Assembly (NCBI RefSeq): GCF_900107195.1
Contig: NZ_FNPB01000005.1
Span: forward strand, 186,001 to 250,000
DNA length: 64,000 bases
Origin: Halobellus clavatus
Lineage (GTDB): Archaea; Halobacteriota; Halobacteria; Halobacteriales; Haloferacaceae
Direction of reading: 5' to 3'
The notes under the pieces are model-generated. The model ran no database searches, was not told the origin of the DNA, and saw only the letters and a program-made list of their open reading frames with translations. Made by a program: the position numbers and the translations under genes. Below, one piece after another: positions 1-64,000 of the stretch. Each line of letters begins with the position of its first letter. The stretch's first letter is position 1.

Positions 1-375
1 ATGGCTCGCCTCGATGAGGGCGAAACGCCGCCACAGATCGCTAGCGGGGTGCTGACCGGCACCGATCCAGACCGTGCGCCGGCGCGACTGGCCTCGGTCG
101 TGCACTACGTCGCGGGGATGCTCACTGGGCCGCTGTTCGTCTGGTTGGTCCTCACAGCGTCTGTGCTCCTCGGCAGCGGGCCGACCGCGGTCGTCGCGGC
201 CGTCGCGGTCTGCTATCCGCTGATGGTGGGCTTCTTCGCGCTGGTCGTGCTCCCGCGGTCGCAGGGCCTGTCCCGTCAGCGACTGTCCGCGATCCGGCGC
301 GCGTGGAGCATCGAAGCGGCGGTGTATCTCCTCGTTCTCGCCCCCATCGTTGGCGGCGTCGCGAGCGTCTTCTGA
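1..375 (+). CDS. small membrane protein, possibly 5'-truncated
   Basis: The reading frame opens with ATG at the first base of the window, so the true start could lie further upstream. The 124-residue product has three likely membrane segments (about residues 32-57, 61-84 and 104-124) and a short basic loop near residues 86-101. I recognise no domain or catalytic motif. GC-rich third positions support real coding. It lies 64 bp before the next gene on the same strand. Function unknown. Confidence 0.6.
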   Translation: MARLDEGETPPQIASGVLTGTDPDRAPARLASVVHYVAGMLTGPLFVWLVLTASVLLGSGPTAVVAAVAVCYPLMVGFFALVVLPRSQGLSRQRLSAIRRAWSIEAAVYLLVLAPIVGGVASVF

Positions 376-438
376 TCGACGGCGTGACCCACACGCACAA
401 GTAGCACCGGCGTCCAGAGCCAGTACTGGAGTGCACAC

Positions 439-702
439 ATGACGACCGATCCGGCGACGGAACTGTACGAGTGCCTCGAAGCGACGGCGGAACTCCCCGT
501 CGACCGAACTGCCAGTCGCCTGCTGGGTGAGGCGCAGGCGGTCGCGGCGGACGTTCGCGACGTCGACGACGCAGCAGTCGCGACCGAGCGGGCGGGGGTC
601 GTCGCCGACCTGCTCGCGGAAGTCGACGGTACCGGGCACCCGGCGGCCGACGAACACGTCGCTCGGGCCCGTGAACTCGCCGCACGGCTCTCCGAGCCGT
701 AG
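439..702 (+). CDS. small acidic conserved halophile-type protein
   Basis: An 87-residue, acidic, alpha-helical soluble protein with strongly GC3-biased codons, starting at ATG. It is rich in Ala, Glu, Asp and Val, with no cysteine and no membrane segment. It resembles the many short uncharacterised proteins of haloarchaea, and I do not recognise a named family. It lies between two membrane-protein genes on the same strand, but the gaps (63 and 164 bp) argue for separate transcripts. Confidence 0.6.
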   Translation: MTTDPATELYECLEATAELPVDRTASRLLGEAQAVAADVRDVDDAAVATERAGVVADLLAEVDGTGHPAADEHVARARELAARLSEP

Positions 703-866
703 GTGGCCGGAATGGGAGTTATTGGGACGGTACCCGAGTCTCTCCGACGCGGGTCACGACCGCGCCAGACAGCCCGCAATGTGCAGTCGCCCAGCGATCT
801 CTCGGCTCGGTAGTCTGCTCTCATCACTGCAGCCAGCTTTACGCCCGACCACCCCAAGCAGTGTAT

Positions 867-1472
867 ATGGCCGCTGGCTCACCCGCTGACGGGAGCCTGT
901 CCGGGGCGATCGCACGCAACCCGGTCGTCCAGACACTCGTGGTGATGACCATCGCCTCGCTGGCGACTTGGACGGCCACCCTCGTCGGCGCGGCGCGGTT
1001 GTTCGTCCTCACATCACCGATCGCCAGCCGGCCGTGGGCACTGGTGACGAGCGTCTATGCACACCTCGGGCCGGGACACCTGCTCGCGAACAGCGTACTG
1101 GTCGTCCTCGCCGGTGGCGTCGTCGCGCTCTCGACGTCTCCAGCCCGGTTCCACCTGTTCTTCGTCGCGACCGGCGCCGCCGCCGGTGTCGTGCAGGTCC
1201 TCGTCGCGGGAGTCCTTGGGACGCCGGTCGCCGTGTTGGGTTCGAGCGGGGCCGCCTTCGCATTGGTCGGCTATGTGATGACCTCGAATCCGGTCTCGCA
1301 GTACGTGACCGGGTGGCTGAACCTCTCGGCCCGGGTCGGCCTCGTCGTGGTGGCGATCGCCGCGACGTGGCTCACCGTCGAGTGGAGTGCCCCCGGCAGT
1401 GCCTTGTTCGCACACGGCGCCGGGGCGATATTCGGCCTTCTGGCCGGGCACTACCGCATCCTGCATCGGTAG
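867..1472 (+). CDS. rhomboid-family intramembrane serine protease
   Basis: A 201-residue polytopic membrane protein with the rhomboid signature. A GxSG motif at residues 125-128 gives the probable nucleophile Ser127. His183 in the last membrane segment (AHGAGAIFG) would complete the Ser-His dyad, and an HxxxN motif (His71, Asn75) lies in an earlier helix. Rhomboids cleave substrate transmembrane helices within the lipid bilayer. About six membrane segments are visible. An in-frame GTG lies 6 nt upstream at 861; I chose ATG 867. The substrate is unknown. Confidence 0.8.
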   Translation: MAAGSPADGSLSGAIARNPVVQTLVVMTIASLATWTATLVGAARLFVLTSPIASRPWALVTSVYAHLGPGHLLANSVLVVLAGGVVALSTSPARFHLFFVATGAAAGVVQVLVAGVLGTPVAVLGSSGAAFALVGYVMTSNPVSQYVTGWLNLSARVGLVVVAIAATWLTVEWSAPGSALFAHGAGAIFGLLAGHYRILHR

Positions 1473-1633
1473 CGGCTCCACGAGCCATCCGATTGGGGAC
1501 GCAGCCACTGTCTCGCATTCGGACACGGAGAGACGGGTTCTTCGGGCCGCACTCACCCCTACTCGACGCGGTGAGACCTCCCGAACGAACCGGACGCGCC
1601 AGCGTCTTGTGCGTCTCTCCCTAACCGAACGTA

Positions 1634-3109
1634 ATGGTTCGGCAGCGCGACGGCGACGAGGTCGGTCTGCTGGATTCGTCGATCCGAACAGTCGGCGGCG
1701 CCCTCGTCTCCACGCCGCTGTACGTCCTCAGTGGGGTCGTCTACGCCGCAGTGACCTCGCCGGCAGCCACCGGAACGTTCTTCTTCGTCTCGATCGCGAC
1801 AGCTCTGGTCCTCCGCCCGATACGGGGTATCAGTCAGACGTTACAGAAGGTCGGCAGCGAACCCGGCGAACGCGTCGGTTCGTATCTCGGTGTGGCGCTG
1901 TTGTTCGCGGCCGGCTACTTGCTGGTCGGCAGCGGCGTCGCGACGCTCCTCGCCGATATCCTCACCCGTCGAACGGTGTTCACCGCAGGACTCCTCGTTC
2001 CCGTCGGCGTGTACGCGGTATCGCTGTCGGTCTCGATGATCGTCCTGAGCCTGCTCGGTGCGATCGGCTACCCGAGCGCACAGACGTGGCTCGGCGGGGC
2101 CCATCTCGGCGTGCAGTTGCTGCTCATCGTCGTGTTCGACGCGTTCGTGGTTTCGGCGGCGGAATTGCTCCTCGTGAACGCCGGTGTGCGGCTCGCGCTG
2201 TTCGTCCCGGTAGGGGTCGTCCTCGGCGTGATCCCACGGATCCCCGACCGGCACGCCGTCTCCCGGGCCTGGGAGTTCGCCAAGTGGAGCATTCCGGATC
2301 AGATTCTGGATCGCTTCTCGTACAATATGCCCGTGTTCGTGCTGGGCGTGGTCGGGACGCCGGCCGCGGTGGGGATCTACGAGGCCGCAGACCGGTTCGC
2401 TGACTTCGGCGCGACCATCTCCTGGCGACTCTCCTCGCCGCTGCTCACGAAAGTCAGCGGTGACGCCGCTTCGGGGGCCGCGTACGACACGTATCTCCGG
2501 AGCGCCATCACCGGCGGCACGGGAGTGACGTTCGTGGTCTTCGGGTATCTGCTCGGTGCACACGGCGTCGTGGCCCAAATCGCGTTCGCCGAAGCGCAAT
2601 GGGCGTTCTCGACGACGGTGCTCATCGTCGGCGGCGTGAACATCCTCCGTGGCTTCTGGACGCTGACGTCCCACGCGATCGAGGGGCTGGGGAAGCCGAG
2701 CCTCAGCTTCCGGACGAAGCTCTACGGACTCGTGGTGAGCGTCCCGATCCCGGCGCTGTTCGGCGCGGAGTTCGGAGCGATCGCGGGTGCCGTCGGGTAC
2801 GGGGTTATGAACCTCGTCGTGTTCGCCTACGTCTGTTACTACGCCCGCGACGTGTTCGGGTACGTCCCGATTGATTCGCAAACGGCCCTCCACCTCACGC
2901 TCGGCGGCGGGGTCGCAACCGTGTTGACGGCCGGTGTCGTCGCCGGCGCGACTCGGACCGACCTGTCGGCGACTGCCGTGGCGATCGCCGCCGCCGTGGC
3001 CTGTCTCGGCGGCTTCGGGGTCCTCTTGCTCGCCGTCTCGGCTCCGACGCGCGTGGCTGCCCGCCGCGCAGTGGCGATGCTCCGGAGAGAATCACGCCGA
3101 AGCGCGTAA
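1634..3109 (+). CDS. polysaccharide/lipid-linked oligosaccharide flippase (MATE/MOP superfamily)
   Basis: A 491-residue protein with roughly 12-14 hydrophobic segments throughout, no large soluble domain and a short basic tail. The pattern fits the polysaccharide transport (PST/Wzx-like) branch of the MOP superfamily. In haloarchaea these proteins flip lipid-linked glycans for S-layer or surface glycosylation. The motif GIYEAADRFADFG near the middle matches the conserved segment of such flippases. No glycosyltransferase gene is adjacent in this window, so the glycan is unknown. The ATG start follows a 161-bp gap. Confidence 0.75.
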   Translation: MVRQRDGDEVGLLDSSIRTVGGALVSTPLYVLSGVVYAAVTSPAATGTFFFVSIATALVLRPIRGISQTLQKVGSEPGERVGSYLGVALLFAAGYLLVGSGVATLLADILTRRTVFTAGLLVPVGVYAVSLSVSMIVLSLLGAIGYPSAQTWLGGAHLGVQLLLIVVFDAFVVSAAELLLVNAGVRLALFVPVGVVLGVIPRIPDRHAVSRAWEFAKWSIPDQILDRFSYNMPVFVLGVVGTPAAVGIYEAADRFADFGATISWRLSSPLLTKVSGDAASGAAYDTYLRSAITGGTGVTFVVFGYLLGAHGVVAQIAFAEAQWAFSTTVLIVGGVNILRGFWTLTSHAIEGLGKPSLSFRTKLYGLVVSVPIPALFGAEFGAIAGAVGYGVMNLVVFAYVCYYARDVFGYVPIDSQTALHLTLGGGVATVLTAGVVAGATRTDLSATAVAIAAAVACLGGFGVLLLAVSAPTRVAARRAVAMLRRESRRSA

Positions 3110-3323
3110 CCGGGGACGGGAGGCGGGATCGATCCGACTCACTGGACTCCCCCCTCGAACTGATCGGCATACGAGGCCACTGGACCCTGTCGTGTCAAAC
3201 GCCGGTTGGGACGCGATGGCCTGCGATCGTCCGCCCAGCGGGCCGCTGACTGGCCATACGAGTTCGTCCCCGGCGTGCCGACGCACCGCTCAGCGGTGGG
3301 AGACGAGTTGCAGAAAACCGCTA

Positions 3324-3394
3324 TGGGACCGCTGAGAGTCGAACTCAGGTCCTACCGACCCCATCGGCAGAGGATACCACTACCCCACGGTCCC
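3324..3394 (-). tRNA. tRNA-Pro (anticodon GGG)
   Basis: On the minus strand a 71-nt cloverleaf can be read: acceptor GGGACCG paired with CGGTCCC plus discriminator A; an anticodon stem TGCCG/CGGTA around loop ATGGGGT, giving anticodon GGG; and a T arm CTGAG-TTCGACT-CTCAG. CCA is not encoded, as usual in haloarchaea. It stands alone between the flippase and truB. Confidence 0.93.
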
Positions 3395-3483
3395 GGGATG
3401 CACTCTGTGAGAGGCAACTGTACCCGTTAAGTCCTTCGTTTCAGGCCGGGAGCGCGAAGCCGTCGCACGGTCTCTGGACTCCG

Positions 3484-4365
3484 TCAGACCAGCACGCGCT
3501 CCAGCGAGACCACCTCGCCCGTCTCGGCCTGCGGGTCGCCGACCAGTCGCCCGAGACACACCGCGGACCCGTCCGGGGTGAAACAGGCCACGAGCCCGTC
3601 CTCGCTGTCACCGACCTCGGGACCGACGTCGACGATTCCGGGGGCGTACACCGGTGCGCCCTCGGCGATCTGTTCGGCGGCCGAGAACGCGACCGTGAGC
3701 CCCGGCAGGTGCGACAGCGCCCGCTCAGCGGGCGCGACGGTGTCGCGGAGCGGTGCCTCGTCACCGTCCTCGGCGAACGCCAGCCCGTCGGTCACGTCGG
3801 CCGTCGAGACCAGCGTGCGGTCGTCGAACGGGTCAGTCGCCGTCCGCCTGAGGTCTCCCATATGCGCGCCGGTCCCGGCGGCCAGGCCGAGGTCGTGACA
3901 GAGTTTTCTGATGTAGGTGCCGCTCTCACACCGGATCCGGACGAGCGCCTGCCGGTCTCTGACCTCCAGGAGGTCGAGGTCGTAGATCTCTCGCGTCCGG
4001 AGCCGACGCGCGACGGCGCTCTTGCGCGGCGGCTTCTGGTAGATTTCGCCCTCGAACGTCTCGAGGACGGCGTCGAGATCGGTCGGTGCGGGGCCGTGGA
4101 GTTCCAGGACGGCCACGTACTCCTTCGAGCCCTGGAGGAACACCTGCGCGAGGCGCGTGGCGTCGCCGAGCAGGACCGGCAGGCAGCCGGTTACTTTCGG
4201 ATCGAGAGTCCCGGCGTGGGCGGCGCGCTCGACGCCCGCAGCGTCGCGGATCCACGCGGAGACTTGGTGCGCCGAGGGCCCCGGCGGCTTGTCGAGGTTC
4301 ACGACGCCGAACGAGAGCAACTCCTCGATCGTGCGTTCCGCCGGCGGGGCACGAAGTGCAGTCAT
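3484..4365 (-). CDS. truB: Cbf5/TruB-type RNA pseudouridine synthase
   Basis: A 293-residue archaeal Cbf5/TruB homologue. It isomerises uridine to pseudouridine in rRNA as the catalytic subunit of H/ACA RNPs, and may also act on tRNA U55. The N-terminal catalytic domain carries HAGTLDPKVTG with the catalytic Asp55, followed by the DLG and KxxR segments. A C-terminal PUA domain occupies about residues 205-290. It is the last gene of the minus-strand series adk - DUF106 - cmk - truB. Only 9 bp separate it from cmk, which suggests cotranscription. Confidence 0.93.
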   Translation of the reverse strand: MTALRAPPAERTIEELLSFGVVNLDKPPGPSAHQVSAWIRDAAGVERAAHAGTLDPKVTGCLPVLLGDATRLAQVFLQGSKEYVAVLELHGPAPTDLDAVLETFEGEIYQKPPRKSAVARRLRTREIYDLDLLEVRDRQALVRIRCESGTYIRKLCHDLGLAAGTGAHMGDLRRTATDPFDDRTLVSTADVTDGLAFAEDGDEAPLRDTVAPAERALSHLPGLTVAFSAAEQIAEGAPVYAPGIVDVGPEVGDSEDGLVACFTPDGSAVCLGRLVGDPQAETGEVVSLERVLV

Positions 4366-4374
4366 CGTCCCGGA

Positions 4375-4953
4375 TCAGAAGTCGTAGCTGACGCCCTCTA
4401 CGGCGTATTTCCCTTCGTCGGCGGCGGGGTCGTACGCCCGCACGGCCGCAGTCAGGATATCGGGGACGTCGCTCTCGCTCCACCGAGCGGTGTTCAGTGC
4501 CACGTCGTAGATCGAGAGGTCGGTAATGTCGATGTTGTAGTAGTCGTGGTACCGCAGCGCCTCGCTCCGTTCGCGCTCTCTGGTCTCATCGAGCGCTTGC
4601 TCGGCGGACTTCTCCTCGCGCTTGGCGATCCGTGCGGCACGCACCTCGATCGGCGCATCGAGCCACAGACGGAGGTCGGCAGCGTCGCCGGCGAGCCACC
4701 CCGCGAGCCGCGATTCGAGGAGAACGTCGTCGCGTTCGAGCGCGATTTCGCGGAGGCGACGGTCCAGATCGCGATCGATCTGATCGTCCTCCTCGGCGAG
4801 TCGGTTGAACTCGACGGCCGTCATCCCGCGCTCGTCGGCGAGTTCCCGGAAGATGTCGCCACCGCTCACGTGTTCGAGATCGAAGGCGTCCGCGAGCGCC
4901 GCGACGGTCGTACTCTTGCCGGCCCCGGGTGGGCCAGAGACGGTCAGCAACAT
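4375..4953 (-). CDS. cmk: cytidylate kinase
   Basis: A 192-residue archaeal-type (d)CMP kinase that phosphorylates CMP/dCMP with ATP. It starts with a P-loop GPPGAGKST at residues 7-15. The conserved SGGDIFRELA segment and the arginine-rich region RAARIAKRE bind the nucleotides. The neighbourhood of adk and truB is the usual archaeal context. The ATG start lies just inside a clear reading frame, and the next upstream gene (DUF106) ends 78 bp away. Confidence 0.93.
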   Translation of the reverse strand: MLLTVSGPPGAGKSTTVAALADAFDLEHVSGGDIFRELADERGMTAVEFNRLAEEDDQIDRDLDRRLREIALERDDVLLESRLAGWLAGDAADLRLWLDAPIEVRAARIAKREEKSAEQALDETRERERSEALRYHDYYNIDITDLSIYDVALNTARWSESDVPDILTAAVRAYDPAADEGKYAVEGVSYDF

Positions 4954-5031
4954 ACTTCTCCTGGGAACAGCCGACTAAAAGAGGTTGTCTTTGCGTCCGC
5001 CAGTCGAGATCCGGCGGTAGGGGGGTCGGGG

Positions 5032-5940
5032 TCAGGCCGTCGACGGCGAGATGTCGATGTTCAGGCTCTTGCGGATGATCTGGGTGAAGCCCATCGAGCA
5101 GAGGAAGTACCAGATGATCCACGCCTGAATGGGCCCGATCACCGACTCGGTCCACTGGACCTCGCCGCGGAGCGGGAGGACGAGCGGCTCCAGGGTGTGC
5201 TGGGCCGTCGCGTTCCCGCCGACGCCGATCGTCCAGTACATCCACAGGAACACCGGGATGGTGAGGAACATGATCCAGACCATCGGGCGGAACTGCTCTT
5301 TGAACATCCCGAGCTGATCGCCCATCGCGTCCATCTGCTCCTCTTGGATCTCATCCAGCGCCTCGTCGTCGCCGGCCTCCTTGGCCTCCTTGCGGCGATC
5401 CTGGATCTCCTGCATCCGCTCTTGGTACTTGGACATCTTCTCCATATCCATCAGGTTCGCCTGCAGCAGCGTGGAGTACAGGCCCGTCGCCAGCGCCAGC
5501 ACCATCACGACGGCGTAGAACGGGAGCATCTCCCGCAACGGGTTCAGAGGGATGTCCATCACGGTGCCGATGACGTCTCGGAGCGGCTTCCAGGAGTACC
5601 CGACGAAGAGCCCGAGCGTGACGACCGCAGCGCCCTTGTCGTACGTCGACCACGACGAGCTATCGTCGGAACTGTCGCTCCCACCGGACGATGCCGCGGC
5701 CGACGCGGGTTCGAGACCGTCGCGCGTCGCCGCTTCGTCGGCCAACTGGAACCCTTCCTCGCCCTCGACGAGGATCTCTTTCTCGATGAGTCGGCCCCAC
5801 TGCCCTGACGTGAGGTCGTCTTTCACGTCGAGCCACTTGACCTCGCCGTCGTCGGTCGCGTCGAGGACCGTCTCGACGGCGTCTCGCATCCCGTCGTCCT
5901 TCGAGACGAGAGTGCGAACCTTCGATTCGATTCGTGCCAT
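5032..5940 (-). CDS. DUF106 / EMC3-TMCO1-like membrane insertase (archaeal YidC-like)
   Basis: A 302-residue protein of the DUF106 family, the archaeal relatives of EMC3, TMCO1 and YidC that help insert membrane proteins. An N-terminal soluble part (about residues 1-110) has a winged-helix-like, acidic character. It is followed by a membrane segment near 118-140, a segment near 155-180, a long coiled coil rich in Lys and Glu (about 185-235), and further membrane segments towards the C-terminus. It lies between adk and cmk, the typical archaeal position near secY. Family function is established; its role here is inferred. Confidence 0.88.
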   Translation of the reverse strand: MARIESKVRTLVSKDDGMRDAVETVLDATDDGEVKWLDVKDDLTSGQWGRLIEKEILVEGEEGFQLADEAATRDGLEPASAAASSGGSDSSDDSSSWSTYDKGAAVVTLGLFVGYSWKPLRDVIGTVMDIPLNPLREMLPFYAVVMVLALATGLYSTLLQANLMDMEKMSKYQERMQEIQDRRKEAKEAGDDEALDEIQEEQMDAMGDQLGMFKEQFRPMVWIMFLTIPVFLWMYWTIGVGGNATAQHTLEPLVLPLRGEVQWTESVIGPIQAWIIWYFLCSMGFTQIIRKSLNIDISPSTA

Positions 5941-6132
5941 CTACCGGAGCATAGCCCCCCATCGGTTATGAACCTTTTACTCTCTCCGTGGACCTGCGGC
6001 TGGGTGTGACGGCCGTCCGAAAATGCCCGCTTGGCGGGCCGGATCCGTGTCGCGGCGCCGCCGACCCAGGCGCGGTCCCGCCTTCAGCCGGAATGTCCTA
6101 CCCCGCCGGTCGCGGCTCGGTCCTGTCGCTCC

Positions 6133-6768
6133 CTACTGGACGACGTCGGTAAGGGACTCGAAGACCTCGTCGGGCGTGCCTTCGCCGTCGACCTCGACGA
6201 GAACGCCCTCCTCGCGGTAGTGCTCGACGACGGGCGCGGTGTTCTCCTCGTAGACGCGGAGTCGCTCGCGGACGGTCTCTTCGGTGTCGTCTTCGCGCTG
6301 TTCGAGTTCGGCACCGCACTCGTCGCAGACGCCGTCTTCGTCGGGCGGCTCGAACTCGACGTGATAACTCGCGCCGCAGTCCGGACAGACTCGGCGGCCG
6401 GTCAGCCGGTCGACGAGTTCCTCGGTGTCCACCGAGAGGTAGACGACGGCGTCGAGATCGGTCATCTCCGAGAGCTCCTCGGCCTGTTCGATGTTCCGCG
6501 GGTACCCGTCGAGGACGTAGCCGTCGGCGCTCGAGAGCGCCTCCTCGACGATGGCGTTGACGACCTCGTCGGGGACGAGTTCGCCGGCGTCCATGTACTC
6601 CCCGGGGGTATCGTACTCGGTGTCCATCCCGCTGATGTCCATCTCCTTGTTGGATCGGAGCGCGTCCCCGGTTGTCACGTGTTCGAGGTCGAACTCGGCC
6701 GCCAGACGTTTCGACTGCGTACCCTTCCCGGCCCCCGGCGGGCCGAGCAACAGGATGTGCATACCCAT
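6133..6768 (-). CDS. adk: adenylate kinase
   Basis: A 211-residue adenylate kinase, interconverting 2 ADP with ATP and AMP. The P-loop GPPGAGKGT is at residues 9-17, and the DGYPRN motif binds AMP. The LID domain has a four-cysteine zinc site (CPDCG...CDECG), so this is a long-LID, zinc-binding form. The frame stays open far upstream, but a TATA-like box at 6791-6798 places the transcript start at about 6768. I therefore chose the ATG at 6768; a second in-frame ATG at 6762 is an alternative. Confidence 0.95.
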
Positions 6769-6790
6769 ACCTGTCCAGATAGGGTCCGCC

Positions 6791-6798
6791 CGTATAAC
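6791..6798 (-). promoter_or_regulatory. TATA box of adk
   Basis: GTTATACG on the minus strand is centred about 26 nt before the adk ATG. That spacing fits a leaderless haloarchaeal mRNA and supports the start choice. Confidence 0.55.
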
Positions 6799-6900
6799 GT
6801 TGAAGAAACGCGGCTGTGATCGACCCGCCGCGGCCGTTCCGGTTCGCGGGTCGGCCTCACATCGAGCAGCCTTTTGAGGCCGCCCCGTGTGGGGTTGTAT

Positions 6901-7317
6901 ATGACCCGTTTCGACGCCGACGATCCACAGGACCGGCGGAAGCTGTTCGCTGACGCTATCGCTGCCCACCGGAACCGAGCGAGCGCGTTCCTGACGATCG
7001 AGGCCGATCACGATACCGACGGCGATCACGACACCGATGCCGACAGCGAGGAGTCGCCCGCCCCCTGGGTGCAGTTCGCCGAGAGCACGTTCAACCTCGA
7101 CGTCGACGACGACGAACTCGACCGGCTGAACGACCTGGTCGACGACTTCCCGACGTTCCGGATCGACCAACTCGAATCCCCCGAGGAGGCCGAGGGAACG
7201 AACGTCCGGATCACCGCCCGTTCGGACGCCAACCGCCTCGCAACGTTCGCCGACCGGGTGTTCCTCGACGTGTACGGCCACGACGGCGACTACCGCGCGT
7301 GGGTCACCGAGATCTGA
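6901..7317 (+). CDS. conserved halophile-type protein of unknown function
   Basis: A 138-residue acidic soluble protein. A central Asp-rich stretch of alternating Asp, His and Thr (about residues 38-55) looks like a low-complexity linker. The C-terminal half has a compact alpha/beta pattern ending in RAWVTEI. I chose the ATG at 6901 over an upstream TTG at 6874 because the extension is basic and unlike the rest. It is divergent from adk and shares the intergenic promoter region. No function recognised. Confidence 0.7.
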
Positions 7318-7457
7318 GCTGCCGAACGCGATACCCCTCCCCCGGAACCATCTGCGTTCGTCCCCCCGAAGCTGTCTGCCTCCGTCCCACCCCGAAACTG
7401 TCCGGTTGCGTTACCGACCACTACCCTTTTGTCGCCGTCGCGCTCGATCCCTACCAG

Positions 7458-7985
7458 ATGGTCACTGGGAGTCCGAACCACTGCCCCTCGTGCGGAGCGT
7501 CGCTCTCCACCGTGCGGCTCGAAGGGCGCGAGCGCAACTACTGCGACGCCTGCGAGATGCCGATCTATCGAAATCCCAAACCCGCTGCCGGCGTCCTCGT
7601 CGTCGACCGGGACTCGGTCCTCCTGATCCGCCGGACGAACCCACCGGTCGGGATGTGGAGCCTCCCCGCCGGGTTCCTCGAAGTCGACGAGCCGCCGGCG
7701 GCCGCGGCCGTCCGCGAACTGAGTGAGGAGACGGGCCTCTCGACGCGGTCCACGGCCCTGACGCTGTTCGATACGGCGTTCGTCGATCCCGACGAGGCCC
7801 CGCCGGTACTGATCGTGGCCTACGCCGTCGATCGAGCGGAGACGAGCGGCGATCCCGTCGCGGGCTCCGACGCCGACGACGCCCGGTTCTTCACCGACGA
7901 GCAACTGAGCGATCTCGACGCGATCGAGCCCGGATACAGAGAGATGTTCCGCCGCGCGATCCGCGATTTCGGCGATCCGGCGTGA
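7458..7985 (+). CDS. NUDIX hydrolase with N-terminal zinc ribbon
   Basis: A 175-residue protein. An N-terminal zinc ribbon (CPSC at 9-12, CDAC at 29-32) is followed by a NUDIX domain whose box, G-x5-E-x7-REL-x-EE-x-GL, spans about residues 72-94. NUDIX enzymes cleave nucleoside diphosphates linked to another group. Zinc ribbon plus NUDIX resembles NAD(H) pyrophosphatase (NudC-like) proteins, but the specificity cannot be read from sequence. The frame is open upstream to 7299; I chose ATG 7458 because the zinc ribbon follows directly. Confidence 0.88.
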   Translation: MVTGSPNHCPSCGASLSTVRLEGRERNYCDACEMPIYRNPKPAAGVLVVDRDSVLLIRRTNPPVGMWSLPAGFLEVDEPPAAAAVRELSEETGLSTRSTALTLFDTAFVDPDEAPPVLIVAYAVDRAETSGDPVAGSDADDARFFTDEQLSDLDAIEPGYREMFRRAIRDFGDPA

Positions 7986-8097
7986 ACGGAACGGTCGGCT
8001 GCAGAATCAAGAGAGCGGCTGTGGGTCAGGAGCGCGACAGTCGCGGATGCGCGTCGGTGTCGACGTGATGATCCCCGGTGTCCCGTCGGCGGCGCGC

Positions 8098-8415
8098 TCA
8101 GGCCTCGCTGTCGACGAACTGGTCGGCGCCTTCATACGACCAGTATCCGTTCTCGCGCATCGCCTCGCCGACGGCCGTGTGGAAGTCGACGAAGTCCTCG
8201 AACTCGGACTGTTCGACGCCTTCGAAGATCTCTCCCAGCGAGACGACCCGTTCGTCGTCGAGGCGGATCGGGTCGTCGCTGTACTCCGCGACGAACTCGT
8301 CGCGGTCGAGCGGAAAGTCTTCCTCTTCGTTCACCTTCTTCGCGATCACGGCGTGGCCGTACTTGCGCCGTCCCTCGGATCCGTCTTCGCCATCGGGGTC
8401 GTGTGGCCAGTCCAT
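8098..8415 (-). CDS. DUF5785-like conserved haloarchaeal protein
   Basis: A 105-residue acidic soluble protein beginning MDWPHDPDG and containing a KYGHAVIAKKV segment, a pattern I associate with the haloarchaeal DUF5785 family. The function of that family is unknown. The frame extends upstream, but ATG 8415 gives the conserved N-terminus and the upstream extension has poor codon use. It is convergent with the NUDIX gene. Confidence 0.72.
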   Translation of the reverse strand: MDWPHDPDGEDGSEGRRKYGHAVIAKKVNEEEDFPLDRDEFVAEYSDDPIRLDDERVVSLGEIFEGVEQSEFEDFVDFHTAVGEAMRENGYWSYEGADQFVDSEA

Positions 8416-8569
8416 ATCCGGGAGTTGGGTGGCCACGGCAAAGCCGTTACGCATCGCTCGGCGCACAGTGTCTTGATGGCGACGGCTACTCTCGTGGTGA
8501 TGCAGTAGAGGTTTGCTCGGTCCGTGTCTTGTCATCGTAGCCGCGAGGGTATTCGAACGCCGACATTTC

Positions 8570-9163
8570 TCACCCGCACAGGGTTTGCGTGACGTAGATA
8601 CGCTGTCCGTCATCGGTCTGCGTCGTCGCCACACCGATGCCCTGACTGGAGAACTCCTCTCGAAGAACAGTGTCCTGATTTCCAGGTGAATCCATCCATT
8701 GGCGGACGATGCCGTGTGCGATCCTCGTTTCATTGCCGTCATAATTCACATAACCGCCCTCCATCGCGATGTCCTGGCTGGCATAGGTGTAACCGATGTT
8801 TTCGCCAACCGTATCGCACTGATATTGTTCTTCGATATTCGCGTGTTCTAAGCGCAGGCGATCAGCCATCCATTCGCTATGGTCCTCCGCATTTGCTGCG
8901 GTTGATTGGGAATATTGGAGCTGATCCACTCGGCGATCCGAACGGATTTCGTTGATCCGTTCGTGAACCTCGAGGCTAATTTTTGTCTCGTTGATTTCGC
9001 TACTGCCCGCCTCTGAGGAATCTCCAAATCTACTCTCGGCGTTCTCGACACTATCTGAAACCATACTCGTCACGCCGATGTCTGCGAACTGCACAGGACC
9101 GATCGGTGTCACCACCACGAGACCGATGGCCGCTATCAGCAAAACCGCGAACAGTCGCTTCAC
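8570..9163 (-). CDS. secreted CAP-domain (SCP/PR-1) protein
   Basis: A 197-residue protein with an N-terminal hydrophobic segment (about residues 4-22) acting as a signal or anchor, a low-complexity Ser/Glu linker, and a CAP domain from about residue 65. The domain shows the family's HINEIRSDRRV-type opening, an EDHSEWM segment, VGENIGYTY (the conserved GEN-I motif) and a C-terminal VTQTLCG. Two cysteines could form a disulfide. CAP proteins are extracellular; their activity in archaea is unknown. Codon use is AT-richer than in core genes, suggesting acquisition. Confidence 0.8.
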   Translation of the reverse strand: MKRLFAVLLIAAIGLVVVTPIGPVQFADIGVTSMVSDSVENAESRFGDSSEAGSSEINETKISLEVHERINEIRSDRRVDQLQYSQSTAANAEDHSEWMADRLRLEHANIEEQYQCDTVGENIGYTYASQDIAMEGGYVNYDGNETRIAHGIVRQWMDSPGNQDTVLREEFSSQGIGVATTQTDDGQRIYVTQTLCG

Positions 9164-9293
9164 TGGTAAATATTACCAAACGCAGAGTGATAAAACTTGT
9201 TAGCAAAAATACACAGAAGGACGAGGAGCACCCGTTTATTGTAACGCTGTCATCCGCCTCGTCAACCTCTCGAAGAGTGGAAGTTGTCGTATA

Positions 9294-9590
9294 TCAGCCC
9301 CCGCCGACGAGCGTTACTACGAGGCCGTCTTCCGGTAGGGGCTCCCAACGGTCCCGATGGACCTTCGCGAGATGATTACTCAGCCCTCGTTTCGTCTCGA
9401 CCTCCCGCCCACATTCGGGACAGCGATAGCGGTCTTCTCGCTCCGCCAACGACTCACCGTGAGCGAGTTTGAGATGGATCCGCTCGCCTGTTTGTCCGCA
9501 AAGTCGCCGTTCAGGATCAGCGAGCGCACCGGAACCAGATACGGAAGGTAACCTCACTAACGACAGGCACCCCACACCGAAGATACCCAC
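9294..9590 (-). CDS. C2H2-type zinc-finger ORF, possibly degenerate
   Basis: A 98-residue reading frame whose C-terminal half contains a good C2H2 finger (YRCPECG...LSNHLAKVH). A preceding segment, LCGQTGERIHLKLAHG, looks like the second half of another finger with one cysteine missing. The first 30 residues are not convincing, so the true start may be internal or the gene may be truncated at its 5' end. It lies in an AT-richer patch beside a tRNA-derived repeat. It may be a small nucleic-acid-binding protein or a remnant. Confidence 0.5.
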   Translation of the reverse strand: MGIFGVGCLSLVRLPSVSGSGALADPERRLCGQTGERIHLKLAHGESLAEREDRYRCPECGREVETKRGLSNHLAKVHRDRWEPLPEDGLVVTLVGGG

Positions 9591-9813
9591 TCCCCGCCCG
9601 CGGCGACCACTTCATTTTCTCTCTCACAGTCATTCTTTCCGGTCGATCCGGTCAAGCAGGATTCCGCTCGCCCAGCGCTACCGACACCAACAACCAAGAT
9701 AGACACTCCAAGTTTCTCGGAGGTGGCGGCACTCGGAGGGTGGATCCCTCCCGTCGAAGGTAGACAGTAAGTGAGAGATTCCGTACTCTTAGGTATCTCT
9801 ATGATCCAGAAAT
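9591..9813. other. gene-free stretch
   Basis: No convincing gene on either strand. A minus-strand frame of 95 codons covering it has poor codon use. It leads into a tRNA 3'-end remnant. Confidence 0.5.
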
Positions 9814-9858
9814 GCGGTGGGACTGTGATTCGAACCACGGTCACAAATCAAAGATTTG
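9814..9858 (-). pseudogene. decayed tRNA-Ser 3' end with adjacent hairpin
   Basis: Positions 9814-9840 match 24 of 27 bases of the 3' end of the intact tRNA-Ser at 9918-9944, exactly 104 bp away. The mismatches disrupt the T stem, so this is not functional. Directly beside it, 9844-9858 is a perfect hairpin (CAAATC-AAA-GATTTG). It is probably the scar of an earlier integration or duplication at this tRNA. Confidence 0.7.
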
Positions 9859-9918
9859 CTCCCCGATTCGATTCCCAGACCGATCCGGAATAATGCTCGC
9901 TACCGCTCGCAGACTACG

Positions 9919-10001
9919 CGGTGGGACTGGGATTCGAACCCAGGAGGCATAACGCCACCTGCTTTCAAGGCAGGCGCAATAGGCCACTCTGCCATCCCAC
10001 C
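9919..10001 (-). tRNA. tRNA-Ser (anticodon UGA)
   Basis: An 83-nt class II tRNA on the minus strand: acceptor GGTGGGA paired with TCCCACC plus discriminator G; anticodon stem CCTGC/GCAGG around loop CTTGAAA, anticodon TGA; a variable arm; and T arm CTGGG-TTCGAAT-CCCAG. Its 5' half is duplicated at 19808-19857, so this gene is the attachment site of the neighbouring element. Confidence 0.95.
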
Positions 10002-10003
10002 GC
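9954..10003. repeat. direct repeat, left att copy (within tRNA-Ser)
   Basis: A 50-bp segment covering the tRNA anticodon region to its 5' end, repeated at 19808-19857 with one mismatch (position 9983 G versus 19837 T). Weaker homology continues leftwards (GGAGGC at 9943-9948 and 19797-19802), with five different bases between. Confidence 0.9.
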
Positions 10004-10136
10004 GACGTTCCAGACTGTCCCCGTTACGTCACGCGATTTTGACGGCTTCACAGGTGAACTGAATGATTCCAACACGTTCCACCGCGCCTCAGTTGAACTG
10101 TTCCGAAACCGTCGAAGTCGCCGTCATACAGGGACT

Positions 10137-11237
10137 ATGAGTACGAAGAAACCCGACAAAGTTGAAGGTATCGTTCTTATTCCGGAGCCGTCACGGGATT
10201 TCCTTACAGAGCGGAAACTGGTCGCATACGGTAGCCACCGCCGGGAGTTTCTAAAGTGGCTCGCACGGCAGGGGAAGAACCCGGATGCGCTCGAAGGATA
10301 CGCGCACGACACCGCAAAGAACTACGCGAGCATTATCGACAAGTTTCATAGATACGTCTGGGAGGAGTACGGATACACCCTCGACATCAACCACGACGCC
10401 GCTGAAGACTACCTTCGGTCGTTAGTTATGGCCGACGACGAGTACTCTCAGTCGCACCTCCACAACGTCAAACTGGCGTTGATGACATATTTCCGTTTCG
10501 CGGGCGACAAGTGGGAGCCGGACATCACTATCCCCTCGTCTTCCGGGGTCTCCCAACCTCGTGATTTCCTTTCGGACGAGGAGCGAACAGCACTCCGTGA
10601 AGGGGCGTTAGAGTACGGAGCCGTACCTGCCTACTCCGCGTTAGACCCCGACGAACGAACGGAGTGGAAACTCCTGTTGGCGCGACGATACGGAAAGCCC
10701 GTTTCCGAGGTCTCAGAAAAAGACTGGGATCGGGCAAATGGTTTCAAGTATCCGAGTCTTCTTCACACCGCCCTCGACGCGGGTCTGCGACCTATAGAAG
10801 TGTCCCGTACTCGTACTTACTGGGTCGACGTTGACAACGCGACACTCCGGATCCCCGAGGATGACTCCTCAAAAAACGAAGACAACTGGACGGTCAGCCT
10901 TCGACGGGAAACGGCGGAGTATCTTGCCCGGTGGCTTGAAGAACGCGAACTATACGAGAAGTACGACGACACCGACAGACTGTGGCTTACGCGTCACTCG
11001 AACCCGTATAGCGGTTCGTCGTTACGGTATGTCCTCGACGCTGTCTGTGACCTCGCGGAGATTAATAGAGACATATCGTGGTATGCGATCCGCCACTCCA
11101 CGGGGACATATATGGCCCGCGAGGAGGGCCTCGCCGCTGCACAGAGCCAACTACGACACCACAGTATCGAGACGACGGCCAAGTACGACCAAGCACCGGT
11201 TGAAGACCGTCGAGACGCCCTCGATAGGATGGGGTGA
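10137..11237 (+). CDS. tyrosine recombinase / integrase
   Basis: A 366-residue phage-type integrase. The N-terminal SAM-like, core-binding domain covers about residues 25-130. The catalytic domain has Arg218 (AGLRPIEVSR), Arg319 in YAIRH, His342 (LRHHSIETTAKY) and the nucleophile Tyr350. The first His of the HxxR box appears as Tyr316. It would cut and rejoin DNA at the tRNA-Ser att site. The frame is open back into the tRNA; I chose ATG 10137 since the upstream part is tRNA sequence. A small ORF follows 4 nt after the stop. Confidence 0.93.
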   Translation: MSTKKPDKVEGIVLIPEPSRDFLTERKLVAYGSHRREFLKWLARQGKNPDALEGYAHDTAKNYASIIDKFHRYVWEEYGYTLDINHDAAEDYLRSLVMADDEYSQSHLHNVKLALMTYFRFAGDKWEPDITIPSSSGVSQPRDFLSDEERTALREGALEYGAVPAYSALDPDERTEWKLLLARRYGKPVSEVSEKDWDRANGFKYPSLLHTALDAGLRPIEVSRTRTYWVDVDNATLRIPEDDSSKNEDNWTVSLRRETAEYLARWLEERELYEKYDDTDRLWLTRHSNPYSGSSLRYVLDAVCDLAEINRDISWYAIRHSTGTYMAREEGLAAAQSQLRHHSIETTAKYDQAPVEDRRDALDRMG

Positions 11238-11241
11238 ACCC

Positions 11242-11499
11242 GTGGTTAAGAACCTTAGAGTCACCGTAGACGGCGACACACACGCCGTTGATAGCGTTGA
11301 GGAAGCCGCTAACCTATCCGACGAAGCCGGCGGTGAAGACGACGTGGTCGCTATTCACGTCCAGCATACAGGCAGAGAGTGGGTGGCGACGGTCGAGGAT
11401 CCCGGACTCGACTATGAGGCCCGCGACGACAGGAAGTGGGGTGCTATCCGGGAACTGGTCGACCTCGTAGACGATCGCGCTCAGCGGTTCGGGTTCTGA
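11242..11499 (+). CDS. small acidic protein coupled to the integrase
   Basis: An 85-residue protein starting at GTG 4 nt after the integrase stop, so it is probably translated from the same mRNA. It has an N-terminal beta-rich segment (NLRVTVDGDTHAVDS) and a C-terminal helix. It may assist the integrase as a directionality factor, but no helix-turn-helix is obvious and this is inference from position only. The frame is open much further upstream inside the integrase gene; that part is a shadow. Confidence 0.65.
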   Translation: MVKNLRVTVDGDTHAVDSVEEAANLSDEAGGEDDVVAIHVQHTGREWVATVEDPGLDYEARDDRKWGAIRELVDLVDDRAQRFGF

Positions 11500-11522
11500 C
11501 CCGATAGAAATTTTATTTCGCG

Positions 11523-12185
11523 TTATTCTATTCTCACACGTCTGTTGGAGTCGTCAGTACGCCCTTCTTCGTCTGTAACTTTCAGTACGAGATCGGCTAA
11601 GTACTCGTCTGAATCGCCCCACTCGAACTCGACTGTTTCCCCGCCAGAAACATCCCAGTTCAGTGATTCACCATATTCGGGTTGTTCATACTGGTGTGCC
11701 GACCACTCATAGGACGTGACAGAATTCTCCACAGAGGTCGACCCTGATGCATCGGCACTAACTTCCGGGCCCATAGAAGTTACTTCGAACGTTGCGTGTG
11801 GACGGTCAGTTGGTTCGATACCGTAGTCGAACTGGTCTATCGTGCTGTCCAGATATAATGCGCTCACGACTTTGATTTCCGCTGTCTCACCGCCCATTAT
11901 TATTTTTGTTCGGTCATACGATTCAAACACTTCTCCCTCGTTCTCACCTGTGGTGTGAACTAAGTCCACGTAAGCGCGAACGTTTTGAGTGTCACCCGTA
12001 TTTTCTACCTCGAAATACCAGTTGGAGTAGCCGTCCGACTGATATCCCGACTGTCTCGTATTTATCAGCTCCAACCCGCTTCCGTTGGATCCGATACACC
12101 CTGCTATCGCCAAAGTACCAGATACGGCTGTAGCGGTGGTCAAATACTCTCTACGCCGGAGTGAGATGTCTAAAGGCTTTGACAT
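11523..12185 (-). CDS. Tat-exported lipoprotein with beta-sandwich domains
   Basis: A 220-residue protein with a twin-arginine signal (LRRREYLTT, residues 9-17) and a lipobox ending at Cys30 (LAIAGC), so it is predicted to be exported folded and anchored by lipid. Residues 35-120 look like an immunoglobulin-like beta-sandwich of the FxLYD type (WYFEVENTGDTQNVRAYVDL). Residues 125-220 resemble a PKD-like domain ending in VLKVTDEEGRTDDSNRRVRIE. Its promoter is overlapped by a palindrome next to a divergent repressor-like gene. It may be surface cargo such as an exclusion or adhesion factor. Confidence 0.8.
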   Translation of the reverse strand: MSKPLDISLRRREYLTTATAVSGTLAIAGCIGSNGSGLELINTRQSGYQSDGYSNWYFEVENTGDTQNVRAYVDLVHTTGENEGEVFESYDRTKIIMGGETAEIKVVSALYLDSTIDQFDYGIEPTDRPHATFEVTSMGPEVSADASGSTSVENSVTSYEWSAHQYEQPEYGESLNWDVSGGETVEFEWGDSDEYLADLVLKVTDEEGRTDDSNRRVRIE

Positions 12186-12192
12186 CGTTATG

Positions 12193-12209
12193 AGTTAGTT
12201 GTACTAACT
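12193..12209. promoter_or_regulatory. perfect palindrome, candidate operator
   Basis: AGTTAGT-TGT-ACTAACT, 7-bp arms with a 3-nt spacer. It lies between the TATA-like box (12207-12216) and the start of the lipoprotein gene at 12185, where a bound repressor would block transcription. The divergent PhiH1-repressor-like gene at 12270 is the obvious candidate binder. Confidence 0.55.
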
Positions 12210-12216
12210 TTATAGA
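12207..12216 (-). promoter_or_regulatory. TATA box of the lipoprotein gene
   Basis: CTATAAAG within this stretch of the minus strand lies about 26 nt before ATG 12185, the spacing of a leaderless transcript. Confidence 0.45.
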
Positions 12217-12269
12217 ACTATAGGTTACTATTCGTCGTCTCTAATCCCTGACTATGTGAGGTTCAGGTA

Positions 12270-12533
12270 ATGCGAAAGTCGGCAGACTGGATGACAATAG
12301 CCGACGACCGGATTCTGGAGTATCTTGCCGACCACGAAAGCGGCACTCCCTCCGAAATGGCAAAAGTTGATACTATGCGGTTCTCGCGTTCCTACCTACA
12401 CCAGCGGTGCGACGTGCTTGAAGAGTACGGCCTTGTCCGTCACCTTGGAAACGGCGTTCACATACTAACCGACAAAGGGAGCCAGTATCTTAACGGCGGA
12501 CTCGACACCGGGAAACTCGACGGTGAAGACTGA
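12270..12533 (+). CDS. PhiH1-repressor-like winged-helix regulator
   Basis: An 87-residue winged-helix protein. The opening MRKSADWMTIADDRILEYL and the segment FSRSYLHQRCDVLEEYGLV followed by GNGVHILTDKG match the family of the halovirus PhiH1 immunity repressor as I know it. It probably controls the element's own genes. A palindrome at 12193-12209 lies in the divergent promoter region. Alternative: a general small DNA-binding protein. Confidence 0.82.
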   Translation: MRKSADWMTIADDRILEYLADHESGTPSEMAKVDTMRFSRSYLHQRCDVLEEYGLVRHLGNGVHILTDKGSQYLNGGLDTGKLDGED

Positions 12534-12585
12534 CTGTTCCAGTCGCTTACGCCGCCTAAGACGGTGACAGACACATATCTACCCC

Positions 12586-12594
12586 TATTTTATT
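12586..12594 (+). promoter_or_regulatory. TATA-like box of the PH-domain gene
   Basis: TATTTTATT is centred about 31 nt before ATG 12622, at the long end of the range expected for a promoter with a very short leader. Confidence 0.4.
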
Positions 12595-12621
12595 CAGGGT
12601 GGGGTGTGACATTTCGGCATA

Positions 12622-13659
12622 ATGAGATCCGCTGAGGAGATAGCCGAACGAGCAAGAGGGAAGTACAAACCTGAATACATTACCCAGACGAACTCGGTGG
12701 CCGTGCCTATTATCGAGCGACTTTCTTCAGAAGAACAACTCCATTTCGTCTTCTTTCACGAAAATAAGGGATTCCGGATCTTCGAGCCGGACGGGAAAGA
12801 ACGAACACCAGACCATACTTCGATTACTGGAACAACCAACAAACGGTTCTTTTTGGTGACCGACGAGCGGATTCTCTATATCGTCGGTGAAGATGAGGAA
12901 GCCGATGATAAGATACAGGAGTTTTCTTATGACAACATTACCTCGGTGGAGGGCTACGAGTCTAAGGGCGCGTCGATAATAGAGTTTAGCACGAAAGACG
13001 GACGCAGATACAAGTTCGTTAATAACGCTTGGCAGACCGATACAGTCCAAAATGCGGCGAAGTATATCAACAGTCAGGTTGACTCAACGGCCACGGAGGG
13101 CTCCGAAGAACCTGCTCAGGGAGACACAGGAGGGGCAAACCCGGAGCAGGAAACTACGGCTCCACCGGAAACCAGATTTTGTCCTGACTGTGGAGCGGAG
13201 GTGACGGCAGACGACGCTTTCTGTAGCGAGTGTGGGAACAGCGTGGAGCAGTTAGGAAGTTCTGCCGGTACAGACGAGAGCAAATCGACCGGTGCCAACG
13301 CTTCGGAGGTAGAAATGTCCTCCACAGACCGTGTGGAAGACATACAGAAGCAGGAAGATAGGAACGAAGCGTCTGAACCGACGACGCAGTCGGATACGGA
13401 AGAATCAGACGAACTCGACATCGACTGGACGCTCAGTTTTGTTGTGGGGCTGTTTATGTCGGTCTCCTCGATACTTTTGGGATTCTATTATACATTTGCT
13501 GCTGGCAACCTTGCCTCAGGGATTCTCTTTTGGCTGGCTGGGTCGGCTGGCGGTAACTATATAACTGGCAACTGGAATATCTCACGATGGCTCGCGGTGG
13601 TGATATTCTTACTGCTTTGGATGACAGGCTCATTCCTTATCGGAACAGGAGCGGCGTGA
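12622..13659 (+). CDS. PH-like domain, zinc ribbon and membrane-anchor protein
   Basis: A 345-residue protein in three parts. Residues 20-155 resemble a bacterial PH (YokE/bPH) domain with GTTNKRFFLVTDERILYI. Residues 185-215 form a zinc ribbon (CPDCG...CSECG). An acidic Ser/Thr/Glu-rich linker is followed by two to three membrane segments (about 270-345). The layout suggests a membrane-tethered sensor or scaffold with a cytoplasmic PH-like head. Codon use is AT-rich like the rest of the element. Function not known; a role in membrane surveillance or exclusion is speculation. Confidence 0.75.
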   Translation: MRSAEEIAERARGKYKPEYITQTNSVAVPIIERLSSEEQLHFVFFHENKGFRIFEPDGKERTPDHTSITGTTNKRFFLVTDERILYIVGEDEEADDKIQEFSYDNITSVEGYESKGASIIEFSTKDGRRYKFVNNAWQTDTVQNAAKYINSQVDSTATEGSEEPAQGDTGGANPEQETTAPPETRFCPDCGAEVTADDAFCSECGNSVEQLGSSAGTDESKSTGANASEVEMSSTDRVEDIQKQEDRNEASEPTTQSDTEESDELDIDWTLSFVVGLFMSVSSILLGFYYTFAAGNLASGILFWLAGSAGGNYITGNWNISRWLAVVIFLLLWMTGSFLIGTGAA

Positions 13660-13674
13660 GTCTCGGGACATAGT

Positions 13675-13706
13675 ACTACGTCCTCCTGCGTTTCTCGGCA
13701 CGAGAA
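13675..13706. terminator. hairpin after the PH-domain gene, copy 1 of a repeated motif
   Basis: Begins 15 nt after the stop codon and contains TTCTCG-GCA-CGAGAA, a 6-bp stem. It shares 24 of 32 bases with 14692-14723, also just behind a plus-strand gene. A transcript-end or processing element is likely. Confidence 0.4.
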
Positions 13707-13753
13707 TGTGGCTCTCTACCGAAGCAGACAGGTTGCAGTCCCCGTGTTTGTGG

Positions 13754-13999
13754 CTACTGGCTACCTGTCGCGTTCCGTTGTTCGACACACCAGTCGAGGA
13801 TCTCCTCTCGAAGGTCGTCGGGTGTTTCACCGAACATTTTGCCAAGTCGCCAGCCGAGGTTATTCCACGTCAGTTCTTCGAGAACGTCTTGATACTCCTG
13901 TCCCTCTACGGCACGCGTCCAGCCCTGCTTGAAGTTTCGACGCCGACCGTCTGTGATATCTTGCCGTCTGTCTGTCTCGTATTCGAGGCCCTCTATCAT
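13754..13999 (-). CDS. small conserved element-associated protein
   Basis: An 81-residue soluble protein with a Tyr/Arg/Trp-rich core (EYETDRRQDITDGRRR, then LTWNNLGWRLGKMFG) and an acidic helical C-terminus. I have the impression of similar proteins in haloarchaeal plasmids and proviruses but know no function. It starts at ATG and stands alone on the minus strand between two plus-strand units. Confidence 0.65.
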   Translation of the reverse strand: MIEGLEYETDRRQDITDGRRRNFKQGWTRAVEGQEYQDVLEELTWNNLGWRLGKMFGETPDDLREEILDWCVEQRNATGSQ

Positions 14000-14120
14000 T
14001 CTGAATAGATGGTCGAACGGCTGTCAGTAATATTTTGTGCGTATTAGACCGTTGTATGACCGTAGCGTCGTTCAGACGGGGCGACCGGGCTCACTAACTC
14101 TGGTTCTGACGAGAACGAAA

Positions 14121-14444
14121 TTATCCAGCAAAATACTCACGCAGTTCGTCTTCGTATTTATCGCCTATGCGGTACTCTGCGTGTTGGTGACTTTCGTCTG
14201 TCCACCGGGCGTTAATTAGATCTCGGCTGAAACCTTTGGAATACCATTTAGTGTAATGCCCCTGATGAGCGGATATCGCTCCCGGTTTCTCCGGAACAGA
14301 CAAACCGTACTCATCCCTCATTCGTTGTCGTAATTCAACACCACGTATCCACTCGCCTTCGATGTCGAGCAGTATCTGAAGTAGTGCCTCTTTCTTTGGT
14401 GAAAGCCGTTCGTAGAAGTCGTTGGGGAGGTGGTTTCGGGGCAT
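14121..14444 (-). CDS. small protein with winged-helix-like fold
   Basis: A 107-residue protein. Residues 8-50 (FYERLSPKKEALLQILLDIEGEWIRGVELRQRM) have a helix-turn-helix-like pattern. The C-terminal part is aromatic and charged (HQGHYTKWYSKGFSRDLINARW). I chose ATG 14444; the frame extends to 14468. It may be a transcription regulator of the element. No close family recognised. Confidence 0.6.
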   Translation of the reverse strand: MPRNHLPNDFYERLSPKKEALLQILLDIEGEWIRGVELRQRMRDEYGLSVPEKPGAISAHQGHYTKWYSKGFSRDLINARWTDESHQHAEYRIGDKYEDELREYFAG

Positions 14445-14489
14445 CAGCACTTTTCTACTACAGCGCACCTCTTGGTGTTTGGGGATAAT

Positions 14490-14500
14490 ATTATATATTC
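14490..14500 (+). promoter_or_regulatory. TATA box of the zinc-finger microprotein gene
   Basis: The AT-rich ATTATATATTC is centred about 25 nt before ATG 14519, predicting a leaderless mRNA and supporting the reality of that short gene. Confidence 0.55.
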
Positions 14501-14518
14501 AAAAGTTGACTATCCGAT

Positions 14519-14689
14519 ATGAAACTGGCTTGTAAAGCAGGCAAGATGTGGCACTTCGCGGAACCAGACCACTGCGGATGGGCACAGACGTTCGTAGAAC
14601 GAGACGAGTTCGAGGAAACCGTCGAGGTGTCTTCTGTGGACGAAGTCGGGGAGTTCTGTTCGATGTGTTTGGAACGTCGTGAGGACTAA
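14519..14689 (+). CDS. 56-residue zinc-finger microprotein
   Basis: An uninterrupted frame of 56 codons with ATG start and TAA stop. The product begins MKLACKAGKMWHF, has a second half-site DHCGW (His18/Cys19) and ends with CSMCLERRED (Cys47, Cys50), so four cysteine/histidine ligands can form one zinc site. A TATA box lies at the right distance. Small zinc proteins of this sort are common in haloarchaea and a few affect biofilm or gene control. The role of this one is unknown. Confidence 0.7.
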   Translation: MKLACKAGKMWHFAEPDHCGWAQTFVERDEFEETVEVSSVDEVGEFCSMCLERRED

Positions 14690-14691
14690 CC

Positions 14692-14726
14692 ACTACGCCG
14701 TCTTCCGTTTCTCGGCGCAGAAACGG
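14692..14726. terminator. hairpin after the zinc-finger gene, copy 2 of a repeated motif
   Basis: CCGTTTC-TCGGCGCA-GAAACGG gives a perfect 7-bp stem just behind the stop at 14689. It is related to 13675-13706 in sequence and position. Confidence 0.4.
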
Positions 14727-14875
14727 GTCGCTCGTCACGGAAGAAATCACTACGACGCATCCGACCTACCCTCACACTTATTCGGCTCTCTGACGCCGAG
14801 AGACGGCTCTCAGCGGAATCGACAGGCTCTCTATCCCCTATATTCAAGTTTCCGCTGGACTGCTCCCCTCCGCTT

Positions 14876-15130
14876 ATGACCGAGTGGCCTGCTCTCCGAG
14901 GTGCTATGACCGACGACGACCTCGAAGCCCGGACGACCGACTTTATGCACGCCCTCGCCGCTTCAGACGCCGACGTGGCGAACATATCCGCCGACCGAAC
15001 CGAACAGGGTATGCGAGTCACGTTCGACCTGCTCGATCCCGACGACGCCAACCTCGTCTGTGACGTTGCCGAAGAGCACGGCTTCGAACAGGACGGCGAT
15101 AGCAGAGAACGGTTCGAGTCGGTCAGTTAG
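14876..15130 (+). CDS. small acidic alpha/beta protein of the element
   Basis: An 84-residue acidic protein. A second in-frame ATG at residue 11 (MTDDDLEARTTDF) may be the real start. The pattern helix-strand-strand-helix (MRVTFDLLDPDDANLVCDVAEEHGF) suggests a small ferredoxin-like fold. No family recognised. The upstream 180 bp is AT-richer and contains a TATATTC box near 14851. Confidence 0.6.
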   Translation: MTEWPALRGAMTDDDLEARTTDFMHALAASDADVANISADRTEQGMRVTFDLLDPDDANLVCDVAEEHGFEQDGDSRERFESVS

Positions 15131-15240
15131 GATCGTCTCGCTGAATCTCACCTGTGGATATAGTGGGGGTGATATCGGCGCGACTCGATTTGTAATGTCC
15201 TCCACGATACCGTATAAACGGTTTAGATATGTAATTTCAG

Positions 15241-15356
15241 AAAAGCTTGAACGGTGAACCGGTATGCGTGTTTGTCAACTACAAAGCCTCCAACTTACCA
15301 CACCCGAACTTCGGAGGATGACCAAGCACGTAACCCGGCTTACTCTTCAAGCTTTG
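15241..15356. other. long structured inverted repeat (possible ncRNA or origin)
   Basis: Outer arms AAAGCTTGAA (15242-15251) and TTCAAGCTTT (15346-15355) are exact reverse complements 94 nt apart. Between them, nested complementary blocks follow in order: CCGG with CCGG, CGTG with CACG, and CCTCC with GGAGG, closing on a loop of about 21 nt. The whole would fold into one long interrupted stem. No ORF covers it. It lies behind the ATPase gene, so it may be a replication-origin structure, a non-coding RNA or a terminator. Confidence 0.55.
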
Positions 15357-15372
15357 TTAGGCTGACAGGTCT

Positions 15373-16527
15373 TTAGCGGTCGGGGAATGTGATTTTTGAT
15401 GGCCATAGGAACTTTGTCTCGGGGCCTATCGCTATCGTACTGCCGCCCTGTACTGTTTCTTCGAACGCTGCGGCAAGACCTAATTCTTCTACTAACTCTA
15501 TCCGGTCTTTCGCTGTGTGTCGTGATACTCCCAAGCGGTCGGCTACATCCATTTTTGTTAGCCTCTCGCCTGTGTCTAACTGGACGACTTCACGGACGAT
15601 AGGCCGACGTTTCGCGGGCATCGTGCTCAACGCGACCCGACCACATACCTCCAAGTCTTCTATAGTGACCTCCTGCCGACCGTACAGTAAAGCGTGCCCC
15701 CGAGCGAGGTTACGGAGGCTTTCAGCGAGACGATGAGGTGACTCAGGTTCGCCGTCCTCGGGTGCTCGTGCGTGGCGAACTAACTCCGATAGATACCTCA
15801 GGTGTTCACCGACTTCTTCGCCCAGTTTCGACGGCCACTCAACTGCTTCTGGGCCGCCAACCTGCTCCCAGCGGTCGGTGAGAAAGTCCTGAACGACATC
15901 CTGTATGGCTTGGACTTTGTCTCCGTATTCTATCTCGGAGTAGTATATGTCGTCATACACGTCTTGGTCGGCTTTGGCTGGCATCTCGTGGAAGAGGAAC
16001 CGGTTACCGGCGTGGCTCATCGTCTCCCAGTTCCGTTCGTCAAGCGGTGTGGTCGCCCCAACGAAATTGAACCGGTAGTTACCTGTGTATCCACGTTCAC
16101 CCTGCGTGCCTGAGTTGCGGGTGTATCCTCCGCCGTCCATTACCCGGATCAACGTCGCCCACTTGTCGGAGCGTGTGTCCCAGTCCCCTGAGAACCAGTG
16201 TGCCATTTCGGGGTTGAGAACAGTCTGGTGCTTGATTTTCGGGAGGAGGTCATCTTGCTGTAACTCCTCTTCTGTCTTCGAGGAGTCGTGACTCACGAAC
16301 GAGGCGGGTGTGACCTCATCTGTGCGGTAGAACTGCCCGTGGAGTCCCTCAAACGCGTCTAAGGCCGTGGTCTTGCCTGTTCCGCTCTGCCCGACTATGA
16401 TAAGCCCAAAGCAACTCTTCAGGCCGTCGATACACAGCGTCATATGAGACGACATTACCGTCTCGATAACGTGCCACGTCCGTTTGTCAAAAGAATCCGT
16501 GACAGTATCCTCAACTTGTTCTATCAT
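15373..16527 (-). CDS. AAA-type ATPase with C-terminal helix-turn-helix (putative element replication ATPase)
   Basis: A 384-residue protein with Walker A GQSGTGKTT at residues 46-54, a likely sensor-type segment FNFVGATTPL near 150, and an arginine-rich NRFLFHEM region. At the C-terminus, LTKMDVADRLGVSRHTAKDRIELVEELGL is a clear winged or helix-turn-helix motif. The layout suits a DNA-remodelling ATPase of MCM/RepA type for plasmid-like replication, or a partition protein; I cannot decide. Its start overlaps the upstream small gene by 4 nt (ATGA), so both are translationally coupled. A structured repeat lies just downstream. Confidence 0.75.
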   Translation of the reverse strand: MIEQVEDTVTDSFDKRTWHVIETVMSSHMTLCIDGLKSCFGLIIVGQSGTGKTTALDAFEGLHGQFYRTDEVTPASFVSHDSSKTEEELQQDDLLPKIKHQTVLNPEMAHWFSGDWDTRSDKWATLIRVMDGGGYTRNSGTQGERGYTGNYRFNFVGATTPLDERNWETMSHAGNRFLFHEMPAKADQDVYDDIYYSEIEYGDKVQAIQDVVQDFLTDRWEQVGGPEAVEWPSKLGEEVGEHLRYLSELVRHARAPEDGEPESPHRLAESLRNLARGHALLYGRQEVTIEDLEVCGRVALSTMPAKRRPIVREVVQLDTGERLTKMDVADRLGVSRHTAKDRIELVEELGLAAAFEETVQGGSTIAIGPETKFLWPSKITFPDR

Positions 16528-16841
16528 CGGTGCTCACTCCACTCGTCCCACGTCTGGCCGAACAACGCGGGGTTCAGACTCACTCGGCCATTACCCGCTG
16601 GAACGAGCATTTCTGATAATAATGCCTCCTGAACAGCACTATGTGCGGTAGACAGTCTTACTCGGTGGCGTTGTGCGATTTTGGTTGCTATTTTTTCACG
16701 CTCTATTCGTTCGGATTTTGCTGTGGTCATATCTATGTGTATCTGCACCGTGTCCGCTGTGTTGGGGGTGGTTTCGACGCTATTCGCCTGCTCCGCGGTC
16801 GTCGTGTCGCCGGGTCGTTCTTCGGTCTCAGGGTGTCGCAT
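16524..16841 (-). CDS. small basic-helical protein coupled to the ATPase
   Basis: A 105-residue protein. The first 40 residues are Thr/Glu-rich and probably disordered. Residues 42-95 contain basic helices (SERIEREKIATKIAQRHRV, then STAHSAVQEALLSEML) that could form a helix-turn-helix. Its TGA overlaps the ATG of the ATPase by 4 nt. It may load or regulate the ATPase. No family recognised. Confidence 0.65.
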   Translation of the reverse strand: MRHPETEERPGDTTTAEQANSVETTPNTADTVQIHIDMTTAKSERIEREKIATKIAQRHRVRLSTAHSAVQEALLSEMLVPAGNGRVSLNPALFGQTWDEWSEHR

Positions 16842-17631
16842 ACCTGTTTTGGTGGCATTATCAGTTCTCCAAGTGGACTGTCTCAGAAGTCTCGGCTCCG
16901 CGAGGTTTTTATCGAAACCGCACGTATAATCTCGTGGAGCGAAAGACTCCGTCGCCGTGCTTTCCGTTGGATCGGGCTTTCCTATGGGACGGACGCCCCG
17001 ATCCGTTTTCCGTTCCTACTGTGTAAACTGACCTCCTTACCCAGCGTAGGCACTCGATCTTCTTAAACCTATCATCTATATGATAATAGGCTGCTTGTCC
17101 TATAGGATACTACGATAATAGCGGTTAGTCGGGATCGTTTAAGATGACAGCAACCACCTCACATTTGTCGTTGTTCAACTCGAACAGTTTGTAGATACCC
17201 ACGGGGAGAAATCACGAGATCTGCTCTGGCTGTCTTGACCGCCCCCTTCGAAGGTCTGAAAATCGTAAATCAAGCGAAAACCCCCACCCGGAGAATATGA
17301 CGGGAGTGGCTCGCTGGCTCTACTGATACCCTCGTTGACCCCCTTACTACGCCGGCAACTCGCGCTACTACTGACCCCGAGAGACGGTGTGAAAGTACCA
17401 AGCCTTTCTTATGCTTTTTGTATCGTCTCGTTGGTCTCGATACGGCGCGAGTTCGCAGAACAGTTGTTGGTATCGACCAAACCTGTAGAGGTATGTGAAT
17501 CCGTCACTACCCCTCTGTTTCGACTCGAGAGGCTCGACCGGGTCGGTATCAGGACACAGGTAATTCTGCTTGCGGTTTTACCAGCGTTAGGTAGGTAGGT
17601 TCGAGTTGGAAAGACAGTTTGGAATGCCGTT
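16842..17631. other. 790-bp gene-free region with palindromes (candidate origin/control region)
   Basis: I see no convincing gene. The plus-strand frame at 17335-17598 has unsuitable composition for a halophile protein. The region holds the promoter of the ATPase operon and a cluster of CCTAT-containing palindromes at 17068-17107. A 25-codon minus-strand frame at 17125-17202 is too short to accept. Confidence 0.5.
17068..17107. repeat. clustered palindromes
   Basis: CCTATCAT (17068-17075) faces ATGATAATAGG (17080-17090). This is followed by the perfect palindrome TCCTATAGGA (17098-17107). The AT-rich setting, about 230 bp upstream of the ATPase operon, suggests protein-binding sites for replication or autoregulation. 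Confidence 0.5.
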
Positions 17632-18231
17632 CTATTCGACTATCCACGAGATTATCGCGCCCTGCTTGTGAATCGTGTGTTGGAGTCCGGAGAAGTGCGA
17701 TATCTCGCAAACACTTGCCTCCACGTCGTACCAGTAAGCAACGTCTTTAGCGATTTTATCTGCTATGTCCTCGGCGGTGTATCGACTTGGGAGAGCGTCA
17801 ACGGTTTCGGGTTCGTCGTCTGCTCGTTTGTAGAATAACCCGAGTAAGCCCCCTCGATCTCCGATTTCCGATTCTGTGAGACTATGTGCGTCAGTCAACA
17901 GCGTGTTCTTATGGAACGGGCTGAACACGTGTTTGTACATATTTGGCTCCGGGTCGCCGTTCGCCCGCCAGTAACGGATTAATTTGGCTTCAACTGGTGT
18001 CCCGTCTGGTAGCATCAGGTCACACCGTTCAGCACTCTCCGGATAGGGAACTTCTCGTTCTACTTCTTGATACCGACTGTCTTGCTCGCGGAGTTCGTCG
18101 AGTAGAAGTTCGATCTGACGTTCTTCGTTTTCCGACCCGATCCCGTCTCCGTACTGACCACCTGTTCGGCTATCAACGTCAGGTATCACCTCCGCGATAT
18201 CCTCAGTAAGGTCTGACAGTCCATCAACCAT
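17632..18231 (-). CDS. PD-(D/E)XK-type nuclease-like protein
   Basis: A 199-residue protein with a plausible PD-(D/E)XK core: REVPYP (Glu60), then CDLMLPDGTPVEAKL with Asp71, Glu81 and Lys83. This is the metal-binding signature of many restriction-like endonucleases. The region after it (KHVFSPFHKNTLLTDAHSL) and the C-terminal ISWIVE strand complete an alpha/beta fold. It is divergent from a GIY-YIG nuclease gene 147 bp away. No methyltransferase is adjacent. A TATA-like box, TTTTACTC, lies about 25 nt before ATG 18231. Confidence 0.72.
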   Translation of the reverse strand: MVDGLSDLTEDIAEVIPDVDSRTGGQYGDGIGSENEERQIELLLDELREQDSRYQEVEREVPYPESAERCDLMLPDGTPVEAKLIRYWRANGDPEPNMYKHVFSPFHKNTLLTDAHSLTESEIGDRGGLLGLFYKRADDEPETVDALPSRYTAEDIADKIAKDVAYWYDVEASVCEISHFSGLQHTIHKQGAIISWIVE

Positions 18232-18378
18232 ACAACCAGTTGCGCTACTGTTGAGTAAAAGCCAGCGACGGGAACAGTCGGTTGAACCATACCCACCGAA
18301 GGACTGTAGACCTAAACATACGGCTACCACCACACGTATCCCGGAGAATCTTGTTCTTGCGGAGTGAATCCGGTGGTA

Positions 18379-19089
18379 ATGTCACGAGAGTCTGACCTCC
18401 ACCGTCTATATCGTCTACTGACCGACCTCGAAGACCGTATCGGTGGAAAGCAACGACTCGGAGACTGTACCGGGTATATGGACTGGCCTGAGCGTGGTGT
18501 CTACTTCTTTTTCTCACACGACGAACACATAGATACAGGCGACCAGCACCGTCTGACACGGATCGGGACGCACGCTGTTTCCGCTGGTTCAGGAACGTCG
18601 CTATGGAACCGACTTCGAACACACCGAGGAGCAAACAGCGGGACGTATGGAGGAGGCGGCAACCACCGAGGATCCGTGTTCCGAAAGCGCGTCGGAGAAG
18701 CCCTCATCGAACGCCACGACCTCCACGACGAGTACCCCTACTGGGGGGAAGGGTCAAGTGCCGACCGCGACCGACGACTGGACGAGCACGAGCACGAACA
18801 ACGAGTTAGCGAACGTATCCGTGACCTCCCGTTTCTGTGGGTCGATGTAGACGACGAACCCGGCCCGGATAGCGACCGAGCGTACATCGAACGGAACGCT
18901 ATCGCACTCGTAAGCAACTTCGAGAAAGACGCTCTCGACAGACGTGACGACGACTGGTTAGGGAAGGAATCACCGAGACACGAGATACGGGGTTCCGGGC
19001 TGTGGAACATCAACCACGTCGAAGAAGACTACGACCCCGCGTTTCTCGACCGGGTCGCTGAGGCCGTCGAGAATACGACTCCCGCGTAG
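18379..19089 (+). CDS. GIY-YIG-type nuclease-like protein
   Basis: A 236-residue protein with an apparent GIY-YIG core: GVYFFF at 40-45 (first motif), RIGTHAV at 61-67 (second motif), Arg80 in LWNRLRTH, NHRGSVFRKRVG at 95-106, and Glu171 with Asn180 in ERNAIALVSN, matching the family's metal-binding Glu and terminal Asn. An insertion of charged residues (120-150) separates the motifs. I chose ATG 18379; an in-frame GTG lies at 18364. Head-to-head with the PD-(D/E)XK gene, it probably forms a defence or competition module. Confidence 0.78.
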   Translation: MSRESDLHRLYRLLTDLEDRIGGKQRLGDCTGYMDWPERGVYFFFSHDEHIDTGDQHRLTRIGTHAVSAGSGTSLWNRLRTHRGANSGTYGGGGNHRGSVFRKRVGEALIERHDLHDEYPYWGEGSSADRDRRLDEHEHEQRVSERIRDLPFLWVDVDDEPGPDSDRAYIERNAIALVSNFEKDALDRRDDDWLGKESPRHEIRGSGLWNINHVEEDYDPAFLDRVAEAVENTTPA

Positions 19090-19227
19090 CCACTTATTAT
19101 CCGAGACGGTTCGGACTGCTGGTGTAGCGGTCATACCTTCGGATTTTAGCCGTCCAAGTGTGGGGGTTCGAGGTCGGAAGACGTGGCTCCAGACGGCTTC
19201 ATACTGGACGTAGCGCGTCGTGCCGGC

Positions 19228-19362
19228 TTACTCGTCGTGCTCGTCGTCTTCGTCTTCTTCGGTGGCCTGCTCGATCCCCTCAGCGAGGGCTTCACCGAAG
19301 TCCTCCTCCATCCACCGCGCTATCTCTGCGGCACTCGCGTCCTCGTCGGGACGGTCAACCAT
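19228..19362 (-). CDS. 44-residue acidic microprotein
   Basis: A frame of 45 codons with ATG and TAA. The product has a helical start (DASAAEIARWMEEDFGEAL) and a tail of Glu and Asp residues. Wobble-position GC is high, matching halophile coding. Being short and very acidic, it could be an antitoxin-like or DNA-mimic partner. Position between the GIY-YIG gene and the right att site makes it late cargo. Evidence is limited to codon use and composition. Confidence 0.5.
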   Translation of the reverse strand: MVDRPDEDASAAEIARWMEEDFGEALAEGIEQATEEDEDDEHDE

Positions 19363-19807
19363 ACACAACTGTTGGAGCGGCGTACTGATACCTCCTGTGT
19401 CGGACGAAGCAACGGTATCGGTCTATGGAAAAATTTCCGAGACTTGTTCCCTCATATCTCCGAAACCAGCAGACGGCGTAGCGACCGCTCTCTTTGTGGG
19501 AGTGTGCTCTGTGAGGAAAGCGACCCGGCAAAGAAAGGAATCGCTCTCCGAGGCTTCACGCGGCTCTCAGCACCAAGTCTACAGTAACGGGCTGACCGGG
19601 GAAGCACAGGCCCGCTTCAACGGCACATACAGGTGCGTCACGAAAGTCGACCCATTATTTACACGTAGCAAGAAGCCCCCCGAAGGGTCAAGATAGGAAC
19701 GATTAGTCCTAACACAACAGACCTATAGTTTTATAACGCTCAGTCAACTGAGCATCTGGTAGAAGCCGTCTACCGGGTGAACTGACGGGGTAATGCGGAG
19801 GCCAAAG
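19363..19807. other. gene-free right end of the element
   Basis: No supported gene. It contains the perfect inverted repeat GCTCAGT-CA-ACTGAGC at 19738-19753, an AT-rich stretch just before it, and then the right att copy. The inverted repeat is a candidate integrase or excisionase arm site. Confidence 0.45.
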
Positions 19808-19857
19808 GCCACCTGCTTTCAAGGCAGGCGCAATAGTCCACTCTGCCATCCCACCGC
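19808..19857. repeat. direct repeat, right att copy (displaced tRNA-Ser 5' half)
   Basis: 49 of 50 bases match 9954-10003. On the minus strand it reads as the 5' half of tRNA-Ser through the anticodon arm, and into a variable arm (up to 19797) that then ends without a T arm. It is therefore the original chromosomal 5' half, pushed away by integration. Confidence 0.88.
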
Positions 19858-19918
19858 ACGTGGTCGTTTTCGGTGGTGCATCTAATGATTGTCGGTCACG
19901 GTCGGGACCGCGACCCGG

Positions 19919-20680
19919 TCACTCCCGGACGAGCGTGGGTTCGCCGTCGTCGTCCGCGACGACCGCCAGTCCCGTCTCGACGACGAACTCCGCGGTGTGC
20001 GCCGGGACGACGCGATCGGCCTGCCACCGCGCACGGATCGACGACACCAGCGTCGTGAGGTCCTCGCCCGTCCTGACCGTGGGTTGCATCCCTATGAAGC
20101 CGACGTCGCGGTCGGCGTCGTTCGCGCGGTCGACGAGCGTCTCCATCTCGGGGAGCGCGAACGCGCCGTCGTAATCGACTGGCTCCCGGAAGCCGGCGAA
20201 GTAGACCCGCCCGTCCGTCGAGGGTCCGAGGACGACCCCGTTAGTCCGGAGTTTCATCGCCGCCGAGTCGACCGTCGAGCGGAGGAGGAAGGGCGCGTCG
20301 GCGCGAACGACGGCCGCCGACTGGACGCCCTCCTCGCGGAGCAAGTGCGTGAGTGTGTTGCCAGCGCGCGCATCGAACGTCGACCCGACCTGGACCTCGA
20401 AGCGGGCCTCCTCGGGCGCGTCGAGCGCCTCGTCTGCGAGAGTCCGGATCGCCTCCTCGGCCGACTGCTCGGTGTCGACGTACGCATCGGGCAGGGCGTC
20501 GTCCGGCCGGTAGTTCACGAGCAACTCGCCGCCCGAGCGTTCGACGGCGCGGAGGGTGTCACGGAGCATCGCCTCGCCGAGGGCGGCGGCCTCAGCTTCC
20601 GAGAGCGGGCTGGTCTCTGCGAGTCGCGGCAGTGTGAGTCCCGGACGCGGGGGATCGGCCAAGACGGCGACGACGGTCAT
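19919..20680 (-). CDS. DUF2064-like glycosyltransferase-fold protein
   Basis: A 253-residue protein starting MTVVAVLADPPRPGLTLPRL, similar in layout to DUF2064 / CofC-like nucleotidyl- or glycosyl-transferase-fold proteins. It has a helix after the first strand, and ADAPFL for the metal/nucleotide site. The segment NGVVLGPSTDGRVYFAGF matches the GP-x-DGGYYLIG signature of that family in a changed form. Substrate unknown. I chose ATG 20680; the frame is open to 20710. Confidence 0.7.
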   Translation of the reverse strand: MTVVAVLADPPRPGLTLPRLAETSPLSEAEAAALGEAMLRDTLRAVERSGGELLVNYRPDDALPDAYVDTEQSAEEAIRTLADEALDAPEEARFEVQVGSTFDARAGNTLTHLLREEGVQSAAVVRADAPFLLRSTVDSAAMKLRTNGVVLGPSTDGRVYFAGFREPVDYDGAFALPEMETLVDRANDADRDVGFIGMQPTVRTGEDLTTLVSSIRARWQADRVVPAHTAEFVVETGLAVVADDDGEPTLVRE

Positions 20681-20744
20681 AGCGTATCCTCGGCGGGCGG
20701 CGCTCTTCAACCCGACGTTCTCCGGTCCCGTCCGCCGGAGCGCT

Positions 20745-21380
20745 TCACCGCCCGCGACGGCCCTTGGTCTGGCGGTAGTCGCGCGAGAAGACGTTTTCCA
20801 CCAGGTGCTCGACGAACGCGTCGCTGTCGGCGTCGGTCTGCGCCGTCAGTTCGAGCATCGGTACGAGTTCGAAGCCGCGGCCGCGGATCGTCGTCGCGTG
20901 CGCGTCTGCGACGTCGACGTCGCCCGGGCGGTTGGTCGTGTAGTCCGTCGCCAGGGCGTCGAGCGTCCGCTGTCCGATCGGGACGATGATCTCGGGATTG
21001 ATCATCCTGATCTCGGCGTTGAGATACGGTTCACACGTCCGGATCTCCGTCTCGGTCGGTTCGCGCTCGGGATGCCGACACCGCGTGAGGTACGTGAGAT
21101 AGACGTTCTGGAGGTCTGGCTCGTCGCTGTCGGGATCCGAGCGAGCGAACCCGAGTTCGGCGAGCATCGACTGGAGCCGCCGTCCGGCGTCGTCGCCGGT
21201 GAAGGGGACGCCGCTGCGGTCCGCGCCGGTGTGGGGTCGTTCGGCGACGAAGAGGAACTCCGCGCCCGCGTCGCCGTATCCGTGGACGACGTTCGTGCGG
21301 GCGTCGCAGAGCCCGTCGCAGTTCCGGCAGTCGGCGTCCATATTGAACGGGTTTTCGAGGGTGTCCTGTTCGGCGTCCAC
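20745..21380 (-). CDS. uracil-DNA glycosylase superfamily protein
   Basis: A 211-residue protein like family-4/5 uracil-DNA glycosylases. Near the N-terminus CRNCDGLC (residues 18-25) supplies cysteines for a probable iron-sulfur cluster. FLFVAERPHTGADRSGVPFTGDDAGRRL occupies the place of the family's GEGPG-x-GRPFVG motif but is altered, and the usual HPS motif near the C-terminus is not evident. It may have different base specificity or a non-glycosylase role. It is separated by 64 bp from the DUF2064-like gene in the same direction. Confidence 0.75.
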   Translation of the reverse strand: MDAEQDTLENPFNMDADCRNCDGLCDARTNVVHGYGDAGAEFLFVAERPHTGADRSGVPFTGDDAGRRLQSMLAELGFARSDPDSDEPDLQNVYLTYLTRCRHPEREPTETEIRTCEPYLNAEIRMINPEIIVPIGQRTLDALATDYTTNRPGDVDVADAHATTIRGRGFELVPMLELTAQTDADSDAFVEHLVENVFSRDYRQTKGRRGR

Positions 21381-21459
21381 AGTCGAATGTGGGCCCGATC
21401 GGTCAAAAACTGTCGGGTACGGGGCAAGACTCCGCTCGGCCGACTGGTCCCGACTGCGG

Positions 21460-22509
21460 TTACTGACTCTGCCGGGACGCCTCGCGCCGCCGGACCACGC
21501 CGGCCATATCCGCCACGTTCTCGGTCATCACCCGGAACGCGTCTGCGGTCTCGCCCGCCTCGAGGACCACCGGCTCGCCCCCGTCGCCGCCGGTCCGCAC
21601 GTCGGGATCGAGCGGGAGTGCGCCTAAGAACGGGAGGTCGTTCTCGGCTGCGAACGCCTTCCCGCCGCCGGCGCCGAAGATGTCGTGGTTCGACCCGCAG
21701 TCCGGACACCGGAACGTGGACATGTTCTCGACGATACCGAGGACGTCGGTGTCGTGCTTGCCGAACATCTCCAGTCCCTTCCGGGCGTCGTCGACCGCGA
21801 CGTCCTGCGGCGTCGTGACGATCACCGCGCCCGTGAGCGGCAGCGTCTGGAGCACCGTCAGTTGGGTGTCGCCGGTGCCCGGCGGGAGGTCGAGGACGAG
21901 ATAGTCCAGTTCGCCCCACTGGACGTCCTCGACGAGTTGGGTGAGTAGCTTGTGAACCATCGGTCCGCGCCAGATCACCGGATCGTCGTCGCCGACCAGA
22001 AACGCCATCGACATCAGCTTCATCCCGTACTGCTCCGGCGGGACGATGGTGTCGTCGCCCGTCGCCTGGGGGGCCTGTTCGGCGTCGACCATCCGCGGGA
22101 CGTTCGGGCCGTAGACGTCGGCGTCGAAGAGGCCGACGCGCGCGCCGAGTTTCGAGAGTCCGGCCGCGAGGTTGACCGCCACGGTCGACTTGCCGACGCC
22201 GCCCTTTCCGGAGGCCACTGCGATGACGTTCTGGACGCCGGGGAGCACGTCCTCGTCGGGCGAGATGGGCGATGCGATCCGCGCCGAGAGGTCGACGTCG
22301 TATCCGGTATCCGAGAGGGCGTCGCGGACGCTGTCGGCGATGGCCGATTCGGCGGGCGAGAACGGCGCACCGAGCGCGAGCGAGATCCGTACCACGCCGG
22401 CGTCGTCGTCGACATCGATCGCGTTGACGAGTCCCAGCGAGACGATGTCGTCACCGAGATCCGGGTCCGAGACCGCGCTGAGGCGCTCCCGGACGGCTTC
22501 GACGTTCAT
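21460..22509 (-). CDS. mrp: Mrp/NBP35-family iron-sulfur carrier ATPase
   Basis: A 349-residue protein. An N-terminal MIP18/DUF59 domain (about 1-80) is followed by a MinD-like P-loop ATPase with GKGGVGKST at 101-109. A CPDC motif in FRCPDCGSN, near residue 265, binds the bridging iron-sulfur cluster. Such proteins assemble and transfer 4Fe-4S clusters to apoproteins. The MoaA gene, whose product needs two such clusters, is divergent 149 bp away. Confidence 0.93.
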
Positions 22510-22626
22510 ATCCGTCCTGGGTCGGAGCGGCCGATAAGCGTTGTGACCGAGTACCCGGGGGAGAACCGGTTACCAACCGGCCGAACGAAACTGAATATAG
22601 TTACATCACCCGCCGGAACGACGGCG

Positions 22627-22634
22627 AATTTAAC
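22627..22634 (+). promoter_or_regulatory. TATA box of moaA
   Basis: AATTTAAC is centred about 28 nt before ATG 22659. Confidence 0.45.
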
Positions 22635-22658
22635 TACCTCCTCACGAAGAATCCGACG

Positions 22659-23648
22659 ATGCTCGAAGACGACTTCGGGCGCGAGGTGTCGGGCGTCCGC
22701 GTCTCCCTGACAGACCGATGCAACTTCGACTGCGTCTACTGTCACAACGAGGGGCTCGGCGACACTCGTGGCCCGATGGACCCGCAGGACGACGAGATGA
22801 CCGCCGACGAGGTCGTTCGGTTCCTCGAGGTGGCCTCAGAGTTCGGCGTCAAGAAGGTGAAGTTCACCGGTGGGGAGCCGATGCTCCGCGGTGATCTCGA
22901 GGAGATCATCTCGCGCACGCCGGACTCGATGGAGGTCTCGATGACGACCAACGGCTCGTTCCTCCCCGGCCGCGCCGAGGCGCTGCGCGAAGCGGGACTC
23001 GAACGCGTCAACGTCTCACAGGACGCGATCGACCCTGACGCCTTCGCGGAGATCACGAAGTCCGGGGCCTACGAGAAGGTCATCGAAGGCGTCGAGGCCG
23101 CGCTCGACGCCGGGCTAGACCCGGTGAAACTGAATATGGTCGTTTTCGAACACACCGCGGGCTACGTCGAGGGGATGGTCGACCACGTCGCCGAGAACTC
23201 GGGGCTCCAACTCCAGTTGATCGAGTACATGCCTGAACTGACTGGGCACCCCGAGTGGAACATCGACATCGGGCGCGTCCACGACTGGCTCACCGAGAAA
23301 GCCGACCGCATCGAGACCCGGGAGATGCACAACCGCCGGCGGTACTTCGTCGGCGAGGACGGCGACGGCGAGGGCGGGATGGTCGAAATCGTCGACCCCG
23401 TCGAGAACCCCCACTTCTGTGCGAACTGCCACCGCGTACGCGTCACCCACGAGGGCTACCTCAAGGGATGCCTCAACCGGAACGACGACCTGCGCTCGAT
23501 GGGCGCGATGAGCAAAGCGGAGATCCGAGAGACGTTCCGCGAGACCGTCGCGAACCGCGTTCCCTACTACGGGGAGTATATGGTCAAAGAGGACGGTGAG
23601 TGGGTCGTCAACGACGAGTACATCGACGCCGCCGCCACCTACTCCTGA
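22659..23648 (+). CDS. moaA: GTP 3',8-cyclase (molybdopterin biosynthesis)
   Basis: A 329-residue radical SAM enzyme converting GTP to 3',8-cyclo-7,8-dihydro-GTP, the first step of molybdenum cofactor synthesis. The N-terminal cluster motif is CNFDCVYC (Cys21, Cys25, Cys28). The C-terminal cluster cysteines are in [29 protein letters not shown] is the conserved SAM-binding GGEP. Complete in length. No other moa gene is adjacent. Confidence 0.95.
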
Positions 23649-23792
23649 CCGGCCTCCCGCTGGCCCGACCCTCCCGTCGTCCCCCGCGTTCGGCCCTCCG
23701 ACCCGACATCGCGCTTCTCGCCCGTGTTCGCGAGCGCCGCTCTCGTCCACCGCGTATGCCACCGGTTGTGCATAGAAAATAACATACTAGCC

Positions 23793-23801
23793 AATATTAA
23801 A
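23793..23801 (+). promoter_or_regulatory. TATA box of the amidotransferase gene
   Basis: AATATTAAA is centred about 29 nt before ATG 23827, predicting a leaderless transcript. Confidence 0.5.
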
Positions 23802-23826
23802 GCGTGCTGACCGCATATCCGAGTAT

Positions 23827-24564
23827 ATGACCACGCCTCACATCGCGCTGTTCGACGCCTCGGTGGGACCAACGCCTGCGGAACGCAACTTCCGACGCGA
23901 ACTCGATGCGCAGGTCACGTCGTTCAAAGTGAGCGAGAGCGAGTTCCCGGAGTGGCCCGGCGCGGACGGGTCGTGGGCCTACGACGCGGCCGTGATCTCC
24001 GGCTCGCAGACGTCCGTCTACGACACCGAACCCTGGATGGAGACGCTCGAGGAACTGGTCCGAGACCTCCACGAACTCGGCGTTCCGATGCTGGGCGTCT
24101 GCTGGGGCCATCAGTTCCTCGCACAGGCTCTCGGCGGGTGCGTCGCCTCGATGGACCGGTACGAACTCGGGTATCGATCCATCGAACGGTACGACGAGTC
24201 GCCGCTGTTCGAGGACTTCCCTGCGGAGTTCGTCGCCTTTGAGACGCACTCCGACGAGGTGGTGCGACTCCCGCACGGCGCCGTCGAACTCGCCGGCAAC
24301 GACCGCTCGTGTCAGGCGTTTTCGCTCGGCCCGACATTCGGGGTCCAGTTCCACCCCGAGTACGACATCGAGACCGTGCGGTCAGTCACGGAGGGCAAGC
24401 GCTCCGAAGGGATCGACCCGGAGCGAATCGACGCCGTTCTGGCCGACGCCACGCCGGAACGCCACGCCGAGACACAGACGGCAGCGCGGGTGTTCGAGAA
24501 CTTCCTCACTGTCGTCGAGGCGGTTGACGGACAGCCGCCCGAAACGGTAGAAGTAGAGTCCTGA
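23827..24564 (+). CDS. class I glutamine amidotransferase-like protein
   Basis: A 245-residue protein of the GATase1 fold. The nucleophile elbow is GVCWGHQ with Cys92. The His-Glu pair is FGVQFHPEYD near residues 177-179. Family members release ammonia from glutamine, or act as gamma-glutamyl hydrolases of peptides. This stand-alone form resembles GuaA-like or YfeJ-type proteins whose acceptor is unknown. It is convergent with the thioredoxin gene. Confidence 0.85.
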   Translation: MTTPHIALFDASVGPTPAERNFRRELDAQVTSFKVSESEFPEWPGADGSWAYDAAVISGSQTSVYDTEPWMETLEELVRDLHELGVPMLGVCWGHQFLAQALGGCVASMDRYELGYRSIERYDESPLFEDFPAEFVAFETHSDEVVRLPHGAVELAGNDRSCQAFSLGPTFGVQFHPEYDIETVRSVTEGKRSEGIDPERIDAVLADATPERHAETQTAARVFENFLTVVEAVDGQPPETVEVES

Positions 24565-24593
24565 GCGTCGTTCTCGGGGCAATCTCGGCTTCC

Positions 24594-24953
24594 TTACTCG
24601 TCGCTCGCGCCGTCCAGGAACGCGTCGATGGCGTCGCCGCCCTGGAACCCATCGGCGAGGCGGCCTCGTTCCTCGCCGTCTTCGAAGAGCACGAGCGTCG
24701 GTGCGCTCGTGATCGCGAACCGATCGATCAGCGCCGGATCGTCGCGGGGATTGATCGTCGCGACTGCGAGGTCGTCGTGGGCGCGAGCGACGTTCCCGAT
24801 CACGGGCTCGATGCTCGCACACAGGGTACAGCCTTCGGTGTAGAAGTCGACGAGGACGCGGTCGTGCGCCGTCAGGAATTCGTCGAGCGCGCGCTCGCTC
24901 TCGAGGGTGGCGGGGTGGTCCGGTGTCGAGTCAGTTGCTGTCGCGGTAGTCAC
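24594..24953 (-). CDS. thioredoxin-fold protein with CTLC active site
   Basis: A 119-residue thioredoxin-like protein. VLVDFYTEGCTLCASIEPV carries a CxxC active site (CTLC) in place of CGPC, which should change its redox potential. The cis-proline motif is SAPTLVLF. The frame continues to a GTG at 24974, but the TATA box at 24978-24984 leaves too little space for that start, so I prefer GTG 24953. It probably serves cytosolic thiol-disulfide exchange. Confidence 0.85.
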   Translation of the reverse strand: MTTATATDSTPDHPATLESERALDEFLTAHDRVLVDFYTEGCTLCASIEPVIGNVARAHDDLAVATINPRDDPALIDRFAITSAPTLVLFEDGEERGRLADGFQGGDAIDAFLDGASDE

Positions 24954-24977
24954 AGTTGTGTAGTGACGGCCCACACC

Positions 24978-24984
24978 TATATAT
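24978..24984 (-). promoter_or_regulatory. TATA box of the thioredoxin gene
   Basis: ATATATA on the minus strand is centred about 28 nt before GTG 24953, which decides the start codon. Confidence 0.5.
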
Positions 24985-25105
24985 GATCCGCGCGCTGTTC
25001 GCGCGAGCGCACACCCGGTATGCGATGACGTGACACAGTCGTCGGCCGATTTCGGCCGTATCGGCGCGTGTGTGGCCCGCTCTCATCCCTACACCCTATC
25101 GTGAT

Positions 25106-25114
25106 GTTTAAGTA
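25106..25114 (+). promoter_or_regulatory. promoter of the tRNA-Ser / S13 transcription unit
   Basis: GTTTAAGTA in an otherwise GC-rich stretch, about 90 nt before the tRNA. Transcription would begin near 25137 and could run through tRNA-Ser into the ribosomal protein genes. Confidence 0.4.
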
Positions 25115-25198
25115 GCGACCCCGACTTGTTCAGACTGCGATACGCTGTAGGGGGGTCGGCTCCCGAGTCCGAGAGGGCGACAGTACAAGATCGAGTGT

Positions 25199-25283
25199 GT
25201 TGCGGTAGCCAAGCCTGGCCCAAGGCGCAGGGTTGCTAACTCTGTGGCGTCAAGCCTCCGGGGTTCGAATCCCCGCCGCAACG
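25199..25283 (+). tRNA. tRNA-Ser (anticodon GCU)
   Basis: An 85-nt class II tRNA: acceptor GTTGCGG/CCGCAAC with discriminator G, anticodon stem CAGGG/CTCTG around loop TTGCTAA (anticodon GCT), a long variable arm, and T arm CGGGG-TTCGAAT-CCCCG. It lies only 21 bp before rps13, so the two are probably cotranscribed. Confidence 0.95.
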
Positions 25284-25304
25284 CTCACCAGACTCCCAAA
25301 AGTC

Positions 25305-25832
25305 ATGAGTGCAGAAGAACCACAGGACGACGCTCCCGAGGAGGAAGAAGACCTCCGATACTTCGTCAGGATCGGGCAAACCGATCTGGACGGGACGAAG
25401 GCGGTCGAGCGGAGTCTCACTGACATGAAAGGTATCGGAAAGCGCACAGCGCGCATCGTCTCCGAGGCCGCAGACGTAGACCGACACGCGACGTTCGGAC
25501 TGCTCGACGACGACGAGATCGACTCCGTCGTCGAGGTCGTCGAGAACATCGACGACTACGTCCCCGAGTGGATGGCCAACCGCCGAAGCGACTTCTTCAG
25601 CGGAGAGACCACCCACGTCACGGGCTCGGACCTCAACGAAAAACGCCGTCACGACATCAACCGGATGAAGATGATCGACTCCTACAAAGGCGTCCGACAC
25701 AAGCGCGGACAGAAGGTCCGCGGACAGCGGACGAAGTCCACCGGCCGGACTGAGGGGACGATCGGCGTCAACGTCGAGGAGATCAGAGAAGAGGCCGAAG
25801 AGGAGGCCGCAGAAGGCGGCGAGGAAGAATAA
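25305..25832 (+). CDS. rps13: 30S ribosomal protein S13
   Basis: A 175-residue archaeal S13 with an acidic N-terminal extension (EEPQDDAPEEEEDLRYFVRIG), the helix-hairpin-helix segment MKGIGKRTARIV, and an acidic C-terminal tail after KSTGRTEGTIG. It sits at the head of the small subunit and contacts tRNA and S19. The ATG at 25305 gives the conserved N-terminus; the frame is open back into the tRNA. First protein gene of the superoperon. Confidence 0.97.
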   Translation: MSAEEPQDDAPEEEEDLRYFVRIGQTDLDGTKAVERSLTDMKGIGKRTARIVSEAADVDRHATFGLLDDDEIDSVVEVVENIDDYVPEWMANRRSDFFSGETTHVTGSDLNEKRRHDINRMKMIDSYKGVRHKRGQKVRGQRTKSTGRTEGTIGVNVEEIREEAEEEAAEGGEEE

Positions 25833-25835
25833 CCG

Positions 25836-26363
25836 ATGGCGACCGGAAACAACACGAAGCGTTACGAGACTCCGAATCACCCGTTCCAGGGTGAACGAAT
25901 CGCCCAGGAGGGCGACCTGCTCGGACGCTACGGCCTGAAGAACAAAGAGGAGCTCTGGCGCGCACAGTCCGAGCTCCGCAACTACCGACGCGAGGCCCGA
26001 CGTCTCATCGGCGAGGCGCAGGGCGAACTCGACGTGGCGGAGGCAGCCGGCGAGGAGTTCCTCGCACGGCTCCGCCGCTACGGCATCCTCTCCGACGAGG
26101 ACGACATCAGTCGCGTCCTCGGACTCGACGTCACCGACATTCTCGAGCGTCGACTCCAGACCGTCGCGTACCGCAAGGGCCTCGCGAGCACGCCCGACCA
26201 GGCGCGACAGTTCATCGTTCACGGCCACGTCGTCGTCGACGGAGCGCGCGTCACGCGCCCCTCGAAGACGGTCGAGGTCGCCGAAGAAGATGCCATCGCG
26301 TTCGACGAGAACAGTCCGCTCGCGGACGATCTCCACCCCGAACGCGCGGAGGGACAGGAGTAA
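25836..26363 (+). CDS. rps4: 30S ribosomal protein S4
   Basis: A 175-residue archaeal S4 (relative of eukaryotic S9), a primary 16S rRNA binder that nucleates 30S body assembly. The S4 RNA-binding domain (about 105-155) is recognised by ARQFIVHGHVVVDGARV. It begins 3 nt after the S13 stop. Confidence 0.97.
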   Translation: MATGNNTKRYETPNHPFQGERIAQEGDLLGRYGLKNKEELWRAQSELRNYRREARRLIGEAQGELDVAEAAGEEFLARLRRYGILSDEDDISRVLGLDVTDILERRLQTVAYRKGLASTPDQARQFIVHGHVVVDGARVTRPSKTVEVAEEDAIAFDENSPLADDLHPERAEGQE

Positions 26364-26366
26364 CCA

Positions 26367-26762
26367 ATGAGCGAATCCGAGACAACTCGAGACAAGTGGG
26401 GAATCGCCCACGTCCACGCGTCGTTCAACAACACGCTCATCACGGTCACGGATATGACCGGCGCCGAGACGATCGTGAAGTCGTCCGGCGGCGCCGTGGT
26501 GAAGCAGAACCGCGACGAGGCGTCGCCGTACGCGGCGATGCAGATGGCCGAGTCAGTCGCTGAGGACATCAAGGCGGCCGGCATCGAGGGCCTGCACGTT
26601 CGCGTCCGCGGTCCGGGCGGGAACGGCAACAAGAGTCCCGGTCCCGGTGCGCAGGCGACGATCCGTGCGCTGGCTCGCGCCGGCCTCGAGATCGGCCGCA
26701 TCGAGGACGTCACGCCGATCCCGCACGACGGGACGCGTGCGCCGAAAAACAGCCGTCTGTGA
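26367..26762 (+). CDS. rps11: 30S ribosomal protein S11
   Basis: A 131-residue S11 of the ribosomal platform. [18 protein letters not shown] and [24 protein letters not shown] are conserved family segments, ending [19 protein letters not shown]. It begins 3 nt after the rps4 stop and is followed by rpoD. Confidence 0.97.
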
Positions 26763-26769
26763 GTAACCA

Positions 26770-27552
26770 ATGACGAACGATTTCGAGGTCGAGTTCATCG
26801 AACGCGGCGAACGGAAGGCCCGCTTCCTCGTCCGCGGCGCGTCGCCAGCGGTCGCCAACGGCATCCGCCGGGCGATGGTGGCCGACGTGCCGACGTTCAG
26901 TATCGACACCGTCCGGTTCGTCGAGAACTCGTCGGTGATGTTCGACGAGATGATCGGGCTGCGTCTGGGGCTCGTGCCCCTGACGACGCCGCTCGACGAC
27001 TTCGAGGAGGGTGACGTCGTCACCCTCGCACTCGACGTCGAGGGGCCGGCGACGGCGTACTCGGGCGACCTCGAGTCGTCCGACGACCTCGTCCAGCCGG
27101 CCGACGAGAACGTCCCGATCGTCGAACTCAAAGACAACCAACACCTCGAGTTCGAGGCCGATGCGGTGCTCGACACCGGCAAGGCGCACGCCAAACACCA
27201 GGGCGGCGTCTCCGTCGGCTACCGACACCTCCAGCGCGTGGAGGTCGTCGGCGACGCCGGCGAGTTCGCCTCACAGGAGCCGAACATCCTGCGGGGCGTC
27301 ATCGAAGAGGCGGCCGCCGAACACGCCGCTGACGAGCGCGCCGAAGACGGCGATCTCGTCGCGACGGACGCGTTCGACAACGACCTCACGAACCGGTACC
27401 CGGGGAAAGAGGTCGAGGTCCACGACGTGCCCGAAGCGTTCGTCTTCCACGTGGAGACTGACGGGTCGTTCAGCGTCGAGGAACTCGTCCTGCGGGCCGC
27501 CGAATCGCTTGGCGACCGCGCGGCCGAACTCGAAGACAAAGTCGCGATCTAA
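26770..27552 (+). CDS. rpoD: DNA-directed RNA polymerase subunit D
   Basis: A 260-residue archaeal RpoD, the counterpart of eukaryotic Rpb3 and part of the alpha-like D-L assembly platform. Conserved segments are [18 protein letters not shown] and [15 protein letters not shown]. The product has no cysteine at all, so the iron-sulfur cluster found in some archaeal D subunits cannot form here. It is the last gene before tRNA-Leu. Confidence 0.96.
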
Positions 27553-27723
27553 CGTCACGTATGATCTCTGTCCCCTCACCCACTGCCCGACGCTCGCCCG
27601 CCGCGCCGTCACCGAACCCGGTGACGACAGCCGGGAGCGCCGCGTCCGTCGCGGGCTTCCAGAGCAGCGAGCGTCGCCAGACCGAAAGGGGTTTGAAGGG
27701 ACACGCAGTACATCGGAGTGCGA

Positions 27724-27808
27724 GCAGGGATAGCCAAGTCTGGCCAACGGCGCAGCGTTCAGGGCGCTGTCCCATAGGGGTCCGCAGGTTCAAATCCTGC
27801 TCCCTGCA
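27724..27808 (+). tRNA. tRNA-Leu (anticodon CAG)
   Basis: An 85-nt class II tRNA: acceptor GCAGGGA/TCCCTGC with discriminator A, anticodon stem CAGCG/CGCTG around loop TTCAGGG (anticodon CAG), long variable arm, T loop TTCAAAT. It is embedded between rpoD and rpl18e on the same strand. Its 3' end is repeated downstream. Confidence 0.95.
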
Positions 27809-27810
27809 CT
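27787..27810 (+). repeat. tRNA-Leu 3' end, first copy of 24-bp direct repeat
   Basis: This 24-bp segment, starting at the T arm and running 2 nt past the discriminator base, recurs exactly at 27889-27912. Confidence 0.9.
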
Positions 27811-27888
27811 TTTCGGCTCGACCGAACGGACGAGCCGCGTGCATAGCATACCGATTTGCACCACGGGAGGCGCGACGCGTCTCCCAGC

Positions 27889-27912
27889 GGTTCAAATCCT
27901 GCTCCCTGCACT
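27889..27912 (+). repeat. tRNA-Leu 3'-end remnant, second copy of 24-bp repeat
   Basis: An exact copy of 27787-27810, 102 bp further on. It has no preceding tRNA body, but an inverted repeat GGGAG...CTCCC (27865-27885) stands just before it. Likely an att scar or partial tRNA duplication. Confidence 0.88.
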
Positions 27913-27964
27913 CCGAATTCTCTCGGACGATCAGTGCCAGTGTGCACCGATCGTCCAACTCTCA

Positions 27965-27970
27965 GGAGGT
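27965..27970 (+). promoter_or_regulatory. strong Shine-Dalgarno of rpl18e
   Basis: GGAGGT, 5 nt before ATG 27976. This is an unusually clear ribosome binding site for this genome and implies a leadered transcript, consistent with readthrough from tRNA-Leu. Confidence 0.75.
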
Positions 27971-27975
27971 AGACA

Positions 27976-28326
27976 ATGAGTAAGACGAATCCGAGACTCA
28001 ACAGTCTCATCGCCGAGCTGAAGGCGGTCTCCCGTGAGTCCGGTGCCAACGTGTGGCAGGACGTCGCGGACCGTCTGGAGAAGCCACGGCGCACACACGC
28101 GGAGGTCAACCTCGGGCGTATCGAACGGTACGCGCGCGAGGACGAGACCGTCGTCGTCCCCGGCAAAGTGCTGGGGAGTGGTGCGCTGCAGAAGAATGTT
28201 ACAGTCGCAGCGGTCGACTTCTCGTCGTCCGCTCGAACAAAGATCGAACAGGTCGGGGACACGGTGGCGCTCGAACGCGCCATCGAAGAGAACCCCGAAG
28301 GAAGCAACGTCCGGGTGATTCGATGA
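27976..28326 (+). CDS. rpl18e: 50S ribosomal protein L18e
   Basis: A 116-residue L18e, an archaeal/eukaryotic large-subunit protein. Recognised by the opening [26 protein letters not shown] and by [13 protein letters not shown]. Its stop overlaps the start of rpl13 (ATGA), so translation is coupled. Confidence 0.96.
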
Positions 28327-28760
28327 GTCTCTCCGAGTTCGACGCCGACGTCGTCGTCGACGCGCGAAACTGCATCGTCGGTCGCGTCGCCAGCGAGGTC
28401 GCCCAGCGCGCCCTCGACGGCGAGCGCGTCGCGATCATCAACGCCGAGGACGCCGTGATTACCGGCTCCGAGGAGGACGTGATGTCGACGTACCGCAAGC
28501 GTGCGGACGTCGGCTCCGACCGCGGACCGAACTACCCCTCGCGTCCGGACGGCATCTTCAAGCGCGCGGTGCGCGGGATGCTGCCGACCGACAAGACCGA
28601 GGGCCGCGAGGCCGTCGGCAACGTCCGCGTCTACGTGGGTAACCCCTTCGACGAGGACGGCGACGCGATCGAGGGTACCACGCTCGACCGACTCTCGAAC
28701 ATCAAGTTCCTCTCGCTCGGAGAGATTTCCGAGAACCTGGGTGCAAAAGTCACATGGTAA
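28323..28760 (+). CDS. rpl13: 50S ribosomal protein L13
   Basis: A 145-residue archaeal L13. [19 protein letters not shown] and [10 protein letters not shown] are family segments. The frame is open far upstream, but ATG 28323 overlapping the L18e stop gives the conserved N-terminus. It overlaps rps9 by 7 nt at its end. Confidence 0.96.
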
Positions 28761-29152
28761 CGAATACCTCTGGCAAGAAGAAGACGGCCATCGCCCGCGC
28801 CACCGTGCGCGAGGGCGAGGGCCGCGTCCGAATCGACTCCCAGCCGGTCGAACTCGTCGAGCCGGAGATGGCCCGCCTGAAGATGCTGGAACCGTTCCGC
28901 ATCGCCGGCGAGGATCTCCGCTCGCAGGTCGACATCGACGTCAGCGTCTCCGGCGGCGGTTTCGCCGGACAGGCTGACGCTACGCGGACAGCGATCGCCC
29001 GCGGGCTGGTGCAGTATCTCAACGACGCCGAACTCCGCGACGCGTATATGGACTTCGACCGCTCGCTGCTCGTCAACGACGTGCGCCAGTCCGAGCCCAA
29101 GAAGTGGGGCGGACCGGGTGCCCGAGCGCGCTACCAGAAGTCCTACCGCTGA
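28754..29152 (+). CDS. rps9: 30S ribosomal protein S9
   Basis: A 132-residue S9 with the conserved [21 protein letters not shown] opening in part, [20 protein letters not shown], and the C-terminal [13 protein letters not shown] whose tail reaches the P-site tRNA. Its ATG lies inside the last codons of rpl13. Confidence 0.97.
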
Positions 29153-29164
29153 GGTGATCCACCT

Positions 29165-29359
29165 ATGATGATACCAGTTCGGTGTTTCACGTGCGGCAAC
29201 GTCGTCGGTGAACACTGGGACGAATTCAAAGACCGCGCCCGCGAGGGCGACGAGGACCCGGCGAAAGTCCTCGACGACCTCGGGGTCGAGAGGCACTGCT
29301 GTCGACGGATGATGGTCTCGCACAAAGACCTCGTCGACGTCGTGGCCCCCTACCAATGA
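29165..29359 (+). CDS. rpoN: DNA-directed RNA polymerase subunit N
   Basis: A 64-residue Rpb10 homologue with the zinc-binding CFTCGN at the N-terminus and the unusual adjacent-cysteine motif HCCRRMM. It stabilises the D-L platform of RNA polymerase. It overlaps rpoK by 4 nt. Confidence 0.96.
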
Positions 29360-29538
29360 GCGGACGAACCCAGTACAATCGGTACGAGAAGGCCCGCGTC
29401 CTGGGCGCGCGAGCACTGCAGGTCTCCTATGGGGCCCCGGTACTCGTCGATACTGACCAGTCCGAGCCGATCCTGGTGGCTGCAGAGGAGTACGACGCCG
29501 GCGTCCTGCCGTTCACGGTGAACCGGGAGGGCGAGTGA
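29356..29538 (+). CDS. rpoK: DNA-directed RNA polymerase subunit K
   Basis: A 60-residue Rpb6/omega homologue. [24 protein letters not shown] is the family signature for clamping the largest subunit. Translationally coupled to rpoN and followed 1 nt later by the enolase gene. Confidence 0.95.
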
Positions 29539-29539
29539 G

Positions 29540-30745
29540 ATGACACTCATCACGAACGTCTCGCTCCGTCGGATCCTCGACTCCCGTGGCAACCCCACGG
29601 TCGAGGCCGACGTCCTGACCGAATCCGGCGGCTTCGGTCGCGCGGCCGCCCCGAGTGGGGCGAGCACGGGCGAGTACGAAGCCATCGAACTCCCGCCGAG
29701 CGAAGCGATCGCTGCGGCCCGAGAGGGAGCGATTCCCCGACTCGTCGGCGCTGTCCACGCGGGGAATCAGCGCGAAGTCGACGCCGCGCTCCACGCGGCG
29801 GACGGCACCGACGACTTCTCGGAGATCGGCGCCAACAGCGCGGTCGCCATCTCGATGGCGGCCGCGAAGGCCGGCGCGGACGTCCTGGGTGCGCCGCTGT
29901 ATCAGCACCTGGGCGGCACGTTCCGCGGCGACTCCTTCCCGACGCCGCTCGGCAACGTCGTCGGCGGCGGCGAGCACGCCAAGGAGGCGACTCACATCCA
30001 GGAGTTCCTCGCCGCGCCAGTCGGCGCGCCGAGCATCTCCGAGGCCGTCTTCGCGAACGCCGCCGTTCACGCGCGAGTCTCCGAACTCCTCGACGAGCGG
30101 GACGTTCCCGCCGCGAAGGGCGACGAGGGCGCGTGGGCACCGCCGATCTCGGACGCAGACGCGTTCGAGGTCGTCGACCAGGCCGTCTCCGATACGGCCG
30201 ACGAACTCGGCTTCGAGATCAAGTTCGGCCTGGATATGGCTGCCGCGGAACTGTACGACGCCGAAGCGGACGGCTACGTCTACGGCGACGAGGTCAAATC
30301 GACAGACGAACAGGTCGAGTACGTCGCCGAGATGGTCCGCGAGTACGACCTCGTCTACGTCGAGGACCCCCTCGACGAGGACGACTACGAGGGCTTCGCG
30401 GACCTCACCGCGCGCGTCGGCGAACAGACGCTCATCTGCGGCGACGACCTCTTCGTGACGAACGTCGAGCGCCTGCAGGACGGCATCGACGCCGACGCCG
30501 CGAACTCGATCCTCATCAAGCCGAACCAGATCGGCTCGCTGTCGGACGCCTTCGACGCGATCGAACTGGCGACCGAGAACGGCTACGAGACGGTCATCTC
30601 TCACCGCTCGGGCGAGACCGAAGACACCACCATCGCACACCTCGCTGTGGCCACCGACGCCGGCTTCATCAAGACCGGGACGGTCCAGGGCGAGCGAACT
30701 GCCAAACTCAACGAACTCATCCGCATCGCGGACGACGCAGTATGA
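29540..30745 (+). CDS. eno: enolase (phosphopyruvate hydratase)
   Basis: A 401-residue enolase, interconverting 2-phosphoglycerate and phosphoenolpyruvate. [20 protein letters not shown], the metal ligands in [18 protein letters not shown] and GDDLFVT, the catalytic lysine in ILIKPNQIG and SHRSGETED are all present. A good GGGAGG ribosome binding site lies in the end of rpoK. It overlaps rps2 by 4 nt. Glycolytic gene within the ribosomal operon, as usual in archaea. Confidence 0.97.
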
Positions 30746-31554
30746 CAGAGAACGACAACGACGCGGTCGAAGTCGTCGACGACGAATCCGAGGCCGACGC
30801 GGCCGAGGGCGACGTCGAGGCGACCGAGGCCGACGCCGAGACGACCGAACCGGTCGCCGAGACCGCCGCAGACGAGGTCGACGCCGACGACGGCGCGGCC
30901 GCCGACGAGGCGGACGAGGCCGAAACAGAGTCCGAGGGGCCCGCCTTCGATGAAGACGTAATGCCCGACGAGGAGGCCGACCTCCTCATCCCCGTCGAGG
31001 ACTACCTCTCTGCGGGGGTCCACATCGGGACTCAGCAGAAGACCGAGGACATGGAGCGGTTCATCCACCGCGTCCGCGACGACGGCCTGTACGTGCTGGA
31101 CGTCAGCCAGACCGACTCGCGGATCCGGACGGCCGCAGACTTCCTCGCGAACTACGACCCCGAACAGATCCTGGTCACGAGCTCGCGGCAGTACGGCCGC
31201 TTCCCGGCGACGAAGTTCGCCGACGCGGTCGGCGCGCGAGCCCGTACCGGACGCTTCATTCCGGGGACGCTGACGAACCCCGACTACGACGGCTACATCG
31301 AGCCGGACGTGGTCGTGGTCACCGACCCGATCGGGGACGCCCAGGCCGTCAAAGAGGCCATCACGGTCGGCATCCCGGTCATTGCGATGTGTGACTCGAA
31401 TAACCAGACGAGCAACGTCGACCTCGTGGTTCCCACGAACAACAAGGGTCGACGCGCGCTGTCGGTCGTCTACTGGCTGCTGGCCAACGAGACGCTCGAC
31501 CGCCGCGGTAGCGACACGGTCTACGCCCTCGAGGACTTCGAGGACGAGATCTAA
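30742..31554 (+). CDS. rps2: 30S ribosomal protein S2
   Basis: A 270-residue S2 with a very acidic N-terminal extension (about residues 1-78, mostly Asp, Glu and Ala) typical of haloarchaea. The conserved body starts at [43 protein letters not shown] is the family signature. The ATG lies 4 nt inside eno. Last gene of the superoperon in this window; a T-rich stretch follows near 31577. Confidence 0.97.
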
Positions 31555-31619
31555 ATTTCGATTCGCTGACTGGTTCCTTTTCCCGCCGCCCGCGACCGGA
31601 GCCAGCGACAGCAACGAGA

Positions 31620-31626
31620 TTTATTC
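31620..31626 (+). promoter_or_regulatory. TATA box of the rhodanese-MBL gene
   Basis: TTTATTC is centred about 26 nt before ATG 31649, predicting a leaderless mRNA separate from the ribosomal operon. Confidence 0.5.
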
Positions 31627-31648
31627 ACGCCCGGCGCGTACTGCGTGT

Positions 31649-32803
31649 ATGTCGAAACTGCTCGCCCAGCGGAGCGTCGGCGGCCTCGCGAACGCGATCG
31701 ACGCCAACGAGGACCTCACAGTCGTGGACACGCGCCCGCCAGAGAGCTTCGAGGCGTGGCACGTTCCGGGCGCAGTCAACGTCCCGTATCACCCCGTCGA
31801 CGGCCTCGGCGGCGGGTTCACCTGGGACGACGTCGCGGCCCTCCTCGACGAGGGGCCGATCGCCGTCATCTGTGCAAAGGGGCTGGCCTCGACCTCGTTC
31901 GGGTTCGAACTCTCCGCCCGCGGCTACGAGGACGTCAGCGTGGTCAAGGGGGGGATGGAAGACTGGAGTAAACTCTACGACGTCGTCGAACTCGACGTCG
32001 ACGGAGACCTGTTCCTCGCGCAGATCCAGCGCCGGGCGAAGGGCTGTCTGGGCTACGTCGTCGGCGACCGGGCGGCGGGCGAAGCGCTCGTCGTCGACCC
32101 CACACGGCAAGACCACGAGTTCGAACTCGTCGCCGCCGACGCCGGACTCCGCGTCACCGGCGTCCTCGACACGCACGTTCACGCCGATCACCTCTCGGGT
32201 GGGCGCGCGCTGGCCGAGCGGGTCTCGGTGCCGTACTACCTGCACAGCGAGGCGACCGAACGCGACGTCGTCCATGACTTCACGCCCGTCTCGGACGGCC
32301 AGACGCTCTCGGTGGGAGACGTCGACGTCGAGGTCCTCGCGGCACCCGGACACACGACCGAACTGGTGAATCTGCTCGTCGACGGCGAGTACCTCCTGTC
32401 GGCGGACACGCTGTTCGTCGAGTCCGTCGGGCGGACCGAGTTAGAGTTCGGCGAGGAGGGCGCGAAAGCGGGTGCAGAGATGCTCTACGAGACGCTTCAC
32501 GACGTCTACGCGGCGCTCGACGACGACGTGACTGTCCTTCCAGGCCACGTGTCGGTCGACGCCGACGGCCGATTCGGCGTCGCGAAACCGGGAGAACTGG
32601 TGGCCGCGAGGCTCGGAGCCCTCCGCGGGCAACTGGACCTGTTCGCGCTCGATCGTGAGACGTTCGTCGAACGGGTCACCGGACAGTCGAACGAGAAACC
32701 GCCGAACTTCGAGACCGTCATCGACGTCAACCGCGGCGTCCTCGAACTCGATTTCGAGGAGGGTGCCGACCTGGAACTCGGGCCGAACAACTGCGCGGTG
32801 TGA
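31649..32803 (+). CDS. rhodanese-MBL fusion, persulfide dioxygenase-like
   Basis: A 384-residue fusion. The N-terminal rhodanese domain (about 1-110) has Cys75 in ICAKGLAS, the persulfide-carrying position. The metallo-beta-lactamase domain (about 120-330) has HVHADH at 176-181 and later metal ligands in PGHTTE and LPGHVSVDADG. Such proteins oxidise glutathione or other low-molecular thiol persulfides to sulfite (ETHE1-like). The rhodanese-first order is the reverse of common bacterial fusions. The frame extends upstream but ATG 31649 fits the promoter. Confidence 0.88.
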   Translation: MSKLLAQRSVGGLANAIDANEDLTVVDTRPPESFEAWHVPGAVNVPYHPVDGLGGGFTWDDVAALLDEGPIAVICAKGLASTSFGFELSARGYEDVSVVKGGMEDWSKLYDVVELDVDGDLFLAQIQRRAKGCLGYVVGDRAAGEALVVDPTRQDHEFELVAADAGLRVTGVLDTHVHADHLSGGRALAERVSVPYYLHSEATERDVVHDFTPVSDGQTLSVGDVDVEVLAAPGHTTELVNLLVDGEYLLSADTLFVESVGRTELEFGEEGAKAGAEMLYETLHDVYAALDDDVTVLPGHVSVDADGRFGVAKPGELVAARLGALRGQLDLFALDRETFVERVTGQSNEKPPNFETVIDVNRGVLELDFEEGADLELGPNNCAV

Positions 32804-32897
32804 GGCCACCTGGCGGCACGGACAGTCAGTAGTCCGGTCGTAGTACCGATGCCGTAATATAGCCGCCAACGCCGCTCGATCGGTCCAGATTCGGTGC

Positions 32898-33072
32898 GTG
32901 TGTGGGGACTGGACGCACGGCCAGTCATCCGACCGCATCGTCGTCTGCGACTGCGGCGCGACGTACGCCGTGACCGTCACGGAACGGTCGCCCGACCCGG
33001 ATCAGTCGTTCCGGTCGCCCGGCACTGTCTGCCCGGAACAAGGGTTTTGCGCGCCCGCCCCAACTACGTTGT
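32898..33072 (+). other. possible small zinc-binding ORF, cut by the next gene
   Basis: A GTG-started frame encodes CGDWTHGQSSDRIVVCDCGATYAV, a cysteine pattern like a zinc ribbon with good GC3 for about 50 codons. The frame then runs into the next gene without a stop and loses good codon use. It may be a decayed gene or chance. The remainder of 32804-33072 holds nothing I can identify. Confidence 0.25.
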
Positions 33073-34041
33073 ATGAATCTCCTTCGGAGCGTTCAGGCGG
33101 TCGCCGGCGCGAGCGATCCCGACGGGGCCGGACAGATCGACTGGACGGCCGTCGCGACGGCCGCCAAGAGCGCCACGGACCCCGGTGACCTCGACCTCTC
33201 GGAGGCCGAGCGGAGCGGGTACGCGACGGACGTCCGCGACGCCCGCGACCGACTCCGATCGCTCGGCGGTCTCGACTTCGACGTCCCGGCGACGATCGAG
33301 ATCCAGAGCCGTCACCACTGGATCGATGCCAACGTCGAAACCTTTCGCCGCGTGATGCGGCCGGTCGAGGCCGAGGTGAGCGTCGCCTTCCCGAACGCGA
33401 CCCGGATGGTCAACACCGGGTCGATGGCGTTCGTGCTCTCGTTTCTCGGCTCGCACGTGCTCGGTCAGTACGATCCGCTGCTCCTCGCGGAGGGCGACGA
33501 CGCGGATCACGGCCTCTACTTCGTTCACCCCAACATCGTCGCGGCGGCGCGCGAACTCGACGTCGACTACCCCCGGTTCCGTCGGTGGATCGCCTTCCAC
33601 GAGGTCACCCACGCCGCGGAGTTCGGTGCCGCGCCGTGGCTCTCGGACCACCTCGAGTCTCGGATGGAAGACGGACTCGAGATGCTCGCAAACGGACGGT
33701 TCGACCGGGACGCCTTCCAGGATCTGGACGTCGCTATGACGGCCGTCGAGGGCTACGCGGAGTTACTGATGGACCGCGCGTTCGACGCCGAATACGCTGA
33801 TTTGCGCGCGAAACTCGATGCGCGCCGACGCGGCGGCGGGCCGCTGGCTCGGGTGGCTCGCCGGCTGCTCGGTCTCGGGATGAAACGCCGCCAGTACGAG
33901 CGCGGAGCCGCGTTCTTCGAGGCCGTCGCCGACCGCCGCGGACTCGCGGCCGCTGGGACGGTCTGGGACCGACCCCAGCACCTCCCGACGGCCGCAGAGC
34001 TAGACGACCCGGACCGGTGGCTCGCTCGCGTCGATCCGTAG
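33073..34041 (+). CDS. DUF2342 zinc-dependent metalloprotease-like protein
   Basis: A 322-residue protein of the DUF2342 family of putative hydrolases. The zinc motif HEVTHAAEF (residues 176-184) is followed by a downstream VEGYAELLMD whose Glu may be the third ligand. Other conserved parts are VNTGSMAFVLSFL and YERGAAFFEAV. The family is shared with actinobacteria, where it has been linked to F420 genes by neighbourhood, but the substrate is unknown. No F420 gene is adjacent here. Confidence 0.85.
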   Translation: MNLLRSVQAVAGASDPDGAGQIDWTAVATAAKSATDPGDLDLSEAERSGYATDVRDARDRLRSLGGLDFDVPATIEIQSRHHWIDANVETFRRVMRPVEAEVSVAFPNATRMVNTGSMAFVLSFLGSHVLGQYDPLLLAEGDDADHGLYFVHPNIVAAARELDVDYPRFRRWIAFHEVTHAAEFGAAPWLSDHLESRMEDGLEMLANGRFDRDAFQDLDVAMTAVEGYAELLMDRAFDAEYADLRAKLDARRRGGGPLARVARRLLGLGMKRRQYERGAAFFEAVADRRGLAAAGTVWDRPQHLPTAAELDDPDRWLARVDP

Positions 34042-34111
34042 GCTGTCGGGGGTCCGGTGTCCGGCCGGCGGCAACCGTCATACTCTTTCTACCGGGGTCC
34101 GAACCCCGAGT

Positions 34112-34669
34112 ATGCGCGTGAGAGACTGGCAGGACATCCTCGCAGACGTGACCGAAGCCGGCGTCGATCCCGACGGCTGGCGAGCGGTCGCCGGCGACCG
34201 CCGCGACGGCCTCGGCGAGGACCTGTACCTCGGGCACCCCAACGCCGGCGTGTACGCGCTGAAGACGTACGCGAAGAACCCGACGGAACTTCGCGGCGTC
34301 GGGGGGCGCGTCGCCCGCCGGATCGACGAGGACCTCGAACCGCTGCTGCCCTCCGAGGAGCACGACGACCCGGGGCACTTCGCGGTGCAATCGCCCCCCG
34401 AGGACGAGGATCACGCCGAGACGATGGCCAAACGCCTCGAGGAGGCCGTGAAAGTCCACGCCGAGGCACCGACGTCACCGGACGACTTCTTCGAGGACGT
34501 GATGGACGCGCTCGACAGTCCGGCGTTCGGGCCGATGGACTACGAGTTCGACGGCCGGCCGGATCGCCTCGATGAGTTGAGCGAGACCTTCGCCGACGCC
34601 GACGAGTTGCTCTCGAAGGACCTCGACGACCTCGTCGACGAAGACGGCGTCGGCCGCGGGTTCCAGTGA
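34112..34669 (+). CDS. conserved acidic halophile protein
   Basis: A 185-residue acidic soluble protein. Residues 1-80 form an alpha/beta region (MRVRDWQDILADVTEAGVDPD, then GEDLYLGHPNAGVYALKTYAKNP). The rest is helical and Asp/Glu-rich. No named family recognised. Same strand and 70 bp behind the metalloprotease gene, so possibly cotranscribed with it. Confidence 0.7.
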   Translation: MRVRDWQDILADVTEAGVDPDGWRAVAGDRRDGLGEDLYLGHPNAGVYALKTYAKNPTELRGVGGRVARRIDEDLEPLLPSEEHDDPGHFAVQSPPEDEDHAETMAKRLEEAVKVHAEAPTSPDDFFEDVMDALDSPAFGPMDYEFDGRPDRLDELSETFADADELLSKDLDDLVDEDGVGRGFQ

Positions 34670-34717
34670 TGTCGCTGTCAACACCGCCCGCTGTCTGTCG
34701 TTCGGGGGCGATCTGAC

Positions 34718-34954
34718 GTGGTCGGACCGAGTCTCACCGACTCCGAGCGCGACATCGCCAGCCGACGGCTTAAGCTGAGTTTCGTGGGCCTCGTGGCGGC
34801 CTCGGGCGGTCTCATCGCACTCCAGGCCGGCGGATCGCTCGTCATCATCGCCGCCGGGATCGTCTCCGGGCTCGTGCTCGGTGCCGTGCTGCTGTGGTTT
34901 CTGCTTCGCTGGTGGGCGGAGTTCCTGCCCCAACCAGACCGCGGGCGTCGGTGA
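34718..34954 (+). CDS. small two-helix membrane protein
   Basis: A 78-residue protein starting at GTG with two hydrophobic segments (about residues 20-41 and 43-65) and charged ends. No motif recognised. It follows the acidic protein by 48 bp. Confidence 0.6.
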   Translation: MVGPSLTDSERDIASRRLKLSFVGLVAASGGLIALQAGGSLVIIAAGIVSGLVLGAVLLWFLLRWWAEFLPQPDRGRR

Positions 34955-35086
34955 GGTCGCCACCGTCGGTCGGGGACCGCGTGGAACGGGCCTCACACCC
35001 GCCGAGCGCGGTTCCCCTCGGCTGAGAGCACCCGGTCCATCGCCCCGACCGATAGCGTCTTACCCCGCGACCCGCAGGGACGTTAC

Positions 35087-37882
35087 GTGAAACTGCGCGG
35101 TCGCATCGTCGAGGTGAACGACGAGCGAGAGGTCGAAACGTCCTACGGGACGCGCTCGCTGGCGGAGGTCACGATCCGTCCGAACCCCGGGAACGGCCGG
35201 GCGAGCGCGGACGGCGGACCAGACGTCGACGGCGAGTCCCACGCCGACGTCGCGGGCGGCGCTGCCCAACTCACGCTGTGGGGGAAGTGGACCCACACGG
35301 TCGAGCACGCCGAGCCGGGAATGGAACTGCTCGCGACCGATCTCGAAACCGACGAGTACCGCGGCGAGATGACGTACGCGACCACTGGTGACTCCCACGT
35401 CGTGCTCGAGCCCGGGTTTCTCGTCGACGTGACCGACGTGCGCTCGTGGGTCCAGTGCCCGCGGATGTACTACCTCAACAAACTCTCGGGGATTCCGCTG
35501 AACTACCCCGTGGTCAAGGGGACGATCGTCCACGAGGTGTTCGGCGATCTCCTCCGCGATCGCGACCTCGCGGAGTCGATCGACGAGCGCGTCGGCGAGG
35601 CCGGACTGGAACTGGGACTGCTCGGACGGGAGGCCGCGGAGGTCCGCGACGAGGTCCGCCGCAACGCGGCGGCCATCGAAGGGTGGCTGTCGCAGGGGAC
35701 ACTCACCGAGGAGGACGCCTGGCGCTCGGAGTACACGCTGATCTCGCCCACCTACGGGATCAAGGGACGCGCCGACGCGCTCCGCCGCGGGATGCCGGTC
35801 GAACTCAAGACGGGCAAGAACACCAAGCGCGAGCCCCGCTTTCACGACAAGATCCAGGCGGCCGCCTACGCGCTGATCCTCGACGAGCGGGGCGTCGCCG
35901 CCGACACGGGCACGCTCCTGTACACCAAGAACACGGCACTGGAACGCACCGAGGAGACGGGCGACCTCTCGCCCGCGAAGGAGTTCTCGATCGGTGACGG
36001 CCTGCTCGACTTCGTCGTCCGGACTCGCAACGAGATTGCGGCGATGGAGTTCGATTCGTCGGTGCCGACGGGCTACGAGGCGGACGCACGCTGTGAGTAC
36101 TGCTTCGAGCAGGACACCTGTATGGTCGTCTCCGGGCGCCTCGATCAGGAGTCGAAGGCCGGCCAGATCGGCTCTCCGGTGCCCGACGCGGAGCGCGCGT
36201 ACTTCGATCGGTTCTATCAGGCGATCGAAGCCGAGCGCCGCGCCGTCCACGCCGAGTACCGCAAGCTCTGGGAACAGTCCGCCGAAGCGCGGGCCGCGGA
36301 CGACCGGGCGCTGATCGATCTGGAGCCCGCAGGTCGAACCGAACTCGACGACGGTCGGTGGGAACTCCGCGCGCGGAAGCCCGCCGAGGCCGTCTCGAAA
36401 CTCCGCGAGGGCGACGTCGCGCTCGCGAGCGACGGTGACCCCGTCGCGGGCCACGCCGAACTCTGCCGGATCGTCGCGGTCGGCGACGACGTCGTCGTCC
36501 GCGCCGACGAACCGCTCTCGGTCCGCCGACTCGACGTGTACCCCTCCGAAATCGGGGTCGATCGGATGCTCACCGCGCTCCACGACTTCGTCCTGAAGGG
36601 CGATCCCGACACGAAGGACGTGCTCTTCGGTCGTCGCGACCCGGTGTTCGCGGACCGTGCCGCGTCGCCCGGCACCTACGTCGACAACAACGCGGCCCAG
36701 GACGAGGCCGTCCGGCTGGCGGTCGACGCCGACGACATCGCGCTGATCCACGGGCCGCCGGGGACGGGCAAGACCCACACCATCGCGCGGATCGTCCGCA
36801 CCCTCGTCGAATCCGGCGAGCGCGTCTTGCTCTCGGCGTTCACCAACCGCGCGGTCGACAACGCGCTCGAAGCGGTCCGCGAGGCCGGCGTCGCGGACGT
36901 CGTCCGCGTCGGAACCGAGAACGGCGTCCGCGAGGATATGCTCGACGTCCGTCTCGAACGCGGTGGCGAGCCGAACGAGCGGGCGGCAGCGCTCCGCGAT
37001 GCGCCGGTCGTCGCCGCCACGACCGCCACCTGCGGGTCGCGGGTGATGCGCGAGCAGTCCTTCGACGTCGCACTGGTCGACGAGGCGTCACAACTCACCG
37101 AACCGAGCACCCTGGCCGCCACCAATCTGGCCGATCGATTCGTCCTCGTCGGCGACCACCAGCAACTCCCGCCGGTCGTGCAAGCCGGCCCCACGCCAGG
37201 CGGCGACGACGCCGGTGCGAGCGCGGGCGACGACGACGCCGGTGCGGGCGCGGGCGACGGGGATGCCAACGCCCTCTCGACTTCCCTGTTCGAGCGTCTC
37301 ATCGACGCCCACCCGGACGCGTCGGTCCTGCTCGATCGACAGTACCGGATGGCCCAGCGTATTCAGGCCTTCTCCTCGCAGGAGTTCTATGACGGGGCGC
37401 TCCGTCCTGCAAGCGGCTCCGTCGCGGCCCAGGGCCTCGCGGACCTCGGCGTCGACGAGGGCGCTCTCCCGCCCGCACTCCGAGATCCCGTCGCCTTCGT
37501 CGATCCCCAGGGCGAGCGGGTCGGCAACACTAATCCCGCCGAAGCCGACCGCGTCGCCGACCTGGTGGACGCCTACGTGGACGCCGGCGTGGACCCCGAC
37601 GACATCGGGGTGATCGCCCCGTTCCGCGCCCAGGTCGCCGAGATCGCGCGCCGGACGGACGTGTCCGTCGACACCGTCGACCGGTTCCAGGGATCGGCGA
37701 AAGAGGTGATCCTCGTTTCGTTCGTCGCCAGCGGGACCCTCGACGGGCCGCTCTTCGAGGACCACCGGCGGATGAACGTCGCGCTCACACGAGCGAAGAA
37801 GGCGCTCACGCTCGTCGGCGACGCCGACGCGCTCGGGTCGGATCCGTTCTACGCGCGACTGCTCGACTGGGCGCAGCGGTAG
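35087..37882 (+). CDS. Dna2-like helicase/nuclease
   Basis: A 931-residue protein. An N-terminal OB-like segment precedes a Cas4/RecB-type nuclease region: CPRMYYLNKLSG, then VELKTGKN carrying the ExK of the PD-(D/E)XK site, then CEYCFEQDTC, which together supply four cysteines for an iron-sulfur cluster. The C-terminal half is a superfamily 1B helicase: GPPGTGKTHT near residue 557, DEASQL (Walker B), GDHQQLPP, DRQYRM, FQGSAKEVILVSFV and ALTRAKKAL. It would process flaps and broken ends in replication and repair. A 27-bp tandem duplication lies in a Gly/Asp/Ala linker. GTG start. Confidence 0.9.
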   Translation: MKLRGRIVEVNDEREVETSYGTRSLAEVTIRPNPGNGRASADGGPDVDGESHADVAGGAAQLTLWGKWTHTVEHAEPGMELLATDLETDEYRGEMTYATTGDSHVVLEPGFLVDVTDVRSWVQCPRMYYLNKLSGIPLNYPVVKGTIVHEVFGDLLRDRDLAESIDERVGEAGLELGLLGREAAEVRDEVRRNAAAIEGWLSQGTLTEEDAWRSEYTLISPTYGIKGRADALRRGMPVELKTGKNTKREPRFHDKIQAAAYALILDERGVAADTGTLLYTKNTALERTEETGDLSPAKEFSIGDGLLDFVVRTRNEIAAMEFDSSVPTGYEADARCEYCFEQDTCMVVSGRLDQESKAGQIGSPVPDAERAYFDRFYQAIEAERRAVHAEYRKLWEQSAEARAADDRALIDLEPAGRTELDDGRWELRARKPAEAVSKLREGDVALASDGDPVAGHAELCRIVAVGDDVVVRADEPLSVRRLDVYPSEIGVDRMLTALHDFVLKGDPDTKDVLFGRRDPVFADRAASPGTYVDNNAAQDEAVRLAVDADDIALIHGPPGTGKTHTIARIVRTLVESGERVLLSAFTNRAVDNALEAVREAGVADVVRVGTENGVREDMLDVRLERGGEPNERAAALRDAPVVAATTATCGSRVMREQSFDVALVDEASQLTEPSTLAATNLADRFVLVGDHQQLPPVVQAGPTPGGDDAGASAGDDDAGAGAGDGDANALSTSLFERLIDAHPDASVLLDRQYRMAQRIQAFSSQEFYDGALRPASGSVAAQGLADLGVDEGALPPALRDPVAFVDPQGERVGNTNPAEADRVADLVDAYVDAGVDPDDIGVIAPFRAQVAEIARRTDVSVDTVDRFQGSAKEVILVSFVASGTLDGPLFEDHRRMNVALTRAKKALTLVGDADALGSDPFYARLLDWAQR
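37205..37258 (+). repeat. 27-bp tandem duplication inside the Dna2-like gene
   Basis: Two units with 27-bp period (37205-37231 and 37232-37258), encoding DDAGASAGD and DDAGAGAGD. They expand an acidic flexible linker just after the GDHQQLPP motif and keep the frame. Confidence 0.8.
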
Positions 37883-37987
37883 GCGATCGCGCCCCGTCAC
37901 CGGCGACCGTCGTCCCGTCCGTTCCCGGGGTCGGGTGCACCGCCTCCCGTCCAACAGTATAATCCGCCACCGTCCCTACTGGGGACC

Positions 37988-38371
37988 GTGCCGTTCCTGC
38001 AGTTCGACACGACCGCCACTCCGACTCCGGACGAGAAGCGAGCGGTCACCGACACCGTGACTGAACTGTACGCCGAAGAGATGGCGACGACGACCGATCA
38101 CGTCGCAGTGGCGATCCGGGAGCACCCGGTTGAGAACCTCGCGCTCGGCCGCGCCGTCGACGGGCCGCTCTGTGTTCTGAGTGCCGACATTCGCGAGGGG
38201 CGCTCGTTCGAGCGCCGTCGGTCGTTCGCGCTGGCGGCTATGGAACTCGTCGCCGACCGGTGGTCGGTTCCCGAACCGAATCTGAAAGTTTCGTTTACCG
38301 AACATCCGGGAGCGGACCTGATGGGCGTCGATCGCGTCGGCGGCGAGTGGGCGGCCGACGAACGTGAGTGA
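37988..38371 (+). CDS. tautomerase-superfamily-like protein
   Basis: A 127-residue protein. It begins MPFLQFDTTATPTPDEKRAVTDTVTELYAEEM, so processing of Met would expose an N-terminal proline, the catalytic base of 4-oxalocrotonate tautomerase relatives. HVAVAIREHPVENLALGR follows the usual beta-alpha-beta pattern. Natural substrate unknown. GTG start at 37988. Confidence 0.7.
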   Translation: MPFLQFDTTATPTPDEKRAVTDTVTELYAEEMATTTDHVAVAIREHPVENLALGRAVDGPLCVLSADIREGRSFERRRSFALAAMELVADRWSVPEPNLKVSFTEHPGADLMGVDRVGGEWAADERE

Positions 38372-38409
38372 GAAGCCGCGGCGACAGCGAGCGAGTGTAC
38401 GAGCGCGGA

Positions 38410-40062
38410 TTAAAACAACACCACGGGCCAGACGAACCGGAAGAGCACCCAGATCAGCCCGGTCAGGACGACCGTCATCACGATGTTCAGGATGACGCCG
38501 GCGCGCATCATATGGCGCTGTTCGATGTAGCCGGACCCGAAGACGATGGCGTTCGGGGGCGTCGCGACCGGGAGCGCGAACGCGAAACTCGCCGCGACCG
38601 CGCCCGACACTGAAAGGAAGACCGCGGCCGACACCTCAGCCAGGCCGAGCGTCGCCGCGAACACCCCACCGATGCTGATCAGCACCGGGACGATGATCGT
38701 CGCTGTCGCGGTGTTCGAGGTCATCTCGGTGAGGAAGATGACAAGCAGCACGACCGCCCCGACGACGAGCACGATCGGCGCGCCAGTCAGCGAGTTGAAC
38801 ACCGTGTTCGCGATCCAGTCGGTCGCGCCCGTGGCGGCCAGCGCGTCCGCCAGTGCGATCCCGCCGCCGAACAGCAGGATCGTCCCCCAGTCGATGTCGA
38901 CCAGTTCGTCCCACGACATCGTGTCAGCGAGCACCAACGCGGGTATCGCCGCGAGGCCGACCATCACGTAGTAGAGGATCCCCTGGTGCCCCTCGACGCC
39001 GAAGACGCTCATCCCGCCGCCACCGAAGATCGTGGTGGCCCACACGTCCGGGAGAGACGGCCCGAGTAGATCTCCGAGCCCTCCGACGACCCACAGCAAC
39101 GCCGTCGCCGTGAAGATGTAGGCGACCCGCTTTCCGCGCGTGCTCAGCGCGCCCTCATCCGCCAGGTAGCGTGCGGCCTCGTCGCGGGCGGCCTCGACGT
39201 TCTGGATCCGGGGTGGATAGATGCGGTACGTCAGGAGGTACCAGACGAGCGGGAGCGTGACGAGGACGATCGGGAGCCCGATGAGGAGCCACTGCGCGAA
39301 CCCGATCTCGTAGCCCAGAATCTCGTTGAGCTGGGCGGCCAGGATCGCGTTCGGTGGCGTCCCGATCAGGGTGCCGACGCCACCGACACTTGCGGCGTAC
39401 GCGGTGCCGAGCAGCATCGATAACTGGAGGTTGGTGAAGCCGCCGTCGTCCGTGGCGACTGCCCCGGCTGTCCCACCGCCGTCGCCAACGACCTCCCCGT
39501 CGTCGGCGACGTCGTCGTCGATGTCGGTGTTCGGGTCCGGTGCGGCCGCGGCGACGTCGTCGCGGCCGAGGACCTGCGTGAGCACCCCGAGCGCGATCGG
39601 CGTCATCATTGCCGTCGTCGCAGTGTTCGAGACCCACATCGAGAGAAACGCGGTCGCGAGCATCACGGCGGCGACGAGCCGGCGCGGCGAGGAGCCCATC
39701 TTCGACATCATCCACAGCGCGATCCGGCGATCGATATCGTACTTCTGGAGCGCGTTCGCCAACATGAACCCCGCGATGAACAGGAAGATCAGGTGGTCGG
39801 CAAAGCCCACGAGCGCCGCATCGAGATCGTCGTAGACGCCCATCGCGGTCAGAACGAATGGAATCGAGACGGCCGTCACCGCCAGCGGGAGTGCCCCAGT
39901 CACCCATAGGAATCCGGCGAAGAACATCGTCGCGATCGCGTACTGTCCCCGAACGGGGAGTGCGCCCGGCGACGGCGCGACCGCGATGGCTGCCGTACCG
40001 GCGAGCGCGATCGCGAACAGCACCAACCGCCGCTGTGCTTCCGAGTTACCCAGTTGTATCAT
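38410..40062 (-). CDS. SLC13/DASS-family anion permease
   Basis: A 550-residue protein with about 11-12 membrane segments, of the divalent anion:sodium symporter family (dicarboxylates, sulfate or phosphate). Family motifs are WVSNTATTAMMTPIALGVL and, near the end, EMTSNTATATIIVPVLI, both with the conserved SNT. An acidic, Gly-rich hydrophilic loop (about residues 175-205) is a halophile-type insertion. The substrate is not readable from sequence. A palindrome overlaps its start codon. Confidence 0.88.
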   Translation of the reverse strand: MIQLGNSEAQRRLVLFAIALAGTAAIAVAPSPGALPVRGQYAIATMFFAGFLWVTGALPLAVTAVSIPFVLTAMGVYDDLDAALVGFADHLIFLFIAGFMLANALQKYDIDRRIALWMMSKMGSSPRRLVAAVMLATAFLSMWVSNTATTAMMTPIALGVLTQVLGRDDVAAAAPDPNTDIDDDVADDGEVVGDGGGTAGAVATDDGGFTNLQLSMLLGTAYAASVGGVGTLIGTPPNAILAAQLNEILGYEIGFAQWLLIGLPIVLVTLPLVWYLLTYRIYPPRIQNVEAARDEAARYLADEGALSTRGKRVAYIFTATALLWVVGGLGDLLGPSLPDVWATTIFGGGGMSVFGVEGHQGILYYVMVGLAAIPALVLADTMSWDELVDIDWGTILLFGGGIALADALAATGATDWIANTVFNSLTGAPIVLVVGAVVLLVIFLTEMTSNTATATIIVPVLISIGGVFAATLGLAEVSAAVFLSVSGAVAASFAFALPVATPPNAIVFGSGYIEQRHMMRAGVILNIVMTVVLTGLIWVLFRFVWPVVLF

Positions 40063-40068
40063 TGATAC
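40056..40068. promoter_or_regulatory. palindrome over the start of the permease gene
   Basis: GTATCA-T-TGATAC, a perfect 6-bp inverted repeat spanning the permease ATG (40062) and its probable transcript start. AT-rich TATA-like sequence lies at 40088-40101 (minus strand). Candidate operator. Confidence 0.4.
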
Positions 40069-40145
40069 ACGCCACTAACGAAACTACATAATTAATATTT
40101 TTCGAAGGGATTCCGGCGGTTTCGCCCCGTCCGCAGCGAACGCAC

Positions 40146-40391
40146 TCAGAAGTGAGCCGCTATCGCTTCGACCTGTTCGTCGTCGAGTTCGGCCGCATAG
40201 AGTCTGAACAGTTCCTGTCGGCGGAGTTCCGAGAGGCCTCTGGTCCCGGATTCGAGCATCGATATGTGGGCCTGGAGGATGTCGTCGACTTCCTGTTCGA
40301 CTGTCCGCTGTTCATACCCCGCAGCGACCCGAAGGAGTCGCCACGCCAGCGGCGAGAGATCAGCGACGTCGACGGACGGCGTGGTGTCCAT
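40146..40391 (-). CDS. small conserved acidic protein
   Basis: An 81-residue all-helical acidic protein (SPLAWRLLRVAAGYEQRTVEQEVDDILQAHI, then LSELRRQELFRLYAAEL). No DNA-binding motif is certain. A TATA box at 40411-40421 sits 26 nt before ATG 40391, so I prefer this start over GTG 40406. It follows the Lhr helicase gene on the same strand but has its own promoter. Confidence 0.65.
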   Translation of the reverse strand: MDTTPSVDVADLSPLAWRLLRVAAGYEQRTVEQEVDDILQAHISMLESGTRGLSELRRQELFRLYAAELDDEQVEAIAAHF

Positions 40392-40410
40392 CGCCTCACT
40401 CTCCACGTCG

Positions 40411-40421
40411 GATCATAAAAA
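40411..40421 (-). promoter_or_regulatory. TATA box of the 81-residue protein gene
   Basis: TTTTTATG on the minus strand, about 26 nt before ATG 40391. Confidence 0.5.
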
Positions 40422-40448
40422 CACTCACGACCGCCCCGGCGAGCGTCC

Positions 40449-43250
40449 TCACGAAGACGTGGTCCCGGGCCGCTCGGACGCGGCCTCCTCTCCCTCGTCG
40501 ATGGCGTCCTGCACTCGGGCGTGGAACTCCTGTAACACCGCGCTTTCGTCTTCCGCGAGGACGACGTCGCTGGCGAGCAGCGTCGCCAGTCCGAACGCCC
40601 GCGGGGTCGGCGAGTCGACGCGGATCGACGATACCGCGACGTCGCCGCGCTCGATCGCCCGCAGGACCGCCTCGATCGCGCGGAGATTGAGCTTGTCCTC
40701 GATGATCTCCCGGTAGGTCTCCTCCATCACGGCGAAGTCGTCCAGGTCCTCGGCGAACGAGAGCAGCATCTCCGCGGACACCTGCTGCTCGGCGGCGGAC
40801 TTCTCGTAGCCCTTGTAGCGTTTCAGGATCATCAGCGACCGGGTGGCGTCGATCCGGAAGTAGCGTTTCAGCAGGTCGGTGTCCTCCAGCGCGTCTCTGA
40901 GTTCGGCCCTGACGGCCGCGGGATCGAGATCTCGGAGGACGGCCGCGACGTCGACCTTCCGGTTCAGCGGCATCGACAGCGAGAACCCGTTGTCGGCGAC
41001 GGCGATCTGCACGTTCGCGTTCGTCCGGTTCGCACAGCGAGCGGCCACCAGCCGAGAGAGGCCGTCGTTGAACCGCCGGCCGTACGGCGAGTGGACGTAG
41101 AAGTGCCGGCGGTAGGTCTCTCTGTCCAGTTCTGCTTCGACGACGAGTCGCTCGTCCGTCGCGACGCTCTCCGCCCCGGCGTACCGGTGCTGCTCGTCGA
41201 ACAGTTGCGCGATCGCACGGACGGCGTTCTCGCCGATCGGAAAGTCGCGCAGCCACTCCCGGACGGCCGGGCGTCCCCCCGCGCGGAGGTGATCGAGCAC
41301 GTCGCCCTGGAACGAGGCGATCTCACGCCCCAGATCGTACGAGAGCGGGAGTCGCTCGGAGAACCACGACGGGACCGTCGGCCGGGCGCTCGTCCGATCG
41401 ACGTACACCTTCGACCCACGGCGGTAGCGGTAGGCGAACCGATCGCCGCCGAGGACGAACACGTCGCCCTCCTCGAGCGTATCGAGGTAGTTCTCGTCGA
41501 GCGTGCCGACCCACTCGTCACCGTTGCGGGTGCGTACCTCGCAGGTGAACGAGTCCGGAATCGTCCCGATGTTCGTCATATAGATGACGCGCGCCATCCG
41601 GCCGCGCTTCCCGACGAGCGGTTCGCCCACGTCGAACTCGTCGTGGTGGTGCGGCCCCGAGGGCGGATCGTTGGTGTCGCGCCAGATCTTCGCGTAGACG
41701 TTCTTCGATTCTAACCCCTCGTAGTCGGCAGTGAGATATCGGCAGAGTCGCTCCCAGTCGCCATCGGTGTAGTTCCGGTACGGGTACGCCCGCCGCAGCG
41801 TGCGTCGGACGTCTCTCTCCCGCCGGACCGCGTTGATCGCCATCCCGTAGACGTGCTGTGCGGCGACGTCGTGAGCCTTCTCGGGGACGAACACGCGATC
41901 GACGAACCCCGACTGTGCCTTCTGCAACATCACCGCGCACTCGACCAGTTCGTCGTGATCGAGCGCTAAGACCCGTCCCTCGACGGTCTGGCCGAGGCTG
42001 TGGCCCGCGCGACCGACCCGCTGGAGCAGCGACGCGACGGACTTCGGGGAGCCGACCTGGACCACCAGATCCAGATGCGGCATATCGATCCCCAACTCCA
42101 GACTCGTCGAGGTGGTTACGACATCGAGCGAACCGGATTTCAACCCCTCTTCGATCGCCTGTCGCCGCGACTTCGAGAGGCTCCCGTGGTGACACCCGGA
42201 GTTGTCGTCGTCGTACGCGTCGAAGCGCCCGCGGAGGTTCTCGAGGACGCGCTCGGCACCCGAGCGGGTGTTCGTGAAGACCAGGGTGTTCTCGTGGTCG
42301 CGAATCAGTTCGTGCAGGCGATCGTAGAATCCGTGCTGGATCTCTGATCTGGGCGTGTTGATCAGATCGTCGGTCGGACACTCCAACCGGAGGTCGAAAT
42401 CGCGGACGAACCGCGTGTCGACGATCTCGTGGTCCCTCACCGTCCCGTCGTCGTCGCGGCCGACGAGGAACCTTGCCATCGTCGAGAGGGGCTCGACCGT
42501 CGCCGAGCAGCCGATCCGCGTCGGCGAGGCGTCGGCGAGGTCCTCGAGGCGCTCCAGCGACACCGAGAGGTGCGTGCCGCGTTTGTTCTCCGCGAGACTG
42601 TGAATCTCGTCGACGATCACGTACTCGACGGTCCGGAGTTTCTCCCTGAACTTCGGCGCGTTGAGCAGGATCGCGAGGGTCTCCGGCGTCGTGTTGAGAA
42701 TGTGCGGCGTCTCCGAGAGCATCCGTTGCCGTTCGGCGCTGTCGGTGTCGCCGTGCCGGATCGCGTGTCTGACCTCGACGTCTTCGCCCCGGTCGGCCAA
42801 CCGATCGCTGATCCCCTCCAAGGGGACGGTCAGGTTCCGGTGGATGTCGTTGGCGAGTGACTTCAACGGCGAGACGTAGAGGCAGTACACCGAATTATCC
42901 AGTCCGTCGTCGGACTCGCGACCGCGCGCGAACAACTCGTTCAGGATCGCGGTGAACGACGCGAGGGTCTTCCCGCTCCCGGTCGGTGCACAGACGAGCG
43001 CGTTCGTTCGCTCGTCGACGAGCGGGATCGCTTCCCGCTGCGGCGGGGTGAAGAACCCGCCGTTCTGGGGGACGTACGGACCGAACTGCTCGACCCACCA
43101 CTCGCGGACGGCGGGATCGAGCCGATCGAGGACGGATTCGTCGTCGAGCTCGACTTCTTCGGGGTCGAAATCGAAGACGGCGTCGTCGGCCGGGGCGTCG
43201 CCGGAGTCCCGTACCACTTCTCGGAGCAGTTCGCGCCCGCGTTTCGGCAT
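40449..43250 (-). CDS. lhr: Lhr-type superfamily 2 DNA helicase
   Basis: A 933-residue SF2 helicase. APTGSGKTLASF (motif I), VIVDEIHSL (motif II), SATVEP (motif III), TNTRSGAERV, TSLELGIDMP and QRVGRAGHS (motif VI) are visible. A long C-terminal part has the winged-helix and Lhr-specific domain. Lhr unwinds RNA:DNA hybrids and branched DNA in repair and replication restart. The frame continues upstream to 43397, but ATG 43250 (MPKRGRELL) is the reasonable start. Confidence 0.93.
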   Translation of the reverse strand: MPKRGRELLREVVRDSGDAPADDAVFDFDPEEVELDDESVLDRLDPAVREWWVEQFGPYVPQNGGFFTPPQREAIPLVDERTNALVCAPTGSGKTLASFTAILNELFARGRESDDGLDNSVYCLYVSPLKSLANDIHRNLTVPLEGISDRLADRGEDVEVRHAIRHGDTDSAERQRMLSETPHILNTTPETLAILLNAPKFREKLRTVEYVIVDEIHSLAENKRGTHLSVSLERLEDLADASPTRIGCSATVEPLSTMARFLVGRDDDGTVRDHEIVDTRFVRDFDLRLECPTDDLINTPRSEIQHGFYDRLHELIRDHENTLVFTNTRSGAERVLENLRGRFDAYDDDNSGCHHGSLSKSRRQAIEEGLKSGSLDVVTTSTSLELGIDMPHLDLVVQVGSPKSVASLLQRVGRAGHSLGQTVEGRVLALDHDELVECAVMLQKAQSGFVDRVFVPEKAHDVAAQHVYGMAINAVRRERDVRRTLRRAYPYRNYTDGDWERLCRYLTADYEGLESKNVYAKIWRDTNDPPSGPHHHDEFDVGEPLVGKRGRMARVIYMTNIGTIPDSFTCEVRTRNGDEWVGTLDENYLDTLEEGDVFVLGGDRFAYRYRRGSKVYVDRTSARPTVPSWFSERLPLSYDLGREIASFQGDVLDHLRAGGRPAVREWLRDFPIGENAVRAIAQLFDEQHRYAGAESVATDERLVVEAELDRETYRRHFYVHSPYGRRFNDGLSRLVAARCANRTNANVQIAVADNGFSLSMPLNRKVDVAAVLRDLDPAAVRAELRDALEDTDLLKRYFRIDATRSLMILKRYKGYEKSAAEQQVSAEMLLSFAEDLDDFAVMEETYREIIEDKLNLRAIEAVLRAIERGDVAVSSIRVDSPTPRAFGLATLLASDVVLAEDESAVLQEFHARVQDAIDEGEEAASERPGTTSS

Positions 43251-43513
43251 CGTGTGTCGGTTAGGCCGCACGGGTAAGTGGGTTCTGTCCGGATCGGGGG
43301 CCGCCGCGGAATCGCGCCGAGCGATTATATACGAACACGGGACCAGCACTGCCGTGACGTAGCACCCGTCCGGGGTCGAGTCGCGGCTGTCCGACACGCC
43401 GATCCCGGAGCGGACCGAACCCGCTGTGTCGGCTGTTCGCCCCTGCCCGCGGAGCGTCGGCGTTTCGCCGCCGGTCCCGAACGCCTATCGGCGGACCGCC
43501 CCAAGAGCCGCCG

Positions 43514-44260
43514 ATGCGACTGACCTTCCTCGGGACTGGAAGCGCGATGCCCGTCCCCGACCGCGTCCAGACGGGACTGCTGCTCGAATCCGCCGACCGA
43601 TCGCTCCTCGTCGACTGCGGCAGCGGCGTGCTCCACCGACTGTCGCGGACCGACGTCGGCTACGAGGGCGTCTCCACGGTGCTCTTGACGCATCACCACC
43701 TCGATCACGTCGCCGACCTCCTGCCGCTGTTGAAAGCCCGCTGGCTGGCCGGCGAGGAACATCTCGAGGTGATCGGCCCGACGGGAACGAAGTCGCTGCT
43801 GGACGGTCTCCTCGACGTCCACGAGTACCTGCAGGGACGCGTCGACCTGAGCGTCCGCGAGGTCGGGCCGACGTCCTTCTCAGTCGCTGGGTTCGAGGTC
43901 AGCGCCACCGAGACCGAGCACTCGATGGACTGCCTAGCGTATCGCTTCAGCGCCCCCGACGCGGCCGGCGACGTCGTCTTCTCGGGCGACGGTGAGGCGA
44001 CGTCGGGACTGGCAGCCTTCGCCGACGGCGCGGCCGTCCTCGCCCACGACTGTTCGTTCCCCGACGACGTCGACGTCTCCAACCACCCGACGCCGTCGCA
44101 ACTCGGCCGCGCGCTCGCCGGCCGCGACGTCGGCCGGGTCTACCTGACGCATCTCTATCCCCACACCCGGGGGAGACACGAGGAGATGCTCGAATCCGTG
44201 CGGGCGCACTACGACGGCGAGGTCGCTATCGCCCGCGATGGCCTCCGCGTAGAAGTCTAG
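43514..44260 (+). CDS. MBL-fold hydrolase, RNase Z-like
   Basis: A 248-residue metallo-beta-lactamase-fold protein. FLGTGSAMPVP opens the domain, THHHLDHVADL provides the HxHxDH metal site, and further ligands are in EHSMDC, SGDGEAT and THLYPH. The short form resembles RNase Z/ElaC relatives and MBL phosphodiesterases; without the exosite arm its tRNA role is uncertain. Complete and well coded. Confidence 0.85.
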   Translation: MRLTFLGTGSAMPVPDRVQTGLLLESADRSLLVDCGSGVLHRLSRTDVGYEGVSTVLLTHHHLDHVADLLPLLKARWLAGEEHLEVIGPTGTKSLLDGLLDVHEYLQGRVDLSVREVGPTSFSVAGFEVSATETEHSMDCLAYRFSAPDAAGDVVFSGDGEATSGLAAFADGAAVLAHDCSFPDDVDVSNHPTPSQLGRALAGRDVGRVYLTHLYPHTRGRHEEMLESVRAHYDGEVAIARDGLRVEV

Positions 44261-44273
44261 CGATGCCGAACCG

Positions 44274-45029
44274 TCAGTCGTCCCCGTTCAGGTCGCTCTC
44301 ACGCAGTTCCGAGACCGCGATCAGGAGCCGATCGTCGTCGAGCGCGGTCACCAGCTTTGACTCGGTGAAGGTGCTTCCGTCCGACCGGAGTCCGCGACTC
44401 CGGCCGCTCCACTCCCCGCCGCCTCGGACGACTGGCAGGACGTGCGTGCGGATGTGCTCGACCTCATCGGTCGGGTGGAGTTCGGTCCAGTGTCTCCCCT
44501 CGACGTCGGCTGGGTCGTAGCCGTACAGGGAGGCGTACGTCTGATCCGCCTCCTCGAAGCGCTCGTCGGGCCCCACGATGCCGACCCCGTCGAGTTCGGT
44601 TTCGGTCTCCGGGTCGAACTGTCCCTCGCCCTCGACGGCGTGTTCGACCCGACGGACCAGCATCGTGTACTGATCGGTCCCGATCCCCTTCTGCAGGTAG
44701 TCGGTCAGTCCCGCACGAACGATCTCGGCGGCGACGTCGGCTGGCGCTTCGCCCGAGAAGAGGAGCAACGGCAACTCCGGCCGATGGTCGCGGACGGCCT
44801 CCAGAAACGTCACGCCGTCCATCTTGGGCATATTGTAATCGCTCACGACGCAGTCGAACGTCGTGTCAGTCGAGCGAATCCGCTCCAGCCCCGCTTCGGG
44901 CGTGGTCTCGATCGTCACCTCGCACTCGATCTCGGCCGAGTCGCGTTCCAGATACGTCTTCACCAACGCCCCCAACTGCACGTCGTCGTCGACGTAGAGG
45001 ATCGAGAGCGGCGCACCGGTCGAGGTCAT
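44274..45029 (-). CDS. response regulator with PAS domain
   Basis: A 251-residue protein. The N-terminal receiver domain (about 1-125) has acidic residues in ILYVDDD and the phospho-acceptor Asp in VVSDYNMPKMDG. The C-terminal PAS domain (about 145-245) includes ADQTYASLYGYDPADVEGRHW. No histidine kinase, DNA-binding or other output domain is present, so it may pass signals by protein contact. No kinase gene is adjacent. Convergent with the MBL hydrolase gene. Confidence 0.88.
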   Translation of the reverse strand: MTSTGAPLSILYVDDDVQLGALVKTYLERDSAEIECEVTIETTPEAGLERIRSTDTTFDCVVSDYNMPKMDGVTFLEAVRDHRPELPLLLFSGEAPADVAAEIVRAGLTDYLQKGIGTDQYTMLVRRVEHAVEGEGQFDPETETELDGVGIVGPDERFEEADQTYASLYGYDPADVEGRHWTELHPTDEVEHIRTHVLPVVRGGGEWSGRSRGLRSDGSTFTESKLVTALDDDRLLIAVSELRESDLNGDD

Positions 45030-45149
45030 ACGCGAAATCTGGAAGCGGTGGAAAATAGCGGTATCAGCCGACGGGACTGATCCCCTTCTCCCCGATTGGC
45101 CGCACGGCGCGCGGCAACTGTTTACTCCCCCTGGGTCGAATGCGTGGGT

Positions 45150-45500
45150 ATGAACGACGTCATCTCCGGCCTCGAGGGCGAACTCCGCTCGAACGGAATC
45201 AACGTCGAATCGCTGGACACCGCCGGCGAAACGGTCGAATTAGTGTATCTGACCGCGTTTCCCGACGTCTCGGTGAACCACCAGGAGATGGGACGCGCGC
45301 TCTCGACCTTCGTCGACGCGGTCGAACACGGCGAGTGGAACCCCACGCGCGTGGAGGCGACGGTCCTGCGCCACGAGGAGGACGTCCAGGGCACGTGGTA
45401 CGCCGAGGCCGAGTGGTTCCGGCAGTACGCTGAGTACGACATCACCGGCGAGGAGTTCTCCGCCCGCGTCATCGACACGCTCTCGGAGGACGACCTGTGA
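45150..45500 (+). CDS. conserved halophile protein of unknown function
   Basis: A 116-residue acidic alpha/beta protein (MNDVISGLEGELRSNGI, VELVYLTAFP, WYAEAEWFRQYAEYDITGEEFSARVIDT). I believe similar proteins are common in haloarchaea, but know no function. I chose ATG 45150 over an open upstream extension. It overlaps the next gene by 4 nt, so the two are probably cotranslated. Confidence 0.7.
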   Translation: MNDVISGLEGELRSNGINVESLDTAGETVELVYLTAFPDVSVNHQEMGRALSTFVDAVEHGEWNPTRVEATVLRHEEDVQGTWYAEAEWFRQYAEYDITGEEFSARVIDTLSEDDL

Positions 45501-46501
45501 CGTCACCTCCGACCCCGGACGCTGACCGGGACACGCTGACGACAGACGAGGGGTCCCGGGCGTCGGTCGCGCCCTCGGGACGCCGCCGTCGGCCGTCCCG
45601 CTATGAGTTCTCGTCCGTCCGGATGACGTTCCGTAGCGGGGGCGAACGCTGCGTCGGCCGCCTCTATCGGCCGGATCGGCCGGCGGAGCCGCCGCTGGTC
45701 GTCCTGTCGGGTGGGCTACTCGGTGCGCCTTCCTCCGGTCTCGATCAGTACGCCGAACGTCTCGCCGCGGCCGGCTACGCGGTCTTCCGGTTCGACGTGC
45801 GACACACCGGCGACAGCGACGGAGACCCCCGGAACCTCCTCTCGCCGGCGCGGCAGCGGGCCGACTGGGAAGCGGCCATCGCCGGCCTCCGCGGCCGTGG
45901 CGACGTCGCTACCGAGCGACTCGTACTCTGGGGGACTGACCTCGCCGGCGGGACGGTCCTCGACGTCGCAGCCGACGACCCGCGAATACGCGCGGTGGTC
46001 TCACAGACGCCGATCCTCTCCGGTCGCGCGTTCCTTCGCGCCCGCGGCCTCGCCTCCTTCGCCCGCGGCGTGTTCGCCGGCGTTCGCGACCTCGTCCAGT
46101 CCCCGCTGCTCGGGGTCCACGACGTCGCCGTCGCGTCCAGTAGCCGAGACGACGACCGCGGCCCAGCGCTCGTGTCGTCCCCGAATGCCTCACGGACGTA
46201 CCGCGAGTTCGTTCCCGACGACGCCGACTGGACGAACCGGACGCCGGGACGGTCGCTGCTCGCCCTCGCTCGACACACGGCCGGTGAGGACCGCGATCGG
46301 ATCTCCTGTCCGACGCTCTTCGTCGGCGGGACGCGCGACGACGTCGTCGCGCTCGAGGGGATCGAGGCGGCTGCGGACTCGATCCCGGACGCGACGCTCC
46401 TGCGGCTCCCTGTCGACCACTTCGATCTCTACGCGGGCGACGGTGTCGAACAGGCAGTCGGCCACGGGCTGGCGTTCCTCGACACCGCAGTCGAGCCCTG
46501 A
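45497..46501 (+). CDS. alpha/beta-hydrolase with Asp at the nucleophile position
   Basis: A 334-residue alpha/beta-hydrolase. The oxyanion-side motif is VVLSGGLLGAPSSG. The nucleophile elbow reads LWGTDLAGG, with Asp148 where related proteins have Ser. The acid and base appear in FVGGTRDDVVAL and LPVDHFDLYAGD. Asp nucleophiles occur in epoxide hydrolases and haloalkane dehalogenases, but the surroundings here resemble serine-type relatives, so loss of activity is also possible. It is coupled to the preceding small gene. Confidence 0.82.
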   Translation: MTSPPTPDADRDTLTTDEGSRASVAPSGRRRRPSRYEFSSVRMTFRSGGERCVGRLYRPDRPAEPPLVVLSGGLLGAPSSGLDQYAERLAAAGYAVFRFDVRHTGDSDGDPRNLLSPARQRADWEAAIAGLRGRGDVATERLVLWGTDLAGGTVLDVAADDPRIRAVVSQTPILSGRAFLRARGLASFARGVFAGVRDLVQSPLLGVHDVAVASSSRDDDRGPALVSSPNASRTYREFVPDDADWTNRTPGRSLLALARHTAGEDRDRISCPTLFVGGTRDDVVALEGIEAAADSIPDATLLRLPVDHFDLYAGDGVEQAVGHGLAFLDTAVEP

Positions 46502-46518
46502 GATGCGGCGTCGCCTCA

Positions 46519-46920
46519 CTACACCTCGACGAGCGGGACGACGGCGACCGGCTGATTCGAGTGCAGGAGGGTCCGTTGGGTCGTGCTCCCGAAGACCACC
46601 TTCGCCGTCGGGTTCCGCTTGCGCATCCCGATGACGATCTCGTCGGCGTCGACCTCTTCGGCGTGCTCCAACACGTCGGTGTACGGGTCGTTCCCGCGGA
46701 CGAACTGGTGCGTCTCGACGGAGGTGACACCGGCGAGCCGTGAGGAGACGACGTTCAGTGACTCTTCGCCGTCGCGGACGTCTTGGCTGTTGGTCTCATC
46801 GCCGCCGGGGAGCGAGTTGACGGCGTGTACCTCGTCGCTCCGCGAGACGCGATCGATGAGATAATCGCACAGTTGCGCGCTCGTGTCGACGTGATTCGTC
46901 GCGAGTACGTAGGTCGCCAT
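46519..46920 (-). CDS. universal stress protein (UspA family)
   Basis: A 133-residue UspA-fold protein. The C-terminal GMRKRNPTAKVVFGSTTQRTLLHSNQPVAVVP fits the ATP-binding G-x2-G-x9-G(S/T) pattern in a modified form (Arg-rich, as in many halophile members). It probably binds ATP and responds to stress. The TATA box is 26 nt before the ATG. Confidence 0.9.
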   Translation of the reverse strand: MATYVLATNHVDTSAQLCDYLIDRVSRSDEVHAVNSLPGGDETNSQDVRDGEESLNVVSSRLAGVTSVETHQFVRGNDPYTDVLEHAEEVDADEIVIGMRKRNPTAKVVFGSTTQRTLLHSNQPVAVVPLVEV

Positions 46921-46940
46921 ACTACGACGCCCGCGGGGGA

Positions 46941-46950
46941 CGTATAAAAA
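46941..46950 (-). promoter_or_regulatory. TATA box of the universal stress protein gene
   Basis: TTTTTATACG on the minus strand, centred about 26 nt before ATG 46920, predicts a leaderless mRNA. Confidence 0.55.
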
Positions 46951-47172
46951 TACACCTCCGTTGGTTCGACTCGACTGCGACAGCCGCGACCTGTCGGTTC
47001 ACCCGCGGCGGACGTTCACCCCACTCGTCGTCGGAATCGTCTGCTCGGAGCCGCCTGTGCCCGGGGGGTGTGCTGCCGCGCGTCGGCCGGTCCGCAGGAC
47101 GCCGCAGCATCGCTCAGTCGTCCGTCTCCTCGGGACTGGCCGCACACGGAGCGGTATTTGCTCGTCGCGTTT

Positions 47173-48915
47173 TCACTTACCGGACGGCTGGGCCGCTTCG
47201 TCAGCCCACCGGTGCCGGTACTCGTTGACGGCGATGACGCCACCGAGCAGACAGCACCCGCCTGCGAGTACGGCTGCAAGCGCCCATATGCCCGTGTAGA
47301 GTCCGACGGCACCGGCCATCGTCGCCCCGGCGGCGACAACAAACCCGACGCGAGCGATCACGGCTCCGGACGGCGACAGCGACTCGCTCCAGGTCCAGAT
47401 CTCCGCGTGATAGAACAGCAACAGTCCGCTCCCGACGAGCAGTCCCCCCGTGCCCACGGTCCGCGTCGCCTCCGCGAGGTAGACCGAGAGCCCGTCGGCG
47501 ACGATCGCGTCGTAGGAGTAAAACACCGGTCCGGCCACCGCAACGGCGAGCACCTGGAGGGCGACCGCGACGGGGAGTGTTCGGTTCTCGTCGGTTCCCT
47601 CCTGGGGGCCGTGCGCCTGCGTGTGCTGCCAGGTTCGCCAGATGGCCCCCACGGCGAGGAGGATCCCACAGATCACGACCCCGCCACCGGCGAGGGCGTA
47701 CGCGGGCGGCCAGTATTCGACGTCGGCGTGGCGATGGATGTGGCTCGCCGCGGCGAGAGTCAGGGCACCGAACGCGACGACGACGAACGAGGGCGGCGCC
47801 GTCAGATACAGCGGTCGCGTCACGGCCGGAGTCGGGGGATCGTCGCCGTCGACCACGCGCATAAAGGCCGGAATCCGACGGCTCACCCGCCCCCAGTACC
47901 ACAGGCCGTAGGCACCGAACAGGAACAGGCCGCCGACGAGGACGAACGTGGGCGCGCCGCGGACCGGCGCTCCGACGAGCGCCCGCACCTCCGACAGACT
48001 GAGTGCACCGAGCACACGAAAAAACGAGAGGAGCGGCAACGCTGACAACAGCAGACCGATCGCCACCCCGGCAACTGTCGCGAGCCCCGTGATCGGGCTC
48101 CGAAACGCCGGACCGACGATGTCGTAGATCGATGCCTCGACGTCGCCTTCCCGGCCTTCTCGCTCGTCGGGGAGCCACGAGATACGGTCGCGAACCGTCA
48201 CGTAGGCGGACCACGCGATGACCGACAACTCCGGGAGCGGGAAGAACAGCCCCACGACGAAGACCAGCAGTCCGAAGAACGCAATCATCATCGCCAGCAG
48301 TACGCTCAGCAACGGGGCCAGGACCGCCCTGAGTGCCGTCGACCGGACGCCCGTAGCGGCCGGGTGGATAGATAGCTCCTCGGTGGGATCGAGGAGATCA
48401 GATTCCGTCGACGGGTCGCCGGTTCCGCCCAGACCGATGGTCTCGATGATCCCGGTCAGTTCTCCGCCCGGGCGAAAGGGGTCCGCCCCGTGGGCGAAGT
48501 ACGCGAGGAATCCGACCGCGACCAGCACGGTCGATCCGGGATACCAGAGGACGTCGGGTCCGGGGAGCACCCCGCCGTAGTGGAGATAGACCCCGAACGC
48601 GCCGCCCGTCGTGAGCGCTCGCGGGACCGGCCGATCGGTCCACGCGCCGAAACTGTCGGGGAGCAACTCGGGGACGAGCAGATAGATCCCGATCAGGTAC
48701 AGCAGCCATCGCGATCCCAAACTCACGACCCCGAAGAGTGACGAATTCCCCGCGAGGGCGCTCAACACGGCGGTAATCGCTGCGCTGTCGGCGATCGTGG
48801 CGAGCAGCTCGCTGACGCTGTTCCACGGGGTGGCGGCGGCGGCTCGAAAGAGCAGATCGCCGACCGCGACCGACCCCAGCAGGGGCCGCCACGAACGGAC
48901 GAAGCGCCGAACCAT
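47173..48915 (-). CDS. large polytopic membrane protein of unknown function
   Basis: A 580-residue protein with about 14 hydrophobic segments, a short acidic cytoplasmic-type loop near 155-190 (GDPSTESDLLDPTEEL) and another near 245-265. No transporter signature, no catalytic motif and no obvious internal repeat were recognised. HIHRHADVEYWPP might bind metal. It is alone between the stress protein gene and the glp operon. Codon use is fully native. Confidence 0.7.
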   Translation of the reverse strand: MVRRFVRSWRPLLGSVAVGDLLFRAAAATPWNSVSELLATIADSAAITAVLSALAGNSSLFGVVSLGSRWLLYLIGIYLLVPELLPDSFGAWTDRPVPRALTTGGAFGVYLHYGGVLPGPDVLWYPGSTVLVAVGFLAYFAHGADPFRPGGELTGIIETIGLGGTGDPSTESDLLDPTEELSIHPAATGVRSTALRAVLAPLLSVLLAMMIAFFGLLVFVVGLFFPLPELSVIAWSAYVTVRDRISWLPDEREGREGDVEASIYDIVGPAFRSPITGLATVAGVAIGLLLSALPLLSFFRVLGALSLSEVRALVGAPVRGAPTFVLVGGLFLFGAYGLWYWGRVSRRIPAFMRVVDGDDPPTPAVTRPLYLTAPPSFVVVAFGALTLAAASHIHRHADVEYWPPAYALAGGGVVICGILLAVGAIWRTWQHTQAHGPQEGTDENRTLPVAVALQVLAVAVAGPVFYSYDAIVADGLSVYLAEATRTVGTGGLLVGSGLLLFYHAEIWTWSESLSPSGAVIARVGFVVAAGATMAGAVGLYTGIWALAAVLAGGCCLLGGVIAVNEYRHRWADEAAQPSGK

Positions 48916-48983
48916 CGACTACCCCTCGTGAGTCGGGAAAGAAAAACGTACGCGTCACACCGTCGCCGGCCGCACGCTGTCGT

Positions 48984-50354
48984 TCACTCGACGAGCGCGG
49001 CGTCCAGCAGTTCCAGCGGGTGGCGGATGTCGTAGCCGGTCCCGTGTTCCATCTGCATCGCACACGTCGGACACTCGGTCATCCCCGTCTGTCCGCCGGC
49101 GTCTTCCATATGATCGAACATCTCGTCGCCGATCTCCATCGACTTCTCGTACTTCTCTTCCTTCCAGCCGTAGGTCCCGGAGATGCCCGAGCAGGAGTCG
49201 CCGACGTCCTCGACGCCGACGCCGTCGAGATCGCCGAACAGCTCGACGGCCTGCCGTTCGAGTCCCTGGTTCCGGGCGTGACACGGCGCGTGGTACGCGA
49301 ACTCGCGCGCGAGATCCCCGTCGACCGCGGCCGCCTCGATCTCGTCGGTGAGGTCCTCGTGGATACGGAGGTACTCGACGGACTCGAAGGTGTTCTCGGC
49401 CACCGTCTCGACGCCGTCGATGTCGAACAGTTCGGGGTACTCCTGCCGCAGCGCCATCGAACAGGAGGTACAGGAGGCGATGGCGTCGTAGCCCTCCTCG
49501 ATCAGATCGGCCATCGAAGAGATGTTCACCTCGGCGTGGCGGCGCGCGTCGTCGAGCATCCCGTTGGCGAACATCGGCGTGCCGGAACACTTCTGCTCGG
49601 GGACGACGACCTCGTAGCCGAAGTGCTCGAACACGCGGATCATCGACTTGCCGACCTCCGGCGTGTTGTAGTTCGAGTAACAGCCGTGGAAGTACGCCAC
49701 CTTCTTGTCGGCGTCGCGTGGTTCGCCGCGGCGCTCGCGGGCATCTCTCGCGCGCTCTCGCGACCCGGCGGCCGCGCCTTCCCGCTCCCACCACTCGCGG
49801 AAGGTCTCGGTCGCGAACTCGGGGAAGTCGCGCTCTTTCGTCACTCCCAGGGTCTTCTCCATCACCCACCGCGCGGGCCCGAAGTTCATCGCGAAACTCG
49901 CGAGGCGCGGGACCTTGCTGGCCAGCCACGCCGACGTGCGGTAGTTCGCGAGGATCCGGTTGCGCCAGTACTCGATCGACGTCTTCGACATCTCCTCTGC
50001 GACGTACTCGCCGCGAGCGGTGTTGTGCATCTGTGAGAGGGGGACGCCCGAAGGACACGCGTTATCACAGCGCATACAGTTCGAGCAGTCCATAATCGAA
50101 TCGTCGATCGAGTGATCGTCCTCCTGGCGCTTGAGCCGCCACTGCTCTGGCCCCTGGAACTTCGGGCCGGGGAAGTCGTCGTCGACTTCCGCGACCGGGC
50201 AGTTCGTGTCGCACGTCGAGCACTTGTAACACGAGTCTGCGCCGGGGCGCAGGTCGAATTCGTTCGTATCGGGGAAGACGTCGACCGGTTCGAAGTCCTC
50301 GCCCGCGTTCGGTTCCACCGGATCGAATGTTGACGGAGATTCTGCGTCGCTCAT
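48984..50354 (-). CDS. glpC: anaerobic-type glycerol-3-phosphate dehydrogenase subunit C
   Basis: A 456-residue iron-sulfur subunit of the GlpABC complex that passes electrons from GlpA to the membrane quinone pool. Two ferredoxin-type motifs (CYKCSTCDTNCPV and CSNCMRCDNACPSG) are followed by two CCG cysteine-rich domains. It overlaps glpB by 4 nt. Last gene of the minus-strand glpABC operon. Confidence 0.94.
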   Translation of the reverse strand: MSDAESPSTFDPVEPNAGEDFEPVDVFPDTNEFDLRPGADSCYKCSTCDTNCPVAEVDDDFPGPKFQGPEQWRLKRQEDDHSIDDSIMDCSNCMRCDNACPSGVPLSQMHNTARGEYVAEEMSKTSIEYWRNRILANYRTSAWLASKVPRLASFAMNFGPARWVMEKTLGVTKERDFPEFATETFREWWEREGAAAGSRERARDARERRGEPRDADKKVAYFHGCYSNYNTPEVGKSMIRVFEHFGYEVVVPEQKCSGTPMFANGMLDDARRHAEVNISSMADLIEEGYDAIASCTSCSMALRQEYPELFDIDGVETVAENTFESVEYLRIHEDLTDEIEAAAVDGDLAREFAYHAPCHARNQGLERQAVELFGDLDGVGVEDVGDSCSGISGTYGWKEEKYEKSMEIGDEMFDHMEDAGGQTGMTECPTCAMQMEHGTGYDIRHPLELLDAALVE

Positions 50355-51625
50355 CGTACCCTCGCTGCCGCGCTTCGGCCGGCGGCGTAGCCTGTCGCGA
50401 TCGAGACGCCGCTCCCGGACTTCTCGGCGGCGAAGTCGTAGCCGCCGAGGACCGAGCCAGCGGCCCTGAGATTCTCGTACGCTACGTCGTCTGCGGCGTC
50501 GGTCGGCCGGAGTTCAGCGTCCGCCTGGACACCGAACCGCGCGAACTCGTGGTCGCCGAACGCGTCGTGCTCGGACCACGCGTACCGGTCGTCCGGCTGG
50601 GCGATATGACAGCCGAAGATCGGCTCGTAGACCTCGTCGCGCTCGGACTCGATACCCTTCCCAACGAGTCCGCCTGTCGCGAGTACGTACTCGTCCGCAG
50701 CGTAGGGAATCTCCGCGCCGTTCTTCTCGACGTACACCTGCTCGATCTCGCCGTCGCCGTCGAACCCGACGACGGGGTTGCCGGTTTCGAACCTCGCACC
50801 GGCGGCGTCAAGCGCGTCGAACAGCGCGTCTTCGAGTCGCAGTCCCGGCAGCGACGGCGGCCCCATCGGGACCTCGAAGACGGCCGCGCCGAGTCGCTCG
50901 GCCAGCGCTTCCCGCACAGCACCGGCCGCGTCGTCGCCGAGGACGGCCGGAAAGCCGACTCGCTCCTCTCCTTCGAGGTGCGGGTTCACCCGTTCTGCGA
51001 GCGCCTCGCGGACCGGCCGATCACGGCCGCGAACCGTCACCGTCCCGTCTGTATCGAGCAGCTTCGCGTACCGGGTGACCTTCGCGTCGGCGCGGAGGTC
51101 CCCGGGGAATCGGATGGTGACGCCGCGCACCTCGAACGGGACGTCCGCAGCCGCGAGGTGGGACGCCGCCCGTGGCGCGTCGAAGTCAGTCATCGCCTCG
51201 AAGCCGACGAGGAGGACGTCGCGCTCGTCGCTCGCGAGGCCCGCGCTCGCACTCGCCGGGTAGCGCGCGGTCGGTTTGATCGTCCCGCCGTGCGTCGGCA
51301 GGAGAGCGTTGGCGTCCGTGTGCCCACCGCGGTAGTTGGCCGCGGCGTCGTCGAACAGCGCCATCGCCTCTTCGACGGTGTCCGTTCCGACGATCCGGTA
51401 GGGGTGCTCGCTCGGTAGGTCGGGGATCGCCGCGTAGGGATCGACGACCGGGCCGTCGCTGTCGGGCAGATATCCCAGGATATCGATCAGGCCCGAGGCG
51501 TTCCGCAGCGTGCTCTGCTTGTAGGAGACGAGTCGCACGTCCGCGCCCGCCCGTGCCGCAGCGAGCGTGGCCGTCAGGCCCGCGATCCCGCCGCCGATCA
51601 CCAGGACGTCTGAATCAATCGCCAC
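50351..51625 (-). CDS. glpB: anaerobic-type glycerol-3-phosphate dehydrogenase subunit B
   Basis: A 424-residue flavoprotein subunit with the dinucleotide-binding [21 protein letters not shown] at the N-terminus. [13 protein letters not shown] and [22 protein letters not shown] are GlpB features. I chose GTG 51625 because the Rossmann motif follows at once; it overlaps the end of glpA by 11 nt. Confidence 0.92.
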
Positions 51626-53384
51626 GCTCGTGCCCCCCGTCGGCGACGGCGTCGCTTCCATCGATCCCGGAGTCGGCCCTCCCGGTGCCGGCCTTGCCTT
51701 CGGGTCCAGCGTCGGGCGCACCGCTGTCGAAAGCGGCGAACTCGACCTCGTGCTCCCCGTCGGCCGGGTCGTGATCGCGGTTCTGCGTCGTCGCGTGCAG
51801 CGCGTAATTCAGCATCGCCTGCGAGAGCTGCTCGCCCCACAGCGCGTGACGCTGGCCCTTCCAGCGTTCCTGGAGGAGTTCGTCCCAGGCGGCCCGGGCC
51901 GTCGGTTCGTCGTGCTCGCCGTGGAGTTCGTTCGCCAGCCGGTGACAGCAGAACCCGCCCTGACAGTTCCCCATCGAGGCGCGCGTGCGGATCCGCACGG
52001 CGTTGAGGTCCGATCCCGACTGGGAGATGGCGTCCTGCACCTCGGCGCGCGTGACGCCCTCGCAGGCGCAGACCGTCGGGTTCGGTCCGGAGACGTCGAG
52101 GACGTCGTCGGCGCGGGAGCCGAGCCGTTCGACGCTCCGACGGCCGATCGGCGACCGGAGCCCGAACTCGTCCATATAGTCCCGGAGGACCGAGAAGTCC
52201 TCGCTGCCCGGCAGCGGTTCCTCGGCCGTGCGGCACTCGGCGTCGATGCCGAACTGCGCGCAGACGTGATCGGAGATCTCCTCGCCCATCATCCGGTAGG
52301 TAGTGAACTTCCCGCCGACGATGCTCGTCATTCCGCCCAGATCGTCGCGCTCGTCGTGATCCAGGAGGAAGTAATCGCGCGTGATGTCCGTCGGGTCGTC
52401 GCTGCCGACGTCCGGCGGTTCATACAGCGGGCGGACGCCCCAGAACGAGCGGATCGTCCGGGCGTCCTCGAGCATCGGGATCAGTTCCGAGAGGGTCTCG
52501 ATCATCAGATCGACCTCCCAGCCCTCCTCGGGGTAGTCTTCGGGGTCGTCGACCTCCTCGTCGGTCGTCCCGAGGATGCACGTCGTCTCGTGGGGAACGA
52601 CGATGTCGGCGTCGCCCTTCGGCCGACAGCGGTTGATGACGGTGTCGACCTGTCGGGTGTTCATAATCGTCATCACGCCCTTCGAGGGGCGGACTTCGAT
52701 GTCGACGCCGGCCAGCTCGCCGATGCGGCCGGCCCACGCGCCCGTCGCGTTGACGACGTAGTCGGCGCGGAGTTCTTCGGTGCCGCCCTCGGTCCCGTGG
52801 ACCCGGACGCCCGACCCCGAGGCGTGTTCGACCTCGACACCGACGACCTCGCCGTCCTCGACGAGCAGATCAGTGACCGTCGAGTGCGTCTCGATCCGCG
52901 CGCCGTGCTCCTGGGCGCTCGCCGCGTTGGCGACGACGAGTCGGAAGGGATCGACCGCTCCGTCGGGGACCGAGATCGCCTTCTCGATGTCGCCCGCCAG
53001 GTGCGGTTCGATCTCGCGCGCTTCCTCCGCAGAGAGGACCTCCGTGGGGATGTCGCAGTCCTTGCAGCCCTCGAGTTTCTCCTGGAAGTACTCCTCTGAG
53101 TCTTCCGGACGCTTGACGAACAGGCCGCCCGTCATTTCGACGCAGTGACTCGCGATGTCGCGAAGGACGCGATTCTCTTCGATACACTCTTTCGCGCTCG
53201 CCTGGTCGGAAACCGCGTACCGGCCGCCGCTGTGGAGGAGTCCGTGCATCCGCCCTGTCGTCCCGTGCGTCAGGTTGCCCTGTTCGAGGAGCGTCACATC
53301 GAGCCCCCGCATCGCGAGGTCGCGTGTGATCCCTGCCCCAGTCGACCCGCCGCCGATGACGACGATGTGTGGTGCCGATGCCAT
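51615..53384 (-). CDS. glpA: anaerobic-type glycerol-3-phosphate dehydrogenase subunit A
   Basis: A 589-residue FAD enzyme oxidising sn-glycerol-3-phosphate to dihydroxyacetone phosphate. [20 protein letters not shown] binds FAD, and [13 protein letters not shown] lies in the substrate region. A C-terminal BFD-like 2Fe-2S domain has CACEG and CQGGFCC. An acidic tail of about 80 residues follows. A TATA-like box at 53413-53422 supports ATG 53384. Divergent from glpK, so both operons share a 381-bp control region. Confidence 0.94.
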
Positions 53385-53765
53385 TCGTACACACACGGTT
53401 CGGAGCCGACCCACTTTATTTCATCGGTAGATCGATTGCCGGAGTAAACATTACGATCGAACAGGTGGGATCACAACATCGACGCGTAGCCCGGAGAACG
53501 GGGCCGGATAAGCCACAGAATCGCTGGTCAGAGCCCTGTGACTGGTCGACGGCAACATACTGCTGTCTCCGAACCAGCTCCGAATTCGTCCGACACAGCC
53601 CGCGCACGCGATACGAGAATAGGTACCTCAGTGCCATTCTACACGCTTCTCAATTATCTTTACTGAGTACCCCGAGCTCTGGATAACATTTATTAGGTCT
53701 TGGTATATTGTTCATTAGCAAGGCGGCAACGGTAGTCAAGATGTCGCCGGATGGAGACTGAACCA
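53385..53765. promoter_or_regulatory. divergent glpABC / glpK control region
   Basis: A 381-bp region without a supported gene. It contains a TATA-like GAAATAAAGT on the minus strand (53413-53422) for glpA and GGTATATT (53702-53709) for glpK, with AT-rich sequence before the latter. The short frame MSPDGD (53741-53761) lies just before glpK and might be a leader peptide. No regulator-binding repeat stands out. Confidence 0.55.
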
Positions 53766-55298
53766 ATGGCAAACACCTACGTCGGCGCAATCGACCAGGG
53801 GACCACTGGCACGCGGTTCATGGTATTCGACCACAGTGGCCAGGTCGTCGCCAACGACTACGAGAAGCACGAACAGATCTACCCGAACCCCGGCTGGGTC
53901 GAGCACGACCCCGTCGAGATCTGGGAGAACACACAGGAAGTCGTCCAGAACGGCCTCAAGCACGCGGGCATCGACGCCTCGCAGCTGGAGGCGCTCGGGA
54001 TCACGAACCAGCGGGAGACGACGATCGTCTGGGACAAAGAGAGCGGCAAGCCCGTCCACAACGCTCTCGTCTGGCAGGACCGCCGAACGACCGACCGCGT
54101 CGAGGAACTCGAAGACGAGGACAAAGTTGATTGGATCCGCGGAAAGACCGGCCTCGAAGCCGATGCGTACTTCTCGGCGACGAAGACCGAGTGGATCCTC
54201 GACAACGCCGAGCCCCTGAAGCTCGATCACGCCCGCACGGACAGCCTCCGCACCCGTGCCGCCGACGGTGAACTGCTGGTGGGTACCATCGACGCCTGGC
54301 TCATCTACAACTTGACGGGCAACCACATCACGGACGTCACGAACGCCTCGCGGACGATGCTGTACAACATCCACGACCTCGAGTGGGACGACGAACTGCT
54401 CGAGGAGTTCAACGTCCCCGAGAACATGCTCCCCGAGGTCCGTCCCTCCTCGGACACGGAGTACTACGGCCACACCGACGCCGACGGCTTCCTCGGCGAG
54501 GAGATTCCCGTCGCTGGCGCGCTCGGCGACCAGCAGGCCGCGCTGTTCGGTCAGACGTGTTTCGATGCGGGCGACGCGAAGAACACCTACGGCACGGGCT
54601 CGTTCTACCTGATGAACACCGGCAACGAGGCCGTCGAATCCGACCACGGACTCCTCACGACGATCGGCTTCCAGATGTCCGGCGAACCCGTCCAGTACGC
54701 GCTGGAGGGGTCGATCTTCGTCACCGGCGCGGCGATCGAGTGGCTCGAAGACGTCGACCTGATCAACAACGCCGCCCAGACGGCCGAACTGGCTCGGTCG
54801 GTCGATTCCACTGACGGCGTCTATATGGTCCCGGCGTTCACTGGACTCGGCGCGCCGCACTGGGACGGCCGCGCCCGCGGAACCATCGTGGGAATGACAC
54901 GCGGCACGGGCAAAGAGCACCTCGTCCGTGCCACCCTCGAGTCGATCGCCTACCAGACGCGCGACATCGCAGAAGCGATGGAGGCCGACTCCGGCGTCGA
55001 CACCACGACGCTCCGCGTCGACGGCGGCGCGGTCAAAAACAACTTCCTCTGTCAACTCCAGTCCGACATCATCCAGACGGATATCGCCCGCCCGCAAGTC
55101 GACGAGACGACGGCCCTGGGGTCCGCGTACGCGGCCGGACTCGCGGTGGGCTACTGGGACAACATCGATCAACTCCGCTCGAACTGGCAGGTCGACCGCG
55201 AGTTCGAGCCGGAGATGGAGAGTGACGAAGCGGACCAACTGTACAGCAAGTGGGGCGAAGCGGTCGATCGCTCGCTCGATTGGGCTCAGGAGGAATAA
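53766..55298 (+). CDS. glpK: glycerol kinase
   Basis: A 510-residue FGGY-family kinase making sn-glycerol-3-phosphate from glycerol and ATP. IDQGTTGTRFMVFD (phosphate binding), TNQRETTIVWD, WQDRRT, and DQQAALFGQTCF with YGTGSF are the family motifs. An in-frame ATG at 53751 would add METEP; I prefer 53766. Glycerol is a main carbon source in brines with Dunaliella. Followed 3 nt later by a membrane protein gene. Confidence 0.96.
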   Translation: MANTYVGAIDQGTTGTRFMVFDHSGQVVANDYEKHEQIYPNPGWVEHDPVEIWENTQEVVQNGLKHAGIDASQLEALGITNQRETTIVWDKESGKPVHNALVWQDRRTTDRVEELEDEDKVDWIRGKTGLEADAYFSATKTEWILDNAEPLKLDHARTDSLRTRAADGELLVGTIDAWLIYNLTGNHITDVTNASRTMLYNIHDLEWDDELLEEFNVPENMLPEVRPSSDTEYYGHTDADGFLGEEIPVAGALGDQQAALFGQTCFDAGDAKNTYGTGSFYLMNTGNEAVESDHGLLTTIGFQMSGEPVQYALEGSIFVTGAAIEWLEDVDLINNAAQTAELARSVDSTDGVYMVPAFTGLGAPHWDGRARGTIVGMTRGTGKEHLVRATLESIAYQTRDIAEAMEADSGVDTTTLRVDGGAVKNNFLCQLQSDIIQTDIARPQVDETTALGSAYAAGLAVGYWDNIDQLRSNWQVDREFEPEMESDEADQLYSKWGEAVDRSLDWAQEE

Positions 55299-55301
55299 TC
55301 G

Positions 55302-56387
55302 ATGGTCGACGCACTCCTCCAGATTCCGCTCCTCGGGATGGAAGTCGAACCGTTCCTCGTACTGCTCGTGACGGCGCTCGCCGGCGGCGCGTTCGGCGCG
55401 GCGCTGGGTGCCCTCCCCGCGTTCATCTTCACGGGCTTCGTCGTGTTCCTCGGCGAGGGACTCGCGATCCTCCAGCGGGAGATCGGCACCATCGAGGCCG
55501 TCCCGCAGGGTGAACTCGCCGCCGGCGTGACCGGCGTCATTGGCTTCGGTGCGATCACCGGTCCGCACATCGCGTTCGCCGGCGGCGTCGCCGCGTCCGC
55601 GTACGCGGGCAAAAAGTATCCCGAGATGTCGCCAGACGGCTGGGACTACCACTTCGGGAAGAACATCCTGTACGCGTTCGGCACCAAGCCCGACATCCTC
55701 GCAGTCGGCGCAGTCTTCGGTGCGCTGGGGATGCTCATCGCCCGGTTCTCCGGTGCGATCGGCCTCCCCACTGACGGTATCGCGCTCTCGGTCGTCCTCA
55801 CGGCCGTGATCGCCCGTGTCGCCTTCGGCTACCCCCTCGTCGGCAAGGCGGCCGGATCGAGTCTCCTCGATATGTCGCCGTTCGAGCGCGAGGAGAAGCG
55901 CGCAGCGACCGACGGCGGCGAGGTCGCAGCCGAACACGCCGATCGCCTCGCGACCGAACCGTGGCTCCCGCACCAGTACAAGTGGTCGGGCGTCACCGCC
56001 ATCGGGCTGGTCGCCGGCGTGCTCGCGGGCTACATCTGGCTCCAGACGCAGAGTATCTTCCTCGGGTACGCCATCTCCGCGATGAGTCTGCTCTTCCTCC
56101 AACTCGGGGTGGAGAAGATTCCGGTGACGCACCACATGACGCTCATCGGTGCCGTCGGCGCGGTCCTCTTCCTCCCGGCGACGGGCAGCCAGTTCGTGGC
56201 GCTCCTCGCCGCGGGGATCTTCGGCGCGATCAGTGCGATCCTCGGGGAGTTCACCCAGCGGATTATGTACTCCCACTCGGGGACCCACGTCGACCCGCCG
56301 GCGATGGCCATCGCGATCGCGATGCTCTTCGTGGGCATCCTCTACCTGCTCAATCTGCTGCCCAACGCCGGCTACCTGGGGCTCTAA
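55302..56387 (+). CDS. membrane protein of the glpK operon, candidate glycerol transporter
   Basis: A 361-residue protein with about 9-10 membrane segments and one charged loop near 190-220 (PFEREEKRAATDGGEVAAEHADRL). It lacks the NPA motifs of GlpF aquaglyceroporins. It begins 3 nt after the glpK stop, so it is cotranscribed. A similar arrangement is found in other haloarchaea, where a role in glycerol uptake has been proposed from context. The two halves may be a repeat, but I could not prove it. Confidence 0.75.
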   Translation: MVDALLQIPLLGMEVEPFLVLLVTALAGGAFGAALGALPAFIFTGFVVFLGEGLAILQREIGTIEAVPQGELAAGVTGVIGFGAITGPHIAFAGGVAASAYAGKKYPEMSPDGWDYHFGKNILYAFGTKPDILAVGAVFGALGMLIARFSGAIGLPTDGIALSVVLTAVIARVAFGYPLVGKAAGSSLLDMSPFEREEKRAATDGGEVAAEHADRLATEPWLPHQYKWSGVTAIGLVAGVLAGYIWLQTQSIFLGYAISAMSLLFLQLGVEKIPVTHHMTLIGAVGAVLFLPATGSQFVALLAAGIFGAISAILGEFTQRIMYSHSGTHVDPPAMAIAIAMLFVGILYLLNLLPNAGYLGL

Positions 56388-56443
56388 CCCCTCACCTGGG
56401 GTCCGATCGCACGTCGCTGCGTCGCGGTCGGGTACCCAGTCTC

Positions 56444-56448
56444 TTTTT
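56444..56448 (+). terminator. T-tract terminator after the glpK operon
   Basis: TTTTT following a GC-rich segment about 57 nt after the stop codon; typical of archaeal intrinsic termination. Confidence 0.4.
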
Positions 56449-56582
56449 ATCCTGTAGTTGCTATCGCCAATAATCAATGCGGGAGGATCGGTCGGTGACG
56501 GCGTCGGACCGACCGACGGCGAACTGGTCGGTCTCCCCGACGATCGTTCGCCGACCTCGACGACCGACGCGACACTAAAGAT

Positions 56583-57785
56583 ATGGATCTCGACGCGCGG
56601 ATCAAACGACGACAAGGGCACGACGAGGGACAGCGGCTCATCCAGAGCTACGAGTCGCTCTCGCCGGCGGCTCACATCGAAGAGCCATCGGACCGCGGTC
56701 CCATCTTCGAGCGGCTCCTTGATCACCTCGATCCCGTCTTCGACGGGACGCTGCCGCCGAACGCGTACGTCCACGGGGCGTTCGGCTCCGGTAAATCGGC
56801 CATCGTCACGGCGCTCTTCACCCATCTGAACCGGCTCTCGACGCAGACCGGCTCTGTCATCCACACGAGCACTCGGGCGGCCTCGCCGACGATCCCCGAG
56901 TTCGTCTACCTGGATATGCGCGAGACGGTCAGCGAGTTCGCCTTCTACCACCGGATTCTCGACGCCTGCATCGAGGAGACGGTCCCGCAGCACGGGATCA
57001 GCACCGACGAACTCCGCCAGCGACTGCACGAGGCCCTCAACCAGTGGTACGCTGGGGTCGTCCTCGCGATCGACCACGTCGACGAACCCGAGAGCATCGG
57101 GACGGCGACGCTCGTAGATCGGCTGTCGGGACTGCCGAGCAACGTGAGTTGGCTCGCGATCAGCCGCACGCCCCCCGCAGAGACTGACCTGACCACTTAC
57201 ACTGCCACGTCGATCGAGATCGACAGCTACCAGCGGCAGATGCTTGTCGACGTGTTGATGACCCGCGCTTCGGCGGGGCTCACCCAGCAGGCGCTGGATC
57301 ACGAACTCGCCCGCGAGATCGCCGAGTGGGCCGAGGGCAACGCACACGACGCGCTGGCGGCGCTCTTCATCGCCGCCGATCGGGCGAACCGGGACCGACG
57401 GACCCGACTCCTCGACACCGACGTCACTGCGGCGATCGACGAGATCCCTCGACCTTCGGTGTCGATGGCGCGGGTACAGGCGCTCCCGGAGAACAAACAA
57501 CTCGTGCTCCGAGAACTGGTGGACCTCTCGGCGGAAGACCGGGCGTCCGTCGCCGCGACGACCGACGCCATCAGCGGCAGTCCCGGACTCGACCTCTCGC
57601 GCGGGACGGTCAAGCGCTTCCTCTATGAGATGGCCGAAATCGGCATCGTCGACCGGGTCCAGGCGGAGGGGCACAGCGGCAAGGGACGACCGCCGAGCCG
57701 CGTCGAACTCCGGTTCCCCGCCACGCTGTTCCGCCGCCTGTACGACCTTCGACAGGAATCGACCGTCGTCCCCGCCGAACTCTGA
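56583..57785 (+). CDS. divergent Orc1/Cdc6-family AAA ATPase
   Basis: A 400-residue Orc1/Cdc6-like protein. Walker A GAFGSGKSA lies near residue 63. Walker B is VVLAIDHVDEPES, less canonical than the usual DExD. A C-terminal winged helix (about 300-395) reads NKQLVLRELVDLS, RGTVKRFLYEMAEIGIV. It could bind an origin, but no origin recognition box is visible in the 195 bp upstream or the 178 bp downstream. It may be a paralogue with a regulatory role. Confidence 0.82.
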   Translation: MDLDARIKRRQGHDEGQRLIQSYESLSPAAHIEEPSDRGPIFERLLDHLDPVFDGTLPPNAYVHGAFGSGKSAIVTALFTHLNRLSTQTGSVIHTSTRAASPTIPEFVYLDMRETVSEFAFYHRILDACIEETVPQHGISTDELRQRLHEALNQWYAGVVLAIDHVDEPESIGTATLVDRLSGLPSNVSWLAISRTPPAETDLTTYTATSIEIDSYQRQMLVDVLMTRASAGLTQQALDHELAREIAEWAEGNAHDALAALFIAADRANRDRRTRLLDTDVTAAIDEIPRPSVSMARVQALPENKQLVLRELVDLSAEDRASVAATTDAISGSPGLDLSRGTVKRFLYEMAEIGIVDRVQAEGHSGKGRPPSRVELRFPATLFRRLYDLRQESTVVPAEL

Positions 57786-57963
57786 GCGCCGCCTCCGCCG
57801 ATCCCCCGCCGCAGTCACGGGGCCGACGGCCGACAGTATAATTATGGCGTGGCTCCGTGACACGTACGTCAGCGCCCGGTACCGTCCGCCGTCACGGACT
57901 CCCCGCCGGTCCGAGGACGCCGACGGCCGTTCCCGGGCCACCTCGACAGTCCACATCCCATCG

Positions 57964-58983
57964 ATGAACCGACAGTCGCTGTACTTCACCGACCCCTACG
58001 AGACGGCGATCAGAGGGACCGACGTCGAACCGGCCGCGGACGAGGTGTGCGTCGAGACGCGCGTCTCGGGCATCAGCGCCGGAACGGAACTGCTCATCTA
58101 CCGCGGTGAGGCCCCGACTGACCTCGCGGCCGATGAGACACTCGACACGCTCGACGGCGATCTCTCGTTCCCGCTCCGGTACGGCTACGCGGCCGTCGGC
58201 GACGTCGTGGCCGTCGGCGACGCAGTCGACGACGACTGGCTCGACCGGACGGTCTTCGCGTTCAATCCACACGAGACCCGCTTCGCGGTCCCGAAAGAGC
58301 TGGTGATCCCGGTACCCGAGACGGTCGCGCCCGAGGAGATGGCGCTGTTTCCGTCCGTCGAGACCGCCACGTCGCTGGTGCTCGACGGTCGCCCCCGGGT
58401 CGGCGAGGACGTCGTCGTATTCGGGGCGGGCGTGGTCGGCCTGTGCACGATCGGGATCCTCTCGGCGTTCCCGCTGGATCGGCTCGTCGTGGTCGAACCC
58501 ATCCCCGAGCGCCGCGACCACGCTCGCGAGTTGGGCGCGGACGTCGCCATCCCGCCGGCGGAACTCGACGCGGTCCTCGACCGTCCGGACGCCGACCGCG
58601 ACGGCGTGGATCTGGTGTACGAACTCTCGGGGCAGCCAGCGGCACTCGACGATGCCGTCGGGGCCGCGGGCTACGACAGTCGAGTCGTCGTCGGCTCGTG
58701 GTACGGTGCAAAGCCCGCGATGCTCGATCTCGGGACAGACTTCCACCGCGACCGCATCTCGTTCGAATCGAGTCAGGTGAGCACGCTCGCTCCGGAGACG
58801 CGTGGTCGGTGGACGAAAGCTCGGCGTGCGGAAACTGCGCTCGATCGCCTCCGCGAACTCGACCTCGCATCGCTCATCACGCACCACGTCCCCTTCTCGG
58901 ACGCATCGGAGGCCTACCGGCTGCTCGACGACCGCGAGGACGGGGTCCTTCAGGTGCTCTTGACGTACGCCGACGCCGAGTAG
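57964..58983 (+). CDS. zinc-type medium-chain dehydrogenase
   Basis: A 339-residue MDR-superfamily oxidoreductase. GISAGTELLIYRGEAP is the substrate-side opening; VVVFGAGVVGLCTIGILSAF is the NAD(P)-binding Rossmann motif. The usual four-cysteine structural zinc site is absent. A TATA-like CAGTATAATTATGG (57833-57846) lies far upstream and leaves an in-frame Arg-rich stretch from ATG 57844, which I treat as leader. It forms a set with the PTPS-like and methyltransferase genes behind it. Confidence 0.85.
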   Translation: MNRQSLYFTDPYETAIRGTDVEPAADEVCVETRVSGISAGTELLIYRGEAPTDLAADETLDTLDGDLSFPLRYGYAAVGDVVAVGDAVDDDWLDRTVFAFNPHETRFAVPKELVIPVPETVAPEEMALFPSVETATSLVLDGRPRVGEDVVVFGAGVVGLCTIGILSAFPLDRLVVVEPIPERRDHARELGADVAIPPAELDAVLDRPDADRDGVDLVYELSGQPAALDDAVGAAGYDSRVVVGSWYGAKPAMLDLGTDFHRDRISFESSQVSTLAPETRGRWTKARRAETALDRLRELDLASLITHHVPFSDASEAYRLLDDREDGVLQVLLTYADAE

Positions 58984-59056
58984 TACCGATGCCGTCGTCA
59001 CCCGTCGAACAGATCCGTTCGAACAGCCATCGAGACTCCGTTACGATCTATCGACT

Positions 59057-59497
59057 ATGACCCACGAACCGTCGTCCGACGCCGTCTCGCCCACTCCCCA
59101 CGCCCACGGGGACACGTACCACCTGGCCGTCCAGCGCGACTTCGTCGCCCAGCACTTCCTCACGGTCCCCGACCCGGGCCCGGAGGGCGACGTTCACAGC
59201 CACCACTTCACCGTCGCAGTCCGATTCTCGGGGCCGGAACTCGGCGAATACGGCTACCTGGTCGACATCGACGCCGTCGACTCGATCCTCGACGACCTGG
59301 AAGCCCGCTACCGCGACGCGCTCTTGAACGATCTCCCGGAGTTCGCGGATCTGAACCCCAGCGTCGAACACTTCGCGCGCCTGTTCGGTGACCGCGTCGC
59401 CGACGCGCTAGCGGACCCGACGCCGACGGGGCTGACGGTCCGGATGTGGGAAGACGACGTGTCGTGGGCGAGTCACTCCCGCACCCTCTCGGACTGA
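59057..59497 (+). CDS. 6-pyruvoyl-tetrahydropterin synthase / QueD-like enzyme
   Basis: A 146-residue protein of the PTPS/QueD fold. Zinc ligands are His33 (FVAQHFL), His47 and His49 (DVHSHHF). The catalytic Cys normally found four residues before the second ligand is replaced by Glu43, as in the PTPS-III type. NPSVEHFARLFGD and VRMWEDDVSW match the remaining conserved segments. The set with a dehydrogenase and a methyltransferase, and no queuosine or archaeosine genes, suggests a different pterin-like product. Confidence 0.82.
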   Translation: MTHEPSSDAVSPTPHAHGDTYHLAVQRDFVAQHFLTVPDPGPEGDVHSHHFTVAVRFSGPELGEYGYLVDIDAVDSILDDLEARYRDALLNDLPEFADLNPSVEHFARLFGDRVADALADPTPTGLTVRMWEDDVSWASHSRTLSD

Positions 59498-59506
59498 CCC
59501 CGCCGG

Positions 59507-60424
59507 ATGACGCACGCCCGCCCTCGGTATCTCGAATCGAAACGGTCGGTAGACGACCGGGCACTGTCGCGGTCGGTCCGTGATCGGCTCCTCGCGGAAC
59601 TCCCGTCCGACCCGCGGGTCTTCGAGGCCGGTTGCGGTACGGGTGTCACCGTCCCGCGGCTCTGCTCGTGGGGCGTCGACGCAGGTCGGTATCGGGGCGT
59701 CGATACGGACCAGCGGATCACCGCGTTCGCCCGGGCGGTCCGCCCCCGAGAACTCCGGCGCGCGGGATACGCCGTCGACAGCGCTCCGGCCGCTGACGAT
59801 ACGTCGGCACCGCACGCGGCTCGCGATGGCAACGACGGGCCCGATTTCACCGTCGCTGACCTCTCGGTCCGCTTCGAGACCGGTGACGCGCTCGCGACGC
59901 TCGAGTCGCCGTCGACGACCGACTACGACCTCGTCGTCGCACAGGCGTTCGCCGACCTCGTCTCTCTCCCGCGCCTGGTGTCAGCCGTCGAGTCGGCGCT
60001 CCGACCGGGTGGGCTCGCCTACGTTCCGATCACGTTCGACGGGGGGACGATCTTCCAGCCCGATCACCCTGCCGACGACGCGGTCGAACGGGCGTACCAC
60101 GCCGCCATCGACGCCCGGCCGGGGCGCGACACCCGCGCGGGACGACACCTGGTGGATCTGCTCGGCCGCCGCGACGGCGACCTCCTCGCGGTCGACGGGT
60201 CGGACTGGATCGTCCGGCCACACAGCGGAGGGTATCCGGCCGACGAGCGGTACTTCGTCTCGCGGATTCTCGCGTTCGTCGCCGACGCGGTTCCGGCAGC
60301 ACCGGTCGATGTGCCCAACTTCGAAGAGTGGCTCGCGACGCGGCGTGCGCAGTTGGCCGCGGGGACGCTGACGTACGTCGCTCACCAGTACGACCTGCTC
60401 TATCGCTCTCCGGAGCAGCCGTGA
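59507..60424 (+). CDS. SAM-dependent methyltransferase
   Basis: A 305-residue class I methyltransferase. VFEAGCGTGVTVPRL is motif I (SAM binding); YDLVVAQAFADLVSLPRLVSAVESALRPGGLAYVPITF covers motifs II-III in the usual order. The C-terminal part (NFEEWLATRRAQLAAGTLTYVAHQYDLLYR) is a family-specific cap. It begins 9 nt after the PTPS-like stop, so the two are cotranscribed. Substrate unknown. Confidence 0.85.
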   Translation: MTHARPRYLESKRSVDDRALSRSVRDRLLAELPSDPRVFEAGCGTGVTVPRLCSWGVDAGRYRGVDTDQRITAFARAVRPRELRRAGYAVDSAPAADDTSAPHAARDGNDGPDFTVADLSVRFETGDALATLESPSTTDYDLVVAQAFADLVSLPRLVSAVESALRPGGLAYVPITFDGGTIFQPDHPADDAVERAYHAAIDARPGRDTRAGRHLVDLLGRRDGDLLAVDGSDWIVRPHSGGYPADERYFVSRILAFVADAVPAAPVDVPNFEEWLATRRAQLAAGTLTYVAHQYDLLYRSPEQP

Positions 60425-60478
60425 CCGACTCCGCTGACCGGTACGTTCTTCTGTCGTTCCGGGAAAGAACAGAGCGGT

Positions 60479-61510
60479 ATGCCGCTCTTAGGCCTCCTCG
60501 AACACTCTCCCCTCGTCGACGTGCTTCTCATCATCGTCGCGACCGCGTTCATCTGGCTCGGGAGCGGCTGGCTCGAGAGGTCTGCTGAACGGCTCTCGGC
60601 GTACTACGGCCTCCCGGCGGTGGTGCAGGGCTCGATCGTCGTCGCCATCGGATCCAGTTTTCCGGAGCTCTCGAGCGTCGTCTTCGCCGCGCTGGCGGGC
60701 GTCTTCGATATGGGGGTCGGGGCGATCGTCGGCTCGGCCATCTTCAACATCCTCGTCATCCCGGCGCTCTCGGGACTCGTGTCGGATCAGCCGCTGGAGA
60801 CCAATCGCACGCTTGTCTACAAAGAAGCGCAGTTCTATATGATCGCGGTCTCGGTCATCGTCATCACCTTCGCGCTGGCGGTGATCTACGTCCCGGTTTC
60901 CGGCGGGCCGCCGCTCGTCGGCCAACTCACCCGGCCGCTCGCGTTACTCCCGCTCGCCCTCTACGGGCTCTACATCTTCATCCAGTGGCAGGACGTCAGC
61001 GACCACGACGGCGAGCGGATCGACGACGGCGTTCCGGTGGTCCGGCGCTGGCTTATGCTCGCGGGGGGACTCCTCGTCATTCTGCTCGCGGTCGAGCAGA
61101 TGGTCGGAAGCGTGGAATCGCTCTCGCACACCTTCGGCGTCCCCGACTTCCTCGCGGGCGTCACGGTTCTCGCCGCCGCGACGAGTCTCCCGGATCTGCT
61201 GGTGAGCGTCCGCTCGGCCCGCGACGGCAACAGCGTCACCAGCGTCGCGAACGTCCTGGGATCGAACACGTTCGATCTCCTCGTCGCGATCCCGATCGGC
61301 GTCCTCATCGTCGGGACCATTCCGATCGACTTCGCGACCGCCGTGCCGATGCTGGGGGTTCTGACGCTCGCGACGGTGCTTCTCTTCGGCGTGCTCCGGA
61401 CTGACCTCTCGCTCACCGACGGCGAGGCCGCCCTGCTCGCGCTAAGCTATCTGCTGTTCGTCGCGTGGGTCGTCGCCGAGACGCTCGGCGTGACGCAACT
61501 GATCCGATGA
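60479..61510 (+). CDS. CaCA-family sodium/calcium exchanger-like protein
   Basis: A 343-residue protein of about 10 membrane segments with the two alpha repeats of CaCA exchangers: QGSIVVAIGSSFPELSSVV and AGVTVLAAATSLPDLLVSV, each followed by a GSAIFN / GSNTFD helix. They move cations such as calcium against sodium or protons. ATG start 54 nt behind the methyltransferase. Confidence 0.9.
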   Translation: MPLLGLLEHSPLVDVLLIIVATAFIWLGSGWLERSAERLSAYYGLPAVVQGSIVVAIGSSFPELSSVVFAALAGVFDMGVGAIVGSAIFNILVIPALSGLVSDQPLETNRTLVYKEAQFYMIAVSVIVITFALAVIYVPVSGGPPLVGQLTRPLALLPLALYGLYIFIQWQDVSDHDGERIDDGVPVVRRWLMLAGGLLVILLAVEQMVGSVESLSHTFGVPDFLAGVTVLAAATSLPDLLVSVRSARDGNSVTSVANVLGSNTFDLLVAIPIGVLIVGTIPIDFATAVPMLGVLTLATVLLFGVLRTDLSLTDGEAALLALSYLLFVAWVVAETLGVTQLIR

Positions 61511-61543
61511 GGGCCACAGAATACCATACGAACACAATACTCG

Positions 61544-61554
61544 AAAAATAAATA
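61544..61554 (+). promoter_or_regulatory. TATA box of the GDPD transcript
   Basis: AAAAATAAATA. Its centre lies about 27 nt before ATG 61579, not the GDPD start at 61626, so transcription should begin at the small upstream frame. Confidence 0.55.
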
Positions 61555-61578
61555 CTTCTCCGGCATAGACTCGCTCAT

Positions 61579-61629
61579 ATGCGACGATCGACCGGCCGCC
61601 ACCACCACCCTCGTCGGGAGGACGTATGA
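61579..61629 (+). CDS. possible 16-residue leader peptide upstream of GDPD
   Basis: ATG 61579 opens a frame of 16 codons (MRRSTGRHHHPRREDV) whose TGA overlaps the GDPD ATG (ATGA). The promoter position would make this a leaderless start, and GGGAGG stands just before the GDPD start. A translationally coupled leader is possible; it may also be chance. Confidence 0.4.
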   Translation: MRRSTGRHHHPRREDV

Positions 61630-62450
61630 GTCGGGAGCCGACAGTCCGCGCGCACCGCGGCTTTGCGGGACAGTTCCCCGAGAACACCGTCGCCGCGGCG
61701 GAGGGAGCAGTCCGACTCGGCGCCGACGCCATCGAGATAGACGTGATGCCGACAGCCGACGGCGACGTGGTCGTGTTTCACGACCCGCGACTCGACAGCG
61801 GACCGGACAGCCGCGGGATCACCGATGAGACCGGCTTTGTCTGGGAACGATCGACCGACGCTGTGACCGAAGCGCGGGTGCGCGGGAGCGACGCGACCGT
61901 GCCGCTGCTCTCGTCGATCGTGGACGCGGTTCCGCCGGACGTTGTGCTCTCGATCGAACTGAAGAACCCCGGTACGGCCGACATCCACCCGGACGAGGCG
62001 TTCGCGTCGCCGGATCGCATTCCGAACCGCGAACGGTGGCGCTCGTTCGTCGCCGACGTCGTTGACGTCGCGTCCGGCGCTGACAACCCAGTCCAGTACT
62101 CGTGCTTCTGTGAGGGCGGACTGAGCGCCCTGGCGGACTCGGACATCGAGGGAGGACTCGCCGTCCCGTTCTGGCGGGACGTCGAGACCGGCCTCGAACT
62201 CGCTCACCGGTACGACCCCGACGCGCTCCACGTCCCGTTGTCGATGCTGGTCGGCACAGCACGCTTCGACGCCGAGGCGCACGACGCGAGCGCGTTCGGT
62301 CCTCCCGGCGGTCCGGTCGCCTGGGCGGAGACGATCGACGCCGACGTCCTCGCCTGGACCGTGCAGACGTGGTGGGAGGCGCGGGCCGCCGTCGAAGCGG
62401 GGTGTGACGGATTTTTCGCCGATTACCCCGACCTCTATCGGACCGAGTGA
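61626..62450 (+). CDS. ugpQ: glycerophosphodiester phosphodiesterase
   Basis: A 274-residue GDPD-family enzyme hydrolysing glycerophosphodiesters to sn-glycerol-3-phosphate and an alcohol. AHRGFAGQFPENT (catalytic His and metal Glu/Asn), EIDVMPTADGDVVVFHDPRLD (metal Glu, Asp and second His) and SIELKNPG are present. No signal peptide, so it acts in the cytosol, presumably on material imported by the neighbouring ABC transporter, with the product going to GlpABC. Confidence 0.92.
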   Translation: MSREPTVRAHRGFAGQFPENTVAAAEGAVRLGADAIEIDVMPTADGDVVVFHDPRLDSGPDSRGITDETGFVWERSTDAVTEARVRGSDATVPLLSSIVDAVPPDVVLSIELKNPGTADIHPDEAFASPDRIPNRERWRSFVADVVDVASGADNPVQYSCFCEGGLSALADSDIEGGLAVPFWRDVETGLELAHRYDPDALHVPLSMLVGTARFDAEAHDASAFGPPGGPVAWAETIDADVLAWTVQTWWEARAAVEAGCDGFFADYPDLYRTE

Positions 62451-62507
62451 GTGATGGTCGGCCCCGGACGAAGCCGCCGAAAAATATGTGTGATAAGTGG
62501 TAGATTC

Positions 62508-63425
62508 TTATTTCTGTTGCATACTGATCGTTTTCAGCATCGGGTTCCGGAGGATGATCATCAGCACCAGCGGGACCACGAGCGTCATCACGGCACCGGC
62601 CATAATCACGCCCCACAGGGGCTTGCCGGCCTGCGGTGAGAGCTGTGCGAGACCCGGCTGGATGACGCCCTTTGTCCGTTGGTCGTTGATGATGAGGAGC
62701 GGCCAGAGGTACTGATTCCACCCCCAGATGAACGCGATGGCGAACAGGCCGGCGATCATGCTCTTCGACATCGGGACCACGACCGAGAGGAGGAACCTGA
62801 TCGGCCCGACCCCGTCGAGTTTCGCCTGTTCGACGAGCGAGTCCGAGATGGACTTGAAGTGCTGTCTGAGCAGTAGGATCGACGTCGCGCTCGCCATATA
62901 CGGGAGGATCAGCCCCGGGCGCGTATTGACGAACTTGGGATCGAAGGCGAGCCGGTAGAACGAGGTGTCGAAGACCAACTGCCAGTCGTTGCCCGCGACC
63001 ATCAGTTCGTACATCGGTACGATCCGGACCGGAACCGGCAGTGCGAGGGTGAAGAGGATCAACAGCAGGATGAGCCGCTTGAACGGCAGGCTGTAGTAGA
63101 CGAGCGCCATCGCGGCGAGCAGCGAGATGCCGACCTTCCCGATCCCGATCGCCAGCGCCATAACGAACGAGTTGATGAGGTACGTATCGAAGTTGTGGAC
63201 GGTCAGCGCTTCGACGTAGTTACTGAGCCCGTCGGCACCGACACCGACGAGCGACGTCTGGACGATCCGGAACGCCGGCTGCGTGCTCATTAGCAGTGCG
63301 AAGATGATCGGGAGGCTGAGCACGAACAGCGCGACGACGAGCGTCAGGTGCAGTCGGAGCTGACTCCCGAAGCGTTGTTCGAACTGCGTGAGTCCCGGCA
63401 GCGACGACTGGCGTTCGCTCGCCAT
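62508..63425 (-). CDS. ugpE: ABC transporter permease, UgpE type
   Basis: A 305-residue inner membrane permease with six segments and the EAA loop EQAKLDGVGPIRFLLSVVVPMSK that docks the ATPase. It is of the carbohydrate uptake family used for sn-glycerol-3-phosphate and sugars. A clear GGAGGTG lies 6 nt before ATG 63425, so I chose this start over GTG 63434. It begins 1 nt after the stop of the partner permease. Confidence 0.88.
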   Translation of the reverse strand: MASERQSSLPGLTQFEQRFGSQLRLHLTLVVALFVLSLPIIFALLMSTQPAFRIVQTSLVGVGADGLSNYVEALTVHNFDTYLINSFVMALAIGIGKVGISLLAAMALVYYSLPFKRLILLLILFTLALPVPVRIVPMYELMVAGNDWQLVFDTSFYRLAFDPKFVNTRPGLILPYMASATSILLLRQHFKSISDSLVEQAKLDGVGPIRFLLSVVVPMSKSMIAGLFAIAFIWGWNQYLWPLLIINDQRTKGVIQPGLAQLSPQAGKPLWGVIMAGAVMTLVVPLVLMIILRNPMLKTISMQQK

Positions 63426-63426
63426 C

Positions 63427-64000
63427 TCAGGCACCTCCGTAGTGGGCGAACTTGTCCGAGATCCACAACTGGATTCCGGTCAGCCCGCCGACGATCACGA
63501 ACAGCACGATCGACTTCGCCGACGCGCGGCCGATCAGACCGTCGGAGAAGGTGGCGTAGATGTCGTAGATCAGGATATTCACCGTGTTGCTTGGGCCTCC
63601 CTGCAACACCTCGATGATCGGATACGTCAGGAAGAAGGAATTTGCCGTGTTGACGATCGTGAGGAACGCCAGCGTCGGCGAGATCATCGGCACGTAGACG
63701 AACAGGAGCTTCTTGACCCATCCGAGGCCGTCCAAGCGCATCGTCTCGTTGATGGTCTCGGGGATGTTGCCGAGCGCGGCCACCATGAAGATGATATTGT
63801 AGCCGATGAGCTTCCAGACGCCGCCGGAGGCGACGAATACCCACGCCCACAGCGGGTTGGTGGTGTAATCGAGGTTGAGGCTGATACCCACGAGGCCGAG
63901 CACGCCGCGGAGCGTCTCGGTGAAGATCCCCACCGAGGGGTTGAACAGCGTCTTCCAGAGCGTCGCCGTCACCGCGAACGACAGCGCGTAGGTGAAGATC
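63427..64000 (-). CDS. ugpA: ABC transporter permease, UgpA type (partial at window edge)
   Basis: The C-terminal 190 or so residues of a permease. The frame continues through the window edge: the codons before the internal GTG read FTYALSFAVTATLWKTLF, so the start lies outside. The EAA loop is seen as INETMRLDGLGWVKKLLFVYVPMISPT. It pairs with UgpE. The substrate-binding protein and ATPase are presumably further on. Linkage to GDPD and glp genes suggests glycerol-3-phosphate. Confidence 0.87.
   Translation of the reverse strand, partial: IFTYALSFAVTATLWKTLFNPSVGIFTETLRGVLGLVGISLNLDYTTNPLWAWVFVASGGVWKLIGYNIIFMVAALGNIPETINETMRLDGLGWVKKLLFVYVPMISPTLAFLTIVNTANSFFLTYPIIEVLQGGPSNTVNILIYDIYATFSDGLIGRASAKSIVLFVIVGGLTGIQLWISDKFAHYGGA
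63432..63438 (-). promoter_or_regulatory. Shine-Dalgarno of ugpE
   Basis: GGAGGTG on the minus strand with 6-nt spacing to ATG 63425; it decides between the two possible starts. Confidence 0.7.

Follow-up and report, generated by a model that had tools for sequence, protein, structure and literature searches.

The window, by which we mean the whole 64,000-nucleotide stretch of Halobellus clavatus DNA that was analysed, contains two small genes in a head-to-head arrangement, both with intact open reading frames. The first, P0001, lies on the minus strand (17632..18231, with its ATG at 18231 and its stop at 17632) and encodes a PD-(D/E)XK-like putative nuclease of 199 aa. The second, P0002, lies on the plus strand (18379..19089, with its ATG at 18379 and its stop at 19089) and encodes a GIY-YIG-type putative nuclease of 236 aa that belongs to the PDC-M57B family. 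Measured from ATG to ATG the two are separated by a divergent intergenic region of 147 bp (18232..18378); the mechanical open reading frame of P0001 begins at an upstream GTG at 18333 and an alternative GTG start at 18364 is possible for P0002.

The pair is carried by a 9.9-kb integrative element at a tRNA-Ser site (tRNA-Ser at 9918-10001). A tyrosine recombinase gene (10128..11237, plus strand, Pfam Phage_integrase E 4.5e-16) sits beside the tRNA gene, and the element is delimited by 50-bp direct attachment repeats, the left one within tRNA-Ser (9954..10003) and the right one, with one mismatch, at 19808..19857. The two genes occupy the distal, cargo end and stop about 720 bp short of the right repeat. 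No methyltransferase was found among the ORFs of the element, so that the adjacent cognate enzyme of a type II restriction-modification system is missing. An earlier note on this DNA had described just such an arrangement, two divergent genes 147 bp apart at the cargo end of an integrative element with no methyltransferase, and all of this was borne out. Elsewhere in the element a small gene at 14121-14468 resembles an ORF that neighbours a P0002 homolog in locus L108; it also gives a weak Pfam Ntox5 match (E 0.0035) that is probably without meaning.

In an alignment of 31 relatives of P0001 the residues E36, Q39, D71, E81, K83 and R86 are invariant, which includes the D and D/E-x-K of a PD-(D/E)XK catalytic site (D71, E81 and K83) together with E36. 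The AF2 model of the protein (pLDDT 85.7, pTM 0.85) consists of a helix (36-50), three strands (58-62, 69-73 and 79-86), a second helix (111-120) and a further strand (127-136). The second strand carries D71 and the third E81-x-K83, and the helix-strand-strand-strand-helix-strand order fits the PD-(D/E)XK core. Foldseek returned no match to the model at E 0.001 in PDB or BFVD; its weak matches include many PD-(D/E)XK enzymes, among them AdnAB, BsaXI, EcoRV and SfsA. P0001 matched no Pfam, NCBIfam, PADLOC or PHROG family and no PDB sequence. Judging from the model and the conserved residues, P0001 is probably a PD-(D/E)XK nuclease, of a haloarchaeal family that has been undescribed so far and that is present in 32 of the 292 haloarchaeal class genomes sampled. 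The annotation 'transcriptional regulator', which the family carries in plasmid records, was rejected, as no DNA-binding family was matched and the catalytic residues are invariant. Homologs with this label directly follow a 456-aa GIY-YIG gene in three loci (L215:2616-4579, L216:2625-4588 and L217:2616-4579), where the label is probably wrong. A virus or phage origin of the cassette was also rejected, with nothing in the phage collection and no IMG/VR match to P0001.

P0002 matches the PADLOC family PDC-M57B (PDLC04714) over its full length (residues 1-233, E 4.6e-74) and is thus already in a defence-candidate database. Residues G40, Y42, R61, G63, R78, H82 and E171 are invariant in 55 relatives and supply the motifs and residues of a GIY-YIG enzyme, the first motif reading G40-V-Y42 (GVYFF) and the second R61-I-G63, in which Y is replaced by R. 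The predicted catalytic Arg is R78, not R80, with H82 at Arg+4, and the same Arg+4 His spacing is found in the active site of R.Eco29kI (R104/H108, PMC1952068). Pfam PF01541 (GIY-YIG) matches only 1 of 25 relatives (E 0.26), the P0002 profile showed no significant similarity to other GIY-YIG families, one recognised by Pfam among them, and an AF2 model built from three sequences was of too low confidence to use (pLDDT 40); the GIY-YIG fold is therefore a provisional assignment made from motifs. Comparison of the P0001 profile with other PD-(D/E)XK-like neighbours likewise gave nothing significant, and shallow alignments probably account for both null results. The P0002 family is present in 73 of the 292 haloarchaeal genomes, and a Deinococcus plasmid carries a P0002-type gene with a DUF6884 gene before it.

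These results amend the earlier note in several respects. The active-site residues that it had named stand for Asp71, Glu81, Lys83 and Glu171, but its Arg80 gives way to R78. Its two nuclease folds agree with the core order of the P0001 model and with the motifs of P0002; no significant fold match was obtained for the former and no significant profile match for the latter. The HMM and Foldseek searches that it had proposed assigned P0002 to a family but left P0001 with none, and its description of the module as undescribed fails for P0002, whose PADLOC partner PDC-M57A is a DUF6884 protein.

Whether the pair recurs bears directly on whether it is a unit. Across the 292 haloarchaeal genomes, matches to P0001 and P0002 are adjacent nowhere except in the window, the nearest others being 37 kb apart; 9 genomes hold both families against 7.2 expected by chance, and none of 16 congeners does. 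A scan of GTDB found the same head-to-head pair in a Halorientalis MAG (sp. LUM.68, locus L182), which weakens the view, drawn from the 292-genome survey, that the genes are accidental neighbours. A single blastn match joins the two loci (79.8% over 1478 bp, 17627 to 19094 in the window), spanning stop codon to stop codon with no homology in the flanks, and so defines a two-gene cassette (17627..19094). The Halorientalis copy lies ~240 bp from a tRNA-Pro, beside chromosomal genes and without an integrase; recurrence in another genus and in an unrelated context argues that the pair is a real unit. Identity between the copies is 81-84% in the genes and 61% in the intergenic region, where short islands are conserved, and a TTTACTCAAC box ~30 nt upstream of P0001 is common to both. 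The dN/dS values against this copy, 0.10 for P0001 and 0.15 for P0002 (readable part only), show purifying selection on both genes, which is more than chance proximity would give. The P0002 copy in Halorientalis lacks one base and is frameshifted, being either broken or mis-assembled. A Deinococcus P0002-type gene (L218:5000-5700) is, like the Halorientalis one (L182:7685-7694), frameshifted between the GIY and RIG motifs, a shared position that may reflect chance, sequencing error or regulation.

The wider surroundings of the P0001 family point the same way. A GIY-YIG-type gene lies within ~1.5 kb in 17 of about 48 P0001-family loci, where the chance expectation per such family is ~0.01. Four families act as partners: that of P0002 itself (the window and L182), one of two-domain proteins that Pfam recognises (eight loci), one of 222 aa (two loci) and one of 456 aa, named GIY-YIG in RefSeq, directly upstream (five loci), so that 15 further loci have a partner other than P0002's own family. 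In some plasmids the P0001-family and GIY-YIG-type genes overlap by 4 bp or less, and pairing of this kind suggests function. In six of the 17 loci (L069, L081, L082, L084, L085 and L190) a DUF6884 gene stands between the two, and two more P0001-family loci keep a DUF6884 remnant. In about two thirds of the P0001 loci no neighbour of GIY-YIG type was recognised.

The strongest rival reading is that P0001 and P0002 are two independent single-gene defence nucleases which gathered at the end of an element and moved together once, with no cooperation between them. Co-occurrence at the level of genomes is, as given above, not beyond chance, most homologs of either family are found without the other, just two loci are known to pair P0001 with P0002, and the two genes have separate upstream regions. 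Against this, homology between the window and Halorientalis ends exactly at both stop codons, both genes are under purifying selection, and the P0001 family pairs with other GIY-YIG-type genes to the point of overlap. On balance we find independent action somewhat unlikely. The earlier note's view of the pair as a module is upheld by the exact cassette in Halorientalis and by the repeated company of P0001-type and GIY-YIG-type genes; conservation of the neighbourhood, which it had asked for, was found in that one copy from GTDB and, the window apart, in none of the 292 genomes and none of the 16 congeners.

Turning to the P0002 family, a DUF6884 or DpdC-like gene was found within a few genes in ~29 of 55 loci; neighbour counts here and above are lower bounds, since the gene caller, a simple acidity score, missed at least one DpdC-like gene (L094). 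Thirteen loci lie beside a DpdC-like gene (one decayed copy counted), mostly head to head and sometimes with one gene between, eight adjoin a short DUF6884 protein, and eight on Haloarcula-type plasmids have a DUF6884 gene a few genes off. The closest relatives of P0002 have a DpdC-like gene head to head (L094) or a decayed one (L092), so that P0001 appears to hold the place of the DpdC-like gene. Seven other P0002-family loci have PD-(D/E)XK-looking neighbours, and one such family also pairs with DUF6884. A family of 380-430 aa that Pfam does not match, and that shows a PD-(D/E)XK-like motif (GePDLlGV...VIEAKG), occurs with DUF6884 in five loci (L169, L171, L175, L176 and L177) and with a P0002-type gene in three (L106, L110 and L158).

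Some loci tie these genes to 7-deazaguanine functions. On a phage-like IMG/VR contig (L221:4701-8701) DUF6884 is fused to a P0002-type domain and overlaps queC, followed in a row by genes for a SIR2-like/AAA protein and a nucleoside deoxyribosyltransferase, possibly a 7-deazaguanine-linked defence or modification cluster. In L113:189-3908 DpdC-like and DpdA genes are divergent from a P0002-type gene, and this may be a compact 7-deazaguanine modification and restriction locus. A haloarchaeal locus (L180:4390-9251) has two DUF6884 genes beside a TGT-family gene (PF01702 E 1.8e-25, with a weak DpdA match). Within the window tblastn found no DUF6884 near the pair, and the sole PF21818 match in the host genome lies on another contig and is of plasmid-gene type. 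Neither DpdA nor a DpdC-like protein was detected in the host genome, the DpdC query having been run without a positive control.

Both families also keep company with defence genes, known systems as well as enzymes of restriction type or dependent on modification. Their neighbours include AspBHI-N/Mrr_cat, HNH and NucS_C proteins, and P0002 homologs adjoin Hachiman (HamAB), HEC-05 and type I modification genes. Such company among the homologs fits the defence role proposed in the earlier note, which had overlooked that the usual DUF6884 or DpdC-like component is absent here. For DUF6884, whose DNA-binding fold is YaaA-like, DNA binding and base flipping are predicted, and the DUF6884 protein YfjM binds DNA lesions (PMC11701544). 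DpdC converts dPreQ0 to dADG in DNA (PMC12839542), the DNA of halovirus HVTV-1 bears 7-deazaguanines (PMC6884629), and one known type IV enzyme that acts on modified cytosine is of GIY-YIG type (PMC12923530). Taken together with the defence and restriction-type neighbours, the DUF6884, DpdC and HVTV-1 background favours a restriction-like module, possibly one dependent on modification.

Our preferred reading, held with moderate confidence, is that the pair forms a mobile two-nuclease cassette, most likely restricting incoming DNA such as that of viruses, plasmids or rival elements, and that it belongs, as a variant, to a wider haloarchaeal network. The parts of this network would be a GIY-YIG-type nuclease, a PD-(D/E)XK nuclease and a DUF6884 or DpdC-like base-handling protein of YaaA fold, and the cassette is best read as a mobile, DUF6884-less variant of a PDC-M57-type nuclease network. 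The reading draws on features legible in the sequence, namely the cassette and its recurrence, the invariant catalytic residues, the purifying selection and the ties to DUF6884, DpdC-like and defence genes. Divergent promoters, one per gene, would yield both enzymes, which would act as nucleases on the same foreign DNA, at least one of them reading a feature absent from the host chromosome. Host DNA would be spared without a methyltransferase because it does not have that feature, for which a modified base would be our leading guess, 7-deazaguanines like those reported in HVTV-1 being an example. In this branch P0001 sits where close relatives of P0002 have a DpdC-like gene head to head with them, and it may have replaced that gene. 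As the window has no DUF6884 or DpdC-like gene near the pair, and neither DpdA nor a DpdC-like protein was detected in the host, the 7-deazaguanine link is borrowed from relatives only and could be wrong here.

A broader version would see a modified-DNA immunity built of interchangeable parts, in which a P0001-type protein can work with each of the four GIY-YIG-type families, a DUF6884 or DpdC-like base reader being optional, to fend off viruses whose DNA carries 7-deazaguanine or other modifications, and of which the window would carry the smallest, two-nuclease form; we think this unlikely, a shade more so than independent nucleases. An abortive or toxin-like module, in which infection leads one nuclease to attack the DNA or RNA of the host while its partner restrains it, would suit two small divergent genes and the frameshifted GIY-YIG copy in the MAG, which could be the trace of a toxic gene that was lost. 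Both proteins, however, keep invariant catalytic residues, which speaks against either being an inert antidote, the searches of Pfam, NCBIfam, PADLOC and PHROG gave no toxin-antitoxin family, and the neighbours are restriction-type enzymes, all of which makes such a module improbable. Equally improbable is that the pair serves not virus defence but the maintenance or repair of host or element DNA, such as the removal of lesions or of competing elements. Lesion binding by YfjM, the oxidative stress role of YaaA relatives and the NucS_C-containing neighbour in L071 could be cited for this role, but it sits poorly with the patchy distribution of both families among the 292 genomes, their location on elements and plasmids and their defence-gene neighbours.

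Of the two components, P0002 is a known candidate, the P0001 family is undescribed and the combination is, as far as we know, new. The PDC-M57 candidate gains a concrete and very small form, 1.46 kb, that can be cloned whole and tested in a laboratory haloarchaeon. DUF6884, GIY-YIG-type and PD-(D/E)XK proteins are tied into one network linked to 7-deazaguanine genes, and the archaeal response to viruses with modified DNA becomes a directly testable question.

Among known systems, conventional restriction-modification was rejected, there being no methyltransferase among the ORFs of the element. The type II enzyme R.Eco29kI (PMC1952068) shares with P0002 its active-site Y, R, H (at R+4) and E, which correspond to Y42, R78, H82 and E171, but it works with a cognate methyltransferase, and in P0002 the spacing from R to E is much longer and the second motif is RIG. 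CMoRE, a type IV enzyme acting on 5hmC DNA (PMC12923530), is likewise a small defence enzyme with a GIY-YIG motif and no methyltransferase; it is, however, a one-component enzyme that brings its own sensing domain and reads GIYxY, whereas the motif of P0002 is GVYFF and a second putative nuclease gene adjoins it. Relatives of P0002 are often head to head with DpdC-like genes, and once with DpdA, as might recall a Dpd system, but a complete one was rejected because DpdA and a DpdC-like protein were found neither here nor in the host, and the restriction set DpdD-K is absent. The closest known system is the phage-defence candidate PDC-M57 of PADLOC, a prediction for which our literature search found no paper reporting a test, and in which PDC-M57A is DUF6884 and PDC-M57B is the family of P0002. 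P0002 is a full-length PDC-M57B and its relatives lie beside or are fused to PDC-M57A; we do not count the cassette as a member, since a search for the DUF6884 component found none, and in this cassette the neighbouring place is taken instead by the PD-(D/E)XK gene.
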